The position numbers were made by a program, and so were the translations under genes. Below the pieces are notes generated by a model. It was given only the letters and a program-made list of their open reading frames with translations. It was not told the DNA's origin and searched no databases. A stretch of 64,000 nucleotides of DNA from Dentipellis sp. KUC8613 (taxonomy: Eukaryota; Basidiomycota; Agaricomycetes; Russulales; Hericiaceae). How positions within the stretch are numbered: the first letter of the stretch is position 1; the number at the start of each line of letters is the position of its first letter. Location: positions 138,860-202,859 of the forward strand of contig NSJX01000013.1 of assembly GCA_002286715.1 (NCBI GenBank). Reading direction: 5' to 3'. This document shows, piece after piece, positions 1 through 64,000 of the stretch.

Positions 1-1563
1 GTGCCGACCGTAGCTGTCGACGCCATCGACAGGCGGTGAGGGCTGCTCGACCTCGACGCCGATGATGCCGCCGTCGAGGCCGTCGAGCTGTATGCCCGGG
101 CCAGGACGATGGCCGAACGGGCTGACGCTGAGCGGGTCGACCTCCTCCGCCTTGGGGACATGCGCATGCACGGGCTCGCTGCGGGGAGGGAAGGTGTACT
201 CGCCCAGCGCGGGCGTGCCAGGCGAGTCGGGGGACGAGGGCTGGCCGAAAGAGTAGCCAGATTCGGGCAGGAGGCCCATGCCTGTTCGAGCAGGCGGGTT
301 GCCATTCTGGGACGCGAAGGAGTCGGTCGGCCACGGATTCGTCCACTGGCCCATCGCCGGCGGCGCCGCGTCGCCCGCGTGGTAGTCTGTCAGATGCAGC
401 TGCTGGTGCGAGGCGCTCGCCCCCGCGGCGGTCGCATGCAGGATCGCGGGCACCGACGCACGGTGGGCCAGGTTTGGGCGGTGGTTGCTGTAGGGTTCGA
501 ATCGGTTGCTGCGACGGACGTCGGCGCTGTCGTACGAGCGCAGGTCGAGGCGGGCGTCGTGGGGGTAGTTCGCGGGACTCGGGCCCCATGAATGGGTGGG
601 CAGCGTGCCGACGCTGTGACGATGGTATGCATCCTCGTTCGCCGTCAATGAGGAGGGGAAGCGCCGGCCGGCCAGCATGGAGGGGTGGTGTGATGGGTAT
701 TGAGAGGCGGGGTGCACATTGGCGGGGAGGGAGGCGCGGCGGAGGGCGTTGAGGTTGGAGAGGGCGGGCGGGGGGACGGCAGCGGCGGATGTGGAAGGGG
801 AGACCGAGAAGGAGGAACGCGTGGGGAGGACGGTCTGGGGTGTGGGAGTGGACCAAGCCGCGGGCGCATTGAGAGCGGGGTTCGTGTTGAGGTTGGAGAG
901 CGGACGCGGGGCGATGGCTTGCACGGACGCGGGGGACGGGCCTGGGGCAGCGTCGGTCCTCGACGCGAGAGGCGAGCTGGGCGGGTCGGCGGGCTTGGCC
1001 TCGGATTCGGAATTCGTGTCCTCCTCCTTGCAGGGCGAAGATTCTGTCTTGGACGCGATGCGCTCCTTCTCTGCCGTCTTCTTCGCCTTTGCGCGTCTGT
1101 GGGCGGAGGGGCGTCAGCGCGATCGGAGGACAGAGCGGAAATGGGCGCGTCTACCTGTTTTGAAACCAGACCTATCACGGAGACGACACGCATCGAGAGC
1201 CAGAGAATCAGCAAGGAGCAGGAAGAGAACGACGACGGGACGCACCTGGACCTCCCTCGAGGACATGTTGAGCTCCTCTGCGAGGTGTTTCCGGAGGGCG
1301 GTGTCTGGTTTCTGGTCTTCGGTGAAGACATTCTCGAGGACGGTGAGTTGCTGAGGACTGGTGCGTTTGCGAGTCTTGACGGCGCCGGGGATGTAGTTCT
1401 GGAACATCTTGATGTCGACGGTGGCAGGGTCGATGCCAGGAGGGATGAGGGAGGGGATGTAGGAGTGGGAGTAGGGATGGGGACGGTGCATGCGGGAGGA
1501 AAGAGAGGGAGACGGGAGGACGGACTGGCGCCTATAAGGCGGTTGTGCGGTGGAATCGCACAT
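1..1563 (-). CDS. Homeodomain transcription factor (3' end beyond window)
   Basis: Predicted nuclear DNA-binding regulator. Exons on the minus strand: 1563-1246, 1171-1155, 1096-<1; the frame stays open to the window edge, so the C-terminus is missing (477 codons seen). The homeodomain covers about residues 63-118, from KTRKRTSPQQL through the helix-3 core VWFQNRRAKAKK. The core VWFQNR is carried by a 17-nt microexon between introns of 74 nt (1172-1245) and 58 nt (1097-1154), both GT-AG. After the homeodomain comes a long low-complexity Ser/Pro/Ala region, usual for fungal regulators. The start is the only ATG giving the N-terminal frame. The class (it is not obviously a mating-type HD1 or HD2 protein) cannot be decided from the sequence alone. 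Confidence 0.88.
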
Positions 1564-3928
1564 TAAAGGAGGGAGGAAGGAAAAGAAAAAGGCAGAGAAA
1601 GAGAGAGAAAAGGAGGACGATAAGAAGCGGATACGGAGTTAGATCTGTCCTGCGCTCCGGATCCTGTGCCACGCCTCGCAACCGACAAGACGCTCGCAAG
1701 CCAGGCACAGGGCTCCCATCCCCCCCCTCCAACGTTTCATCTCATCCTCGCACAACCCCCGCCCACGCCCACCAGCCACAATTGACCTCTGCCTCTGCGT
1801 ACGCGCACGGGCGCCGTGTCGGAACTTTTAGAGGCACCTGCGCTGGTCTGAGCAGGTGCGTTATGCACACAGGTGTCGGGTGGCCAGATTGTCTGCGCAG
1901 GAAGGCGAACTTTATCTGGAGGTATGCCAGAACGAAGGTTATCAGACCTGATGAGGCCCACGCATGCTAAAAAAGAAACACAATATCCGGCTGTACCACA
2001 CCTCTAGCTTTCATTCTTCATTCTTTACTATATTCTTCTCTCGACAACTGTCACAAATACTATGTATTGATCTTATCGTACAACCATACATAGGTAGAAA
2101 TAAAATCGGAGCTTGCAATGGTGTCTCACAGCCACCGCTCGAGCAGCGACGTCGATGCGACGCCGGCGCTAACATGGACTGCACGTCTTGTAATGAGATC
2201 TGAACATCAGCAGAGCCAAATCCACGAAGGCAGACAACCAGATCCAGTCGAAGCTCAAGGGTCTTGAAGCCTAGTAGTCCAAAGCCTAGTAGCCTGAAGC
2301 CATCGGAGCCGGACTTGAAGTAGACCAGTAATTGACCAAGCAAGCCAGAGAGTCCATATCCTGAAGACGAACGGAGACTGCGGCAACGATGCCCTTTTAT
2401 GCCTTGCGAGGGCGCCTCTGGAATCGCGCTCTTGAAGTTTCTCGAAGCTCCCCAATTTGGTCTAGTTAGGTCGGGAACAAGGCTAGCCCGTGCAAGGCCC
2501 ACGAGTAATGTAAGGAGCTTAGCGTCATCTGTAAGACTGCGACTACGCTAAGTCGTCTACGCTTTGGACTCGGACGACACACAAGGCCTTCTTCCTGCTC
2601 ATATTTTCCTGCTGTTTATCTTCAGATACCATCCATCGAGAAGCGTGTCAAGCTCATGGAGTCGGAATCTGACGATATGGTCCCAGGACAAATGCAGCTT
2701 CGGGAAGGTCGAGTTTGCTGAGGTTCGTGGATCTCGTTCATGACGTTCAAAGTTCTCCTAATGGCTGTATCGTAACAAGGGTCCGCGCGATTTTCAAACG
2801 AGCACGGCACTGCAATCAAGTGATTCGTTGCGGAGTGCAACATGCACGCTCGCACCGTGAAAGAGCACCGTGGGTCCCATTGCCGGAAGTTCCGTGGAGA
2901 AGACACGGCCGAAGGCGAGGGCAGGACCAAACTCAAGCTTGACATCCAGCTACGGAAAGGCATGACGAATTCATGGTTCTCCGGTAGCATTGTAACCGTG
3001 ACGTGCCCTCTGTTCGTTCCCAACTTACAATGCAGGTTGTGAATGTTACAGTCGGGCTCGTTGAGCCTATTGATGCCAGCTTTCGAGAGCCCCAGTCAGA
3101 TGAAATGCTTTTACTAAAATGATCTTATCGACGGAGACACGTTCTTACGGTGCGAGAAGATGTAATAGATAGTTTTTTTTTTCTAATTCAACTTGCCTCG
3201 GGATGCGGGGCTCGACATCTGCACTGCTGTGCAATGGCCACATTTTACTTCATTGCTCAGACATTACTACTGTATGATCATGCGTACCGCATGCCTACCG
3301 GCACTGACTAGGTATCTCACAGGTCAGCCGGGACCCGCCAGGCAATCTGGTTCCCGGTAGGCTTGCTAAGGTGGAAACGAAAGTTCCGACACGGGGTTGA
3401 CGCACGGGCCACGGCGTGCAGCAGCCTGGGCGGACACACAAAAGGCAGGTCGGGCCCAGCGTGAGGCAGATGACAGCGCGCGTCATCGTGTGCGCGACAG
3501 CCCCCGGACGTCGACGCGCCCCATCGAATCGGCCTCCGTCACCGTCCCCGCGCTAGTCGTCGGCTGCTCGTACGCATCAGCCTCCCCATCCTCATCCAGC
3601 GCCCCCAGATCCAGACCATGTATACTGCGTACGTACGTACGCGCCCCATCGCCATCCATGCTAGCACCTGACATAACAATGTGTCTGCAGATATTCCCAC
3701 TCAATACATGCTAGCAAACGCAACTGAATGCAAGCTCTTGGTCCTTGCCCCGCACTCGGGTAGCGATGTCTCGCCTCTCGCGTTTGAAATCTGAATATCT
3801 GCGCATTCGATTCCAGATCCTTGGCAGCACGCGTACGCTCGCCAACGGCATTGCAAGAACCGCAACCGCAACCGCACTCGCCCCGCACCAGCGTACTGAT
3901 CCCGATCTCCCTGCACTCCAGCACCTGA

Positions 3929-3952
3929 ATACATACACACATACATACATAC
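3929..3952. repeat. ATAC/ACAC microsatellite
   Basis: Alternating ATAC and ACAC units, a simple-sequence tract in the interval upstream of the homeodomain gene. Confidence 0.7.
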
Positions 3953-4522
3953 GCCCCCGACCCGCCAAGCCCGAGCCCCACGCCGACTCTCTCTCGCGGC
4001 GTCCACAGAGCGCGTCAGCTGCCCGCTGCCCGCCTGCTATTCCCACCCACGGTTCGCGCCTTCCGTTTTCCGTTTTAGAGTTAGCAATTAGCGATGAGCT
4101 ATAGCTGGGCCCCCGACGTCGACTCGTGGACTCCCCCGTTTATCCGAGTGCCCGTACGCGTGTGTCCGTTCCTCCGCTCCCGGGCCCGTTCCTCCAGGAA
4201 CGTGATATCGATGTGGTCCGCTGTGCGCCGTGCCGCCATCATCAGTGCTTGTCCAGTGGGATCTGGGCCTTGCGACGTCTTCAGGTGCTGCGGGGCTACG
4301 TATTCTTACTGGCGCACTGGTACTGGCAGTGGCACGTTCGTATTATATGCGGTATGCGGTCTGAATGGCGGGCCTCTGTCAGTGGTCCGACGGCCACGGC
4401 CTCAGGCCTCAGGCTTCAGGCTGCAGAACTGTGAAGGAGCTGCTGCGCGCGCGTCTGCCCTCTGCCTTTGATCTGATTCGAATGCTGCATCGCAAACAGC
4501 GATGTACAGTATCGACGTGTAA

Positions 4523-4567
4523 CAGTTCCAGCTTCAGTTCCAACTCCAGTTCCAGTTCCAGTTCCTG
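4523..4567. repeat. TTCCAG-type hexanucleotide tract
   Basis: About seven imperfect copies of a CAGTTC/TTCCAG unit. It is noncoding as far as I can see. Confidence 0.75.
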
Positions 4568-4860
4568 GCGCTGTGGGTCCAGTGCCCCAGTGCCGCATCG
4601 ATGTGCGATGTACGACGTTCGATGTTCGACGCCCGATCCCGATTCCCCATCCCATCATCCACATCTCAATCTCAATCACCTCCAATCACCTCCAACCCAA
4701 TCCTCCAATCAGCACCTCAGCACACATCCGAAATAAAGGGCATATAATTGCAATTGCATTTCAAAGGTAAACTACGCATAGAACACCCCTACCGACGCGC
4801 CAGTATCGGCAACGGCAATGGTAACGGTAACGAGCAACAGGATGGACGACATGTGAAGAG

Positions 4861-4903
4861 ACGGACGGACACTGGACACGGGGACACTGGACACTGGACA
4901 CGA
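4861..4903. repeat. GGACACT short tandem repeat
   Basis: Imperfect copies of a GGACACT/ACGGAC unit, followed directly by a G-rich tract at about 4914-4938. Confidence 0.65.
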
Positions 4904-5023
4904 GACAGCTGCGAGGGGGGTGGGGGGTGGGGGGGGTGTATGTATGTAAATATGGTACGTATGTACGGTCTAAATAAAGGGTTGAGTTTGGCTTGGTGGT
5001 GAGAGGGAGGGCGGATGAGAGAG

Positions 5024-5046
5024 ATGTATGTATGTATGTATGTATT
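5024..5046. repeat. ATGT microsatellite
   Basis: Five to six tandem ATGT units. Degenerate ATGTACGT copies continue to about 5062. Confidence 0.8.
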
Positions 5047-5124
5047 GTGTATGTACGTATGTGCGACTGCAGTGCGGTGCGGTGTGGTGGGTGGGTGGCG
5101 AAGAACGAAAACAAAAGGGGACAT

Positions 5125-5150
5125 AGAACGTAGAACGTAGAACGTAGAAC
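5125..5150. repeat. AGAACGT heptanucleotide repeat
   Basis: Three and a half tandem copies of a TAGAACG unit. Confidence 0.75.
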
Positions 5151-5620
5151 CAAACAATCAGAACAGAACAAACAAACAAAATCGTGAGAGGTCCCGGCCA
5201 CGCTGCGGTGGTAGTAGTAGCAGTAGCAGTAGAAGGTGATAATCAAGCAACAGCAGCGTCGCTGCGGTCATGGATAGTCACGGACGAGGATAACCAAGAA
5301 AGATCCTCCATCCACACGGTCGACGCGTACAAGCCAAGACACGACACGACACGGCACGGCACGGAGCAGCGGATAAGCACATGGTGGGTGGGTATGGGAG
5401 GGATGGACATGAACATGAACATGGTGCGGCGGGGTGGCTGGGATCGCGAACATTAGGGTATGGTCTTGGGAGCCGAGCCCGGGTAGTTTTGCAGGGGGTG
5501 TCCAAGTCGGAAGCGGGGACGCGATGGCGATGACGTCCGGGGGTGAAGGAGAACAAAGAGATCAGGTGGAGGTGGAAGCGGAAGCGGAGGTGGCAAAGGA
5601 GGAACGGGATGCCGTGAGGA

Positions 5621-5649
5621 GGTGGATGTGGATGTGGATGTGGATGTGA
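5621..5649. repeat. GGATGT hexanucleotide repeat
   Basis: Four tandem GGATGT copies. An AAAACC triplet repeat lies just to the right at 5730-5750. Confidence 0.75.
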
Positions 5650-6046
5650 AGTGCGCAGAAAGAATCCATAGGCAAGAAACGTGAAACGTCATGGGGGGGT
5701 GGTGGTGAAACATGAGATAAGTATGCACATAAAACCAAAACCAAAACCAAGCATTGTCCGACCGCGGACCCATAGAAACAAGAATCCAGAATAAGCAAGA
5801 CATACAGAGCACCGAGCACGGGATACGACTCGGACGGAGGCACGACGGGGGGTGGGGCAGGGGTGGCAGCTTTCGGCACCGGCGACAGCGAATGGCAGCC
5901 TGCCAGTAGACAACTGCGACAGCAAGGGCCGACAGCCAGTGACTGAAACCGCTTACACCGTATCCCCGGTTCGAAAAGAGGAACGCAGCGGACACGGGTG
6001 GCGGCGGCCGACGTCGGTGAAGCGTCAGGCCTTCAGGGCCCGGCGG

Positions 6047-9000
6047 CTACGCCCCCAGGTCCATGTCCATCGCGTCCGCGTCGGCGCCCAGGATCTCGTC
6101 CAAGAAGCCCTCCGGGACACTCGCAAGGGGCGACGACGCAAACGCGTGGTGGCACGCGTCGCGCAGATCAGCCATCGCCCTCCGCGCACGTGCGACGACG
6201 GGGTGGTCGTACACGCCCGCAGCATCGATGCGCTGTGTGGGATCCGAGCGCATGGTGTGCCGGATGAGCGCGAACAGCTCAGGACTCTCGCCGAGGTCGA
6301 CTTGGGAAAAGTCGTCGTGCCGGAGCCGGTGCCAGGGTTCCCCTCTGCAATGCGCGCGCAGGAATAGCGTTCGTGAGAGGCCAGCGGGGAAGGTGTCGTC
6401 AATTTGATTTCAATCGAGCGAATCGAGAGAAGGTTGCGGAGCCGGGTGCAAAGGTAAAGAGGGTCATTCGAGAGACGGAGCGGAGCGAAGTGAAAAAGTC
6501 AGCAACGCTAAACCAAAATAGAGGGCAACGCGGGTCACGCACTGGTCAGGCACGATGATATTGGTCGCCGTTTCGAGCATGGTCATTCCAAAGCTGCCAG
6601 GCATCCGTTATCAGCGCACATTCCTCTCATACCCACGCCGATAGTGAAAATAATGCACATACCTGAACATATCGGCTGCCTTGCCATACCTGCCCTGAAG
6701 AATCTCAGGGGCCAGGTAAACCTTGTCGCCTTCGCGCTCGAAGCCTGTGGAGCGAAGCAGCTGAGTTTCGTGGTCACCAGCGCCTGCTACCGAAGCCGGA
6801 ACCAGGCTGGGGCGTGGCCAGCGTGACGCCATCCCAAAATCACCGATTTTGAAACGGCCTTCACCAGTCACAAAGATGTTGGCCGGCTTCAGGTCGAGAT
6901 GGATCACGCCGGCGTCGTGGATGAAACGCATTCCCTGCATCACGTCCAATAAATGATCAGCGCAACAGCATGGGCAACGCGACAGTTCTGGGACTCACAC
7001 TGCTCAGGTCAGCGAGGATCTTCCAAACACGGGCCTCTTCCAGCTTAGGAAACGCTCTGCCGTATTCCCACAGGAAATGCGCGAAATTGCCCAGCTCGCA
7101 GATTTCTGTCCGGATGTAGAGCACGGCGTCCTGTTCCCAGCTGTCGACGTATCCCAAAACGTTCGGGTGGCGTGAGCTCGCGCCATGGGTCGCCGCGGAG
7201 TACGCCTGAGAGAGGTGCTGCAAAATCTCCACTTCCTCACGGAGGCGCAACCTGCAATTCAAACCGAGAAGCGGAAATCAGCGCCCACGCTCCAGTCGCC
7301 GTTGACAACCGTCCAAATCACAAGATGCGACGAAGGCAAAGTCAACTGTCAACATCGTAGGACCCATCACGACACGGCACGGAAGATGCCAGCCCCGCCC
7401 GAGACGCTGCGATGCGCGTTATCAAAACTCAATCGCCTGCGCCCCGTGCGGATGATGCATCCTGGCGTCAGCGTGACCGACGTCCAGATGGCGGTCCCAC
7501 GACATCGGTGCGATCGCAAATAGAAAGGACGAATACCATGCGTTGGAAAACAGCACTCACCGATGCCTGACGCCTTCGAACCGCTTGGACTTCTTCACGG
7601 CCCAGACCTCGCCGGTCGCTTCGGCGTCCTTCCGCCTGACCTTCATCACCTTTCCGAACTCGCCACTCCCGATTTCAGCAATCTCGACGAATTCGCGCTC
7701 GAACTTGCCAGGCATGTCGTCCTCCGATGGCTTTAGCCATCCGGAGTTCAAGATCCCTAAGGAAGGTCGAGGACGCACGATCGAAGCAGCTTGCGTTTGT
7801 CCGGTGGCCCGCTGGGGTAAGGGTGGGACCTTGAACGGCGATGCCTGCGGAACGTTCCCATTGACCAGAGCGCTTTGCCCGCGTCGATGATGAAGCTGGA
7901 ACGGCTGAGAGATGGACGGACGCGTCTTGTCAGCAGGAGCAGCAGGCCGAAGTGTCGGAGAGGGGTGCGTGACAGACGTCATGGTAGACGAAGATGAGTT
8001 TGAGGCAGTGCGGTTAGGCGAGAGCCTACTAGATACGGCAGGCTTCGCGGGCGATAGGTGCGAGGGGATCCTAGGGGGCGGCAGATGCCATCCTATCGAT
8101 GTACCAAGCACATATTAGCAAATGTACGGATTCTGAAGCATGCAATGGATGGAGAAACCTACCACTGGTGTTCCCTCCTGTTGGAGTACCCGGATAGCTG
8201 CCATCCGTGCTCCCGCTCCCACCACTGGTAGTCGAAATTGCGCCGCTGCTACTTCGTCTGAGTAGCCAGCTCGCTCTCCCTCCTTTGCCAGCACTCGGCC
8301 GCCCTAACCCAAGACCTTCATACTTCGGCTTCTCCTTGCGGTCACCGGGAGCGTCGTCCTCGTCGGAACTATCTCCACCACGTCCAAACCCTTTCTTCCC
8401 CTTCTTCGCCGTCCCCAGCATCGGAAACGCCGCGGGCAAACTCTTCCTCGGCTTCCCCTTCTTCTTGCCACCCTTGCCACCCTCCGCCTCCTCCTCTCCA
8501 AAATCAAACCCAACCTTGCTCGCCACAGCGCTCTGCCACGGCCGCGCAGCCGCGATGCGTGCCCGCTTCTGCGGCGTCCCCGGCGGACGCTTCGGCTGCG
8601 CATCCCTGTTCTGCGCCTCCACGAGCGTCTTGACGATGAACGCGTCGACGTCCGACTCGACGTGCACGCCTGCGAGAGGGAACGAGTCCGACGAGCTCAT
8701 GCTGCCAAAACTGGGCCATCCGGATTCCAATGATGGCCCAAACCCGGGCGTGACGAGCTCCTGGTCCGAGCTCGCGATCGTGCTGACGCTCGTCGATGCC
8801 GGGGGCATCACGAGCGACACCGACCCCGAGCGGCCAAGGCCCATACCCATGTTCCTCGCCCCGTCCCTCGCGGCCGTTGCCATCGCGCCGCCGTAGTGCT
8901 CCTCGTCCTCCGAGAGCACAACGCCCGAGTCCCGAGGCTTGTACTTCTTCTCGAGCTTCGGCACGCCCGCCTTGCCGCGCGGCGACGGGGTGCTCGCCGT

Positions 9001-10893
9001 GAGGCTGAACGAGAACGACGTGTCTGGCGGGTGCCAGCTGAAGCTGTCGTCCCCTGTGCCTTCGTCGTCGTCCCGGGCGCTCTTGTTGAAGCTTACATTC
9101 GTGCTCGCACTCCCGAAAAACAGATCCTCCTCATCTTCAGTCCCGACGTCGATGGTACGCATGTCCATCGGGATGAAATCTTCGTCCTCGTCATCAATGT
9201 CGCCCATCTCCTGGTCGTCTGTGTCGTGGCCTCCCGGGGGCAGTGGCGACGAACTCTGCAGGGGCGATCCCCACGAACCGAGGCTACTCGGCTCGAACAT
9301 GGGCACCGGTCCCGCATAGCTGTGCCTTGCCGCCGCTTGAGGTCGACCAAGCAACGGGAGCGGCCGTGGAGCAGACGATTGCGGAGGCGAATCAGAATCC
9401 ATGTTGATGATCTTGTTGTGGCGGACGCTGCCCTTTGACGGCGTGCTGAGAGTCGGAGTGGCGCTTGTTCGAGGAATTGCGGGCCCGAAGAAGAGTGTCG
9501 CGCTCCCAGAGCTCTCAAACCGTCGCTGAGGCGGACGGAGCTGGGTCGGCGACATTGCCTGAGTCCGAGCCCGACTGAAAGACGTGCTCTTTGTGCGGGA
9601 GCGTCTTGACATCGCGCTATGGTTCGAGTTAGCGGTGTTTGTACGTGACCGACGCGCAGGTGAGGCCGAGGAAGAGGACGATGCGGAAGTAGTGCGTGAC
9701 CGAGTGCGAGGAAACGCGACGCTTGAGAATGAAGGAAGAGGTGGTACAGGTGCAGACATCTTGGCAAACTTCTAAACCGAAGAACGATCAGCCTATATGC
9801 GGACAGAAACCATTGTTCAGTCAGTCCTCACCTGTGACTCTCCGGCTGCGCTTTCCATGAGCTCCCAGCTGACCGGCCTACTCTTGGCCCTACGCTTTGT
9901 GACGTGTCCTCCGGGAGATACATCCACAGCCTCCTCCTCCCCATCCTTGCCCGTACCCGACAGTCCTTTGTTCTCCTTGGACTTCCGTCGCGTCAAGCCC
10001 TTCTCCTCGTCGATCTGCAAGCGTCCAATCGTCTGATGGCTGCCCTTCAGGAAACCCTCCGTTTCCGCCTTCGGGCGCTGAACTCGGAACTTGGGAGCAG
10101 CGAGAGGCGCCAAACGGTCAAAGCTGCCCTCTCCAGACGACTTGGTCACACTGAGAGGCGTAAGCGCGCGTTTCCTGTACGGTGTGGTCACAGGAAGAGG
10201 TGTAGGCTTGCGCTTGATCCCTGTAGTGGTACCAGTGAGCTTTTCCTCGAGAGCAACAGGGGTAACACTGCGCTCCCCGTGACCGGGAAAAGAGTATATG
10301 CGAAGCGGCGACGGTGAAAGAGAGGGTGCAGAATCGGGAGTGCGAGCGTTTGAGAATAGTGGAGGCGTCTGCTTGATCGGTGTCTTCAAAGCAAGCGGGT
10401 TGGGTGGCGGGATCAGGGTAGGTGGTGGCATCGTGGGGCGCTGCGCCTGCCTCTTGCGCGGTGCCCTGGCTGTTGGAGCCGGAGCTGAAGAAGACCCAGT
10501 GGAGAGGAACAGACCGTCGTCGTCGTCGTCTTCCACGGGGATGTTACGCATGGACGCCTTGCCTTTGTTGTCCGCAGCTCTGGTTGAATGAACAGAGTTG
10601 CGCGAGGGACGAGACTCGGTCTGCAAGTTTTTGAACGGAGCAGAGAGGCGATAGGACGACTGGAAGAGGTCCTCTGGCTCGTTGGCAAGATCGGAGTCCA
10701 GTTCTGCCTGGGATGCGCCTGGTTGAAAGAGCGACTTTCTGCGGAGAGGCGAGGGAGTGAGCATGGGGGAGTCGTAGACGGGTCTTCGGGACATGACTGA
10801 GGCGGATATTGCACGGCAGGATGGAGAGAGACTTGGAGAGCGGGAAGAGCGATGGTGGTCGGCTAGAAGAGAGTTGGGGGTGGAGAGAAGCAT
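6047..10893 (-). CDS. wee1: Wee1-type cell-cycle protein kinase
   Basis: Wee1 kinases phosphorylate the inhibitory Tyr of Cdk1 and delay mitotic entry. Exons: 10893-9832, 9771-8163, 8092-7561, 7251-6999, 6934-6663, 6593-6543, 6344-6047; 1358 aa. The first ~1000 residues are disordered and Ser/Pro/acid rich. The kinase domain spans about 1024-1330: glycine loop GSGEFGKV, Lys in WAVKKSKRF, HLDLKPANIF (His1164, Asp1166), DFG at 1184, then APEI and an SFGMTMLE segment like other Wee1 proteins. The first two exons are joined by a good 60-nt GT-AG intron (9772-9831), phase 0. If that intron were not used, the upstream 358-codon ORF would be a separate gene ending at 9817. An alternative start is the ATG at 10794, just before a PMLTPSPLRR motif. 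Confidence 0.92.
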
Positions 10894-11165
10894 GAAAGGG
10901 CAGGAGTCGGCGTCGCAGACGACGGAGGGGACATAAAATAGGAATATTTAGAGGGGGAGGGGAACAAAAGCACAAGCGGCGTCTGACTAGGCGCTCGCCT
11001 CGTGTCTTGCCACTTTTGGGGCCGAAATACACCGTGCGAACCACTCAACAACATCACGTGACCGCGTCCCCCCTTCCCCTTTTTCCCGCTCCTCGTCGTT
11101 CCATGAGGCTCCCGCCTCCCTAGCGACTGCTCTCGGCCGTCGCCTCATCCCCTTTCGCCCGCCCC
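10894..11165. promoter_or_regulatory. wee1 upstream region
   Basis: Short upstream region of wee1. It contains a CACGTG palindrome near 11055 and pyrimidine-rich tracts. No clear TATA box is visible. Confidence 0.4.
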
Positions 11166-11199
11166 TTGAAAATTACGTGCTTTTTTCTGGCTGCTGTAC

Positions 11200-12037
11200 T
11201 CTGCAGCGCTCGTCGTCTTGAATGCTTGCTGCGAGGAAATCGTACCACGGCGCACGGACTTCGACTCACACTTGTGATTGTGGCCGCTTTGCTGCGCGCT
11301 GTGTTGGCCGGCTGTTTACTCCAGGCACAGCAACAAACTAGAGCAGTTCGTACTTAGATGCTTCCGCGCCTGTCCGATCGCAACACGCCCGGCGTCCCGC
11401 GCACTTGGTCTCGATCTTGCCAGCAGATCTTCCTCCGCAACGGCCCGCTCAACGCGTCGTCCTCAATGTCATTGTCCTCCACAATCCTTTGTTCTTTCTC
11501 GGTCGACGTCCGACGTTGTGGATGCTATACGCCATTTTGCACAGCGACCTCCAGGTCCTTGCGAGCGGTCATCTCGGCTTCTAGACTACCGCTTAACTCT
11601 TCTAGATGCTGTAAACCTTGATCCCATTCCAGGAGCTCTTGACAACAATGGAGTCTCCAAGGTATATTTCTGATATTCGGTGCTGCCCGCTTCGTCGTCA
11701 AGGGCCTCGTCTGCTGACTGCTTACTCTGCAGGTACAAGAACGGGTCATTCCTTCTCTTCACCTCCATTTCTTTGTTCTAATCCACGAACCGATCACGGG
11801 GCACAGGCCAGTACCATTGTCTCTTCGTCGTCACATCCAAATCTCATTGTCTCTGCTTTCTTCAGGGCATATGCTTGTGCAGAGCACTTTCACAATGTGG
11901 ACGCGATGGTATCGCGTCCCATTGTGTGGTTTCAGCTCCACGCAACTCACTGCGCAGCCGTAAATGATTATCAAGGTTCTCATCTTGAACCCCTCTACAT
12001 GGCGTCTCCTTTGTTGAACGCTCCCTACCGGACCTAG
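11200..12037 (+). other. Possible unrecognised gene, boundaries uncertain
   Basis: Weak evidence for a plus-strand gene. A 71-nt stretch (11662-11732) has a GTATAT donor, a CTGAC branch point and a CTCTGCAG acceptor, as in the confirmed introns nearby. Before it, one frame reads hydrophobic residues including LGRRPTLWMLYAILH; after it the frame runs on for about 78 codons. I could not build one consistent start-to-stop model, and I recognise no family. It may be a real small gene, a noncoding RNA or a decayed gene. Confidence 0.25.
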
Positions 12038-12538
12038 GACCGGGCTCAGGCCGCAACGTCATACTGCACACGTTTCAGCCCCGGATAAAACCACCCTTTT
12101 TCCAGTTGCTGAACGTGTCGCTTGTAGAACAATGGTACACGAGGATACTGATTAGAGATAGTCGGGACAAAGATGCACCACGATGGGTATCCTTGGGCAT
12201 CTCGCTGCACATGCAGTAGCCTCGCGTTACGCCTCGTGTCTTTGCCTTGGTGGGTACAAGTGCTTGGCTATCTAGAGGACTACTATGCGACTCGTGTACA
12301 AGAAGCATCGTGTTTAACGAGGCATGTTTCTGTACTTTCTACTTCGCATCTCTCTGCAGCCCTCCGCTTTGCCCCGACGTGCAAATCTGCGAATCCCGAT
12401 CGCTAGAGGTGAAGTATGGTGCATGATAAGCTGAGTTACATACTCGTAAATCCCGGCTTCGGCAATATTCGGTCATACATAGTGAACACACATGCAGCAT
12501 TCAACCAAGAAACTCCGCACCCCCGAATCTCCCCAATC
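12038..12538. other. Intergenic interval, no gene seen
   Basis: About 500 nt beyond the 3' end of the 12.5-15.9 kb gene. No frame shows motif or splice support. Confidence 0.5.
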
Positions 12539-15500
12539 CTAACCAACCACAGCTGCCGCTGGAGACACCGCATCCCTCGCAATCCTCATAATGCCATACA
12601 AGAACACCTGTACCTGCACCAACGCCACCGCCACGAAGACGACACCCATCAGCGTGCCATAGAAGATGAGCGGGTTCGCAGCGCGGAGCCGCTGGATGTC
12701 TTCGAGGGCGATGTAGTCCCAGCTCTTGCGCCTCCGGATGAGCTGCTGGAGCCGCTTTTCTCGCGCCGCGAACCGCTGCTCCGTGTATTCAGTATATGAT
12801 CACCAAATGGATAACAGGGACGCTGTCGCGACTTACAGATGGCACGGCGTTCGCGAATCGTACATCGTTGGCAATCTGGTTTAGCTGTTGGGTGCTCAAG
12901 TCGAGCATGGCCGACAGGTAGGGGAAGAAGGTGCTGTTTATCCCCTCCATGAGCGCCCTCCACGACCCGAGCACTTCCTTCCCGATGCCCTCAATGCCCA
13001 TTGCACTAGTTCAACAGACAAGAGTCAGAATCGGGCGCAACACTGAGAAACGGAGATGCCACTTCTACGTACAGAGCGATCCTGTTCGTCTGATATGTCC
13101 GCAACGTCGGGGTCAGCAGCGGATTCAGCCTGAATATCTTGACTACATTGTCCCTCAGTTGGAGGTGCTCATCTAGCCTATGGGTGGGCACAATGACGAG
13201 CCCCACGGCAGCGAGATCGCTGAAGGAGACGTCGAAGACGGGGCACATGGCGGTGGCGGCGGGCAGCAGAGGGAACACGCCCTTGGTGATGTCTGACAAG
13301 ACACCGGAAGCACGATACGGATTGGCATAGGGTGTCGCGAGAGCCAGCTTGAGCAACGTCGAAGGGTACTCCGAGGGAACCTGCACAGCAAGTAAGTTGA
13401 ACGGCATTGGTCGCAGTCGTTGACTCTAGCGTACCTTCAGTCCTGACTGCGCACTATGTACTTTCACCATAAAACCCTGGAAGTCGTCCACGTGCAACTG
13501 TGTCCTGGGTCCGGCACTCGCGAACGCGTCCGCGACGACGAACCGAAGGTACTCCAATTGCTTCTCCATCGGGAAGCTATCCCTGTCCAGGCTCTTCATG
13601 TACGCCATCATAAGACGGTGGTGCTGGGTCTCCCGCCGACCGTCTCCAATAAACAGAATCTCGTTGAACGCAGCTATGTGTTCCTTCATGAATGACTCCG
13701 TCAAGCGGATCACCCTCGACCGGGTGCTGGCATAGACCGGCGACCGCTCTGGCTGTTCATCCTCCCCCTCCTCCCCCTCCTCCTCCACATCGGAGGGTAT
13801 GTCGGAAAATTCTAGGCCCGTCCACAACTTAAGTTCCCAATTTCTTAGCTCGTCGCTGGCGTCTCCACCTGTTAATGATGAGCATCTTCATTACATCAGG
13901 TCCCATTATGAAGGCGGCGAGAGTACGCACTGCCGCTCCCCCATCCCGAATAGCCAGGCACGATGGTAGGATTGACAAGGGTGGCATCCGTACCAATTTG
14001 AGATGGATAGTGCGTCTGTGACACGGACTGTGGAGGGCTTTGTGGAGGCTGGATGATGACCGTCGGTGGATTAGACTGCATCACATGGATGGGTCCGGGT
14101 GAGTCTGCACGAATGGAGCGGGGAGAGGATGGCGTCGGCGAGCGCGACCTTGAGTAATATCGCACCTGTTTGATTTATGAATCAATAACAAATATATCGA
14201 TGGGGCGAGGATGTATACGTTGTCGGTGTCAACCACGACATGCATTCCCGAGGAATTCTGTCTCTTTGCCTTGCGATGCAACGCTTCTTTGCTCAGACAC
14301 TCGATCGAACCTAGAGAAAGCTATGAGGCTCGTGGAATTGTCAACACTGAACGTCAAGACACTGACCGTATACCACACCCTCGGTGACGGTCTTGATCAC
14401 CGAGGGCTGGTTATCTGCGAGATATTGTGCAATATCGGACGCGGTAGTCGCAGTCTTGCAAGTGTCAGTCGTGCGTTGCAAGATATACAGCGACTGGAAA
14501 GTACCTCCGTGTACGGGTTGAGGTCCTCGTCATGGGCAATCGCCAAGTCAACGTCGGAAGTCTGCGCGGACTGTTCAACACAAAACAGCAGCTGGCGCTG
14601 ATATAACGTACCTGCAGGATATAATCGAGCACAGGAAATATCATATCACTATGCTGCAGTCAAGTATGGTTCAGTACTCGATAGCTAGTCCTTGGTCGGC
14701 CTTTGGGCTGACCTCATAATTGTCCGGGACGACGTGACTACGCCCAGTCCAGGCACTGGAGCCGTGCGTCGTGTCCACTTCTCCGGTCGTGTCCACTTCT
14801 CCGGTCGTGTCCACTTCTCCGGTCGTGTCCACTTCTCCGGTCGTGTCCACTTCTCCGGTCGTGTCCACCTCTCCAGCCGGGTCCGATTCCGGTTCTCCAG
14901 TGATTCTTGCTTCTCCAATCACATCCGCCTCCTCAGGCTCGTGGGTTTCTCCAGGGTTGACGACGACACCTCCCCCATCAGAATCTCCGTCGACGGGTCC
15001 ATGCAAGTCAATCGGTTCGGCAGCAGCTTTCAGCTTCACGGGCAAGAAACGGCCTCTGCTCTTGGCCCTGAACCCGCGGATGAAGACACACTGGTTGTAC
15101 TGAGTATTGATCGGCTTCTGCAGCTGGTCTTGGGACGTTGATACAGCGATGGCTTCGCCACTCGTGACCGCTCCAGTGAGCTCGTTTGTCGACACCGAGG
15201 TCTCGGGATCAGGACCCCAATTATACTGCGCATTCTCGTCGTGCGTCCAGCTCAGGCTAGACGCAAACGAGGCAGACCCGACGCCGGCGAAATCGACACT
15301 GAGCTGGATGCGGCTGTCGAAGTCGGTGCTCGTGAAAGCCGCAACCGCCCAGGTTGTCGTGCGGTCGCAGCCCGTGATGAGCACGAGGTCCTCCATACGA
15401 AGGCTCAGCTTCAGCTGCTCGGTGAGTGCATGCCAGCGCTCGCAGTGCTCACGCATGTACTCTTTGTAGGCGCCGCGACTGCGGGTGTCCGCGCGCCGCG

Positions 15501-15938
15501 CTTTCTCGGGGAGGACGAGCACGGCTCCTCTGCGGCGCGAGCAGGCAAATTTGAGCGAGATCTGGCCTCCCGCTGGCACTACGCTATTGAAGCCCATCAG
15601 GAAAAAGAGCTATCAAGGGGTCTCATAACTTACAACGGAGCGTCTATTTCAGCTGCGACAACACTCCGCGACCGGTACGGCCCCGGGCGTAAGGTCCGAT
15701 GGTAGATGTGCGACGGACCACAATCCAAGGGCTCAAATTGCTCCGGCAAGGGCCTCCCTTGGGATGGATGATCAGCGGCAAGATGAACATTGAAGAGACG
15801 GTGAAATCCGCCATAGAACACATATCCAACATCGCCGACCTCTACCTGTTGGCTGGAATCATTGGGGTCTGGTTCCCACAGCGCGTGTCCGTGATTCAGG
15901 GTCGCCAGCTGGTCCGTGTAGAGCTCATGGCAGGCCAT
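12539..15938 (-). CDS. Large uncharacterised two-part protein with C-terminal membrane helix
   Basis: Function unknown. Exons: 15938-15634, 15583-14713, 14653-14612, 14570-14505, 14454-14367, 14310-14219, 14165-13931, 13868-13435, 13380-13073, 13005-12837, 12775-12539; 948 aa, all phases consistent. The N-terminal ~430 residues match a protein type I recall from Agaricomycete genomes, with landmarks GDVGYVFYGGFHRLFN, YHRTLRPGPYRSRS, MEDLVLITGCDRTTTW and DVDLAIAHDEDL. Within it is a run of the hexapeptide TTGEVD. The C-terminal half has a Pro/Ser-rich linker, an acidic stretch, then helical sequence ending in a single hydrophobic segment (about LIFYGTLMGVVFVAVALV) close to the C-terminus, suggesting a tail-anchored end. 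Two adjacent genes are possible: the first could end soon after 14505. The start could also be an in-frame ATG at 15950. Confidence 0.7.
14771..14880. repeat. 18-bp coding minisatellite
   Basis: About six tandem copies of an 18-bp unit (GTCCACTTCTCCGGTCGT on the plus strand) inside the second exon of the 948-aa protein. Each copy encodes TTGEVD on the minus strand, and flanking degenerate copies suggest past expansion. Confidence 0.9.
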
Positions 15939-16554
15939 TGGTACATGCAAAGTCGCACCAAGACCTCAGCGCAAGAGGCGGCTAGGTTGTATGTGGATTT
16001 GAGGCTGTGCGGACATACGTCGGTCTGGCTATTTACGTTCGGCAAAGATGAGCGCCGGGTCTGCGCGCTCGCCGCTCGCCAAGCCTGGGTCGCCGTATAG
16101 TTCGACGAACTGAATGTAAACGTGCGACAATGAGCAGAACGGCGACTTACCGATGACGTTCAATACAGTCCTAGCAAAACGCATTGACACCACCCTCAGT
16201 GGCTCAGACACTCCCATACATGTGTCCACGACTCCCTGCGCTCCAACGCAAGGAAATCGCGCGGATTTGCATGGCCCCTCAGAGCTCGCAGAAGGACGAA
16301 CAGACTGAGCTCTGCATTCTAGAATTGCAACTATGGGGCCGTGGTATGTGGTACTAGAAAGAAAGCAGGCAAACAGGGAAATATCGCTGGTGCTCGTGAC
16401 CGCGATGGAGCATGTGATCGTGACGCGTCGGGCAACGCGCCCAAAAAGGCGACGTCATTAATTTGAATAAAATTCGTCATTGCACCTAGAGCCTGGCAAC
16501 ACGCTAAGCCAGTGCTAAGCCCCTCTCCGCTCTCGAGTCTAGTCCGCTCCAGTC
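15939..16554. other. Divergent intergenic region
   Basis: This lies between the divergent 948-aa gene and the Con-6 gene. On the minus strand a GTAAGTCGCC donor and a TTACATTCAG acceptor (about 16107-16147) could mark a 5'-UTR intron of the 948-aa gene. No protein-coding gene is supported. Confidence 0.4.
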
Positions 16555-16579
16555 ATGGCCACAATCCCCGCCCGTCCAA

Positions 16580-16590
16580 CGTATATAAAC
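16580..16590 (+). promoter_or_regulatory. TATA box of the Con-6 gene
   Basis: GTATATAAAC lies about 95 nt upstream of the Con-6 start codon in a pyrimidine-rich context. Confidence 0.65.
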
Positions 16591-16681
16591 CCTCTTGACC
16601 TTCGCGTCTGTCTCCTATCTCTCCAACAACCACTTACTCTTGCCCGACATATCTCCAAGCTACCAGTTCTTCTACAAAATC

Positions 16682-17266
16682 ATGTCCGGTACGCACCGCT
16701 GGCTGCTGTTACTGGACTTGCACGAGTCTCATACCATCATCATGCAGAACACAAAGACCCCACCCGTGTTGCTGCCGGCCTCAAGGCATCCATACACAAT
16801 CCGCACGTCTCCGACGAAGCGAAGCACTCTGCCCATGAGCGTCTTGAGCAGATGGGCGCCCTGCAGCCCGAACATCATAAACGTACTCCAACGGAAGCCG
16901 AAGTCCACGAACAACACGTCATTGGTTAGTACCAAGCTACTCCCCATCGTCGCGTCTCAAACTCACTGCACTTATCGAACAGCAGGCTACAAGGCCGCGC
17001 TGCACAACGACAACGTCTCCGAGCAGGCGAAAGCCCACGCTCGCGAGATTCTTGAAGCCATAGGCTATATACGAGGACCACATACGACCGAGGAGGAGCA
17101 CCAGATCCGCGTCCTCGCTGGCTACAAAGCTGCCCTGTCGAGTGAGCATTTGTGGTACTGTCACTTGGCACAAGAACTTACCACGTTGTAACGTCCAGAT
17201 CCCCATGTCTCTGACGCTGCTAAGCTGCATGCTGCTGAATACCTCAGAGCTCACAATGCTTGGTAA
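16682..17266 (+). CDS. Conidiation-specific protein 6 (Con-6) family
   Basis: Small hydrophilic protein of 136 aa. Exons 16682-16688, 16748-16924, 16983-17141, 17199-17266; the first coding exon is only 7 nt (ATGTCCG). It carries three copies of the Con-6 motif: AAGLKASIHNPHVSDEAK, AGYKAALHNDNVSEQAK and AGYKAALSNPHVSDAAK. Each is followed by a helical stretch of the type AHERLEQMGA. In ascomycetes Con-6 accumulates during conidiation and in resting cells; the role in basidiomycetes is not established. The second intron ends in CAGCAG, so exon 3 could also begin at 16986, which would drop one Ala. Confidence 0.93.
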
Positions 17267-17439
17267 AGGGAATCCTGAGGAAGTTCACATCTAATGTAAA
17301 ATATAGCCATGTAATGATACTGCTGTAATTGTTACGACTGCTGAAATCATCGTCATTCAGACTCATGTGTGGGGTGGGCATGGTTTTACAGTTGCGGATG
17401 AGATTGAAGAGATAACTGGTATGATATACAAACCTACAG

Positions 17440-19143
<1,704 letters not shown>

Positions 19144-19849
19144 GCTGAAGACTTGTAAGCTTGTAGTACTAGTAGTTCTGGGTGATGTCGGCGAGATGTC
19201 ACTGCGCGTGTCACTGCTTTATATCCGCTCGAAGGGCGCTCGGGCAACGTTCGGGCAGTAGCTGGTGGCCCGAGTCGGTTCAGCGGGGCACAATGTGGGG
19301 AAGCCGGCGGGGAGGAGCGAGTCTCACCTGATTGGGCTGCGTCTTCACAGAGGGTCTATTCAGTTCTTGTACGCCCGGGCGCAGAGGTTGGCGAGCGGCC
19401 GTGATAATGATCCGGCCGCAGTGCAATCACGGGCTTGCATTCGGTGTGCTTGCAGGCATATTTGAGCCGGTAGGGTCCATGCATTTACGTGCTGTAGAAA
19501 TGGTGGGGGCGGTTGAGACTTACTGGGGAAGTATTCGAAATTGTAGTGAGCACGGGTTCAGGTTGGCGAAATTATGGCCTACCTCAGGCACGGCCGGATG
19601 TGCGGCGGCAGGAAGCGCCCGCGCTTTGAATCCGAGGGAAGAGTTGGTTCACAAAGCTACACGGTTTACAGGTATACGTCTCTTCGTCATTCAATTGACT
19701 ACGTGTAGCAGTATTTACATGCGTGCTTTACAACCGGAAAGTACAAATCGTAACAAACGTCCATGCTTCCAATCGCCCGATAAAAATAAGTACCGAATAA
19801 ATAACATCTGACCACCTTCCTCGTGAATTACTGTACCACAACACAAGCC
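19144..19849. other. Upstream region of thiolase gene
   Basis: About 700 nt between the thiolase start and the 3' end of the first cassette gene. A plus-strand 159-codon frame at 19332-19811 shows no motifs or splice support and is probably chance. Confidence 0.5.
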
Positions 19850-21209
19850 TTAGTCAAGGTTGTCGAGGGCTCGGCGAGCGAGGGCTGCCATTAATACGCT
19901 GCCCGCGCCGGGGCTTCGCCTATGCAGAATCACGCCATGTCAGAAGTGGTTCGACGATGAGAAAGTCGAGGTTCAGCTGGGGCACTCACTTCACAGCTGC
20001 CGCCGCCTCCAGGATGTCGGGGACGAAGGGGAGAACATCCTTGGCGACTTCCTCGATGTCATCCTCAACAGTGCCGCGCCTATATCAAAGCGATCGGTGA
20101 GCTTGTTTACTGCAGATAAGAGGATGTTATCACTGACTTCACGGCCGCCGCTGCCTCCAGGATGTCGGGGACGAAAGGAAGCACCTCCTTAGCGACGTCC
20201 TCAATGTCTTGTTCAACGGTACCGCGTCTATAAACCAGATATCCATATATGATGAGTCACTCTATCCAAAAGTAGAGGAGGGGGTACGACTGACTTCACA
20301 GCCGCTGCCGCCTCCAGAATGTCGGGGACGAAGGGAAGCACCTCCTTGGCGACGTCCTCGATATCTTGTTCAATCGACGAAGCATTCCTCTTCGCTTTCG
20401 TTCTGGGCGACAACGGGTGACATCAGCTTTTGCCTGAGGGCGGACGAAGTGGCCGAAGCACGCACTCGAACTCGTTGATGATGTCAGGAAGCAGCGGCAG
20501 GATGTCCTCTGCTGCGGTGACCGCGGCCGAGGCAACAGTCCTCTTTGCTTTCGATCTGTAAATGTTACGGGAAAGGAATCGGGTGAATTCATGCTCAAGA
20601 ATGGAGATAGGGCCATGGTACGCACTCGAACTCGTTGATAATGTCGGGAAGCAACGGCAGAAGGTCTTCCGCGGCAGTCACTGCAGCTGATGCAACAGTC
20701 CTCTTCGCCTTTGTTCTATGGCCAGCATATTAGTCTTCGTTCGATGATACGGGCAATGTAGCACGCACTCGAACTCGTTGATGATGTCGGGAAGCAACGG
20801 CAGGATATCCTCTGCTGCGGTGATCGCGGCGGATGCAACAGTCCTCTTCGTCTTTGACCTATTGGGTTCGGGTGGGGAAAGTTAATGTCACATTTATTTA
20901 GCGATGGCAGGCGAAATAATACGCACTCAAATTCTTGAATGATATCAGGGAGCAAGGGCAGAATATCCTCTGCTGCAGTCACAGCAGCAGACGCCACAGT
21001 GCGCTTTCCACTGAAGCCGTCTGAGTTAGATGGTGCACGTCAAAGGTGTGTGAGACGTACTGCAGCTTCTGAATAAAGGGGGCGACCTTTAGGGCTTCTT
21101 GGAAGAGCGTCTCGAGGTCGGGCGTCTCCTCGCGAGGAAGGTTAGAAATGGGAAGCGCAGAAGCCGAAAGGGCTAAGGCAAGGACGAGGGCGAAGGTGGA
21201 GGGCTGCAT
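19850..21209 (-). CDS. Secreted exon-cassette repeat precursor A (candidate Kex2-processed)
   Basis: Unrecognised secreted protein, 286 aa, nine exons: 21209-21061, 21010-20927, 20858-20769, 20715-20626, 20555-20466, 20402-20295, 20227-20138, 20079-19990, 19919-19850. A signal peptide (about 1-20, MQPSTFALVLALALSASALP) precedes seven cassettes, one per exon (84, 90, 90, 90, 108, 90, 90 nt), all bounded by phase-2 introns. Cassettes 1-4 share the core TVASAAVTAAEDILPLLP; cassettes 5-7 share EDVAKEVLPFVPDILEAAAAV. Every cassette begins just before or at Lys-Arg, so Kex2 cleavage would release peptides of about 28 residues, probably amphipathic helices. A short C-terminal tail follows (ALARRALDNLD). 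Family, receptor and role are unknown. A plain structural repeat protein is the main alternative. Confidence 0.82.
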
Positions 21210-21365
21210 TGTGGTAATGAGAGGATGGAGAGATGTTCGTGAAGCGAAAGTAGATGGACAAAAGAGCGATTTGCTAGAAAGCACGAAAGGGTAACCAGTA
21301 CCGAAATGACAACTACAGAAGACGAAGAGGAGCGCTGCTGAGGATCCCATCTCCCACCATGGTCT

Positions 21366-21406
21366 CTTTTTATAGTTCACAGCTGCGATGCTGCCGCCGG
21401 AAAATT
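21366..21406 (-). promoter_or_regulatory. TATA box and conserved block upstream of precursor A
   Basis: Minus-strand TATAAAAAG about 157 nt upstream of the start codon. The adjoining 32 nt (21375-21406) differ from the equivalent block upstream of precursor B at only about three positions. Confidence 0.7.
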
Positions 21407-22133
21407 AGTAGTCGTCCTGGCTTCCAGCTCACCAAATATCTGCGTCTGATGGTATCTTCTCCTTACCGACAGCGCATGGCCACGAGCGCATACATCAAAC
21501 CACGCAGAAGGTTTATTGGCAGCGGGCGCATCGGGGCGCAACCAGAACCAGAATCGAGAACACTGGGATATTGCCATCTGTTGAAGTTGCAGCGTTGGCC
21601 TGCCATCAATCTACCACCTCCCACGCATAACGTTATCATGATCATGTTAGATGAAACGATTGCTCACTATAGGTTCCACCCATCTGTCGACGTCGTCCAA
21701 AATCTTCACTGCGGTGCAGTCTCTGGGGGTTACCTAGTGGAACAAAGCTCTACGCCTGGGCTTTATTAGTCTCGGTCGGGATTTTGAGCCGACTGGGATA
21801 TCTATATCAGATGAGAAGAAGAGTGGCCCGTCCTCATTGAGGTCAACCACAAGAGCTAGCGCCAGTGGCAAGTGATCCGTGGGACCATCACCACCCTCAG
21901 TCTCCTCAGCGTGCGGTGCCACCCAGTGGTCCCAATTTGATGATATGATGACCAGCACGCCACCAACTGACAGAAACGCGCATCGGTGCCATCGAGGAAT
22001 ATAAATACCACCAGAGCGGCCGACGGAAGGGCTTGGCAAGCACAACCACGACAACCTGCATGCCTTGTTCAACTGTAACATTGAAGAGATATAGGAACAA
22101 AATCTGAATATCGAATTATTGCACCACACGCCC

Positions 22134-22203
22134 TAGTCAAGGTCGTCGAGAGCGCGGCGAGCGAGCACTGCCATTACTGTGCCACCTGCACCGGAGCTAT
22201 GCC
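22134..22203 (-). pseudogene. Stranded terminal exon of precursor B
   Basis: This is the counterpart of the last exon of precursor A: it still ends in AVLARRALDDLD and a stop, with an intact acceptor. It lies beyond the in-frame TAG at 22285-22287, so it is not translated in the full gene. Its first codons have also lost the Lys-Arg found in copy A. Confidence 0.75.
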
Positions 22204-22284
22204 TGTACCAAAGCACGCCACGTCAGAAGTAGTTCAACGTTGAGAAAGCGGACGTTGGACAACTGACTTTACAGCCGGGGACGC

Positions 22285-23113
22285 CTACAAGAAGTCGGGG
22301 AGAAACTTCGTGATCTTTCCAATATCTTCGACGGTGTCGCGTCTAGATTCCAGGCGCCCGCAGTTCATGAGTGTGCAAAAGAGATGGGGAAGAGATGACT
22401 GACGTCACAACCGGAGCCTCCTCCAGGATTGTTGGGAGGAATTTCACGACCTTTCCGATATCTTCGGCGTTGCCCCGTCTAAATTTCCGATGCCCACAGT
22501 CGATGAGTATGGTCCATGGAAGAGAAGGAGTGTATGACTGACTTAACGGCTGGTACCTCGTCTAGGAACTCTGGGAGGAAGTTCGTGACGTTTCCGATAT
22601 CTTCAATGATGTCACGTCTTGATGATTTCAGAAGCCCGTGGTTGATGAGTACGGGACATCAAAAGAGATGGAGGATATGACTGACTTAACAGGTGGGGCT
22701 TCGTCCAGGAAATGGGGGAGGAAGTGCGTGATCTTTCCGATGTCTTCGTTAGTGTCGCGTCTGGGAGACAGCATCGATGAACATCGTAAAGCACAAGGAA
22801 GACATAATCACTGACTTGATGATTGCAGCCACTCCCCCCAGGACATCAGGACCCAAAGACGAAATCTCCTCTGCTGTAGCGGTGGATATCGTGGTCCTCT
22901 TATGGCTGTAATCATTTGAGTCAGAAGTGTGAACGCTAAGGGTAGAAATCATACGTACCTCGGCTTCTGGACACGAGCAGAGATTTGTGCGGCCTCTTGG
23001 CGGGCAGTTTCGACTTGAGCCATCTCCGAGTTTGCGCGAGGAATATGAGTGACTGGAAGTCCAGAAGCCGAAACGGCCAAGGCGATGACAAGGGCGAAGA
23101 TGAAGGGCTGCAT
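22285..23113 (-). CDS. Secreted exon-cassette repeat precursor B, truncated paralog
   Basis: Tandem paralog of precursor A, 175 aa. Exons: 23113-22959, 22905-22816, 22760-22686, 22617-22543, 22478-22404, 22342-22285, all with phase-2 junctions. The signal peptide (MQPFIFALVIALAVSASGLP) resembles that of A. The cassettes are shorter (mostly 75 nt, 25 aa) with core EDIGKITHFLPHFLDEAPPV, related to the second cassette type of A. Lys-Arg precedes four cassettes; between the last two the site reads Thr-Arg. The final cassette contains TAG at 22285-22287 where its sisters have coding sequence. The rest of that cassette and a terminal exon remain downstream, so the gene has been shortened recently or is decaying. 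Confidence 0.78.
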
Positions 23114-23271
23114 TGGAGCAATGAGGGGGCAACGATATGCTTGTCAAGCGGATAAAGATGGGACAGAAGAAGGATTTCCAACGGATACACCAAAGGGTAA
23201 CCAGTACCACAGTGATGACTACAGAAGATGAAGAAGAGCGCTGCTGAGGATTTTTTCCTCTACCATGAACT

Positions 23272-23312
23272 CATTTTATAGCTCACAGCTGCGATGCTGT
23301 CGCGGGAAAATT
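23272..23312 (-). promoter_or_regulatory. TATA box and conserved block upstream of precursor B
   Basis: Minus-strand TATAAAATG about 159 nt upstream of the start, the same spacing as in copy A. It is followed by the shared 32-nt block at 23281-23312. Confidence 0.7.
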
Positions 23313-24018
23313 GAAACCGGCGGTGCATGGCCATGGGTGTATACATTAAGCAATGCACCAGGTTTATTGGAAGCGAGCACATCGGCAGCATATCCAGAAC
23401 CATAATCGAAGGCACTGACCGGGGAATATCGCGGTCTCTTCAAGTTACAGCGTTGGGCCTGCCATCAACCCACCACCTCCACACACACCGTTATCACAAT
23501 CGAGCTAGATAAAAACATTGCTCTTTACAGGGTCCACTCACCAGTTGTCCTTCTCTGAAGTCTTGACCGCGGTACAGCTTCTACGGATGGTTTATTCCTG
23601 CCCACAGGTTCTGTTGGTGAGTATTTCGTGGGGGTCTGAATATAGTCAGTAAGATGGAAGGGTAGTCGCCCGTCTTTATCAAACTTATCCACGGGGGCCG
23701 GTGGCAAGCGATCCGTGGGATTGTCGCCATCCATCGTCACTCAAGCGTACAGCGGCACCAAGGCCGAATGCGCCCGCCGGTCCCTATTCAATTCAGTTCA
23801 ATTCAAGCGCGCCAGCAGGCGACCGAAACACGCATCGTCATCATTGAAAGATTTAGATGCCGCCAGAGAGGCCGATGGAAACAAGGCGAACTCAACCACG
23901 AGGACCTGCGTGCCTTGCTCAAAGGTAACATTGTAGGGGTATCGTGACAAACGCTGAATGCTATGCAGCGTCAACAACGCAAGGAGCCGGACAGCTGTAC
24001 CACTCACGTATGCAGTAC

Positions 24019-25466
24019 CTATCCTTCCAGCTTCTCCAGCCGTTGCATGAGAGACTCTATGCGCTCCTCCAGCCCACTGACATTGCCTCGGACTAGTTTG
24101 TTGTTGTCCTCCAGGCTGCCTTCCACGCTTTCTACCGCTTTTGATAAGTCTTCGAGGGCCTCCCTGACCTTTTTCTGATCCTCTTCCAACCCCTCTAGCG
24201 TGCTCTGAAATTCGGCAGCAGATGTATGCAGCGTAGACAATGTCCGTAATCTTGTCAATATATGCGGGATATGAGGCAGATTTGGGACAAGTCGAGTAAG
24301 GATCGGCATCATCTGCTCTTGCAGAACGGAAGGCGCGGCAACTGGCGGTGGAGCACCTTCTGGATGGTGAGGTTGGCGGCGATGCTGCTGAGTTGACGAA
24401 GACACTCGTTCTAAGTCCGTCAGAAGAAGCTTCAACCTACGAGATATGTTGTCAAGGTGGCGAGGTTGTGTCAGGACAGTAAGTTGGGTGTTGAGGCGGG
24501 TCAGCAGAGGGAGAAGCGGTGGAGGCATCGGAGATGTCTTGAGAAGCACGGTCAGACTTGATTAGATGCTTCACGCGCTGTCCGACGTACCTCATCCAAA
24601 GACGCACTCGCTGAGCCGACGAGCTTTTCGAGCTCTCCTACGCGACGGTCCATATCTGCTGTATCTCTCAGAGCCGTCTTCGGGGGTTCTTTCTCTTCAG
24701 CCGGTGTCTCCTTCGATTCCTCTTTTTTGGATGCGGGTTCGGGTGTGACCGATTCCTCTGCGGACTCTTCCTTTAGCACCTCGTTCACCAGGCGTATTCT
24801 GCCCTCCTTGTTGACGCTAAATTTCTCCAGACGGCTCTTCACGTCGACAAGACCTTTTATAAGCTCGCCGGGGTCTACATGTTCTTCCTCGCGCTCTTTC
24901 TGCAAGAGAGGATTCGAAGGATCGCCGAGTTCGGTCTCCAACGACGCTAGCTCTGCCTGGAGTAGACGCAGTCTTGCGGACAGCGATGGAGGGTGAGATG
25001 GAGATGGAGATGGCGTGCGGGACCTAGGGTACTGATATATAGACCGATCGCGAATCCCTACGCAGTGGTATATAGGCAATCAAGTAATTGAGATAAAGGC
25101 CTGACGTACGTTTCCGTTCCGCCCGCTTGAACTTCTTGCTAGCCTCCTCTGCACCTATGAGGTTACTGTTGTCAAGCTCTTCTTTTGCGCTTGTCTCCCC
25201 GTTCCGTCCACGAAGTGCATGACGCGCCGGCAGTCCTGATTCTTCATCACTTGACTCGCCTTGCTATGAAGACACGTTCAGTTCAGCACCGATCTAATGA
25301 AGCGAGTATACTTACTTTCGTCTGAGATGAAGGAAAGACATCGTCCGTTTCATAGATATCAGGCGCGGTGTCCTATGTCCACAACGCGTCGAATGAGATC
25401 GCGAATGCAAAGATCGAGAGTAGCACCAACTATGTCCGGTAAATTCGCGTATTTATTGGCACTCAT
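24019..25466 (-). CDS. DCTN2: Dynamitin (dynactin subunit 2)
   Basis: Component of the dynactin shoulder, needed for dynein-driven transport and nuclear migration. Exons: 25466-25431, 25372-25316, 25263-25110, 25057-24591, 24537-24019; 410 aa, close to the family's usual length. The N-terminus MSANKYANLPDI followed by DTAPDIYETDDVF is the conserved dynamitin start. The rest is mainly coiled coil, with heptad-like stretches such as LRLLQAELASLETELG, RVGELEKLVG and EERIESLMQRLEKLEG at the C-terminus. A tRNA gene lies about 165 nt upstream, which leaves a very short promoter region. Confidence 0.92.
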
Positions 25467-25626
25467 GGATTACCTTGTGTCGCGAGTGTGGTTTTGTCGT
25501 GTTCAGGAGGTAGAATTAGCAAGGACAGTCGAGCAAGGCACAGCGGGATGAGAGCAAGTCGACTGTGAAGCGCGTCGGGCTTACGGTAGAGGAGCGTGGG
25601 AAAGATAGACAGAGGCAAAAGGGCCA

Positions 25627-25632
25627 AAAAAG
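25627..25632 (-). terminator. Pol III terminator of tRNA-Ser
   Basis: A run of T on the minus strand immediately after the tRNA 3' end. Confidence 0.8.
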
Positions 25633-25727
25633 CGTCACCTGAGCGATTCGAACACTCGCGGGCAAAGCCCAACCGCTGAGTTGCTTTAAATAGCAGGCGA
25701 TCCCGTTAACCACTCCGGCAAAGTGAC
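25633..25727 (-). tRNA. trnS(GCU): tRNA-Ser(GCU) with 13-nt intron
   Basis: Acceptor stem GTCACTT pairs with AGGTGAC, followed by a G discriminator. The anticodon stem ATCGC/GCGGT encloses loop CTGCTA, with anticodon GCT at nucleotides 34-36. The 13-nt intron (25678-25690) sits directly after nucleotide 37, the canonical site. A long variable arm (GGGC/GCCC) is typical of tRNA-Ser. The T arm is GAGTG-TTCGAAT-CGCTC. A TTTTTT run just downstream is the Pol III terminator. Confidence 0.95.
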
Positions 25728-25899
25728 TTGTCATACAATCATAAAGTTTACATCAGGTATTCCTCTGGTCCGCCCTCAATAGTCTGCGATTACGACTGCA
25801 AGACACGAAAGTACAGCAGTATGGACGAAGTACATTTATAACATTGATGTATGGAATAGCAGCATTAGCAATGAGGTAGTGTGTTATACCAAGAATATC

Positions 25900-28800
25900 T
25901 CAAGAATTTTGACTGGCTGCTTGCTGCCTGATGCCGAAGAGTTGGATCAGATCTGTGGAGGCGAAAGCAAAAGAGTGTCAGCGATGCGACAGCAATTCGG
26001 TGAGTGAATTACCTTGCAGCCTGGCCTCCTTTTTCTGACGTTGTGTTTCTTTGCTTTTGATCCCAGAAAATGCCTGCAACCCAAGTTAGCGAACCTAGCA
26101 ACTCAATCCATGGTTGTCGAGGGGACGCACCTCTTTGATAAGCAATTTCTTCTTCTCCTGAATTTCTATGACCTGGTGGAGTTATTGTTTGAGATGGGAA
26201 TTATTGGAACAGATGGGCGGGGTAAGTACCTTCGATTCGACCGTATCCTCCGCGATAAGCTGGTATACGTGAACGGGCTTCTTCTGGCCAATGCTGGAAT
26301 GATTGTTAGTGTTAGCTGTGAGGCTCCTCTCATATATCCATAAAGTGCGTACCGATTGCATCTATCAATTGCTTGACTCTCGATACCTTCCTGCCACCAT
26401 CTAGACACAAGATCAGGTGCTATATGCGCCAAGCCAAGAACACTCTTACGGATCCATCCTAGGATACATGTCAATCTTTCTTAGCGACATGAGGGAAGAA
26501 AGGCGACTTACAAGTATACGTTGTTTGCAACTGTCAGGTTCAGGCCAAGAGCACCAGCCTTGAGCGATATCAACATGACCTTCGGGTTTACCCCAGCGGC
26601 CAGAGGTTCCTGATATGTCACGGTGCTGGCGGAAGCAGCGAACCTGGCCTTTGCGACGCTCTTCCCTTTCGCTTTCGCCTTGCCCTTGCCTTTCTTCCCT
26701 TTGCCCTTCTTGGTCCAGACATCATCGTCATCCTCGTCGTCCAAGAAATCATCATCATCGTTCTCGACAGCGCCCGGAACGAAGTCGTCATCGGCGTCTC
26801 CCTGTTCCTGGGCGGTGATGTCGACGTCGACGACGCTGGCCTGCGTGGTTGTCCGGCGGCGAGTAGCCCGCCCCTGCGTTTGAGTGGGCGCCGGTGTTCC
26901 AGATGGCGTGGAAGCAGGCGGGACGGCAGCGTCGTCAAGGGGGATCGAGAAGCGCTGGAGCGTTTCCTGCCTCCTCCGAGCGGACATTTTACCGTCAAAT
27001 CGCACGTAGGGAATACTGGAGCCAGTCAGCGCCTTTTTCGAACCCATGAGTTGTCAAATTTACCCTTCATTATCAAGAGTTTCCGCAATCTACGTACAGA
27101 ATCCATCAGTGCTTGGTCTTTCAACTTTAGTACTGATGGGTCCGTACCTTGTCCAAGAACGAAGTGAACTGCGAGAAAACGAGCGACTTCTCGTTCCCAG
27201 GCGTCAGCTTCAGCAGATGCACCAACTGGTCAATCTTGGCGGAGGAGCCTGTGCGCAAGTCGTTCTCAGTGTCGTCTTCATCCTCATCCACCGGTATAGG
27301 AGCCTGGGTAAGCTCCGTGGGGGGAGGAGGCTCTATGAGGTCTCCCATGCCTATCGCACGTCGATCCTACAGGACAGTCAGCACTGCTTCCTTGACATTG
27401 TCAAAAATGCTCGCCATGGGACACTTGGGGTCGCGTGCGATGACTTCCGTGATACTATAGAAAATAGGCGTTAGCGAGCGGACGGCAAACGAACGCTTGT
27501 TGAGAGTCACCAAGGAAGGCAGAATCTATGTGAGCAGGCGGTGATCCTCGGGTCATCCAATATACCGAAACAAATGGGACACTCCTCGTTATCTTCGATA
27601 GCTTGCGCAAGAACAGCCTGTAGACGGATCCTTTCCTGCGGCGTGATCTGAATTGCGGCGTTGTTATGGTCATCGTCGGCATTCTGTAATTGCTGGATAA
27701 GATCGGCGGGCACTAGTCCTGGGTGAAGGGCGATTTGACGCAGGCGAGTGAGCAGAGCCAGTGCATTCGTCGAGAGCTATTCGCGATGTTCAAGTTCAGT
27801 CAACAAGACTGGGACCTACGCGGGAGATACGTACGGAGAAGGCAGTGACGCCGCCAGGGTTGTTCATCATATTTTCAATACGCTCCTTGGACAGCTGTTC
27901 GATGGTATCGTACAATTCCTATTGGCTTGCTTTAATATGTGTATGAAGAAAGTGCATCCGAGTACATACCCTTGCCTCTGGGGCCAATTCTACGGGCACA
28001 AGCGTCATTTCAACCTGAACAGTGTAGTGAGCACGGAGGCACATCCAAAAGGGTGACGCTCGAGCTTACCGGAGGCAAGGGCACCAAGTAATTGCCCTCG
28101 CTATCTTGCATCTGTAGATTCGTGAGCAACGCACATGCGAGGAAGGCACGATAAACGAGCCTCTTTAGTGCGCCGAATGCATATCTGGCTCATCAGCGCC
28201 CTCAACATTTCTGCACCAGACGGGTCTCCATCCTTGAGCGGGCGAAGCAACAATCGTTTGTAGAAGTCAGAGTTGTCGAGCGGGCTGCATATCTTGAGGA
28301 ACGTGACGATAGAGCCCAGATCCTGCCAAGGCGAGAGGTGAGCAGGAGATATTTGAGACGAAGCGACGCAGAGCATATGCATGAAACTTACTTGAGGGGA
28401 ATTGATCTAGATGCCATCAAAAAAGGTGAGCCCGGTTCACCAAAAATATAATGGAGATGACATACGATGGGCGTCCCTGTCAAGACCCATCGCCTTTCTG
28501 CAGCGAGCGCATACACAGCTTGTGCCATCTTAGTCCTCGGATTCCTGATATTATGGCCTTCATCCAGAATGATCCGCTGTTTCCCAAGTTCATCAATAAA
28601 CCGAACATCAAGGCCATCGCGTTAGAGTAGAATATCTCGTACCTTCCACGGCACGCCAAACAGACTACTCTCCACTTTCTTCTTTTTCTTGCTCGGAGCA
28701 CCGTTACCATTCGCCAAGCCTGCAGCATTTTCGTGTTCCTTGGTCACGGTCTGATACGTCGTCAACACGACGTCGTACTTCTGGAGGTCCTTAGCAGACA

Positions 28801-31295
28801 TGGACCGCCCCGTCCCGTAGTATGTGCAGTACGACAACGCGCCAGGCATGCAATGGTCGTCGATTTGCTTCTCCCAGTTTGAAAGGACAGAAAGCGGGAC
28901 AACTGGAAAAGGGAGGTCGGAAATGGGAAAGACTACATGAGGTGAATGACGTACCGATTAATGTGCTCTTGCTGAATTTCGAGGAGTTGTCATTCTTGGT
29001 TGCCAAAATCAAGGAAATCATGGTGAGCGTTTTGCCCTGAAGGTGATTTATCAATGAAGGAACATTGGCGTGAACAACTGCGAACTTACTAAACCCATAC
29101 TATCGGCACAAAGTGCACCTCTTCCAAGCTCCGGCTTCGCCTCCTGTGGACTCTTGGTCGCAACTTATACGTATGTTTATCAGACATACATACACCTCAT
29201 GTGCGGCCAGAGATTGTGACTCACTGTTGTAATAGTACGACTGAAGGAAGAAGCGATCCGTTCAGTACAGTCTCATGAACTAGACGGCGATTACGAACCT
29301 TAGCACCCATCTTCCTGTACTGCCAGAACTGAACAGGCTTGTCAGTTTCCTTCTCCGGCAACTTGGGGTATTCATGATCAATACACCACTGCAACGCTTG
29401 GGCCTAACAAATCGAAACATACGATCAATCTCCGCATCCCTCAACCAACAGAGCCCATCCATATAAAGCTCACCTGATGCTTAAGCAAATTAACACGCAG
29501 CTCCCCGCTTTCGATCCCAGGTGGATTCGGGTACAGCGGGAGAGAAAGCACGTCCTCCGTCGAGCACAGCGTATCAAGCAAGCTGCTTCTCCGTCCCTCG
29601 TCGTCGACCTTCTCCAGACTGTTCAAGATCTGGCGGAGCTCGGCAGCCTTGGCGAACGACTCTTGCTGCCTGCGCGCCAGCTCCATCTGCGCCTGCGTCA
29701 TGCCGCGGGCCTGTGAAGCGCTCGGGCCTGCAGCGTACGCCCCTGAACCGTATGCAGAGCCGCTGTATGCGGATGGCATTCTCGAACCGCCGACTATGGC
29801 GGCGGCGGAGGGCAGACCAGGGCCTCCGGCAGAAGCGTAACCTGCTTGTGCGCTGGCTGTAGCAGCAGTTCGCTTTGGGAAGCCGCGTTGCCCAGGGGTT
29901 GCCCAGATCAATTGTGGCTCTAGCTGGCCGCGTTTGTCCATGGCGCCATAGATCCTCAAGGTCCTGTGGATGCAAGCGGTGAGAACTGTGAAACCCCTAC
30001 TTGAGTCGCAAGAGAATGCTTACACCGATAAAGAATAGCTAAACCCGCGAACTAAAGGCAGTCAAGTCAGGTCAGCCTAAGGCTATGGATCCAAAAATAT
30101 AAGTGATACAGACGATTGCCTTCGTTCATAGTCCCTTCCACAGTGACTAGTTGCCTGTCGAGAAGCGGAGACAACCTGCTTGCTACAGTTCGGGGCAGGT
30201 GCCCAACTTGCGTTCCACCGATATTCTTGACTTGGATGGCCATTCTGAGTGACATAAATTTGAGTGCATGCGCCTGGGAAAGGATGTTGAACAAGGTTCG
30301 CGAACCTATCGTATTTATTTTGTGGTTCCCTGACAAGACGCACTTGCTCTCCCGCATCGACCAGACCTTTTGAAAAAATCAGCATTCCCTCGAGTTTAAG
30401 CAGCGCTGCGACCCACCTTTATAATACTGAACACCAACAACATTGGTGCTCATGGTGCAGTACAGCTCATCAATGGACTCCTCCGGCGGAGCGTCATTCT
30501 CCATGCCTTCCTCCCACGTCGCACCCACAGGATTATTGGTCTTGCGCTCACCCGACGCCCTCGACGCGCCCGGCTGGCCAGCCAGAGGTTTAGGCTGTGA
30601 GCCTCCGGGAGCAGACAGACTTCGCTCCGCGTCGGCAAACGCAGCATCGAGCTCGGCCTTCCGCTTCCTCTGACTGGGCCCACTCCCAGACGCCGCCGGA
30701 GTCGACGTCGACGCGCTCTGGGACATGGAGGGCTGAGATGACGATGGAGGCTCGGACACTTGCGACGACGGGGGCGGCTGGGATGAGGAAGGCGCTGCCG
30801 CAAGTGCTGCTGGGGCCTTGGCCGACTCGGGGATATCCGCAGGGTCTATGCGACGCGCTGCGAGGGCGCGACGGATCTTATGCTGGTCCTCGCTTCGCAA
30901 ATTCCCAAAACCCGAGATACGATGAACGCCATAGGCAGCGAGTTGCGCCAATATCGTCGGAGTGAGGCAGCCCCTATACACGAAAAAGCTGTCTCAGAAC
31001 GCGCGTATGGCGATAAATTGGAGAATACTGCGAACCAATGTGTCCACTGGACCGTCTCTCCGAAGTGATTAGTAATAGTACGGCCGTATCTGAGGTCTCC
31101 AAGGGCGATGGGAGAGCCCTTGCATGGCAACGGCCCATGGCATTTCGCGCGCGAGCTTTTGCTGTACTGCAGGCCAATTTCAAGTCAGCACGCCGGCCCA
31201 GGCACGACGTCGACGCGTCGCGCAGAAAGGAGACGTACTTCAAGATGGTGCAGCGCACCGGCAGAGCCAGTCCTCCTTGGCTGGCTTCCAAACAT
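25900..31295 (-). CDS. HLTF/RAD5-like SNF2 helicase with PARP-type zinc finger, HIRAN and RING
   Basis: Predicted nuclear ATP-dependent translocase and ubiquitin ligase for replication-stress tolerance. My model has 29 exons and 1260 aa: 31295-31239, 31166-31036, 30973-30417, 30366-30306, 30244-30114, 30051-30024, 29963-29474, 29403-29299, 29240-29225, 29163-29090, 29036-28955, 28902-28643, 28576-28466, 28406-28392, 28322-28161, 28111-28070, 28014-27970, 27918-27835, 27776-27511, 27454-27415, 27366-27148, 27089-27064, 27015-26512, 26458-26450, 26400-26353, 26293-26230, 26172-26131, 26073-26013, 25952-25900. Domains in order: PARP-type zinc finger (about 19-100; CHGPLPC and HWGC), HIRAN (about 235-315), SNF2 motor (CADSMGLGKT; DEGH at 669-672), RING (883-925; CPIC, CSHRFCLPC, CPMD), helicase C (VRFDGKM, LISLKAGALGLNL, DPWWQEGIESQAIDR). 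A Lys/Asp-rich insert of about 100 residues splits helicase C. Two introns use GC donors. Confidence 0.93.
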
Positions 31296-31581
31296 TACAA
31301 AGGCATAAAGAAGAAGACGATTCTAAGGTATTGCAGTGGCGGTGATGAGCAAGCTTTGAAGTCGCCGCCGATGACGCCGCGGTCGCGGATAGCCACCGAC
31401 GCGTCGGGATGGGTCCAAACACGGAACAACAACGCGCCTCCGTCGTCCGAGTCGCCGTGCCTTGATTCGACTCGGGCTTCTTTATCTTATCTCTGAACAC
31501 GGGGCTCAGAAGTTCCGAACATCATGCTCATAACAAATTCGGACAGTCCCACGTCTAGTCTTCACTCCCACCACCGCAATA
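31296..31581. promoter_or_regulatory. Shared divergent promoter region
   Basis: A 286-nt region between the starts of the HLTF-like gene and the asparaginase-like gene. No TATA box is obvious, and I see no other feature. Confidence 0.45.
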
Positions 31582-32956
31582 ATGCGCCTTGCATCCTTCG
31601 AGACGCAGGAAAAGCGGGCACTGCTCCCCAAACATTACCCTAAAGCCAAGTTCACATTGGTGATTCATGGGGGTGCAGGCACAATGTCCAGGGATGGGTC
31701 AACACCCGAGCGGCAGGCAGAGTACAAGGCCGCGCTGAGCAAGGCACTCCTGGCGGGTTATGCTGTCCTGCAGGACGAAGGCGAGGCTATGGACGCGGCT
31801 GTCGCTGCGGTCATGTCCATGGAAGGTTCGCAGACGTAGGTGCTAACCAGAACACGATATGCTAACACCGTGATTCAGACTGCCCCCTCTTCAACTCGGG
31901 GAAAGGTGCTGTGTTCAACGTCGCAGGCAAGGTACGTCCCACCTCACGACCAGCCTGTCCTCCAAACACATAGCCAAATGAATTCGTAGAACGAACTCGA
32001 ATCCTCCATCATGCTCTCCAAGCCGCCCTCCACACACCCAACAATCCCCCCATCCCGCCGCGGCTTCGCGCTCACGCTCCTCACACGCGCCAAGAACCCC
32101 TCCGACCTCGCGCGCAAGCTCTACCTCTCGCCCTCCTCCGTGGAGCACACCATGCTCTCCGGCGCCGCCGCAGAGGACCTTGGCGCGCGCCTCGGCAGCA
32201 CGCTCGTCGACCCGTCGTACTTCTTCACCGAGGCCCGCTGGCGCGAGCACCGGCGCGGGCTCGGGCTGCCCGAGACGCCTTTGCCGCCAGGGCACTCCCC
32301 CGATAACGGTAGAGACAACCACGAGAGTCTCGACCCGATGCCAACAGGTACCGTCGGCGCAGTCGCGCTCGACGCGCGGGGCTGCATTGCGGCGGTGACG
32401 TCCACCGGGGGCCGCACGAACAAGCTCGTGGGGCGCGTCGGGGACACGCCGCAGATGGGCTCTGGGTTCTGGGCGGAGGAGTGGGCGCGCGGGCGGGGAG
32501 GCTGGGTGCGGAGGACGTGGGACCGCGTGCGCGGGAGGCATGCGAGGTGCGCCGTGGGGGTTTCGGGGACTGGGGACGGCGATGTGCGTGTTCTTCGTGC
32601 TTCTGGATCGGTGGGAGTGAGCTGACCTGTGTACACGTTGGTCTGTTCAGTACTTCATCCGACAGAACACGGCGTCCACGGTTGCGCGTCGGATGCAGTA
32701 TCTGGGCGAGCCGGTGCAGAAGGCGGCGAAGTGGGTCGTCGAAGATCTTCGCAAGGATGGAGGCATGGGTGGTGTGATTGCTCTGGATGAATCGGGCCGC
32801 GGTGAGTCAATTTCTTTCGCGCTTCGCGACATGCATTGATGAGCTATTCTCACCGCACCAGTGGCCATGCCGCTCAACTGCCCGGGCATGTATCGCGGCG
32901 TGATCAGGCCAGACGGCGAGCCGAAGACAGCCATATTCGACGACGACGTGCTATCT
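31582..32956 (+). CDS. Isoaspartyl peptidase / L-asparaginase family Ntn hydrolase
   Basis: Plant-type asparaginase fold; hydrolyses L-Asn or isoaspartyl dipeptides after self-cleavage. Exons 31582-31825, 31879-31931, 31990-32583, 32651-32801, 32862-32956; 378 aa. Landmarks: VIHGGAG near residue 35, CPLFNSGKGAVFN, then GTVGAVALD, where the Thr is the expected nucleophile exposed by autocleavage. TSTGGRTNKLVGRVGDTP and VSGTGDGDYFIRQ follow, as in the family. The stretch before the catalytic Thr is a variable loop containing Pro/Gly-rich sequence. Substrate preference cannot be read from the sequence; taspase is less likely because the strong GRVGDTP signature is asparaginase-like. Confidence 0.9.
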
Positions 32957-33156
32957 TAGATGGGCACTGTTAGACGAAGGTTATGATCGCAGGAGCTGGG
33001 TAGTGTACCAATAGATTACATCTGGAGTCATAGAGATGCGTAGGGGATATCACGCTGTCTACGATAGTAGTGTCTGGATATAAAAACAGAGGAAACAACA
33101 GGCATCACAACCCAGGTCGTAGGTAAAACAGTGTTAGCAGAAGAGGAACTCGTGAA

Positions 33157-34903
33157 TCAGTGGTGGGACGAGACCGCGGCCTGCAATCGTTTCTTCAGGC
33201 CACCGCGACTATCTGGTGAAGCCGTTCGAGGTACCACCTCAATATTGGGCTCTTGGGGAGCAGGCTTTTCCTCCTTTTCTTCCTCTTCCTTCACCCCGGC
33301 AAGTGGAGTAGGTAATGGGTGCAGCTCGCCGTCATCCCGCAAGACACCCGTCTCGCCAGGGCCGACTGGCTCGACCATCTCGGTGAGCACAGCAACGCGG
33401 GACCACCGGCGGTACCGTGTATACTGCAGAGATGAACAAGATCTACGTCAGAAAGGATATGCTTTCCATGGAAATGAACTCTTACCTTGCCCATCCCGCC
33501 CTTCGCACTCCGCGTCTCCCACTTATTGTCCCCAAACACCCACCCATCCACATCTGTGACCTCATCCACATCATCCTGCTTCTCCGGCTCCGCATCCCCA
33601 TGCGCCTGCTCCTCGCCGCCCTTGCCCGCAGCCCCCTTGGACGCCGTCGGGCTGATCGGCGTCGTCGCGGCAGACCCGCTGCTCGAGGCCTCCATCATCT
33701 TGTTCGCGGCCTTGAACAGCCGTGTGCTGCCCGCGATCTCCTCCTTCAGCGCGGGGATGGGCTTCTCGACGCGGCTCGGGCCCTCGCCCTCCTTGTGCAC
33801 CGTGACGCGCCACTCGTCCTCGTCCCACGTCCACATCGCGACGCGCTTGACGCGCCCGCCCTTGCCGTCCCCGATGAACGCGACGGTGGGCGGCGGCAGC
33901 GAGAACGCGCTGGGTGGAGGAACAGGTTGTTGTGTCGCGGAGCACCAGGAGGGCCGCTCGCCGGGGAGCAGGGCGGCGGTCCAGTCGAGGCCGACCCACC
34001 ACCGCTGATTTTCGTAGATCGTGAACAGGAAGCGGATTGTATTCACCGGGGTGGTTTCAACGCTGGACATCGGGAGGTACGGCTCCAGGCGGCCGGGGAG
34101 AGGCGTGCCAGAGAGAGCGGACCAGGCGCGGTAGATTGACCAGCGGACCCACGCGCTGCGCCAGAGAGTGGTGCGGATGATGCGGGACCAGGGTGCGCGC
34201 CAGCTGAGGATGGTGGTGCCCACGAGCGCGAGCACGATGCGTAGTGGTACAACATACGTGAGGAGGACATAAGGAACGTAAAGGATGGCAGAAACGCGGA
34301 TGAGAATAGGGAAGGGCGTGGATGGAGATTGAGGCACCGGAGGCAGGAGCGAGAAAATGGTGGACAGGTCGGAGATGGCGAGCTGCAGATGCTGCTCTGT
34401 GATCGGCGGTGTTCTGGATGGCGATGCTGCGTTCCGCCGTCGAGAGACAGCAATGAACCCGAGTGCTACGACAGGCAGCAGGTACCTATAGACCAGTCGG
34501 TATGCCGCTGATTTCAGGGAAGCACGCGAGTGACGTACCTGGCGCTGAAGTCGGCAAAGAGACAGAGTCCCCACCATGCTGCAATGACCAGCCAGCTTTC
34601 TTCCCAGGACGACTTCCAGCTGGCAATCTCAATGCCACGACGTACCCGTACAATGGCCGGCGAGAGACCGATGAGGACTGTCGTCAGAGGGGAGGGGACG
34701 GTATTGACAAACTCGATGAGCGTGCGGACGCCTGCGAGGACCTCGACATTGGATGTCACCGGGGGCGGCGGCTGGGCCGGAGCAGGGACAGGCTGGATCT
34801 GGGGCTGGGAAGCCGACCGTCGATGAGAGGTCGACATGAATGGAGACGGCGGGGAAGGAGACGATGGCGGGGAAGCTTGAAGCATTCCCAGTGCCATTGC
34901 CAT
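33157..34903 (-). CDS. Pex24/dysferlin-domain peroxisomal membrane protein
   Basis: Member of the PEX28-PEX32 (Pex24) group that controls peroxisome size and ER contact. Exons 34903-34539, 34485-33486, 33423-33157; 543 aa. The N-terminal ~220 residues contain several hydrophobic segments (for example around ESWLVIAAWWGLCLFADF and ILYVPYVLLTYVVPLRIVL) that would anchor it in ER or peroxisomal membrane. A dysferlin N half follows (FLFTIYENQRWWVGLDW). The C half is VDGWVFGDNKWE plus YTRYRRWSRVAV, which is joined across the last intron. A low-complexity spacer separates the halves and an acidic Glu-rich tail ends the protein. Which PEX number it corresponds to cannot be decided here. Confidence 0.85.
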
Positions 34904-34993
34904 CGTCAGCGGGCTACGGGGATTATCACGCGCTTGCCATGACGCGCGTATGACCGCGGGTCCTGCCGCTCATGCTCCTTCACTTCCTCGAGC
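34904..34993. promoter_or_regulatory. 90-bp bidirectional promoter
   Basis: The start codons of the Pex24-type gene and GPI18 point away from each other and are only 90 bp apart, so both promoters and 5' leaders overlap here or extend into the neighbouring coding sequence. Confidence 0.6.
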
Positions 34994-36361
34994 ATGGCCA
35001 GCAGCTCAACCAATGTCTCCCCGATAGACGGCCATCTACGCCAATTGACCATTTATTCGGTCGTCAGTCGTGTGGCTATCCTCGTACTCGTCTGGCTTGC
35101 GTCCAAGCTTCCCCAGTTCGATTCATCCGCGCAAACTCTCTTGGACGAGGACACCGACTCATTAACGTCCTCCCTGCTGCGCTGGGACGCGTTTCATTTC
35201 GCGCCTGTAGCCCGCACTGGCTATGTCTATGAGTACCAATGGGCATTTCTACCTGGAGTGCCCGTCGTATCTAACCTCCTCGCGTACGCATTCAAAACCG
35301 TGTCAGGCTCAGCCGAGTCGATATCATGGGTGGATGTCCTCAGAGCTGGTGGGCTAGCTGCGCTGTTTTGTGACAGCACCCATACACTCTATCACCTCAC
35401 TCTGCAGATCATTGGCTCACCCTCCATAGCCTATTTGACTGCTTTGCTCTCGCTGCTCCCAAGCAGCCCTGCGACTCTCCGCTATGCCGGTTACAGCGAG
35501 CCCTTCTTCACATACTTGTCTTACAAAGGTATGTTGTTGATCTACAAGCACGCCATACTGACCCTGAATTATTGTGAAGGCATGCTACACTGCGCGCAGC
35601 GCAGGTGGCTCGCGGCCTCCTGCTATTTTGCACTGGCGGCCGCGTTCCGCTCGAACGGCATATTTCTCGGCGGCTTCGTCCTCTGGGGTATCATCATTGA
35701 GCCTTTTTTGCGCGGCCGGAGGGTGAGCCTCGTTTTTCTTGCTTTTTGGAATCGGGATCATGACCTCCTGGCATCGCAGCCTCGACCGGTCCAGATCTTA
35801 TACGCCATCGTGCTCACTGCACTCATTTTCGCCCCCTTTATTTCCTACCAATTCGTCGCGTACCGCACATTCTGCACACCTGACACCCCCGATGGCCGAC
35901 CCTCTTGGTGCGAATCCACAATCCCATCAATATACGCCTATGTGCAATCCCGCTACTGGAACAATGGTTTCCTGCGTTACTGGACTCCTTCCCAGCTCCC
36001 GAATATCCTTTTGGCCTCGCCTGTCCTAGCGCTCCTCTTCACCTATTCCCTCACCTATCTCACCCACTTCGTCTCCCTTATAACACATCGCAAACCCACC
36101 TCGCCCGCCTCCACACACCCATTCTTCCGCCCATCACTCGCTCCCCATGCGATACACGCCCTCATTCTTGCTAGTGTGTACCTCTTCGCCTCCCACACCC
36201 AGATCGCACTGCGCCAGGCCGCGTCGATGCCGCTTATCTATTGGGCGGCGGCGTGGCTCGTCAGCGAGCGGCCGTGGTGGGGGAGGCTGTGGGTCGGGTG
36301 GTGCGTGATCTGGGGTGCGCTGTCCATCGTGCTCTGGACCGTCTTCCTCCCGCCTGCATAG
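34994..36361 (+). CDS. GPI18: GPI mannosyltransferase 2 (PIG-V family)
   Basis: ER enzyme adding the second mannose to the GPI anchor precursor. Proposed exons 34994-35528, 35580-35722, 35780-36361; 419 aa. It is a polytopic membrane protein with about eight hydrophobic segments. Family landmarks are RWDAFHF near residue 65, RYAGYSEPFFTYLSYKG, AAAFRSNGIFLGGF and QSRYWNNGFLRYW. Both introns (51 and 57 nt) are multiples of three and contain no stop, so the unspliced frame is also open (455 aa). I removed them because they have proper donors and acceptors and interrupt conserved sequence. Confidence 0.92.
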   Translation: MASSSTNVSPIDGHLRQLTIYSVVSRVAILVLVWLASKLPQFDSSAQTLLDEDTDSLTSSLLRWDAFHFAPVARTGYVYEYQWAFLPGVPVVSNLLAYAFKTVSGSAESISWVDVLRAGGLAALFCDSTHTLYHLTLQIIGSPSIAYLTALLSLLPSSPATLRYAGYSEPFFTYLSYKGMLLIYKHAILTLNYCEGMLHCAQRRWLAASCYFALAAAFRSNGIFLGGFVLWGIIIEPFLRGRRVSLVFLAFWNRDHDLLASQPRPVQILYAIVLTALIFAPFISYQFVAYRTFCTPDTPDGRPSWCESTIPSIYAYVQSRYWNNGFLRYWTPSQLPNILLASPVLALLFTYSLTYLTHFVSLITHRKPTSPASTHPFFRPSLAPHAIHALILASVYLFASHTQIALRQAASMPLIYWAAAWLVSERPWWGRLWVGWCVIWGALSIVLWTVFLPPA

Positions 36362-38595
36362 TGTTCAACGCGTATACTGTATACGTATACATGCAGCTTG
36401 GAGCTACTCGCGTTCCATAACCCTACGTACCCCGGCCCATGGCAGTGGAACAATGCAATTGTCGGTCCGACGTCGCGACTTGCTGATCGCTACGTACATA
36501 TACTCGTCGAGGCGCGCGTGGAGGAATCAACGCCTGGTCTTCGTCTCAATATGATGGATGCCCATGATGCGCCATCGCCCATCGCCCATCCCATATACCC
36601 CCAAATGCAGCGCGCAGCACTGTCGTCATCCGCCGATGCCTCTATAACCATACGCGTACACCGACTGTATTCAGATCCTACACACCAAACAAGCTATCAA
36701 GCTATCTGTCTGTCTTCACGCTAGATCTATCAGTGGTACCCTAATAAGCACTCTCGCTCCGTAATGAAGGCGACCCCGGTTTCGACGTCAGCTCTCCCAG
36801 ACTCCCAGTCCTGTGTCTGGATCTGAATCACCATCGCGCCTGTTCCACGTCGCGTCCATACCCATTGCACGCTGATGGTGGACGTCTCGTACACATGTGG
36901 CCCTTATCTCACATCTGTCAGGTGCCCGAACACAATCTGACGTCGATACACCTTCAGACTCCTAGCCGTCGCCGTCGCCGTCGCCGTCGCCGTCCCGCTC
37001 GGACGCCGCCACTGGCCCAATCGAGCCGTCAACATCGCCGCCGGCCTGCCCACGTCCATGAACATTTACATCTGCATCTACGTCCGCGGCTAAGACTACC
37101 TACCACTAGTCGCCAGTCGCCTCTTCCGCCCCGTACTACCCGCGCTGTCACGCCCTCACCTTCCCTTCCGTCGCCGCGTCGCGCACAGAAATAGCAAGCG
37201 TCAGATTCTGACGCGGACACACCCTTACTTGCGCGTTAACGTTCCGAGCGCCTGCATCACGGGCCTCGGAGCGCGTGTCCCACCCGTTCATTGTCGTACA
37301 GCTGATCCCGTCGCACCACAGTTGATACTGTAGTTCTGGCACTCCACGCCCTCCACGAGTGCTGTCTCACAAGAGTAAGCCCGCATCACAGCTGTACCAG
37401 ACGTCGACGTGCGGCTCCGAAAGCCAAGACCCCATGTGCGTACGTATACGTGAGTGTCCGGAATGATAGGCCGGCCCGCTCGCGCAGAAGCACTCCCCGA
37501 CTGTCGCAGGCTACGACTTCGAAGATGCGGGTGAGTACATGACCGCCTGCGTTCCGAGTACAGAGTTGTGCGATTCGGTTCTGATTCTGATTGGGGAATG
37601 CATTCGAAGTGGGGGGCGGAGGTGATAGATGCGTATTATGAGCGCGAGCGCACTGTCAATGGGCAAGAGCGTGGCCGTGGATCCGAGGCGTGTTGCACTT
37701 CGCGAGCGTCCTGAGACAAATGCATGAAGTTTGCAGCCTCGTTTCAGTCCGAGCAGCGCGCTACGACAACCATGGAACTCGAGAGCGGGCGCCATATTAT
37801 AACCAAGCGTGCGCGCGTATGCGCAGACTACTGTGACTTGTCGTACCTGTATACTTCCATGAACACCAAACACACATCATATCGAGCAACTTCATAGAAC
37901 TATATATCAATTCAGCTCAGACCACAGCACACCGACAATCGTGAAATAACACATAATGGATTGAAAGCTCGAGCGCATAGCAGCAGGGGGGATGCAGAAT
38001 TCTAATAAATGTACTGTACATAACTGGGGGGTGGGAGGTGGGGGGTGGCCGCGTGAATCCCTGTAGTTCAACAATGCGACGGCGCGTGTCAGGCAAGAAA
38101 TCCGGGGTAACACTAATAAAATAGGGGCAACAGAGGGAGAGAGAGAGTATGATGAGGAACTCGAGCGCGAGGACGGAGCGAGAGCGCGGAGAGAAAGAGA
38201 TCAGAGGCGAGCGAGCGGGTGTGACGTAGATAGATAAACGAAGTAGATGCCAAAGGAGCGTGGTGGTGTAGCGTCATAATAAAGACTTACAGTCCGACAG
38301 TGTCTGGGCGACCGGCCGGGGTCAGAATACGAAGCCTTCGGTGGGAAGCGAAGGAAAAGGGTAGTGATCGTATAAGGGTCGGTTGGTACAGGCAGATAAA
38401 AGAGCGTGCCCGATTAGAAAGTTCCTAAAGATAACAAAGGTGAATATGTATGCAGCGGACAGACGGGATGCCTTTTGGGTGGTGGGTGAGAGTATCAGGG
38501 TAGGGTGGGGGAATGAGGGTAAATGCATGCGGGGAAGCAGATGAATAAATGCGAAAGAGCAAGCGGGCGCGCGGCGAGAGCAGGACTACGTATTC
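36362..38595. other. Long interval without a supported gene
   Basis: About 2.2 kb between convergent GPI18 and CDC24. It holds a CGTCGC repeat (36966-36995), purine-rich tracts near 38.1-38.2 kb and several short frames. One minus-strand frame at 37148-37342 (MPELQYQLWCDGISC...) looks mildly protein-like and could be a small Cys-containing protein, but I could not build its ends. Confidence 0.45.
36966..36995. repeat. CGTCGC hexanucleotide repeat
   Basis: Five perfect tandem GTCGCC units in noncoding DNA. Confidence 0.8.
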
Positions 38596-41500
38596 TCAAG
38601 CGACATGCAGCGTCACCTGCGTCTTGCCGCCAAACGCCATGTCGACGTCCTCGTTCGAGCGCATCGAGATGAGGTCGCCTTCCTCGTCCTCGTACTTGAC
38701 GCGCAGCGGGCCGTCGTCTCGACGGGGCCCGCACAGACGGATCTTCTTGCCGACCTTCTCGACAAGCTCTCCGAACTCCATAGTCCTTGACACCTGGATG
38801 ACGAAGATGTCGTTGCCGTAGTGCACCTTCACCTTCACCACCGAGTGTCCGTTCTGGTACGGATGCGGCATCCGACCGATAGAGGAATCGCTTGACCCGA
38901 AGGGCGTCACGGGCGACGAACTGTTCGGCGAGTCTTCCGAGTTCTCATTCGTTGAGTGACTGGAACCACTCGATCGTTTCGTCTCCGTTGACGCCTTTGA
39001 TCGATCCCAAGGGGCTGTAGGCAGTGGCGGCGCAGCCGTCTTGGGCATATACGCGTTAGGCTGGCTAGCGCTGCGTGATCGAAGGGGAGGCGGGGGTACA
39101 CCCAGGGTGATCTGAGGAGAAGCCGCGCCACTCCGGGGTTCGGCGCTCTCGTACGTTGACCGCAGTCGTGTCGAGCTGACCTGGCGGGGCAATCCTGGTC
39201 GCTGCATAGGCCCGCGGTTCCCGAAGCTGGAGTCTGACGCATAGCTCATCGAGCTCGCCGTGGACGTCAATCGCGACATCGACGGTCTCGGGCTAGGCCC
39301 TGATGGCAGACCCGTTACCGGTGGCGGAGGCATCATTGGGGGGTTGTGGTTTCGCCAGCTCGACATCACTGCGCCATTCACGTCCTCCGTCTGCGCCCGT
39401 GCAGTTCGGTCGTAGGCCGGAGTGAAGTCGCGCTCGAGACTCGGCGTCATGGTACCCCGACGCAGGTCGGCCGGTGTCGCCCGACCTGATGCCGGATGCA
39501 TCGCGGGTGGGTAATCCTCGTACTCGTCGTCAGCCTCGTCAAATCCATCATGCGGCGGGTAGCCTGATGGCCCGTGTTGGTATCCCGAGCTAGGAGGAGG
39601 AACTTGATCATCGTTCCCGTATGGGGGCTGCTGGCGGTACGACCGGCCACCAGTGCTGTACGGGTGTGATGCCATGGATGGAACGGCGGAGAACTGGGAG
39701 GTGGAGGAGTACCCTCGTTCGTGGTTGAACGTGGGAGGGAAGCGGTTTTGCGGAGCAGGACTTGTGCTGTTCGCCAGTTGGTAAGCCAGACGAGATGTGC
39801 TGCGTTCGGACGCCCGACGCGCAGCGACTCTCTCGATCAACCGCTTGACCGAGGTCTCCCATTGCTTTACCTGCTCTTCATTCCTGCAGCGCAGAGTGAA
39901 GAACTCGAGATCGTCATCGCCCTTCCACCAGACGTTCAACGAGTAGACACCTGTCATCCGTAGTACGTGAGAAGGCAACTTACGGCAAAGGAGTTGGGGT
40001 TACGCACCTTGTTGAATATGTGCCTTTGCATCAGTGACGTTATTCAGGTAGATACGACCTTTCAAGAGCAGGGGCGTCGATTTCTTCTTCGAAGGACCTG
40101 CCATAGAAGGTGTGTTGAGGGGCGTCGGGGTTTGAGGCTTCTTGAGGATCGAATTGCTCTTGTTAACCTTCTTTCCATTTGCCGGGCCAAGGTCCTCTTT
40201 ACAGCACAGGATAATCCGTTCGAAGAGGAATACGTGATACTCGCGGTCGACTTCGGATTTCGTAACAGTGAAAATGTCATCGAGAAGCAGATCACCAAAC
40301 TGCGACACATGGTGGCCTTTCCAGTCATCCACGCGCGTGGACAAGTTTTGGACTGTCTGCACATTTTCAGCACGGCGCTGTGCTTCGTTGATCTTGTCTG
40401 TAATGCGCTTCGCTGCGGCAGATCCCGCCTTGAGCTCATCGTAGTGAGGATATTCGGCAGGAGACGACGCTTTCAGCAAGGACTAATTATGATGGTCAGC
40501 AATAGATGCGTATCGCTGATGAGACCTGGACGCACATCCAATAGAAGAGGATATTTGCAGATGCGCTGGACCGGCTTGATAAGGAAGGCAGGGAGTTCAG
40601 ATTTGGCGTTGATCAGATTATTGAACTTCTGTTGACATGTGTTTGGTGAGCAAACGAAGCTCTCCCACAGACCGCGTGTTGCCGAGGCAATGCATGGCTC
40701 GTTGCCAAGTCACTCGAGCAGGAGCACACGCTCGAGCAAAGTGCATGAGAATGACAGACGTACCATCAAGTTCTGCTCCTCCATGAGCATGAGGTCCGAT
40801 GCATTGGTGTAATTGGCGCAATACGGCTCGTAGACAGCGAACTCCTCTTCCTATTGTTTTCCAAAACAGGGAACAGAGTGCATGGGAACAATACAGATAG
40901 AAAGAACGGGAGCACCGGATTGAGCACTGGCTTTGGAATGGACGTAGCTGGTTTGGAGCACTCACGTTGTCTGTGAACAAGAGACCCCATCTTTGGTCTT
41001 TCCACGGCATCTCGGCGGTGCCCTCGAGCCGGATGAGGAATTTACGCTGGAAATTGAGGAGCTTGTTTAGGTTGGGGAACAAAAGATGAATGGTGTCTTG
41101 ATCAATTGTGTTGCTCTGAGACAGCGCATTTGCGTATTTCTGGGCCCAAGCATAAGCGAATGCAACCAGGTGACATGCGGAGAGGGATGCTTACCTGCAT
41201 GACTTCCAAATCCTGTACATACTTGCGCTCTGTCTCCACCAGCTCCCTGACGATGTTGTTACGCGCTGCCTCCTGTGCATTCACGGGCACCGGAGGGAAA
41301 GCGGTTGCGGGAGTGAGCGAATCAGTGGACTCGGTGTTAGAGAGCGATGGCGGCGACAGCGGCGCTGCCTCGATGAACACGTTCTCGGGTAATCGGTCGA
41401 CGAGATGAGAGACGGTGGTGATGACCTGAGGGTACCTGGTGAGCAGAGAGAGACAGGGAAGGAAGAAAACACACCTTGACGAGCCCATCTGTAGAGTTTC

Positions 41501-41942
41501 GATCCCAGAGATCGGTGACTGTGAACTGCTCTGCCTGCTCCAGCTGCTTCACCTGCATGGCGAAGAGGGCAATCGCCCTCTTCTTGGTGCGTTCACTGTG
41601 GATTTCGACGGACGAGGGGTCTGTTTCGATGGCGATGGGTTTCGCAGGTGGGGGGAGGAGGTTGTAGAGGTAACACAGCGGGGTGCCGAGCGCGAAACAG
41701 TCCCAGAGCTGGGTGACGGGGTCTGTGGACCGGCGCGAGGAGTCGGGAGGAGCGGATATGGCGAAGAACTGGTCAAAGCCACGGATGCGAAGAAGAAGAG
41801 AGCGGAGAGACGAGCATTGCTGATAGAGCGAGGTTGATTGCGAGGCGGCCTTGTTGAGGAGCGTGTTGTGTGCGACGGGGATGTCGATGGAGACGGCGGC
41901 GGAGGATATGATAGACTTTTTGCGACCTGCGACAGATGTCAT
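38596..41942 (-). CDS. CDC24: CDC24 Rho guanine-nucleotide exchange factor
   Basis: Activates Cdc42 at sites of polarised growth. Exons: 41942-41475, 41425-41195, 41139-40966, 40850-40764, 40628-40536, 40482-40008, 39950-38596; 960 aa. Domains in order: Cdc24-type calponin-homology region (about 20-180; LWDCFALGTPLCYLYN), RhoGEF/DH (about 205-390; RELVETERKYVQDLEVMQ, LIKPVQRICKYPLLL), PH (about 400-560; VFLFERIILCCKED), a long disordered Pro/Ser region, and a C-terminal PB1 domain (about 870-958; VKVHYGNDIFVI, VKYEDEEGDLISM), which in yeast binds the scaffold Bem1. All seven exons join in phase. Confidence 0.95.
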
Positions 41943-43029
41943 GACGGGGAGGAGGAGGGGCGAGGACCGCCGGGAGGGATGGGGAGGAGGAGAGGGAGAT
42001 GCAAGGAAACCAACCGCAAGGCTCTTGCGCGCGTCCAGGTTACCGTGGTCTTTCGCACTCCGCTTTCGGTCACGACCGTGCCCCCGATTCCAACAAATAC
42101 GGCCAGCCCTCTTCCCGCCGGCCCGGCATCAACTTCTCCCTCCGTATTTCTTCGCATCACCCTCTTTTTTGCCCGCACGCTCGTCGCAATCCACAACTTT
42201 GATCTCTCACGCCGCCCAACCCAGACTCGCGATCGTCACCTCCTGCAAAATCCCCCTCCCTCCTCTTCAGTGGACCCACATCCGTCGTCCCTTCATCGCC
42301 TTGCTAGTTCCGGCCATGGCTGCGTACCCAGTCCGGCCACATCAGGTCTTGCAGGTTCCACTTCGGCCGGACACACTTGCCACCTGCGACCGTACCTAGA
42401 TGCTGTATTACAGATCCGGCGCATCCTGTATCTCCCCTGCATGGGCACTTCTACCGCCGCTATCACCCGTCTCCCTCTCTCTGCATTCCTGCAATGCGGT
42501 ACACTCGGCCCTTAGAGGCACCTTTGCAGCGCAGACAACTTGCGCACAATCCGCACGCCGGTGCACGATCCCTGCAATTATGGCTCGCCCTGGATCTGGG
42601 TCCATGTGCCCGACTCCGTACCTCGTATCTCCATTGGGACGACCCCCGCATTTTCTGCAAGTTGTTGGCCCTCGCTTACGATGGACGCTTCCCTGACAGA
42701 ATTGCGAACCAAAGGGAGGTAAAGCATTTGGTGCCGATTTTAAAGTGACGTTACGGGTATCGTAACGGAGTCCCGGGAATCAGAGTATATACAAATCCAT
42801 GGGCCCAGGGAGGGGCGGTGAACATCAGCCATCGTACGCAGAGAGCTCCGACTGACTGAGAGGAGGAGCCTGGAATATATGAGAGAGGTCGAGTGACCAA
42901 GAGTGGCAGGCGGAGAGAGTCGCTGAGTAGCAAGATTCGAAACTCCGCACGAAAAGGGAGCGTGGGGCGTGGGGGATCGGATGGGACTCCAAGATCGCCT
43001 TTCCGAAGTCCCTCTCCTCGCCGAGACCC
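41943..43029. promoter_or_regulatory. Divergent region between CDC24 and the Rap1-like gene
   Basis: About 1.1 kb. A plus-strand open frame (41838-42515) overlaps the CDC24 start but shows no domain or coding-like repeat of motifs. I treat the interval as promoters and 5' leaders. Confidence 0.5.
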
Positions 43030-45827
43030 ATGGCACCAGCTCACGCCGCTCATGGACGCGCCGTCCTTTCCCAACCCCCGCCCCCCGACGCGTCCGACCC
43101 CCCGCCCCCGCCCGAGCATGGCCTCTTTTTGGAGCCCATGATGGGCACGCCCCTCGCCGTCTACGTCCACAAGGACGTTGACGACAGGGACAACGTCGTC
43201 GACCTCATCCAGGTATGCGATGCCATTCCGTTCATATCCTCCGATCGTCTATAGCACGCCCGGAACGGGGATGGCCCTTTGATGTCGCGTCCCCTGCTGA
43301 GCCTATGGGGGCGGTTCGTTGTTGCCGTCGGCACAGCAGTCGTTTGACGCGTTCCAGTACGATCTCTACACCGATTTCCAGTTTCGCCATATTATAAACA
43401 TGTAATGAGGGCTGACTCTACCACCGTCAGAAAAATGGAGGTCTTGTCTCTCCAGGGTACAGTGGTGTGACATACATACTGGGTACGTTGTTCAGACAAG
43501 TGTGCCACCTGTCGAGCATAGCGCGCCTGACTCTGTTCGCAGTCGACCCTCACAAGGAGTCGGGCCAGAATCTGTACCGTCAGTATGCTGGAAAGAAGAA
43601 CAAGATGATCCTCAACGTGCGCTGGGCACACGAATGTGTCAGGGCGGGCGCATTGCAGACTTTCCAGACGAACTGGGCTGGATGCAAGGTGACTGGAAAT
43701 GAGCCGTACGTCCTTTAGATACACTACGCGCCGCTCATCAATGTAATCTTACCTCTCCAGCATCCATCGTTCGGCCCCGCCTGCCCCGCCGACCCAGCAA
43801 ATGCCACAGGCCCCACCACAAATGGTGCTGCAGCCTGTGGCCGGTCCATCGAGGCAGACAATCCCGCCGCCCCCCGCACCGAGCGCCGCGCAACAGGTCC
43901 CGAACCCCGCTGTTGCGTACCCACCTATGCCACAACCCATGCAAGGTGTCGTCCCGTCCGACGGCCTTGGGCCTCATGACCCCACTGCCTACGCCTACCA
44001 GCCTTACCCTCCTCCCATGCAAGGCCCCCCTCGTCCCATGCATCCTGCTACGACTGCACCACCACAATCTTGGCAAGCTGCAAACGGTATTGCTCCAGAG
44101 CAGACTCAGAATCACATACCGCAGCAGGCTCAGATCATGGCACGAGGGCCGTACCGCGACGAGACGTGGGATACGGCGTATCAGCCCCCACCACCGAATG
44201 CGATGGTGCCAGGGCCTGGTGGGCCTTACGATTATCGACCGTACAGAGATGATCAGGCGGGGTGGGTCAGTGCACCAAACGAATATTACGAACAACCACA
44301 GGTGAGACATCTGCCATCTCAACGTGTCGTATATATGCGTTTCCTCAACTGCGATCCAGTACGACCAGACTTATGAACAAGCATATATGCCGGAGGCTGG
44401 CCCATCTAGCCAGCCTGCAGGAAGCGAGCAACCCGCAACTCCCGTTGTCGAAGGACAAGAAACTCAGCGTGGACGTAAGCGCACGCGTCCCCAGGTTCGT
44501 CTTCATAGTATCCCTGTTAAGTAATCGGGATGCTGATTTCGGAGCAGGCTGCGCCAGCGCCTCCTGCCGCTTCACTCGTGGTCAACAGAGGCAATCCTCA
44601 GGCTCGTTCCCCAACGCCACCAAGTCGTGTCATCAAAAGTACATATGGCGGGAACCTCTTCACTGCTGATGATGTTATGTACCTCAAGAAGTACATCGAT
44701 TACTGTCAGGAGCAAGGTTTGGTGCTGAGGTTCGTCGCTTCCCTTCCATGCTAAGGGTCATTTCTCATTGACGTGGCAGTTTGAGGGAGATATGTGAACG
44801 AGTTGCAGTGAAGGTCAGTTATATGGCTTAGTATCTAAGCAACACCTGTTCTAATCTCATCGTATTAGGCCCCGCATCACACGTATGCGTTCTCCTTTTC
44901 CCCTACCCTTCGTATTCTGACTCTTCCACAGCTTCTACTCCTGGCGTCGCTACTGTAACAAACATCAGATTCGTCTGGGCGGATATGCCATGGCAATGGA
45001 TGGGGATGAGGGGGTCCACGATGACCGCGGGGAAGAAGAGCACCACGGGGGCGCCGGGCCCGGTCCAGGCGCGATTGCCGCAGCCAAGGCGCGCGCGCAG
45101 GCCGAGTCTGCCGTGCAGCGAACGCGGTCTCCCACACCCCCTCGCGCCCTGTTCAGGAGCACGACAGGGAAAGGCGTGGCCTTCACAGATGAGGATGTTA
45201 CGTTCATGATCAAGTTGCTGGACTACCGGAGGTGAGGCCGTTCATTTCCCTCCCGTTGCGCTGGTCGATTCTGACCGTCGCCTCTTCTGTGAAGGTCGCA
45301 AGGCAAGCTCGATATGGTCTCCTTCTGGAAAGAAATCGCCTCGAAGGTGCGTTTCTCAGTTGCAGTTTCATTTGCCCAGGGTGCGTGGAATGCTGATACG
45401 GATACTCTGATCGCGCGGCCGGTTGGTATAGGCACCGCATCACTCGCGCGCATCCTGGATGAAGTTCTATCGACGGCACAAGCACGAGCTGAACCACACC
45501 GAGACGGACGAGCCGCTGCCGCAGGCGCCGGAGAAGAAGATGCGGTACACGCGCTCGGACGACGTCCTCCTCGCGCGCTTCTTCTACACCAAGCCCGAGG
45601 GCACCTCCGACAAGATCTTCCAGGCGTTCGGCCGCCTCGTGAGTCTCTGCTCGCCTTCCCCGTTCCTTTGATCGCGCGGTTGCTGAGAATATGACGTCCG
45701 GCAGCACCCGCATCATCCGTGGAAAGGCTGGCAAGAGCACCACCGCATACATAAAGCGAAGATAGACCACCTCATCCAGCGGCTCTCCCAGGGAGACGTG
45801 ATAGACGAGCCCGACACGGCCGAGTGA
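43030..45827 (+). CDS. RAP1: Rap1-like telomere protein: BRCT plus three Myb-like repeats
   Basis: Predicted telomere-associated chromatin protein. Exons 43030-43212, 43431-43482, 43543-43705, 43761-44301, 44360-44494, 44548-44729, 44780-44813, 44869-44882, 44932-45231, 45295-45346, 45432-45638, 45705-45827; 661 aa. A BRCT domain (about 30-135) contains NGGLVSPGYSGVTYILVDP and RWAHECVRAG. A long Pro/Gln-rich linker follows. Three related SANT/Myb-like units come next: TADDVMYLKKYIDYC...PHHTFYSWRRY (about 398-450), TDEDVTFMIKLLDYR...PHHSRASWMKFY (about 517-570) and TRSDDVLLARFFY...PHHPWKGWQEHH (about 596-645). BRCT plus Rap1-type Myb is the diagnostic order. One exon is only 14 nt. No RCT domain was recognised at the C-terminus. 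Confidence 0.85.
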
Positions 45828-46680
45828 CTTCCTCGTAACTTATAACCTACCCACTTTATAGTAGCCTCCCCGTCTATCTAAATAATCCAGCCTTTATAAC
45901 TCCCGTCCGTGTTACACGTTATAGTTTCGTCTCTTGTATGTGTTAGGTTTGGTGTTATATTTCCCCTCCATGATCGTCTTTCGCAGTACTGTACTCGCTT
46001 GCGTTCTTTGGACTCAGTGACTTCCCCGTGTTATCGTATCGGACTCGCAATGAACGCTTTCTTGGCTGGCACGGGCTACGTAGCTGCCCGCACTGCCGTG
46101 CGCTTATATCCGTCACGTCCACGGTCTCATGACAATCTCAAAGGCAGGCCACGTACCCCGTATCGACATCAAGCGCCCAAAGCTCACGTCACGCTCGTCC
46201 GGGGTGCGGGAGGTTATAACAAGGATAATTAAGCGATGAATGAAGACAGTGGCCGCTACGTATACAAGACACTAGATGTAAGAAAGCAGACGGGTGACAC
46301 ATGCACGACTATCAGAGCTTGAGAGTTTCAAAAAGGAATTGCTTCGGACTAGGGCCATACACGCACATGATACAGACGGGGACGTAAACGTAAACAATAG
46401 CAGACAAACGACGACAGATGGTAGGTGGTAGGTAGGATGGTTCATGGGCCGGCGAACAGGAAACACGGAAGGGAACAGGGAAAGGGGCGCCGATAAGGAC
46501 AGGAGCGAAGGTGAAGGTGAAGGTGGGAAGGGGGAAGGGGGACAAAGGGGGCGAACAAGAAGATAACACAATAAAGAGGGAAGAAGGTGTGGAGGCCTGA
46601 ACGTGTATAAACAAGGAAGATCTACAGCCTCAGCCACGGGATAGGGTGGATGAAGTTGGGGATGGGGGTGGAGAACCGCC
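45828..46680. other. Convergent 3' region
   Basis: About 850 nt between the 3' ends of the Rap1-like gene and CCR4. It contains purine-rich low-complexity sequence around 46.5 kb. No gene is supported. Confidence 0.5.
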
Positions 46681-49139
46681 TCATGAGCGCGAGGAGTTCG
46701 GGAATACGGGCGCGGCCCGCGGCGGCTGCGTGTCCCGCGGCGGCTTCACGCGGAACTCGCTCACGATGCAGATGTGGCTGCAAGAGTAAAGTCAGAAGAT
46801 ATCGTGCTAGAACGTGTGAAAGGACGTACTCGGAGGGATAATGAACGTTCGGGAAGCCGACAGACTTGTCGAGGTACGACTTGTCAATCTCGCCGAGCAC
46901 CGCATTCACAGCCAGGTTCGCCGTCGAGTACCAGATGTAGTCAATGCCACCCTTGAAACTCGGGGTGTAATTGGTCAGCGTCTGGTCCCCGGTGCCCGCG
47001 TACGCGCTCTTGAGGCCCAATCGGTGCTTCAAGCCGTCCGACGTGTACTTGCCGTACGAATGCGACATGAAATCGGGGTGGTCCGATGGCACGCTGCCGT
47101 TCGAAAGATACTCGTACACACCGCTTTCCGGCACCGAATTGTAATCACCAGTGACGATCGTGGGGATCTTCGTGCCGTCAGCGTAGACTGGCGGAGGACG
47201 CGGTGGCGGTGCGTCCGGTGACGCGTCCTTGGGCGCGGGCGATGGCAGGCGCGGAGGATACTTGGCGAAGTGGCTGGCGACCTTGTCCACCTCATCGATG
47301 AGAAGAGCGACTTGCACGAGTTTGACGTCGCGGAAGGCGGGATCCCAGTAGATGTGGGTGTTTGCAACGATGAAGCGCGTGCCCGTCTTCCGGTTTTCGA
47401 ACAGACAGATGACGGCGATATTGTCCTTCACGAGTACTCGGTTGAACATGTCGTCTGTCTTCTTGAAATCCGGTCGTTGCATTGCCTTGGTGCTGAATTC
47501 CACGAGATGCTTCTCGACGAGCTGGTACCTAGGATGATGGAATAAATGTCAGTATATAGCTAGAAATAGAAAGGTCGTGTGACGCACTTGTCTCGCTTGA
47601 AGAACGTAGCACACCCATCCACCAACCGTCGATCTGCGTCGTTCATTGTCTTGAAACGAGACTTTGGCCAATACACCCCTTCGTATCCTCGCTCTTCGAG
47701 GCTCGGGACAAAGTAATCCTCGTACTGAGCATTGTCGACCTCCTGCAAGCACAGGAAATCGGCATCGTAATTGAGGATCTCCTGAAGAATGAGCTCCTTT
47801 CGGTACTCCCACGCCAGCGCCCATGATGGAGTATAGCCGTATAGACGCTCTGTTGCGCACCTCTCGCAAAGGATGTTGTAGCACAGCACTCTGAACGTCT
47901 CCACGTTCGGGTCAGCATCTATCGCATCGCGCTCCGCCTGGCTGATGAGCTGTTTCCATTCGCGTTCCGGCGGTGACGGAGGCAAAGGACACGAGTCTCG
48001 GAGATATGAGATCAGCGCCGGGGTACCCTCCTTCTGCACGATGGATTTCAAAGAAGCATCCAAAGGATTACCCTCAACACCGAGTGTCTGAAGTTGGTGG
48101 AGAGTGCCCAGTTCGTGCGGAAGGTTGGTGATGTGGTTGTCGAAGAGATAGAGCTCCTTCAGCTGTGTGAGCATCCCCAGCTCGGGCGGTACAGTCGTTA
48201 AATTATTCCCCGACAAGTCAAGCAACTCGAGATGGCGAAGCTTGGAGATCTCGGGCGGGATGCTTGATAGGGAATTGTGATTGAGGTAGAGGTTCGCGAG
48301 GAAGGTGAAGGAGAAAAGTCCAGAAGTTGGTGGAAGGTTCTTGATCTGAACGCCGCCCATATCCAAGGAGTTCCACGTATTCTCCGGTCTCTTCACCTCT
48401 GAAGGCCTGGAAATCTCGGCAATAGGAGCCACAGTCGACGAAGGGTGGTCGACGGTATTAGCGGTAGAGCTCTTGGGTGAAGGACCGGCGCCGTTCGTTG
48501 ATCCGTTCACGGTTGCGCCGTTCGCTCCATCGACACTGGCCGAGCTTTCTGAATCCTTCACGGCACCGTTCGCAGGGGGTGGGGGTTTGTTGGGATTGGT
48601 GATGGGGATTGCGGACTTCGTGACTGTGCGTGAAGCCATGGCGCTAGCGCGGGCGCGATGGTGCGGTGAACGTGAAGCCCGGATCATCTATCCAAGGAAA
48701 ACGCAGGAAATATGCATGTCAGCCACTGTTTCGAAGCAAGCCGAGGATACGCCCCGAACATGGAGTGCGATATCGGGTACAAAGAAAGGGGGAAACTCAC
48801 CTCGCATTTCAACAGTTGTTGCTGCCATTGAGGCGTGATGATCTGACTCGCCGCACTTCCTGGAGAGTTTTGTGCGACACCGACATGCTGACTGTGGACA
48901 TTGCCGTTCGCGGGGGGCGAGGAGAAGTGCGACAACGAATTCTGGTGATGGTGCTGCATGGTCGGCATGTGGTGTTGCATAGGGTTGACGGAGCCATTGG
49001 TGTAGAGAGGGTAACCCGGTGACGGGGGAGGAGGGTGGCCAAATGCCGAGTGAGTGTGGGTGGGACGCGCCCATGGAGACTGGTCGTGGTGAGTGGGAAG
49101 CTTGTGCCCAATGCCCGGCGATTGTTGTGGGTAATACAT
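46681..49139 (-). CDS. CCR4: CCR4 deadenylase
   Basis: Catalytic poly(A)-shortening subunit of the Ccr4-Not complex. Exons 49139-48801, 48687-47588, 47528-46830, 46777-46681; 744 aa. A His/Pro/Gln-rich N-terminus leads to QQQLLKCEMIRASRSPHHRARA, then leucine-rich repeats (about 228-320; LANLYLNHNSLSSIP, LELLDLSGNNLTTVP, LKELYLFDNHITNLP), which in yeast bind Caf1. The exonuclease-endonuclease-phosphatase domain (about 380-725) follows: YNILCERCAT, LCLQEVDNAQYED, NTHIYWDP, IVTGDYNS, GGIDYIWYS and a YPSDH motif split by the last intron. The usual GDFNS motif reads GDYNS here, a conservative change. Confidence 0.95.
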
Positions 49140-49748
49140 CGCATCGGGCGATCCCAGCGGTACTGCTCTAGAGAAAATCGTGGTGGGCGAGCAGACCTAG
49201 GCTGGCAGAACACTGAAGGGAAACAGGATATGTCGAGTTGTAAGCAAGACAAAGAAGCCACTCCACAAATGAAAGGACGAACAATGCAAGAGATTGAAAC
49301 AAGGAGAGATGATAGGGGCTGCACGCAAATGCAGCAGAAGATGAAAGGGGATAAGGGGTTGAGAGCGGGAGATGACCGTGGACGCTGGGGACGACGGCGA
49401 GATGAAGGCTGTGGACGTCGACGGCAAAGATGGGGAAAGACTCCGACGTCAATCCCGACGCGTCACAACCACAGCGCCCGCTCCTGTCACACCGTGACCG
49501 AGGCGAGTCACACTCCGCTGACTCAGCACCCGGTGACACGAAATATTTCTGCAGCGGCGCCTCCATGCAAGCGCGGCCGCTGCCTTACCGTACGATCTTG
49601 TAATTTATTCTGTATCTGATTGCCATTTTACATGCCATTACACCAGTAGCGTGTTCTTCGCTTTCAACTTCCCTATATCTACCCCCCTTGAACCCGGTGT
49701 TGGCGGACCATCTCCATCTTCTTCTCCCACATACCCCCACTGCTCACC
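49140..49748. promoter_or_regulatory. Divergent CCR4/ERG19 promoter region
   Basis: A 609-nt divergent interval. No TATA box stands out, and no RNA or protein gene is visible. Confidence 0.45.
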
Positions 49749-51059
49749 ATGCCCGTATACCAGGCCACCGTCTCTGCCCCCGTCAACATCGCATGCATCA
49801 AGTGCGCCTAAGCCATATCCTTGCCTATACACAGCGTACTTACCCTCCGCAGGTACTGGGGCAAACGTGACACGAAGCTGATCCTCCCCACCAACTCTTC
49901 TCTCTCGGTCACGTTGGACCAAGACCATCTCCGTTCGACGACCACTTCTCGCGCAGACGCCTCCTTCAAACAAGACCAGCTGTGGTTGAATGGCAAGGTA
50001 GATGAGATCAAGGAGGGCGGGCGCCTTGCGACCTGCATCTCAGAGATGAAGCGTCTCAGACGCGAGTTTGAAGAGAAGAACCCTAACGAGCCGAAAGTCA
50101 GTCACGTCCTCATCCCTGCAATTATGCATGCTGAGATCCAATAGATCTCCTCGTTCCACGTGCACATTTCATCCATCAACAACTTCCCCACTGCGGCAGG
50201 CCTTGCATCTTCCGCAGCTGGCTTTGCAGCTCTCGTCTCTTCGCTCGCAGCACTCTACAACCTCCCCGCGACCCCGTCTGAGCTTTCTCTCATCGCCCGT
50301 CAGGGTTCCGGATCCGCATGTCGGTCCCTGTTCGGAGGCTTCGTCGCCTGGCAAATGGGCGAGAAAGCGGACGGCTCCGATTCGTACGCAGTAGAGGTTG
50401 CTCCTCGCGAACACTGGCCCGACATTCACGCATTGATTTGTGTTGTCTCCGACACGAAGAAGGGCACCTCGTCGACGTCGGGTATGCAGCGCACCGTGGA
50501 GACCTCTCCTCTCCTCCAGCATCGCATCAACTACGTCGTCCCCGAGCGCATGAAGGCCATCTCCAAGGCCATCCTGGAGAAGGACTTCGATACCTTTGCG
50601 CGCATCACCATGCAGGACTCCAACCAGTTCCATGCAGTGGCCCTTGATACCGACCCTCCGATCTTTTACATGAACGACGTCAGCAGGTCGATCATTGCGT
50701 TGATCACGGAGTATAACCGTGCCTCAGTCGAGAGCGGAGGCAAGATCAAGGCTGCCTACACGTACGACGCCGGTCCCAACGCTGTTATCTACGCGCCGAA
50801 GGAGAACATCAAGGAGATCGTTGAGCTCATCTACTCCTACTTCCCTCAGACCGAGCCCTTTAAGGATCCCTTCGGCCTCTTCGGCGCCGAAGGTCCTAAG
50901 GGAAAGGTGGTCGATGGGTTCAACGTCGCGGTTGCGAAACCCTTCGAGGCTGGCGCGGTCAAGGGTTTGATTCACACGCGGGTTGGTGATGGTCCGAGGA
51001 AGTTGGGAGCGGAGGAGGCGCTGTTGAATGCAGAGGGGTTGCCTACCGTCTTGGCTTAG
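49749..51059 (+). CDS. ERG19: Diphosphomevalonate decarboxylase
   Basis: Converts mevalonate 5-diphosphate to isopentenyl diphosphate with ATP, feeding sterol and isoprenoid synthesis. Exons 49749-49801, 49853-50096, 50145-51059; 403 aa, normal length. Landmarks: APVNIACIKYWGKRD at the N-terminus, NSSLSVTLDQ, the GHMP-type ATP-binding loop FPTAAGLASSAAGFAAL (about 113-129), GSGSACRSLFGGFV with the conserved Ser/Arg, and AYTYDAGPNAV carrying the Asp expected in catalysis. The protein is complete with no oddities. Confidence 0.96.
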
Positions 51060-52396
51060 GTGGATCTCGGGTATTGAAGGATCTGTACACCAATAGAGTA
51101 AAGTGTATTTCTGCTGGATATATCATCAACTTCTACTTCATCTCGTCGTTGTGCATGTATTGACGCAGGGCAGAATTTGATGGGTGTCTGTACAGTAACC
51201 GCGGCCGCGGCCGGTAATCTCCTTGTGATGACAAGCTGCGTGCAGCTCGCGGCGCGGGTTCTGTAAGCGCTGGAAGGAAATATCAATGATTCCACCTCCT
51301 CTACAGCTTAAGAGTTCAGAGCTTCCTGTTTGATACTTCTGCACGCTACTCATGTATACTCATTTTTGTTTTTCACAACTACGATCGTCACTAACACCTG
51401 TACCCGACCTCAACCAGTACCGGTGCCAAAGTGGTCAAGCTGTCACAGTCATCAAATCCTAGCAAAGCACCCCATGCTGCGGTTCTGTTGTCGCATAGGT
51501 AAGTAAGATTTTCGAAGCTTTAATAATTTGTTTACTCAGTTACGAGTGCTCTAGTTCCCCAACGTACCATATGACAATGCAAATTTCGCCGCTCGCCTAC
51601 CGGAGTGCTCCATGGAAATATGAGAATGTCACACACCCAACTTCTGCCTCCACGAAAACAAGGTGATTCTCTGACGGTCCGCGGTAGATCTGTCCACAGG
51701 GAGGTTAGCACGAAGAACTACTTGCCGGACGGACCGGGTACGTCGTCCTCCCCGTGCTCCTACTCGACAGGGGGCCATTGCTGGTCATGCCGACAGGGGA
51801 TCTAGTTTCAGAGGAATGAACATCTTGGAGGGGGGCTCCATCGACCTCTTTGCTACTGTGCTAGGTGATATCTTGACTGCACAGAAATCCGATCCTATTC
51901 ATTGCGAGAAGGTCAAGGCCGCGTCCGGTGGGATTACATCGATGTCCAGTCTACCCCGACGTATCCTGTCCACGACCTGCTGGACAGGTATTAGACGTTA
52001 TCGAATAGTCAAGCGTCTAAGCCTACACGAGTTAGCATCGGTGTCATACAGTATGTTTTCTGGCTATCCGTTTGAACAGAGATACTAAAATGTTCCGAAA
52101 GCCGCAGTCTATGAGCAGGTAGCGGATTCGGCTGCTCATAGTGGCAAGTCCTGATCTGAATCTTTAACAAAAGTGGTCGTGCGCAGCGGCCACAAAGTGA
52201 AGTCAACAAGTAGCCGAGTTACGATGCTTTGACCGGCCGGCCGCGGGGAAGCAGTCGGGCCGGCTAGTGACCCAGCACTATTAAAGCCCCGCACTTCCAC
52301 TCTCTAAGGTTGACCATCTACTACCAACGACCTCTATTTCTTCTCTTCGCCCTCGCATTATATCACTCACACATCTCATCATCCCTATTGACTACA
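51060..52396. other. Interval with possible gene relics
   Basis: No intact gene is supported. Between 51.4 and 52.1 kb some frames look faintly coding. One stretch (GAKVVKLSQSSNPSKAPHAA) runs up to a strong GTAAGT donor at about 51500, and another at 51816-52088 reads MNILEGGSIDLFATVLGDIL. They do not join into one protein and match no family I know, so they may be relics. Confidence 0.35.
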
Positions 52397-52633
52397 ATGG
52401 AAACCAACTCTTCTACATCCGCCGCAGCGAACGCCCCCGCTCAATCCACATCATCCTCACAGACCTCCGGGGCCACCGCCAACAGCAGTGTGGTGGATAT
52501 GATCACGGAGATGTGGGCTGAGCAACCGCCCGAGGCCCGCGAGGAGTACAGAATCCGAGAGGAGCTAGCAGCTCAGAGATGGCGGGAATGGAGCCAGCGG
52601 AGCCGTCGCCGCCGTCGTCGCCACCACCACTAA
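52397..52633 (+). CDS. Small hypothetical protein with Arg-rich tail
   Basis: Single-exon ORF of 78 aa starting METNSSTSAA. It has a Ser/Thr/Ala-rich first half, then a charged helical region (MWAEQPPEAREEYRIREEL) and a basic tail with six consecutive Arg followed by His-His-His. An ATTAAAG element lies about 115 nt upstream, followed by a pyrimidine-rich leader as in real genes here. Function is unknown; the basic tail could bind nucleic acid or act as a nuclear signal. It could also be a chance ORF. Confidence 0.4.
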   Translation: METNSSTSAAANAPAQSTSSSQTSGATANSSVVDMITEMWAEQPPEAREEYRIREELAAQRWREWSQRSRRRRRRHHH

Positions 52634-53692
52634 TTTCTGCCTCCTCCGCCCTCGTCACCGCTTCTGTTCCACTTTCCTGCCCCCTACTAGGGTCTCCTTC
52701 TGTCCATTACTTATTTGTATATGGTCACATACCATGCCAGTGAATTCGCTCTATCATCCCTCTGCACATACATTCATGTAATTTGCGCTCTTCCTTCGCC
52801 TTGTTGCCTCTTTGTTGCCCACCCGCGACTGCGTCATTGTAATGCGACGCAGACTCTGTTTGCTTTGATCATGTTCGCGCATACGTCCATGTACTGCATC
52901 AATGACATACTCTATCTGAACGCCAGTTACATTGTCGCTCGTGGTCTATTGAGCTGTAAGAAGCAAGAAAGCTCCGCCCGACGCGTCGTCGTCTTTCTCC
53001 TCCCTAGACGGTTCGCTCTGAACAACAATCCTATGGCAGACACTTGAACATCCCAATCCATCCATCGAGGCGGACGGAACGATTGACTGTCGGGAGATCT
53101 GTCCTAATTTGAGACGTTCTGGACAAAAACCGTTGCGCGGACCAATCTTCGAATCGGAATTCTCCGGGTCCGGTCTCTTCATGGTCATCAAAGTCCGGGG
53201 CAGCATGGTTGCTGCCTTCTCGCCGCTCCTCCACATTCTCAACGACCATCAGATCGACAGTGCACCTGGCTCGCACTTATCGCTTTCCCGCGGTATCCTC
53301 GTAAGAACTTGTACTTACTCCGAATCGTCGATGGTCAAGTTGTTATGTGTACAGTATTTTCTTCCAGCTCTAAGCTCCTTCGATCTTTAATTACTGCTTC
53401 GCAGGGACCAGTAAAATCGAATACAATGGAGATATACGATGCCTAGTCACAGGGATGTTTGACCATCAGGCATCCCGCAGGTCCTTGAATGTGGACTTAT
53501 CACGCGCCATCGGAAGCCATGTGGTCTCTTAGCCTCGAGTCGAGTTCAAACTGCTTTCTAGCATGCGACATCGTCTGTCCCCCGTGGTTACATGCCGTAG
53601 ATCACACTTTCTCGCCATCCATGGCGTCAATTTCTGTTAGACGAGCCATGCAGTTCTTCTCGATCGCCGGACAAGGCTTCGCGCTGCTCAGC
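52634..53692. other. Intergenic interval, no gene seen
   Basis: About 1 kb upstream of the secreted tandem pair. Short frames only; no motif or splice support. Confidence 0.5.
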
Positions 53693-53700
53693 TATAAAAA
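53692..53700 (+). promoter_or_regulatory. TATA box of secreted-protein copy 1
   Basis: CTATAAAAA about 105 nt upstream of the start codon. The leader between it and the ATG is similar to that of copy 2. Confidence 0.7.
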
Positions 53701-53801
53701 CGGACGGGTACTCGATTACCTCCCCCATCCGTGGCCTCCCGGATACCTCGCACTGCTTAGTTGCACGTTCAGACCCCCCGCTACTCACTACGCTCACACC
53801 A

Positions 53802-54862
53802 ATGGCTCGCGTTGCTTTCTTTGCCTTGCTCTGTGCCCAAGCGGCGTTCGGTCTGACGATCTCGAAGCGTGCGACTGCCTATTACGACCCTACGGCGAAT
53901 GGGGGCTCGCTGCTTGACAACGCTGGCAACGGCCTCGGCGAGCCATTGAACGTACGTATGAATGCATATGGTATCGCACCTCTGTCCTAATTTTCTCGCC
54001 TTGATTAGGTTATCGTCTCTGGTTTGAGCTCACCTGATGTTCTTACCGACGATGGTATCTTGAACTTTGCTCGGGCCATTGGATTGTGAGACTCCCACGA
54101 CGCCGTTGACCCACGTTTGTAATTCTGATTCTTAACCTTTCATAGCTCCGAGGAGTGCTTTGGCATTCATCTCGGTGATCCTCAGTCCGCCAACCTTGGT
54201 GATGGCAACGGGGCGGTCAACCAAACGATCGAGCTTCGTCAGGACTTCGGCGACTCTAGTGTCGGAACCTGCCTGGAGAGTCTCATTGGTGGCAACCACT
54301 TCCGGTATGCTCATGCCTAACTTGATTATACAATGGTATTAACCGACCCTTGTTCTTCAGTGTCTACCGCCAGAATGGTCCTCAGGCCAATAGCGGCGCT
54401 CTGTTCCTTGCGTGAGTGATAACACCATTGCTTTTGGCGCAGTACGCTTATCCGTCCTGTAGTGTTTCTCATGAAGAGGTAACGCACTATCGGTTCTTTC
54501 TCTCAGGATAAAGTGTATCGAACTTGGATCTACAGGATGTCAGCGAGAACCACACGATCTCGCCTGACGGTTATGACGTTGGACGGTAAGATTATCACAA
54601 TCGACGTTACTGCAACTCTGTCGTTCTGACGTGGGTTGCTATTAGGAACGAACTTGTTACTGCCGCTGTTGGCAACACCAACTTCAACGGCGTCTCGTAT
54701 TCGACGACTGCACAAAACATTACTGGTTTGATTGCCCCGGGCACCAACGGAGTAAACCATGGTAAGCAGACTATACTGCACCACCCGTCTTCACGGAGCT
54801 AACGTGCCCCAGATATCGCACAGGATGGCATTGTCACTCTTCTGACTGTCACGATTGTCTGA
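53802..54862 (+). CDS. Secreted fungal protein of unknown function, copy 1
   Basis: 222 aa, eight exons: 53802-53951, 54009-54085, 54146-54304, 54361-54411, 54463-54478, 54536-54585, 54646-54761, 54813-54862. A signal peptide (MARVAFFALLCAQAAFG) is followed by a dibasic SKR. The mature part has landmarks GGSLLDNAGNGLGEPLNVI, LNFARAIGFSEECFGIHLG, GTCLESLIGGNHFRVYRQ and QDGIVTLLTVTIV, which I associate with an uncharacterised secreted family of filamentous fungi. Two Cys are in the mature part, and predicted N-glycosylation sites include NQT, NHT and NIT. A 16-nt exon (54463-54478) encodes the AVSHEE segment. Confidence 0.88.
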
Positions 54863-55616
54863 GCGTGGGGGTCTCGCGGAAGTCTATCTTTATTGGCTTG
54901 ATCCAAGCTGCTTCCTCTTCCATTATACCATTTCACTGTATTCATACTAAACACTCTTTACCTATGTGAAGTGCTCTGATTTCAGATTTGGTACCTACTT
55001 TAGGACTTGAGCACGTGTCAAGACGAGCCGAGGTCAACGCCGCCAGTTGTAGCCCGTTGATCAAATCCCAAGCTCGCGTACGGGTCATGCTGCAAAGCGC
55101 GACATGCACGGCCTTCTTTTACTTCAGTTTCGATGTTGACATCCGGTGATCTAATGGCTCCACGACGTGCGCACGGCTTCTATTTCTTGTGCCATTTGCA
55201 TGCATCGGCTCAGCGCTCCGTGTCAGCTGATCATGCTTGTTGCTATTTTGAAACGGCTGTGAACGTCGTAAACGCCTTTCTCTCATCTTCTGCTGCCATG
55301 TACTCATCCAAATTTTCCACGTTGAAAACGTTCGAAGAAGCAAAAGAGATCCAAATGAACGCTGGGGAACGTTTCTGGGAATGCCCTCCAATTGGACGTG
55401 CTGTACACAACTGAACGGAGAGTTATCACACGGGAACAGCAGCCATATGGTAGTACAGGCTCGAATCAAACCCCCAAGGCATTCTGGCAGCTACATCATC
55501 TTCTGTCGGGGTTGCATACAGAGCATCAGCGTACCTCGCCATTCTTGACGGCGACTGAGGTCGCTTCTGTCGGTCGCCGGTCGGGGGTTCACGTTCGTGG
55601 CTTCTCTGCACGTCCG
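54863..55616. other. Intergenic interval between tandem copies
   Basis: No gene is supported. The last ~130 nt resemble the leader upstream of copy 1. Confidence 0.5.
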
Positions 55617-55624
55617 TATAAAGA
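55616..55624 (+). promoter_or_regulatory. TATA box of secreted-protein copy 2
   Basis: GTATAAAGA about 108 nt upstream of the start codon, the same spacing as in copy 1. Confidence 0.7.
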
Positions 55625-55725
55625 GGTGGGTACCTGGATACATGGGCTGCCATCCGTGGCCTACCGGATACCCCGCACTGCTTCGCTGCACGTCCAGATC
55701 TTGCTGCCCCACCGAGTATTCATCG

Positions 55726-56796
55726 ATGGCTCGCGTTGTTCTCTTTGCTCTGGTCTTAGCCCAAACGGTGTTCGCTCTGACTTGTTCAAAGCGAGCGACC
55801 GCGTTCTTCGATCCTACGGCGAACGGCGGCTCGCTGCTCGACGATGCTGGCGATGGCCTCGGAGAACCCTTAAATGTCCGTCAGCTTGGGATAGCCCCAT
55901 TCTTCCTCTAATTTCGGCAGCTATTCTAGGTTATTGTATCCGGTTTGAGCTCGCCTGACGTTCTCACTGACGACGGTATCGTCAACTTCGCCCGCGCCAT
56001 AGGATTGTGAGTCTGCAACGATCTTATAACCGAGCGTGGAACATATCTGATAATGAAGCTTCGTTTCAGCTCCGAGGAATGCCTCGACATCCACCTTGGC
56101 GCACCACAGTCTGCGAACCTTGGCGATGGCAATGGGCCGGTGAACCAGACAATTGAACTGCGTCAGGATTTCGACGATCCCGTCATTGGCACATGCTTGG
56201 AGAGTCTCATTGGTGGAAACCACTTCCGGCACGCTGTTCCCTGACCTGGTCGAAGCTTTCACACTGACTGGTCTCCAGAGTGTACCGCCAGAATGGGTCA
56301 TTGGCCGACAGTGGTGCTTTATTCCTCGCGTGAGTGACAGTGCCTTCAATGGATGATATGCAGTTTACCCATTTTCGCCACAGTGTTTCCCAAGAAGAGG
56401 TGATGCGTCTTCGTGCTGCTTCCGAATAGACAACCTCAACTTGTGTTCATAGAACGTCACCACGGGCCACACAATCTCGCCTGATGGCTATGATGTTGGA
56501 CGGTGAGGATTCATACAACATTGTCTCGTCTCATCAAGTATTGAGTCTGTGCCGGTCTCTAGGGACGCGCTTGTTTCCGCTGCTATAGGCAGCACCAACT
56601 TCGGAGGAGTCTCGTATTCGACGACTGCCGAGAACATCACTGGGCTGATCGCTGCCGGAAGCACTGGCGTAAATCATGGTGAATAACTCCCTGAGCGCCA
56701 GCTGTTTACAATGCTCAGCTGACCGACATGGTGTTTGTACATTCAGGCATCGCCCAGGACGGGATTGTAACTCTCCTTACCGTCACGATTGTTTGA
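55726..56796 (+). CDS. Secreted fungal protein of unknown function, copy 2
   Basis: Tandem paralog of the gene at 53802; also 222 aa with eight exons of identical lengths: 55726-55875, 55930-56006, 56070-56228, 56279-56329, 56384-56399, 56453-56502, 56563-56678, 56747-56796. The signal peptide is MARVVLFALVLAQTVFA, and the mature sequence keeps the same landmarks (LNVIVSGLSSPDVLTDDG, ESLIGGNHFR, GVSYSTTAENITGLI). The third intron has the donor GCACGC where copy 1 has GTATGC; only a GC-AG splice keeps the frame. The first-intron donor is also weak (GTCCGT). Confidence 0.87.
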
Positions 56797-57528
56797 GAAG
56801 TTCATGCTTGTTGGTATCGGTGTGTGGACTTTGAATTTGAAACCTGGATGGCAATGTTCCGATGCAAGCACCTTTTGTAAGCCTTACTTAGGAGACTCCT
56901 GCCGAACGACACTTGGATGAGTACATAATGCTCGGAGAAAGGTGCTAGTGTCAATAATGAAAACTTGGCGAAAGCAGTAAGTAGGACAGATTGAGCTGAT
57001 ACGTGCTGACATGCCAAGTCACATGGTGTTTTGGAGCGTCAGGCGTCGGAGGTATCGGAGGAGGTTCTACCCCACGGCCAGCTCGTCCATTCTACTTTTT
57101 GACATGATCGTCGCAAACGTCGCCAAATTAAGTCCTTCCTCCATGCAACCCGTCCTTTCTGATACCAAAGGCTATGAATTGTGGAGCCGCATGCTGAATC
57201 CTGCCCTCCATCTGAGCCCGTTTTTGGTGCTCAGCGTCCCGTCTTCGTCGACAATGGATCCGGGTTTCTCTGTACACCGGCATTTATGCATGGGGATGTC
57301 AGCTACCGCACATCTTCTGGTACGTATTCATCTATTGTTGAGCAACATGCGGCTTCTAGGTCGTTCGTGCAAGTCCTCTCGGTCAAGGAAGCTGTCTCTC
57401 GCGACGACACTTGTCACATTCCGCTCCGAAGTGAACGCAAGTTGAACATATACGGCATATGAACCAAAGATATAAAGGCTCAATGAACAGCAAGTGACTA
57501 GATCATCCAAACGACGCGAACGATAGTG
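56797..57528. other. Intergenic interval, possible relic
   Basis: No intact gene. A plus-strand frame at 57181-57462 with GAQRPVFVDNGSGFLCTPAF looks protein-like but has no start, splice or family support. It may be a relic. Confidence 0.4.
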
Positions 57529-59639
57529 ATGATTCGTGGTATTTGGCTGGCGCTCAGCGCCCTCCCCTTCGTTGCTAGTGCTGTCGTTCAAGACATTCTT
57601 CAAGACCAACATCCGGCGAAAGGATCCTCGTGGGCGGGCTCTACCACCGCTTTCACGTTTCCTCCCGCCAACGTCACAGCGACAATTCCGGACCCCAATT
57701 TTCCGGATGCCACCCAGATTCATGCGTTTGGACCAACTGCCAGTGAGTAATAGCCATCTTAACGCGCCATTCGAAGCCATTGCTGATCCACGTTTATCGG
57801 AATTCTTGTGTAGCTGGAGATGAGGCGGCATCCATCGAAACTGCACCATCCATCGCCAAGGTCGACAGTATTTTCCCGCTGATTCGTCCTGGAAGTCGCA
57901 AGAGTTCAGACTTCGAAGTGTTACGCCACTTGGGCAGCTTGACGCCTATGGTCTCGAACGATGCCGATACTTTCGGCCTTCCGTACGCGTCTCCAGTGAT
58001 ACCGGATGGATGTAAGTTGAAGCAGGCCTATCTTCTTCACCGTCATGGGGCCCGTTATCCCCCTAATGGCACGGAACCTGGCGGCTTTGCCTCGAGGCTT
58101 CATGCCGCTGCTACGGGTGCCGGATTCAGTGCAACGGGCCCTCTGTCTTTCCTCAACGAATGGACTTACAAGCTTGGCGCTGAGATTCTGACACCCTTTG
58201 GACGAAAACAACTGTAAGCGCCCTCGTTATCCAGCTACATTGTCAGACTGACTGGTCTTCCTTCCTAAGTTATGATCTCGGAGTCGGGTTCCGAGTCAGC
58301 TACGGTGATTTATTGAAAGGCTTTGTCGATCTACCAGTGTTTCGAACAAATTCCCAAGGCTTGTATATCTATTACGATAGTGAGGCACTTTCACTGACGC
58401 TGGTACTCCAACAGAACGCATGGTTGATTCGGCGTAAGTCTTTGACCCTCGAAGATCATGCGGCGACTAATGCACGATCTGTTAGCCTTCAATTTGCCGC
58501 CGGCTTCTTCGGAGTGCAGTCATACCAAACGAGCTATCACCAGCAGATTGACATCAATACTTATGGATTCAATTCGACACTTGCGCCATTCCAAAACTGC
58601 ACCAACGCTTTCTCTAAAGTGGCACCGGACGCGAGGCGACGGACAACTGAATGGGCCAGCATCTATACTCAACCTATCATTGAGCGGCTCTCGAAGCATA
58701 TCAAGGGCGTTAATTTAACATCTGACGATGTCGTGGCCATGCAGCAGGCTTGTGCATTCGAGGTTCGTTCAGTCTTCTTTCAGGCCTGTGAAATACGTGC
58801 AAATATTAATCTGCGGTAGACGGTCGCACTCGGGTATTCAAGTTTCTGCGGACTCTTTACGAAAAAAGAATGGAAGGAGTTTGAATACCATGATGGTCTG
58901 TATCAGACTTCTCTCATGCAATATAATCTCATGTCGCTTTCAGCTCTCCTATTCTGGTATGTCTTCGGTCCCGGCGGTCCCGCGACGGCTGCCCAAGGGG
59001 TCGGCTGGGTCCAAGAGCTCCTCTCGCGTTTAACACGAACTCGCATCACAAATTTCGACTCCTCCATCAACAGCACTCTCGCTTCCAGCAATATCACGTT
59101 TCCTTTGAATCAGCCTATCTATGTTGACGCAACTCATGATGTCGTTATTTCTTCCAGTGAAGTCCATCTTCTTGATTGCATGTACAAAGTCGCTGACGAT
59201 ATATTTAGTTCTCGTAGCGATGAATTTCACCAGCCTTGCTGCTAGTGGCCCTCTGCCCTCGACCCATATACCTGAAAACCAGGTCTGCTCTCATTATTCA
59301 TGATTATCTGTTCATCCACTCATTCTGCCCCAGTCTTGGAAAATATCGCAAATCGTCCCATTTGCTACTAGGCTAGTGGGACAAGTGCTGTCATGTCACG
59401 ATTCCGATGAACCCACCCACATTCGCTTCATGCTCAACGATGCTGTTCTGCCAATGACCGGACTCAAGGGGTGCAAGGCGAACAAGCACGGGCTCTGTGC
59501 ATTCGACAATTTCATCGCCGGGATGCAAGCACGCGTGGATGAAATCGACTATCAATTTGACTGCTTTGCTAATTATACCATACCAGAGCAGGACATGATT
59601 ATTGATGGTCGATTCCCTCAGCATCTGAGGCAGGCATAG
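57529..59639 (+). CDS. Histidine acid phosphatase / phytase-like, copy 1
   Basis: Secreted phosphomonoesterase of the branch-2 histidine phosphatase family; phytate is a plausible substrate but not proven. Exons 57529-57742, 57814-58213, 58270-58358, 58415-58433, 58486-58762, 58820-58895, 58944-59156, 59209-59282, 59334-59639; 555 aa. Signal peptide MIRGIWLALSALPFVASA. The catalytic motif LLHRHGARYPP carries the nucleophile His. The HD proton-donor motif is in YVDATHDVVIS. Ala/Gly-rich FAAGFFGVQ, several Cys and N-glycosylation sites fit secreted phytases. The third intron needs a GC donor (GCTTGT) to keep the frame; exon 4 is only 19 nt. Confidence 0.9.
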
Positions 59640-60325
59640 TTCTTTGTTCTTGTTTCAGCTTTCTTGTGTACCCACCGGCTTCCGAGTATCGTTGGTAATG
59701 TGACAATGTTGATCGGCTTCTCTGAGATGATTGTAGGGGAAGCGGCGCTCAAGCTCCGGATTTTCCATTGAAATCCAAACTTATCCACTGCGCGAACGGC
59801 CGTGGGGATTTTTGAGAGCATTTTTGGCGGACGGGTGAAACCGAACACTCCTTCTGTGCCCGATATTCCTGAAACTGTTTGCTGACTCCCAGTATGTCCG
59901 CATAGATCTCCTATTGGCCGTGGACTGCAGCGATCCCACCGAATATAGTCACAACTTCACCGCGAGCTTGACTGAGTTCCATGCTGTGGGCACGGCGCGT
60001 GCTACATCGAGGGAATGCCTTATGCACCGCAAATGAAGTGGCCGTCAGCTTCCCTTTTCCTACTCTGGAGGCATCAACAAGAGTAAATTTACAATGCACT
60101 CGAGTGTCTTTCCCGCGGATGTCATATGGACGCGTGTATGGCTCCCTTATTTCGACCGGCACCAAGCTTCGTTTGACATGGTGACTCAAAGCACGTTCTT
60201 CAATGTGAGTTCTGCTTGGTTCATCTAGAATCGTAGGATGAACTTTATTCGTAGATGCGCACAGCGGGGTGAACGAGGAGTCTATAAAGCCTCTTCGCTT
60301 TGCATTCTGATGACGCCCAGTCGAC
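59640..60325. other. Intergenic interval between phosphatase copies
   Basis: About 690 nt. No gene is supported. It must contain the promoter of the second copy. Confidence 0.5.
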
Positions 60326-62436
60326 ATGAACTACATAATGTCAAGATATTCGATAGCATTCCTGGTTGCCATACCATTGGTGCGCTGCGCGGTCGTGGGT
60401 CGAGCTCCTCGCGCATCGTCGTTTGCAGGCTCCACAACTACCTTCGAATTTCCCCCACCCAATGTCACCGCGACCATACCCGATCCGAACTTCCCCGTGG
60501 GATCAATCCTGGGCTTTGCCGGACCTACGCCCAGTAAGACGTCACGGATGATTTTTACGCCTGCTAACACCGTCTTTCATCAGCTGGTAACGAAGCGGAG
60601 GCTCTTGCGACCGCACCCGCCTTCCCCAAGGTAGAGACGGCATACCCGCTCATCCAACCAGATACCGCAGACCACCAGGGCAGTACGTTCAATGTGTTCC
60701 ACAGCTGGGGCAATCTTGCGCCGTGGTTCTCTGTGGACTCAAGTGATTTCGGACTTCCGAGCGCATCGCCGTTGATCCCGGAGGGCTGTGGCATCACGCA
60801 GGCATTCCTCCTGCACCGGCACGGCGCTCGATACCCCACAGGCGGTTCGGCGCCTGCGGCCTTTGCTGCAAAAATTCACCAAGCAGCCGCGGGTGCGGGG
60901 TTCACAGCCTCCGGTCCTTTGGCTTTCCTGAATGATTGGACATACAAGCTGGGCGCAGAGATATTGACTCCCTTCGGACGGGAACAACTGTAAGTTGTGT
61001 TTCATGTTTGATTTTGCCTCGTGCTGAAGCTCGTACAGCCTAGAGCTTGGCGTCGGATTCCGAGTCAACTATGGAGACCTGTTGAAAGGTTTCAACGACT
61101 TGCCTGTATTCCGCACTACGACAGAAGGTGCGCAAGCTCACAAACTTCCTACGCTCCTTCTTTCTGACGACAATGCTAGCCCGGATGATCGACTCCGCGT
61201 GAGTTCCGAATTCGATCGTGCTGAAAAACACCATTTCGGAGTCGATCGCTGAGCTGCAAAATTTACGTTTCAGGCTGAACTTCGCGGCCGGCTTCTTTGG
61301 AGTTCAGCAGTTCGCGGAGAGCTATCACCAGCTCATCGAGATCGAGCAAGAGGGCTTCAACAGCACTCTCCAGCCAGGCAACGTATGCCCCAACTCCGGT
61401 AATTCCATTGGCGAGTTCGGCGGTGTGCAGTCGTCGAAGTGGTCCGCAATATTCACACCGCCGATAATCAAGCGACTGTCGTGGTTCATCACTGGCGTCA
61501 ATTTGACCACTTCAGACATTATTGGGATGCAACAGGCCTGTGCTTATGAGGCGCGTTGATATTTCGTTCAATATGCAGAGAACCTAACGCCTTTGTTCGG
61601 GTCAGACCAATGCGCTTGGGTTTTCGAGCTTCTGTGACCTGTTTACCGAGGAGGAATGGAAGCAATTCGAATATTTCAACGGTAGGGTCGTTGCGTTCAG
61701 AAAATAAATCGTGAGCTCATTTTGTTTTCGCAGATCTCAGCTTTTGGTACGGCGACGGCCCAGGAAACCCCACGGCTGCGGCCAGAGGCATCGGCTGGGT
61801 CCAGGAACTTGTCTCGAGGCTGACGCAGACCCGCATCACGGACTTTGACTCGGCCGTCAACAAAACCATTGTCACAAGTCCGATCCTCTTCCCTCTAGAT
61901 CAGCCCATCTACGTGGACGCGACACATGACAATGTGCTCTCAACCAGTATGTGCTTATGTCGTGTCAGAAGTCATCCATGTTGATTTTTTCGTAGTCGTG
62001 ACTGCCCTGAACTTCACGAGCCTTACGAGGAACGGGCCTCTGCCAACGGATCATATCCCAGCGGACCAGGTACGTCACCCGTCGGCATGCGGTATTCCAC
62101 TGGCGCTGACCGGCTAGGAATAAGACATGGTTCTCGAGCCGCGTGGCCCCATTTTCATCCAACCTCGTTGGGCAAGTGCTCTCCTGCCCGGCCTCATCGC
62201 AGCCTACGCATATCCGCTTCCTGCTGAACGACGGTGTCCTGCCGCTGACGGGCATACAAGGCTGCGCCGCAAACAAGGATGGTCTGTGCGAGCTGCCCTC
62301 GTTCATCGCGGGCATGCAGGCACGCATCGCCGAGGTCGACTTCCAATTCGACTGCTTTGCCAATTTCACCATTCCCATTCCGGACAATATCGTGGATGGA
62401 AGGTTCCCACCTGCGCTGAGGAACATGACGGGGTGA
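60326..62436 (+). CDS. Histidine acid phosphatase / phytase-like, copy 2
   Basis: Tandem paralog of the gene at 57529; 557 aa with the same nine-exon layout: 60326-60533, 60584-60989, 61039-61127, 61180-61198, 61274-61550, 61606-61681, 61734-61946, 61996-62069, 62125-62436. The N-terminus has a hydrophobic leader (about YSIAFLVAIPLVRC), then SSFAGSTTTFEFPPPNVTA shared with copy 1. Motifs LLHRHGARYPTGG and YVDATHDNVLS supply the nucleophile and proton donor. The fifth intron begins GCGCGT where copy 1 has GTTCGT, so a GC-AG splice is needed. The acceptor of the last exon is AATAAG (62124); an AG seven bases earlier would give an immediate stop. Confidence 0.9.
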
Positions 62437-62586
62437 TTGCAATTCGAAGTCTCCATTCTTCAGCTGGAATGTTGGCATCATTTATTCGGACGGTGAAACA
62501 AAGTCTGCGAAGTATGTCCTTCAAAATGTACACGAATAACCAATGCTGCTCCATTTCCTTTTCAATCCCGGTCCAACCCGAGACTG
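62437..62586. other. Convergent 3' spacer
   Basis: A 150-nt spacer between the convergent phosphatase copy 2 and the CBM1 gene. I see nothing else in it. Confidence 0.5.
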
Positions 62587-63484
62587 TCAACACAGACATG
62601 GCAGATGCAACGAGATCAGCGAGCAGCTGCTCCCGGACGGCGTATCGTTCCCCTCCTGCAGATACACATCGTACACCGTCGTGTCGCTCGTCGCACATGC
62701 GAGGAAGTTGAGCTGCCGCGGCGCGGTGGTGATGATTGTGTCGCCCTCGAGGCCCCAGTCCGTCGTCGTCGCGGTCGCGTCGAGCGTGAGCGGCTTGTAC
62801 GAGTTCGGCGCGGCCTCGTCGACGTTCAGGAAGCGCGTGCCGTTCGACGTGCTCAGCGAGATCGTGCCACTGATCGTGAAGTAGCCCGAGGTGTCTTCGG
62901 GGCCGAGCACGGGAGCGCCGTCTTCATTATGTTACGGGTTACGGTCAAGGTTACTTTCAGTAAGTGCGAGCCGAGTACAACGCGGACGTGACGTACCCAG
63001 ATCTTGCAGGTAGAAATGGAAGGCGGGATCCTGGTCACAGCGGATCTGCGACCCGGTGGGCGCCGGCCCAGTCGATGTGCTGCTGGGCGCTGTGGAACTC
63101 GGCGGCAGGTTGCTTGTGGACGAGGGCGGTTGCGTGGGCTCGGAGGGGGTGGTGGTCGCCGTTCCGGGTATGCACTGCGAGTAGTCTGCAACACCAGCAT
63201 GATCGTCAGATCTGTTCGTACGAATTTGTTTTTCTATTAGTGGGCAGCTTACACGGGTTGCTCACTGTGCAGGTGGACCCCGTCGCACATGTAGTGGGTC
63301 CTGTCCTACCGAGCAAGATTGTTGGTAAGTCAATGAATTTCCCTCTTGGAATTACAGCAAGACTGATGCGAATGTAGACTCGGACTCACCAGCCCTGACC
63401 ACCGCACTGCCCCCACACGGGCGCTTGCGCACTGACGGCGCCTACGAAAAACGTCAACAGCCCAACAAAGACGACAGACTTCAT
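62587..63484 (-). CDS. Secreted protein with N-terminal CBM1 cellulose-binding module
   Basis: 223 aa; exons 63484-63390, 63305-63253, 63185-62997, 62921-62587. Signal peptide MKSVVFVGLLTFFVGAVSA. A fungal-type CBM1 follows (about 20-58): VWGQCGGQGWTGPTTC, CTVSNPYYSQC, with the cysteines and aromatic residues that bind crystalline cellulose. A Ser/Thr/Pro linker leads to a C-terminal domain (about 100-223) with DPAFHFYLQDL, TSGYFTISGTISL and a final HLPCLC. I do not recognise this as a glycoside hydrolase or oxidase. It may be an accessory cellulose-binding protein. The three introns divide the CBM1 as in other basidiomycete genes. Confidence 0.85.
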
Positions 63485-64000
63485 CCTGAGGGGAGCACGC
63501 GGGTGCGCGGAGGCATGCCGTCATGAAGTCTTATACGCCGCATCCGGGAGCATGCTGGCGATATCTCGCGGAATTTGCGCTGGCGGCGCACAGAGGGAGG
63601 ATCCTCGGCCGCGCATGACCGTGTCTCTCGGAAAAGCCTAGTAGGTTTCTCGAAATGAGTAGGCGGGCTGAGAGACGGCATTTTGTCGTTGGGTGTCAGT
63701 CGGAGACTAGGATGGTGTGTCGGGCACCTGACTCGGGCAAAAGGACGCCTAACCTACCTCTCACCCGAGAAATGGTCTTCTACATCCCGAATTCCAAGTA
63801 TGTCCTCTAGCCGGGTTGCACTCACCGTGGCACGCTCATTTTTACGAATGCCGCGCACCATGCTGTCAGTCCCAGTTCAGCCTGATAGGAAAAGAACATG
63901 GCAGCGCCTACAAATACAACCTGTCAGATGCTACTGCCCAAGCTTCGAGACCGACATGTACATACGTACACATCACACATGTCTTCCCGTCGGCGTCACC
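63485..64000. other. Right-edge region, CBM1 promoter
   Basis: Upstream region of the CBM1 gene. No further gene can be supported before the window ends. Confidence 0.45.

Follow-up and report, generated by a model that had tools for sequence, protein, structure and literature searches.

A nine-exon Dentipellis gene with the anatomy of a Kex2-processed repeat protein and one exon per cassette

Gene A and its tandem paralogue

Two related genes lie in tandem on the minus strand of the window, the whole 64-kb stretch of Dentipellis sp. KUC8613 DNA analysed here, with gene B just upstream of gene A and in the same orientation. Their features are as follows.

21230..21609, minus strand: promoter and 5' leader of gene A, with TATAAA 165 nt before the ATG; gene B-like (local alignment)
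21061..21209, minus strand: gene A exon 1, ATG, hydrophobic signal-like N-terminus and acidic leader before the first cassette (splice model)
20927..21010, minus strand: exon 2, type A cassette 1, HGKR-TVASAAVTAAEDILPLLPDIIQEF (splice model and codon comparison)
20769..20858, minus strand: exon 3, type A cassette 2 (splice model and DNA repeats)
20626..20715, minus strand: exon 4, type A cassette 3, predicted helix-kink-helix (splice model, DNA repeats and structure model)
20466..20555, minus strand: exon 5, type A cassette 4 (splice model and DNA repeats)
20295..20402, minus strand: exon 6, type B cassette 1 behind a type A style linker, ETKAKR (splice model)
20138..20227, minus strand: exon 7, type B cassette 2, with the Lys codon of KR split by an intron (splice model and DNA repeats)
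19990..20079, minus strand: exon 8, type B cassette 3 (splice model and DNA repeats)
19850..19919, minus strand: exon 9, KR, C-terminal tail and stop; the gene B tail is similar (splice model and sequence comparison)
22133..23113, minus strand: gene B, tandem paralogue with seven exons (23113-22959, 22905-22816, 22760-22686, 22617-22543, 22478-22404, 22342-22268 and 22202-22133) and six phase-2 introns (splice model and sequence comparison)
22433..22748, minus strand: tandem array in gene B, 2.2 copies of a 143-bp unit that spans an exon and an intron, 75% matches (Tandem Repeats Finder)

The splice model, built from DNA, joins the nine exons of gene A (21209-19850; 149, 84, 90, 90, 90, 108, 90, 90 and 70 nt) into a frame of 286 residues. 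All eight introns are 50–70 nt long, have GT..AG borders and are in phase 2, the phase given by the first-pass annotation, and six of the eight contain a YTRAY consensus branch site; intron 1 has an alternative, nearer AG acceptor, use of which would lose the frame. Exons 2–8 encode 28, 30, 30, 30, 36, 30 and 30 residues, bearing out the earlier description of seven segments of 28–36 residues with one exon each. The product starts with about 20 residues, MQPSTFALVLALALSASALP, made up of a hydrophobic run and, judged by eye, a plausible ASA cleavage site, followed by the acidic leader, four type A cassettes (..KRTVASAAVTAAEDILPLLPDIINEF, exons 2–5), three type B cassettes (..EDVAKEVLPFVPDILEAAAAV, exons 6–8) and a short tail. 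The two families had been described as alternating in blocks; the blocks of four and three stand, but they are consecutive and do not alternate. The idea that the leader is itself a relative of the cassettes is unsupported, as 225–1436 of 2000 shuffles were equally good in five comparisons.

Each of exons 2–9 has a Lys-Arg pair at its start or close to it, so that the earlier claim of KR before each segment holds. Past residue 19 (267 residues) there are eight such pairs, whereas 20000 shuffles average 0.70 and never exceed 5. The pair is preceded by two residues in exon 2 and by four in each of exons 3–6, while in exons 7–9 its Lys codon is interrupted by the intron; exon 9 forms an eighth KR-led segment, unlike types A and B. 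At the DNA level the repeats of gene A are beyond chance, with a 101-nt family (copies 71, 80 and 89% identical to the reference copy) and a 102-nt family (copies 74 and 83%). Mean column identity of the encoded cassettes is 96% for type A and 90% for type B, and identity to the first copy is 90–93% and 80–90%, respectively.

Over residues 1–49 the products of genes A and B share 51% identity (E 2.9e-6). The resemblance extends into the promoter and 5' leader, which give a local alignment score of 162 (best of 200 shuffles, 27) and place TATAAA at -165 in gene A and -167 in gene B; the regions 3' of the two genes cannot be aligned (score 22, best shuffle 33). Between the genes, the first 72 coding nucleotides and the last exon have dS values of 0.48 and 0.49 and dN/dS values of 0.40 and 0.39, so that this shared chassis is itself just moderately constrained. 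Gene B, whose cassettes have diverged further than those of gene A, looks relaxed or broken: its exon 6 carries an in-frame TAG, KR is degenerate at two of six positions (TR and KH), and dN/dS among its cassettes is 0.15–0.44 in six pairs.

Constraint, descent and duplication of the cassettes

Comparison of the cassette copies with one another separates change in the peptide from change in the codons. For exon 2 set against exons 3, 4 and 5, pS is 0.78, 0.84 and 0.83 and pN is 0.078, 0.069 and 0.052. Where residues are shared, codons are identical at 9 of 24, 7 of 24 and 8 of 25 positions, respectively, set against random expectations of 9.0, 8.9 and 9.4 taken from codon usage in four long open stretches within the window. 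With codon identity at the random level, exon 2 keeps no synonymous memory of a common origin and has long been separated from the other type A cassettes; the array is therefore not freshly duplicated throughout, and recent duplication of all cassettes is ruled out. Less divergence separates exons 3 and 5, with 20 identical codons of 25 (9.6 expected, z 4.5); the z values are 2.6 for exons 3 and 4, 1.5 for exons 4 and 5, and 2.6, 2.7 and 1.8 for the type B pairs. Over the 25 codons compared, exons 6 and 7 differ by eight synonymous changes and no amino-acid change, and the remaining two type B pairs have dN/dS values of 0.13 and 0.09, each cassette pair offering about 18–20 synonymous sites. 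The peptides of gene A are under strong purifying selection, and low amino-acid change at diverged synonymous sites is the pattern expected if each copy yields the same peptide.

This pattern bears on whether gene A is a gene at all. The stop and degenerate KR sites of the adjoining gene B, along with the lack of a protein-database homologue, would suit a pseudogene, or an artefact of gene modelling in which the repeats have no real transcript. Neutral DNA does not give such low non-synonymous change at diverged synonymous sites, however, and the frame of gene A stays open across nine exons and eight GT..AG introns, making this account very improbable.

All cassettes, of types A and B and of gene B, probably share one ancestor, as judged from shuffle tests and from profile comparisons that are all short and weak. 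The similarity of a type A to a type B cassette is matched by 1 of 2000 shuffles (profile comparison E 2.1e-5, probability 77%). Exons 3–5 of gene B are type B-like, with 1, 1 and 0 of 2000 shuffles equally good and a profile comparison of type B with gene B at E 3.6e-6 (probability 87%); their assignment to type A was rejected (411, 449 and 47 of 2000 shuffles equal; hhalign E 0.0049, probability 7%). Exon 2 of gene B is similar to both types, with 10 of 2000 shuffles equally good for type A (profile E 7.7e-4, probability 25%) and 3 of 2000 for type B (E 0.006, probability 6%).

The first-pass annotation had proposed that copy number can change by exon duplication, and the two genes agree with this, gene A having seven cassettes and gene B five. 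The 143-bp array in gene B shows that the unit of duplication is an exon plus its intron. Three of 15 gene B intron pairs align, all among introns 3, 4 and 5 (z 4.9, 6.1 and 6.6), although dS among exons 3–5 is already 0.67–0.94. The 28 intron pairs of gene A include no good alignment (best z 2.6), even beside exons 3 and 5, whose dS is 0.30, and recent conversion of whole exon-plus-intron units there was rejected. The contrast between introns and exons in gene A could reflect homogenisation of exons only or faster change of introns, each pair providing about 20 synonymous sites.

Predicted peptides and their release

Near-identical amphipathic peptides released by Kex2 had been predicted from the sequence at first reading. 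The similarity of the cassettes, their helical moments and the overall architecture, which resembles that of the Kex2-processed repeat proteins (KEPs), agree with this, and release itself is deduced from a kexin-like gene in the host. Following KR cutting and trimming, the presumed type A peptide would have 28 residues and a net charge of -4, and the presumed type B peptides 28–30 residues and a net charge of -6 to -7; candidate released forms are TVASAAVTAAEDILPLLPDIINEFETKA, GTVEQDIEDVAKEVLPFVPDILEAAAAV and near variants. The seven gene A cores reach maximal helical moments of 0.49–0.58, compared with shuffled means of 0.26–0.29 (sd 0.08). In all four cores tested of the seven the moment peaks at 100 degrees, and over the whole peptide the moment of four cores is 0.37–0.43 at 100 degrees versus 0.15–0.19 at 170 degrees. 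The C-terminal tail is not amphipathic (0.32 versus 0.29 shuffled), and Tyr, Trp and Cys are absent from all 286 residues. After KR the cores start with TV in four cases, GT in two and NA in one, and the exon 9 tail starts with SP.

Short amphipathic helices in a multi-copy precursor, presumably extracellular, also recall membrane-active or antimicrobial peptides. The usual members of that group carry a net charge of the opposite sign, and at -4 to -7 the gene A peptides would have the wrong one, so that an antimicrobial precursor is an improbable reading of the locus.

An AlphaFold2 single-sequence model of the exon 4 cassette (30 residues) shows two helices with a break at LPxxP, at a mean pLDDT of 90.4 and pTM of 0.42; as a model of one short cassette without an alignment it is weak evidence. 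KR falls within the first helix of the model, where it could hinder cleavage. Such a modelled unit would also suit a secreted helical repeat protein that is never cut, in which each cassette is a helix-kink-helix unit of a cell-wall protein or solenoid, with KR as the basic turn between units. Helical repeats of about cassette length are common solenoid units, and the same sequence pattern would fit. On the other hand, repeats of a single fold are seldom so alike while their synonymous sites drift so far, and KR is kept at eight of eight positions in gene A while lost at two of six in the presumably decaying gene B. A search of PDB sequences gave five matches, none convincing (best E 0.36), and the host genome carries the kexin-like gene. 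Together these points make an uncleaved repeat protein unlikely, if less so than an antimicrobial precursor.

The kexin-like gene is represented by adjoining open stretches at another locus of the host genome (L021) that match Peptidase_S8 (E 1.1e-21) and P_proprotein (E 1.1e-15); judged from this pairing of subtilase and P-domain, the host encodes a kexin-like protease. If gene A is a KEP, its precursor would enter the secretory pathway, where kexin in the Golgi would cleave it behind all eight KR pairs and a carboxypeptidase of the Kex1 type would remove the basic residues. The secreted products would be three B peptides and four A peptides that are nearly identical, and every peptide, A or B, is predicted to form a short, acidic and amphipathic helix-kink-helix centred on LPxxPDI. 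New cassettes would arise by duplication of exon-plus-intron units, and because the cassette exons are symmetric the frame would be kept.

We put the probability that gene A codes for a KEP at about 70%. This reading draws on the nine-exon frame, the phase-2 symmetry, KR before the cassettes, the constraint on the peptides and the kexin-like gene, as well as on the amphipathic cores, the tandem paralogue with the same chassis and the exon-plus-intron duplication unit of gene B; the case comprises gene A and one decayed paralogue in one genome.

Relatives and known precursor classes

Searches for relatives were negative in each collection covered. The full protein of gene A, compared with 5.8 billion proteins, gave 6622 word candidates and none at E<=10, and the cassette profile search proposed by the first-pass annotation, here with a three-row alignment whose gene B row is partly misaligned, produced 40 candidates in the protein database and no match. 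The neighbouring GPI mannosyltransferase returned proteins of Dentipellis sp. KUC8613 (86% identity) and then Hericium alpestre (57%; best 120 of 391), showing that near fungi are present in the protein database; database relatives may either be truly missing or a nine-exon gene of this kind may have gone unannotated. Among the best candidates in the host's own genome (34.1-Mb assembly, 171 contigs), genes A and B were the sole copies at E <0.3. Pfam listed 16 families for gene A and four for gene B (up to its stop), all below cut-offs, and Rfam (at gathering scores) and tRNA searches found no matches within the window. Near gene A, an open stretch on the plus strand (16589-17188) matches Con-6, conidiation protein 6 (E 6.3e-19). 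An 18-bp minisatellite at 14768-14874 (5.9 copies, 98% match) codes for a TGEVDT hexapeptide repeat and lies within a minus-strand open frame, 14671-15609.

KEPs are a recognised class of fungal proteins (PMC6339444, PMC7329392, PMC9769878), and some Agaricomycete members are demonstrably processed to peptides (PMC9769878). Gene A shares with them a hydrophobic signal-like start, near-identical KR-separated repeats and the lack of a Pfam family over cut-off, and is unlike them in that its two peptide types stand in blocks and each cassette has an exon to itself. Neither exon nor intron is a term used in the main text of the surveys PMC6339444 and PMC7329392; in PMC9769878 exon is likewise absent, and the single mention of intron concerns cDNA cloning. 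We found no description of an exon-per-cassette KEP layout in the openly accessible literature searched. For Coprinopsis KEPs, expression in Pichia pastoris followed by mass spectrometry of the supernatant has been carried out (PMC9769878). Few KEP peptides have a known function; six KEP knockouts of Coprinopsis had no phenotype and synthetic Coprinopsis KEP peptides had no antibacterial activity, which speaks further against an antimicrobial role (PMC9769878).

Going by published description, Rep1 and Hum3 of Ustilago maydis appear closest to gene A by anatomy. According to PMC4617103, both are basidiomycete precursors with amphipathic, Kex2-separated repeats (34–55 and 31–36 residues, respectively) of a size similar to the 28–36 residues of the gene A units; Hum3 bears a hydrophobin domain, and Rep1, which is treated also in PMC2515848, gives peptides of 35–53 residues that form amyloid-like fibrils. 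Within the KEP reading, gene A peptides could be repellent-like, forming assemblies on the surface of hyphae after Kex2 cutting and so rendering aerial structures water-repellent, as seven KR-separated units resemble the Rep1 and Hum3 repeats and many equal copies would suit a structural product. They differ in being 28–30 residues long, acidic and helix-like, with two prolines each, and gene A has no hydrophobin match; the prediction of helix over strand speaks weakly against fibrils of the Rep1 type. Any role of the peptides is a guess, a repellent-like one being the less likely and one in signalling or in interaction with other organisms the likelier.

The compared classes of KEP peptide that have been characterised do not fit. 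Ascomycete alpha-factor precursors also carry multi-copy peptides behind KR, but six of the seven gene A cores lack the STE13 dipeptide spacer and the peptides have 28–30 residues. The first-pass likening of gene A to alpha-factor consequently fails, XA or XP following KR in just one of seven cores (NA..), although the SP of the exon 9 tail also fits; basidiomycete mating pheromones are of a different, prenylated type (PMC9769878). Dikaritin precursors (ustiloxin type) share Kex2-cut repeats with gene A, whose membership is ruled out by cores without Tyr and by the lack, among the matches listed, of any UstYa match on its contig. UstYa (DUF3328), the enzyme of dikaritin synthesis, has at least 16 matches in the genome, none of these on the gene A contig (C27). 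They lie on C86, C89, C99, C103, C105, C111, C126, C139, C143 and C161, some as close pairs, and this pairing suggests several dikaritin-type clusters elsewhere in the genome. Schistosome micro-exon genes, with exons of 3–81 bp and introns of up to 5 kbp, also encode secreted proteins from short exons, a likeness of gene layout alone (PMC10526429).

By anatomy gene A is a KEP with newly found peptide sequences, its cleavage being deduced. The KEP surveys searched examine proteins and not gene structure, and here the structure shows two peptide types dosed 4:3 and a sister gene with the same chassis and changed cassettes. Synonymous drift with an unchanged peptide means that selection has acted on each copy. 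Should cassettes correspond to exons, searching for exons that are symmetric and KR-led might reveal KEPs overlooked by gene callers, and exon skipping would be a possible means of altering peptide output. Taken further, the gene might work as a peptide magazine in which each frame-neutral exon is a dose of A or B, amount and ratio are set by exon skipping at splicing and, across generations, by exon-plus-intron duplication, and promoter, signal and tail form a fixed chassis, a joint proposal that we regard as doubtful, more so than a repellent-like role. Were it true, gene A would represent a KEP subclass with its own evolution and perhaps regulation, and the acidic LPxxPDI peptides that it releases would form an orphan family.
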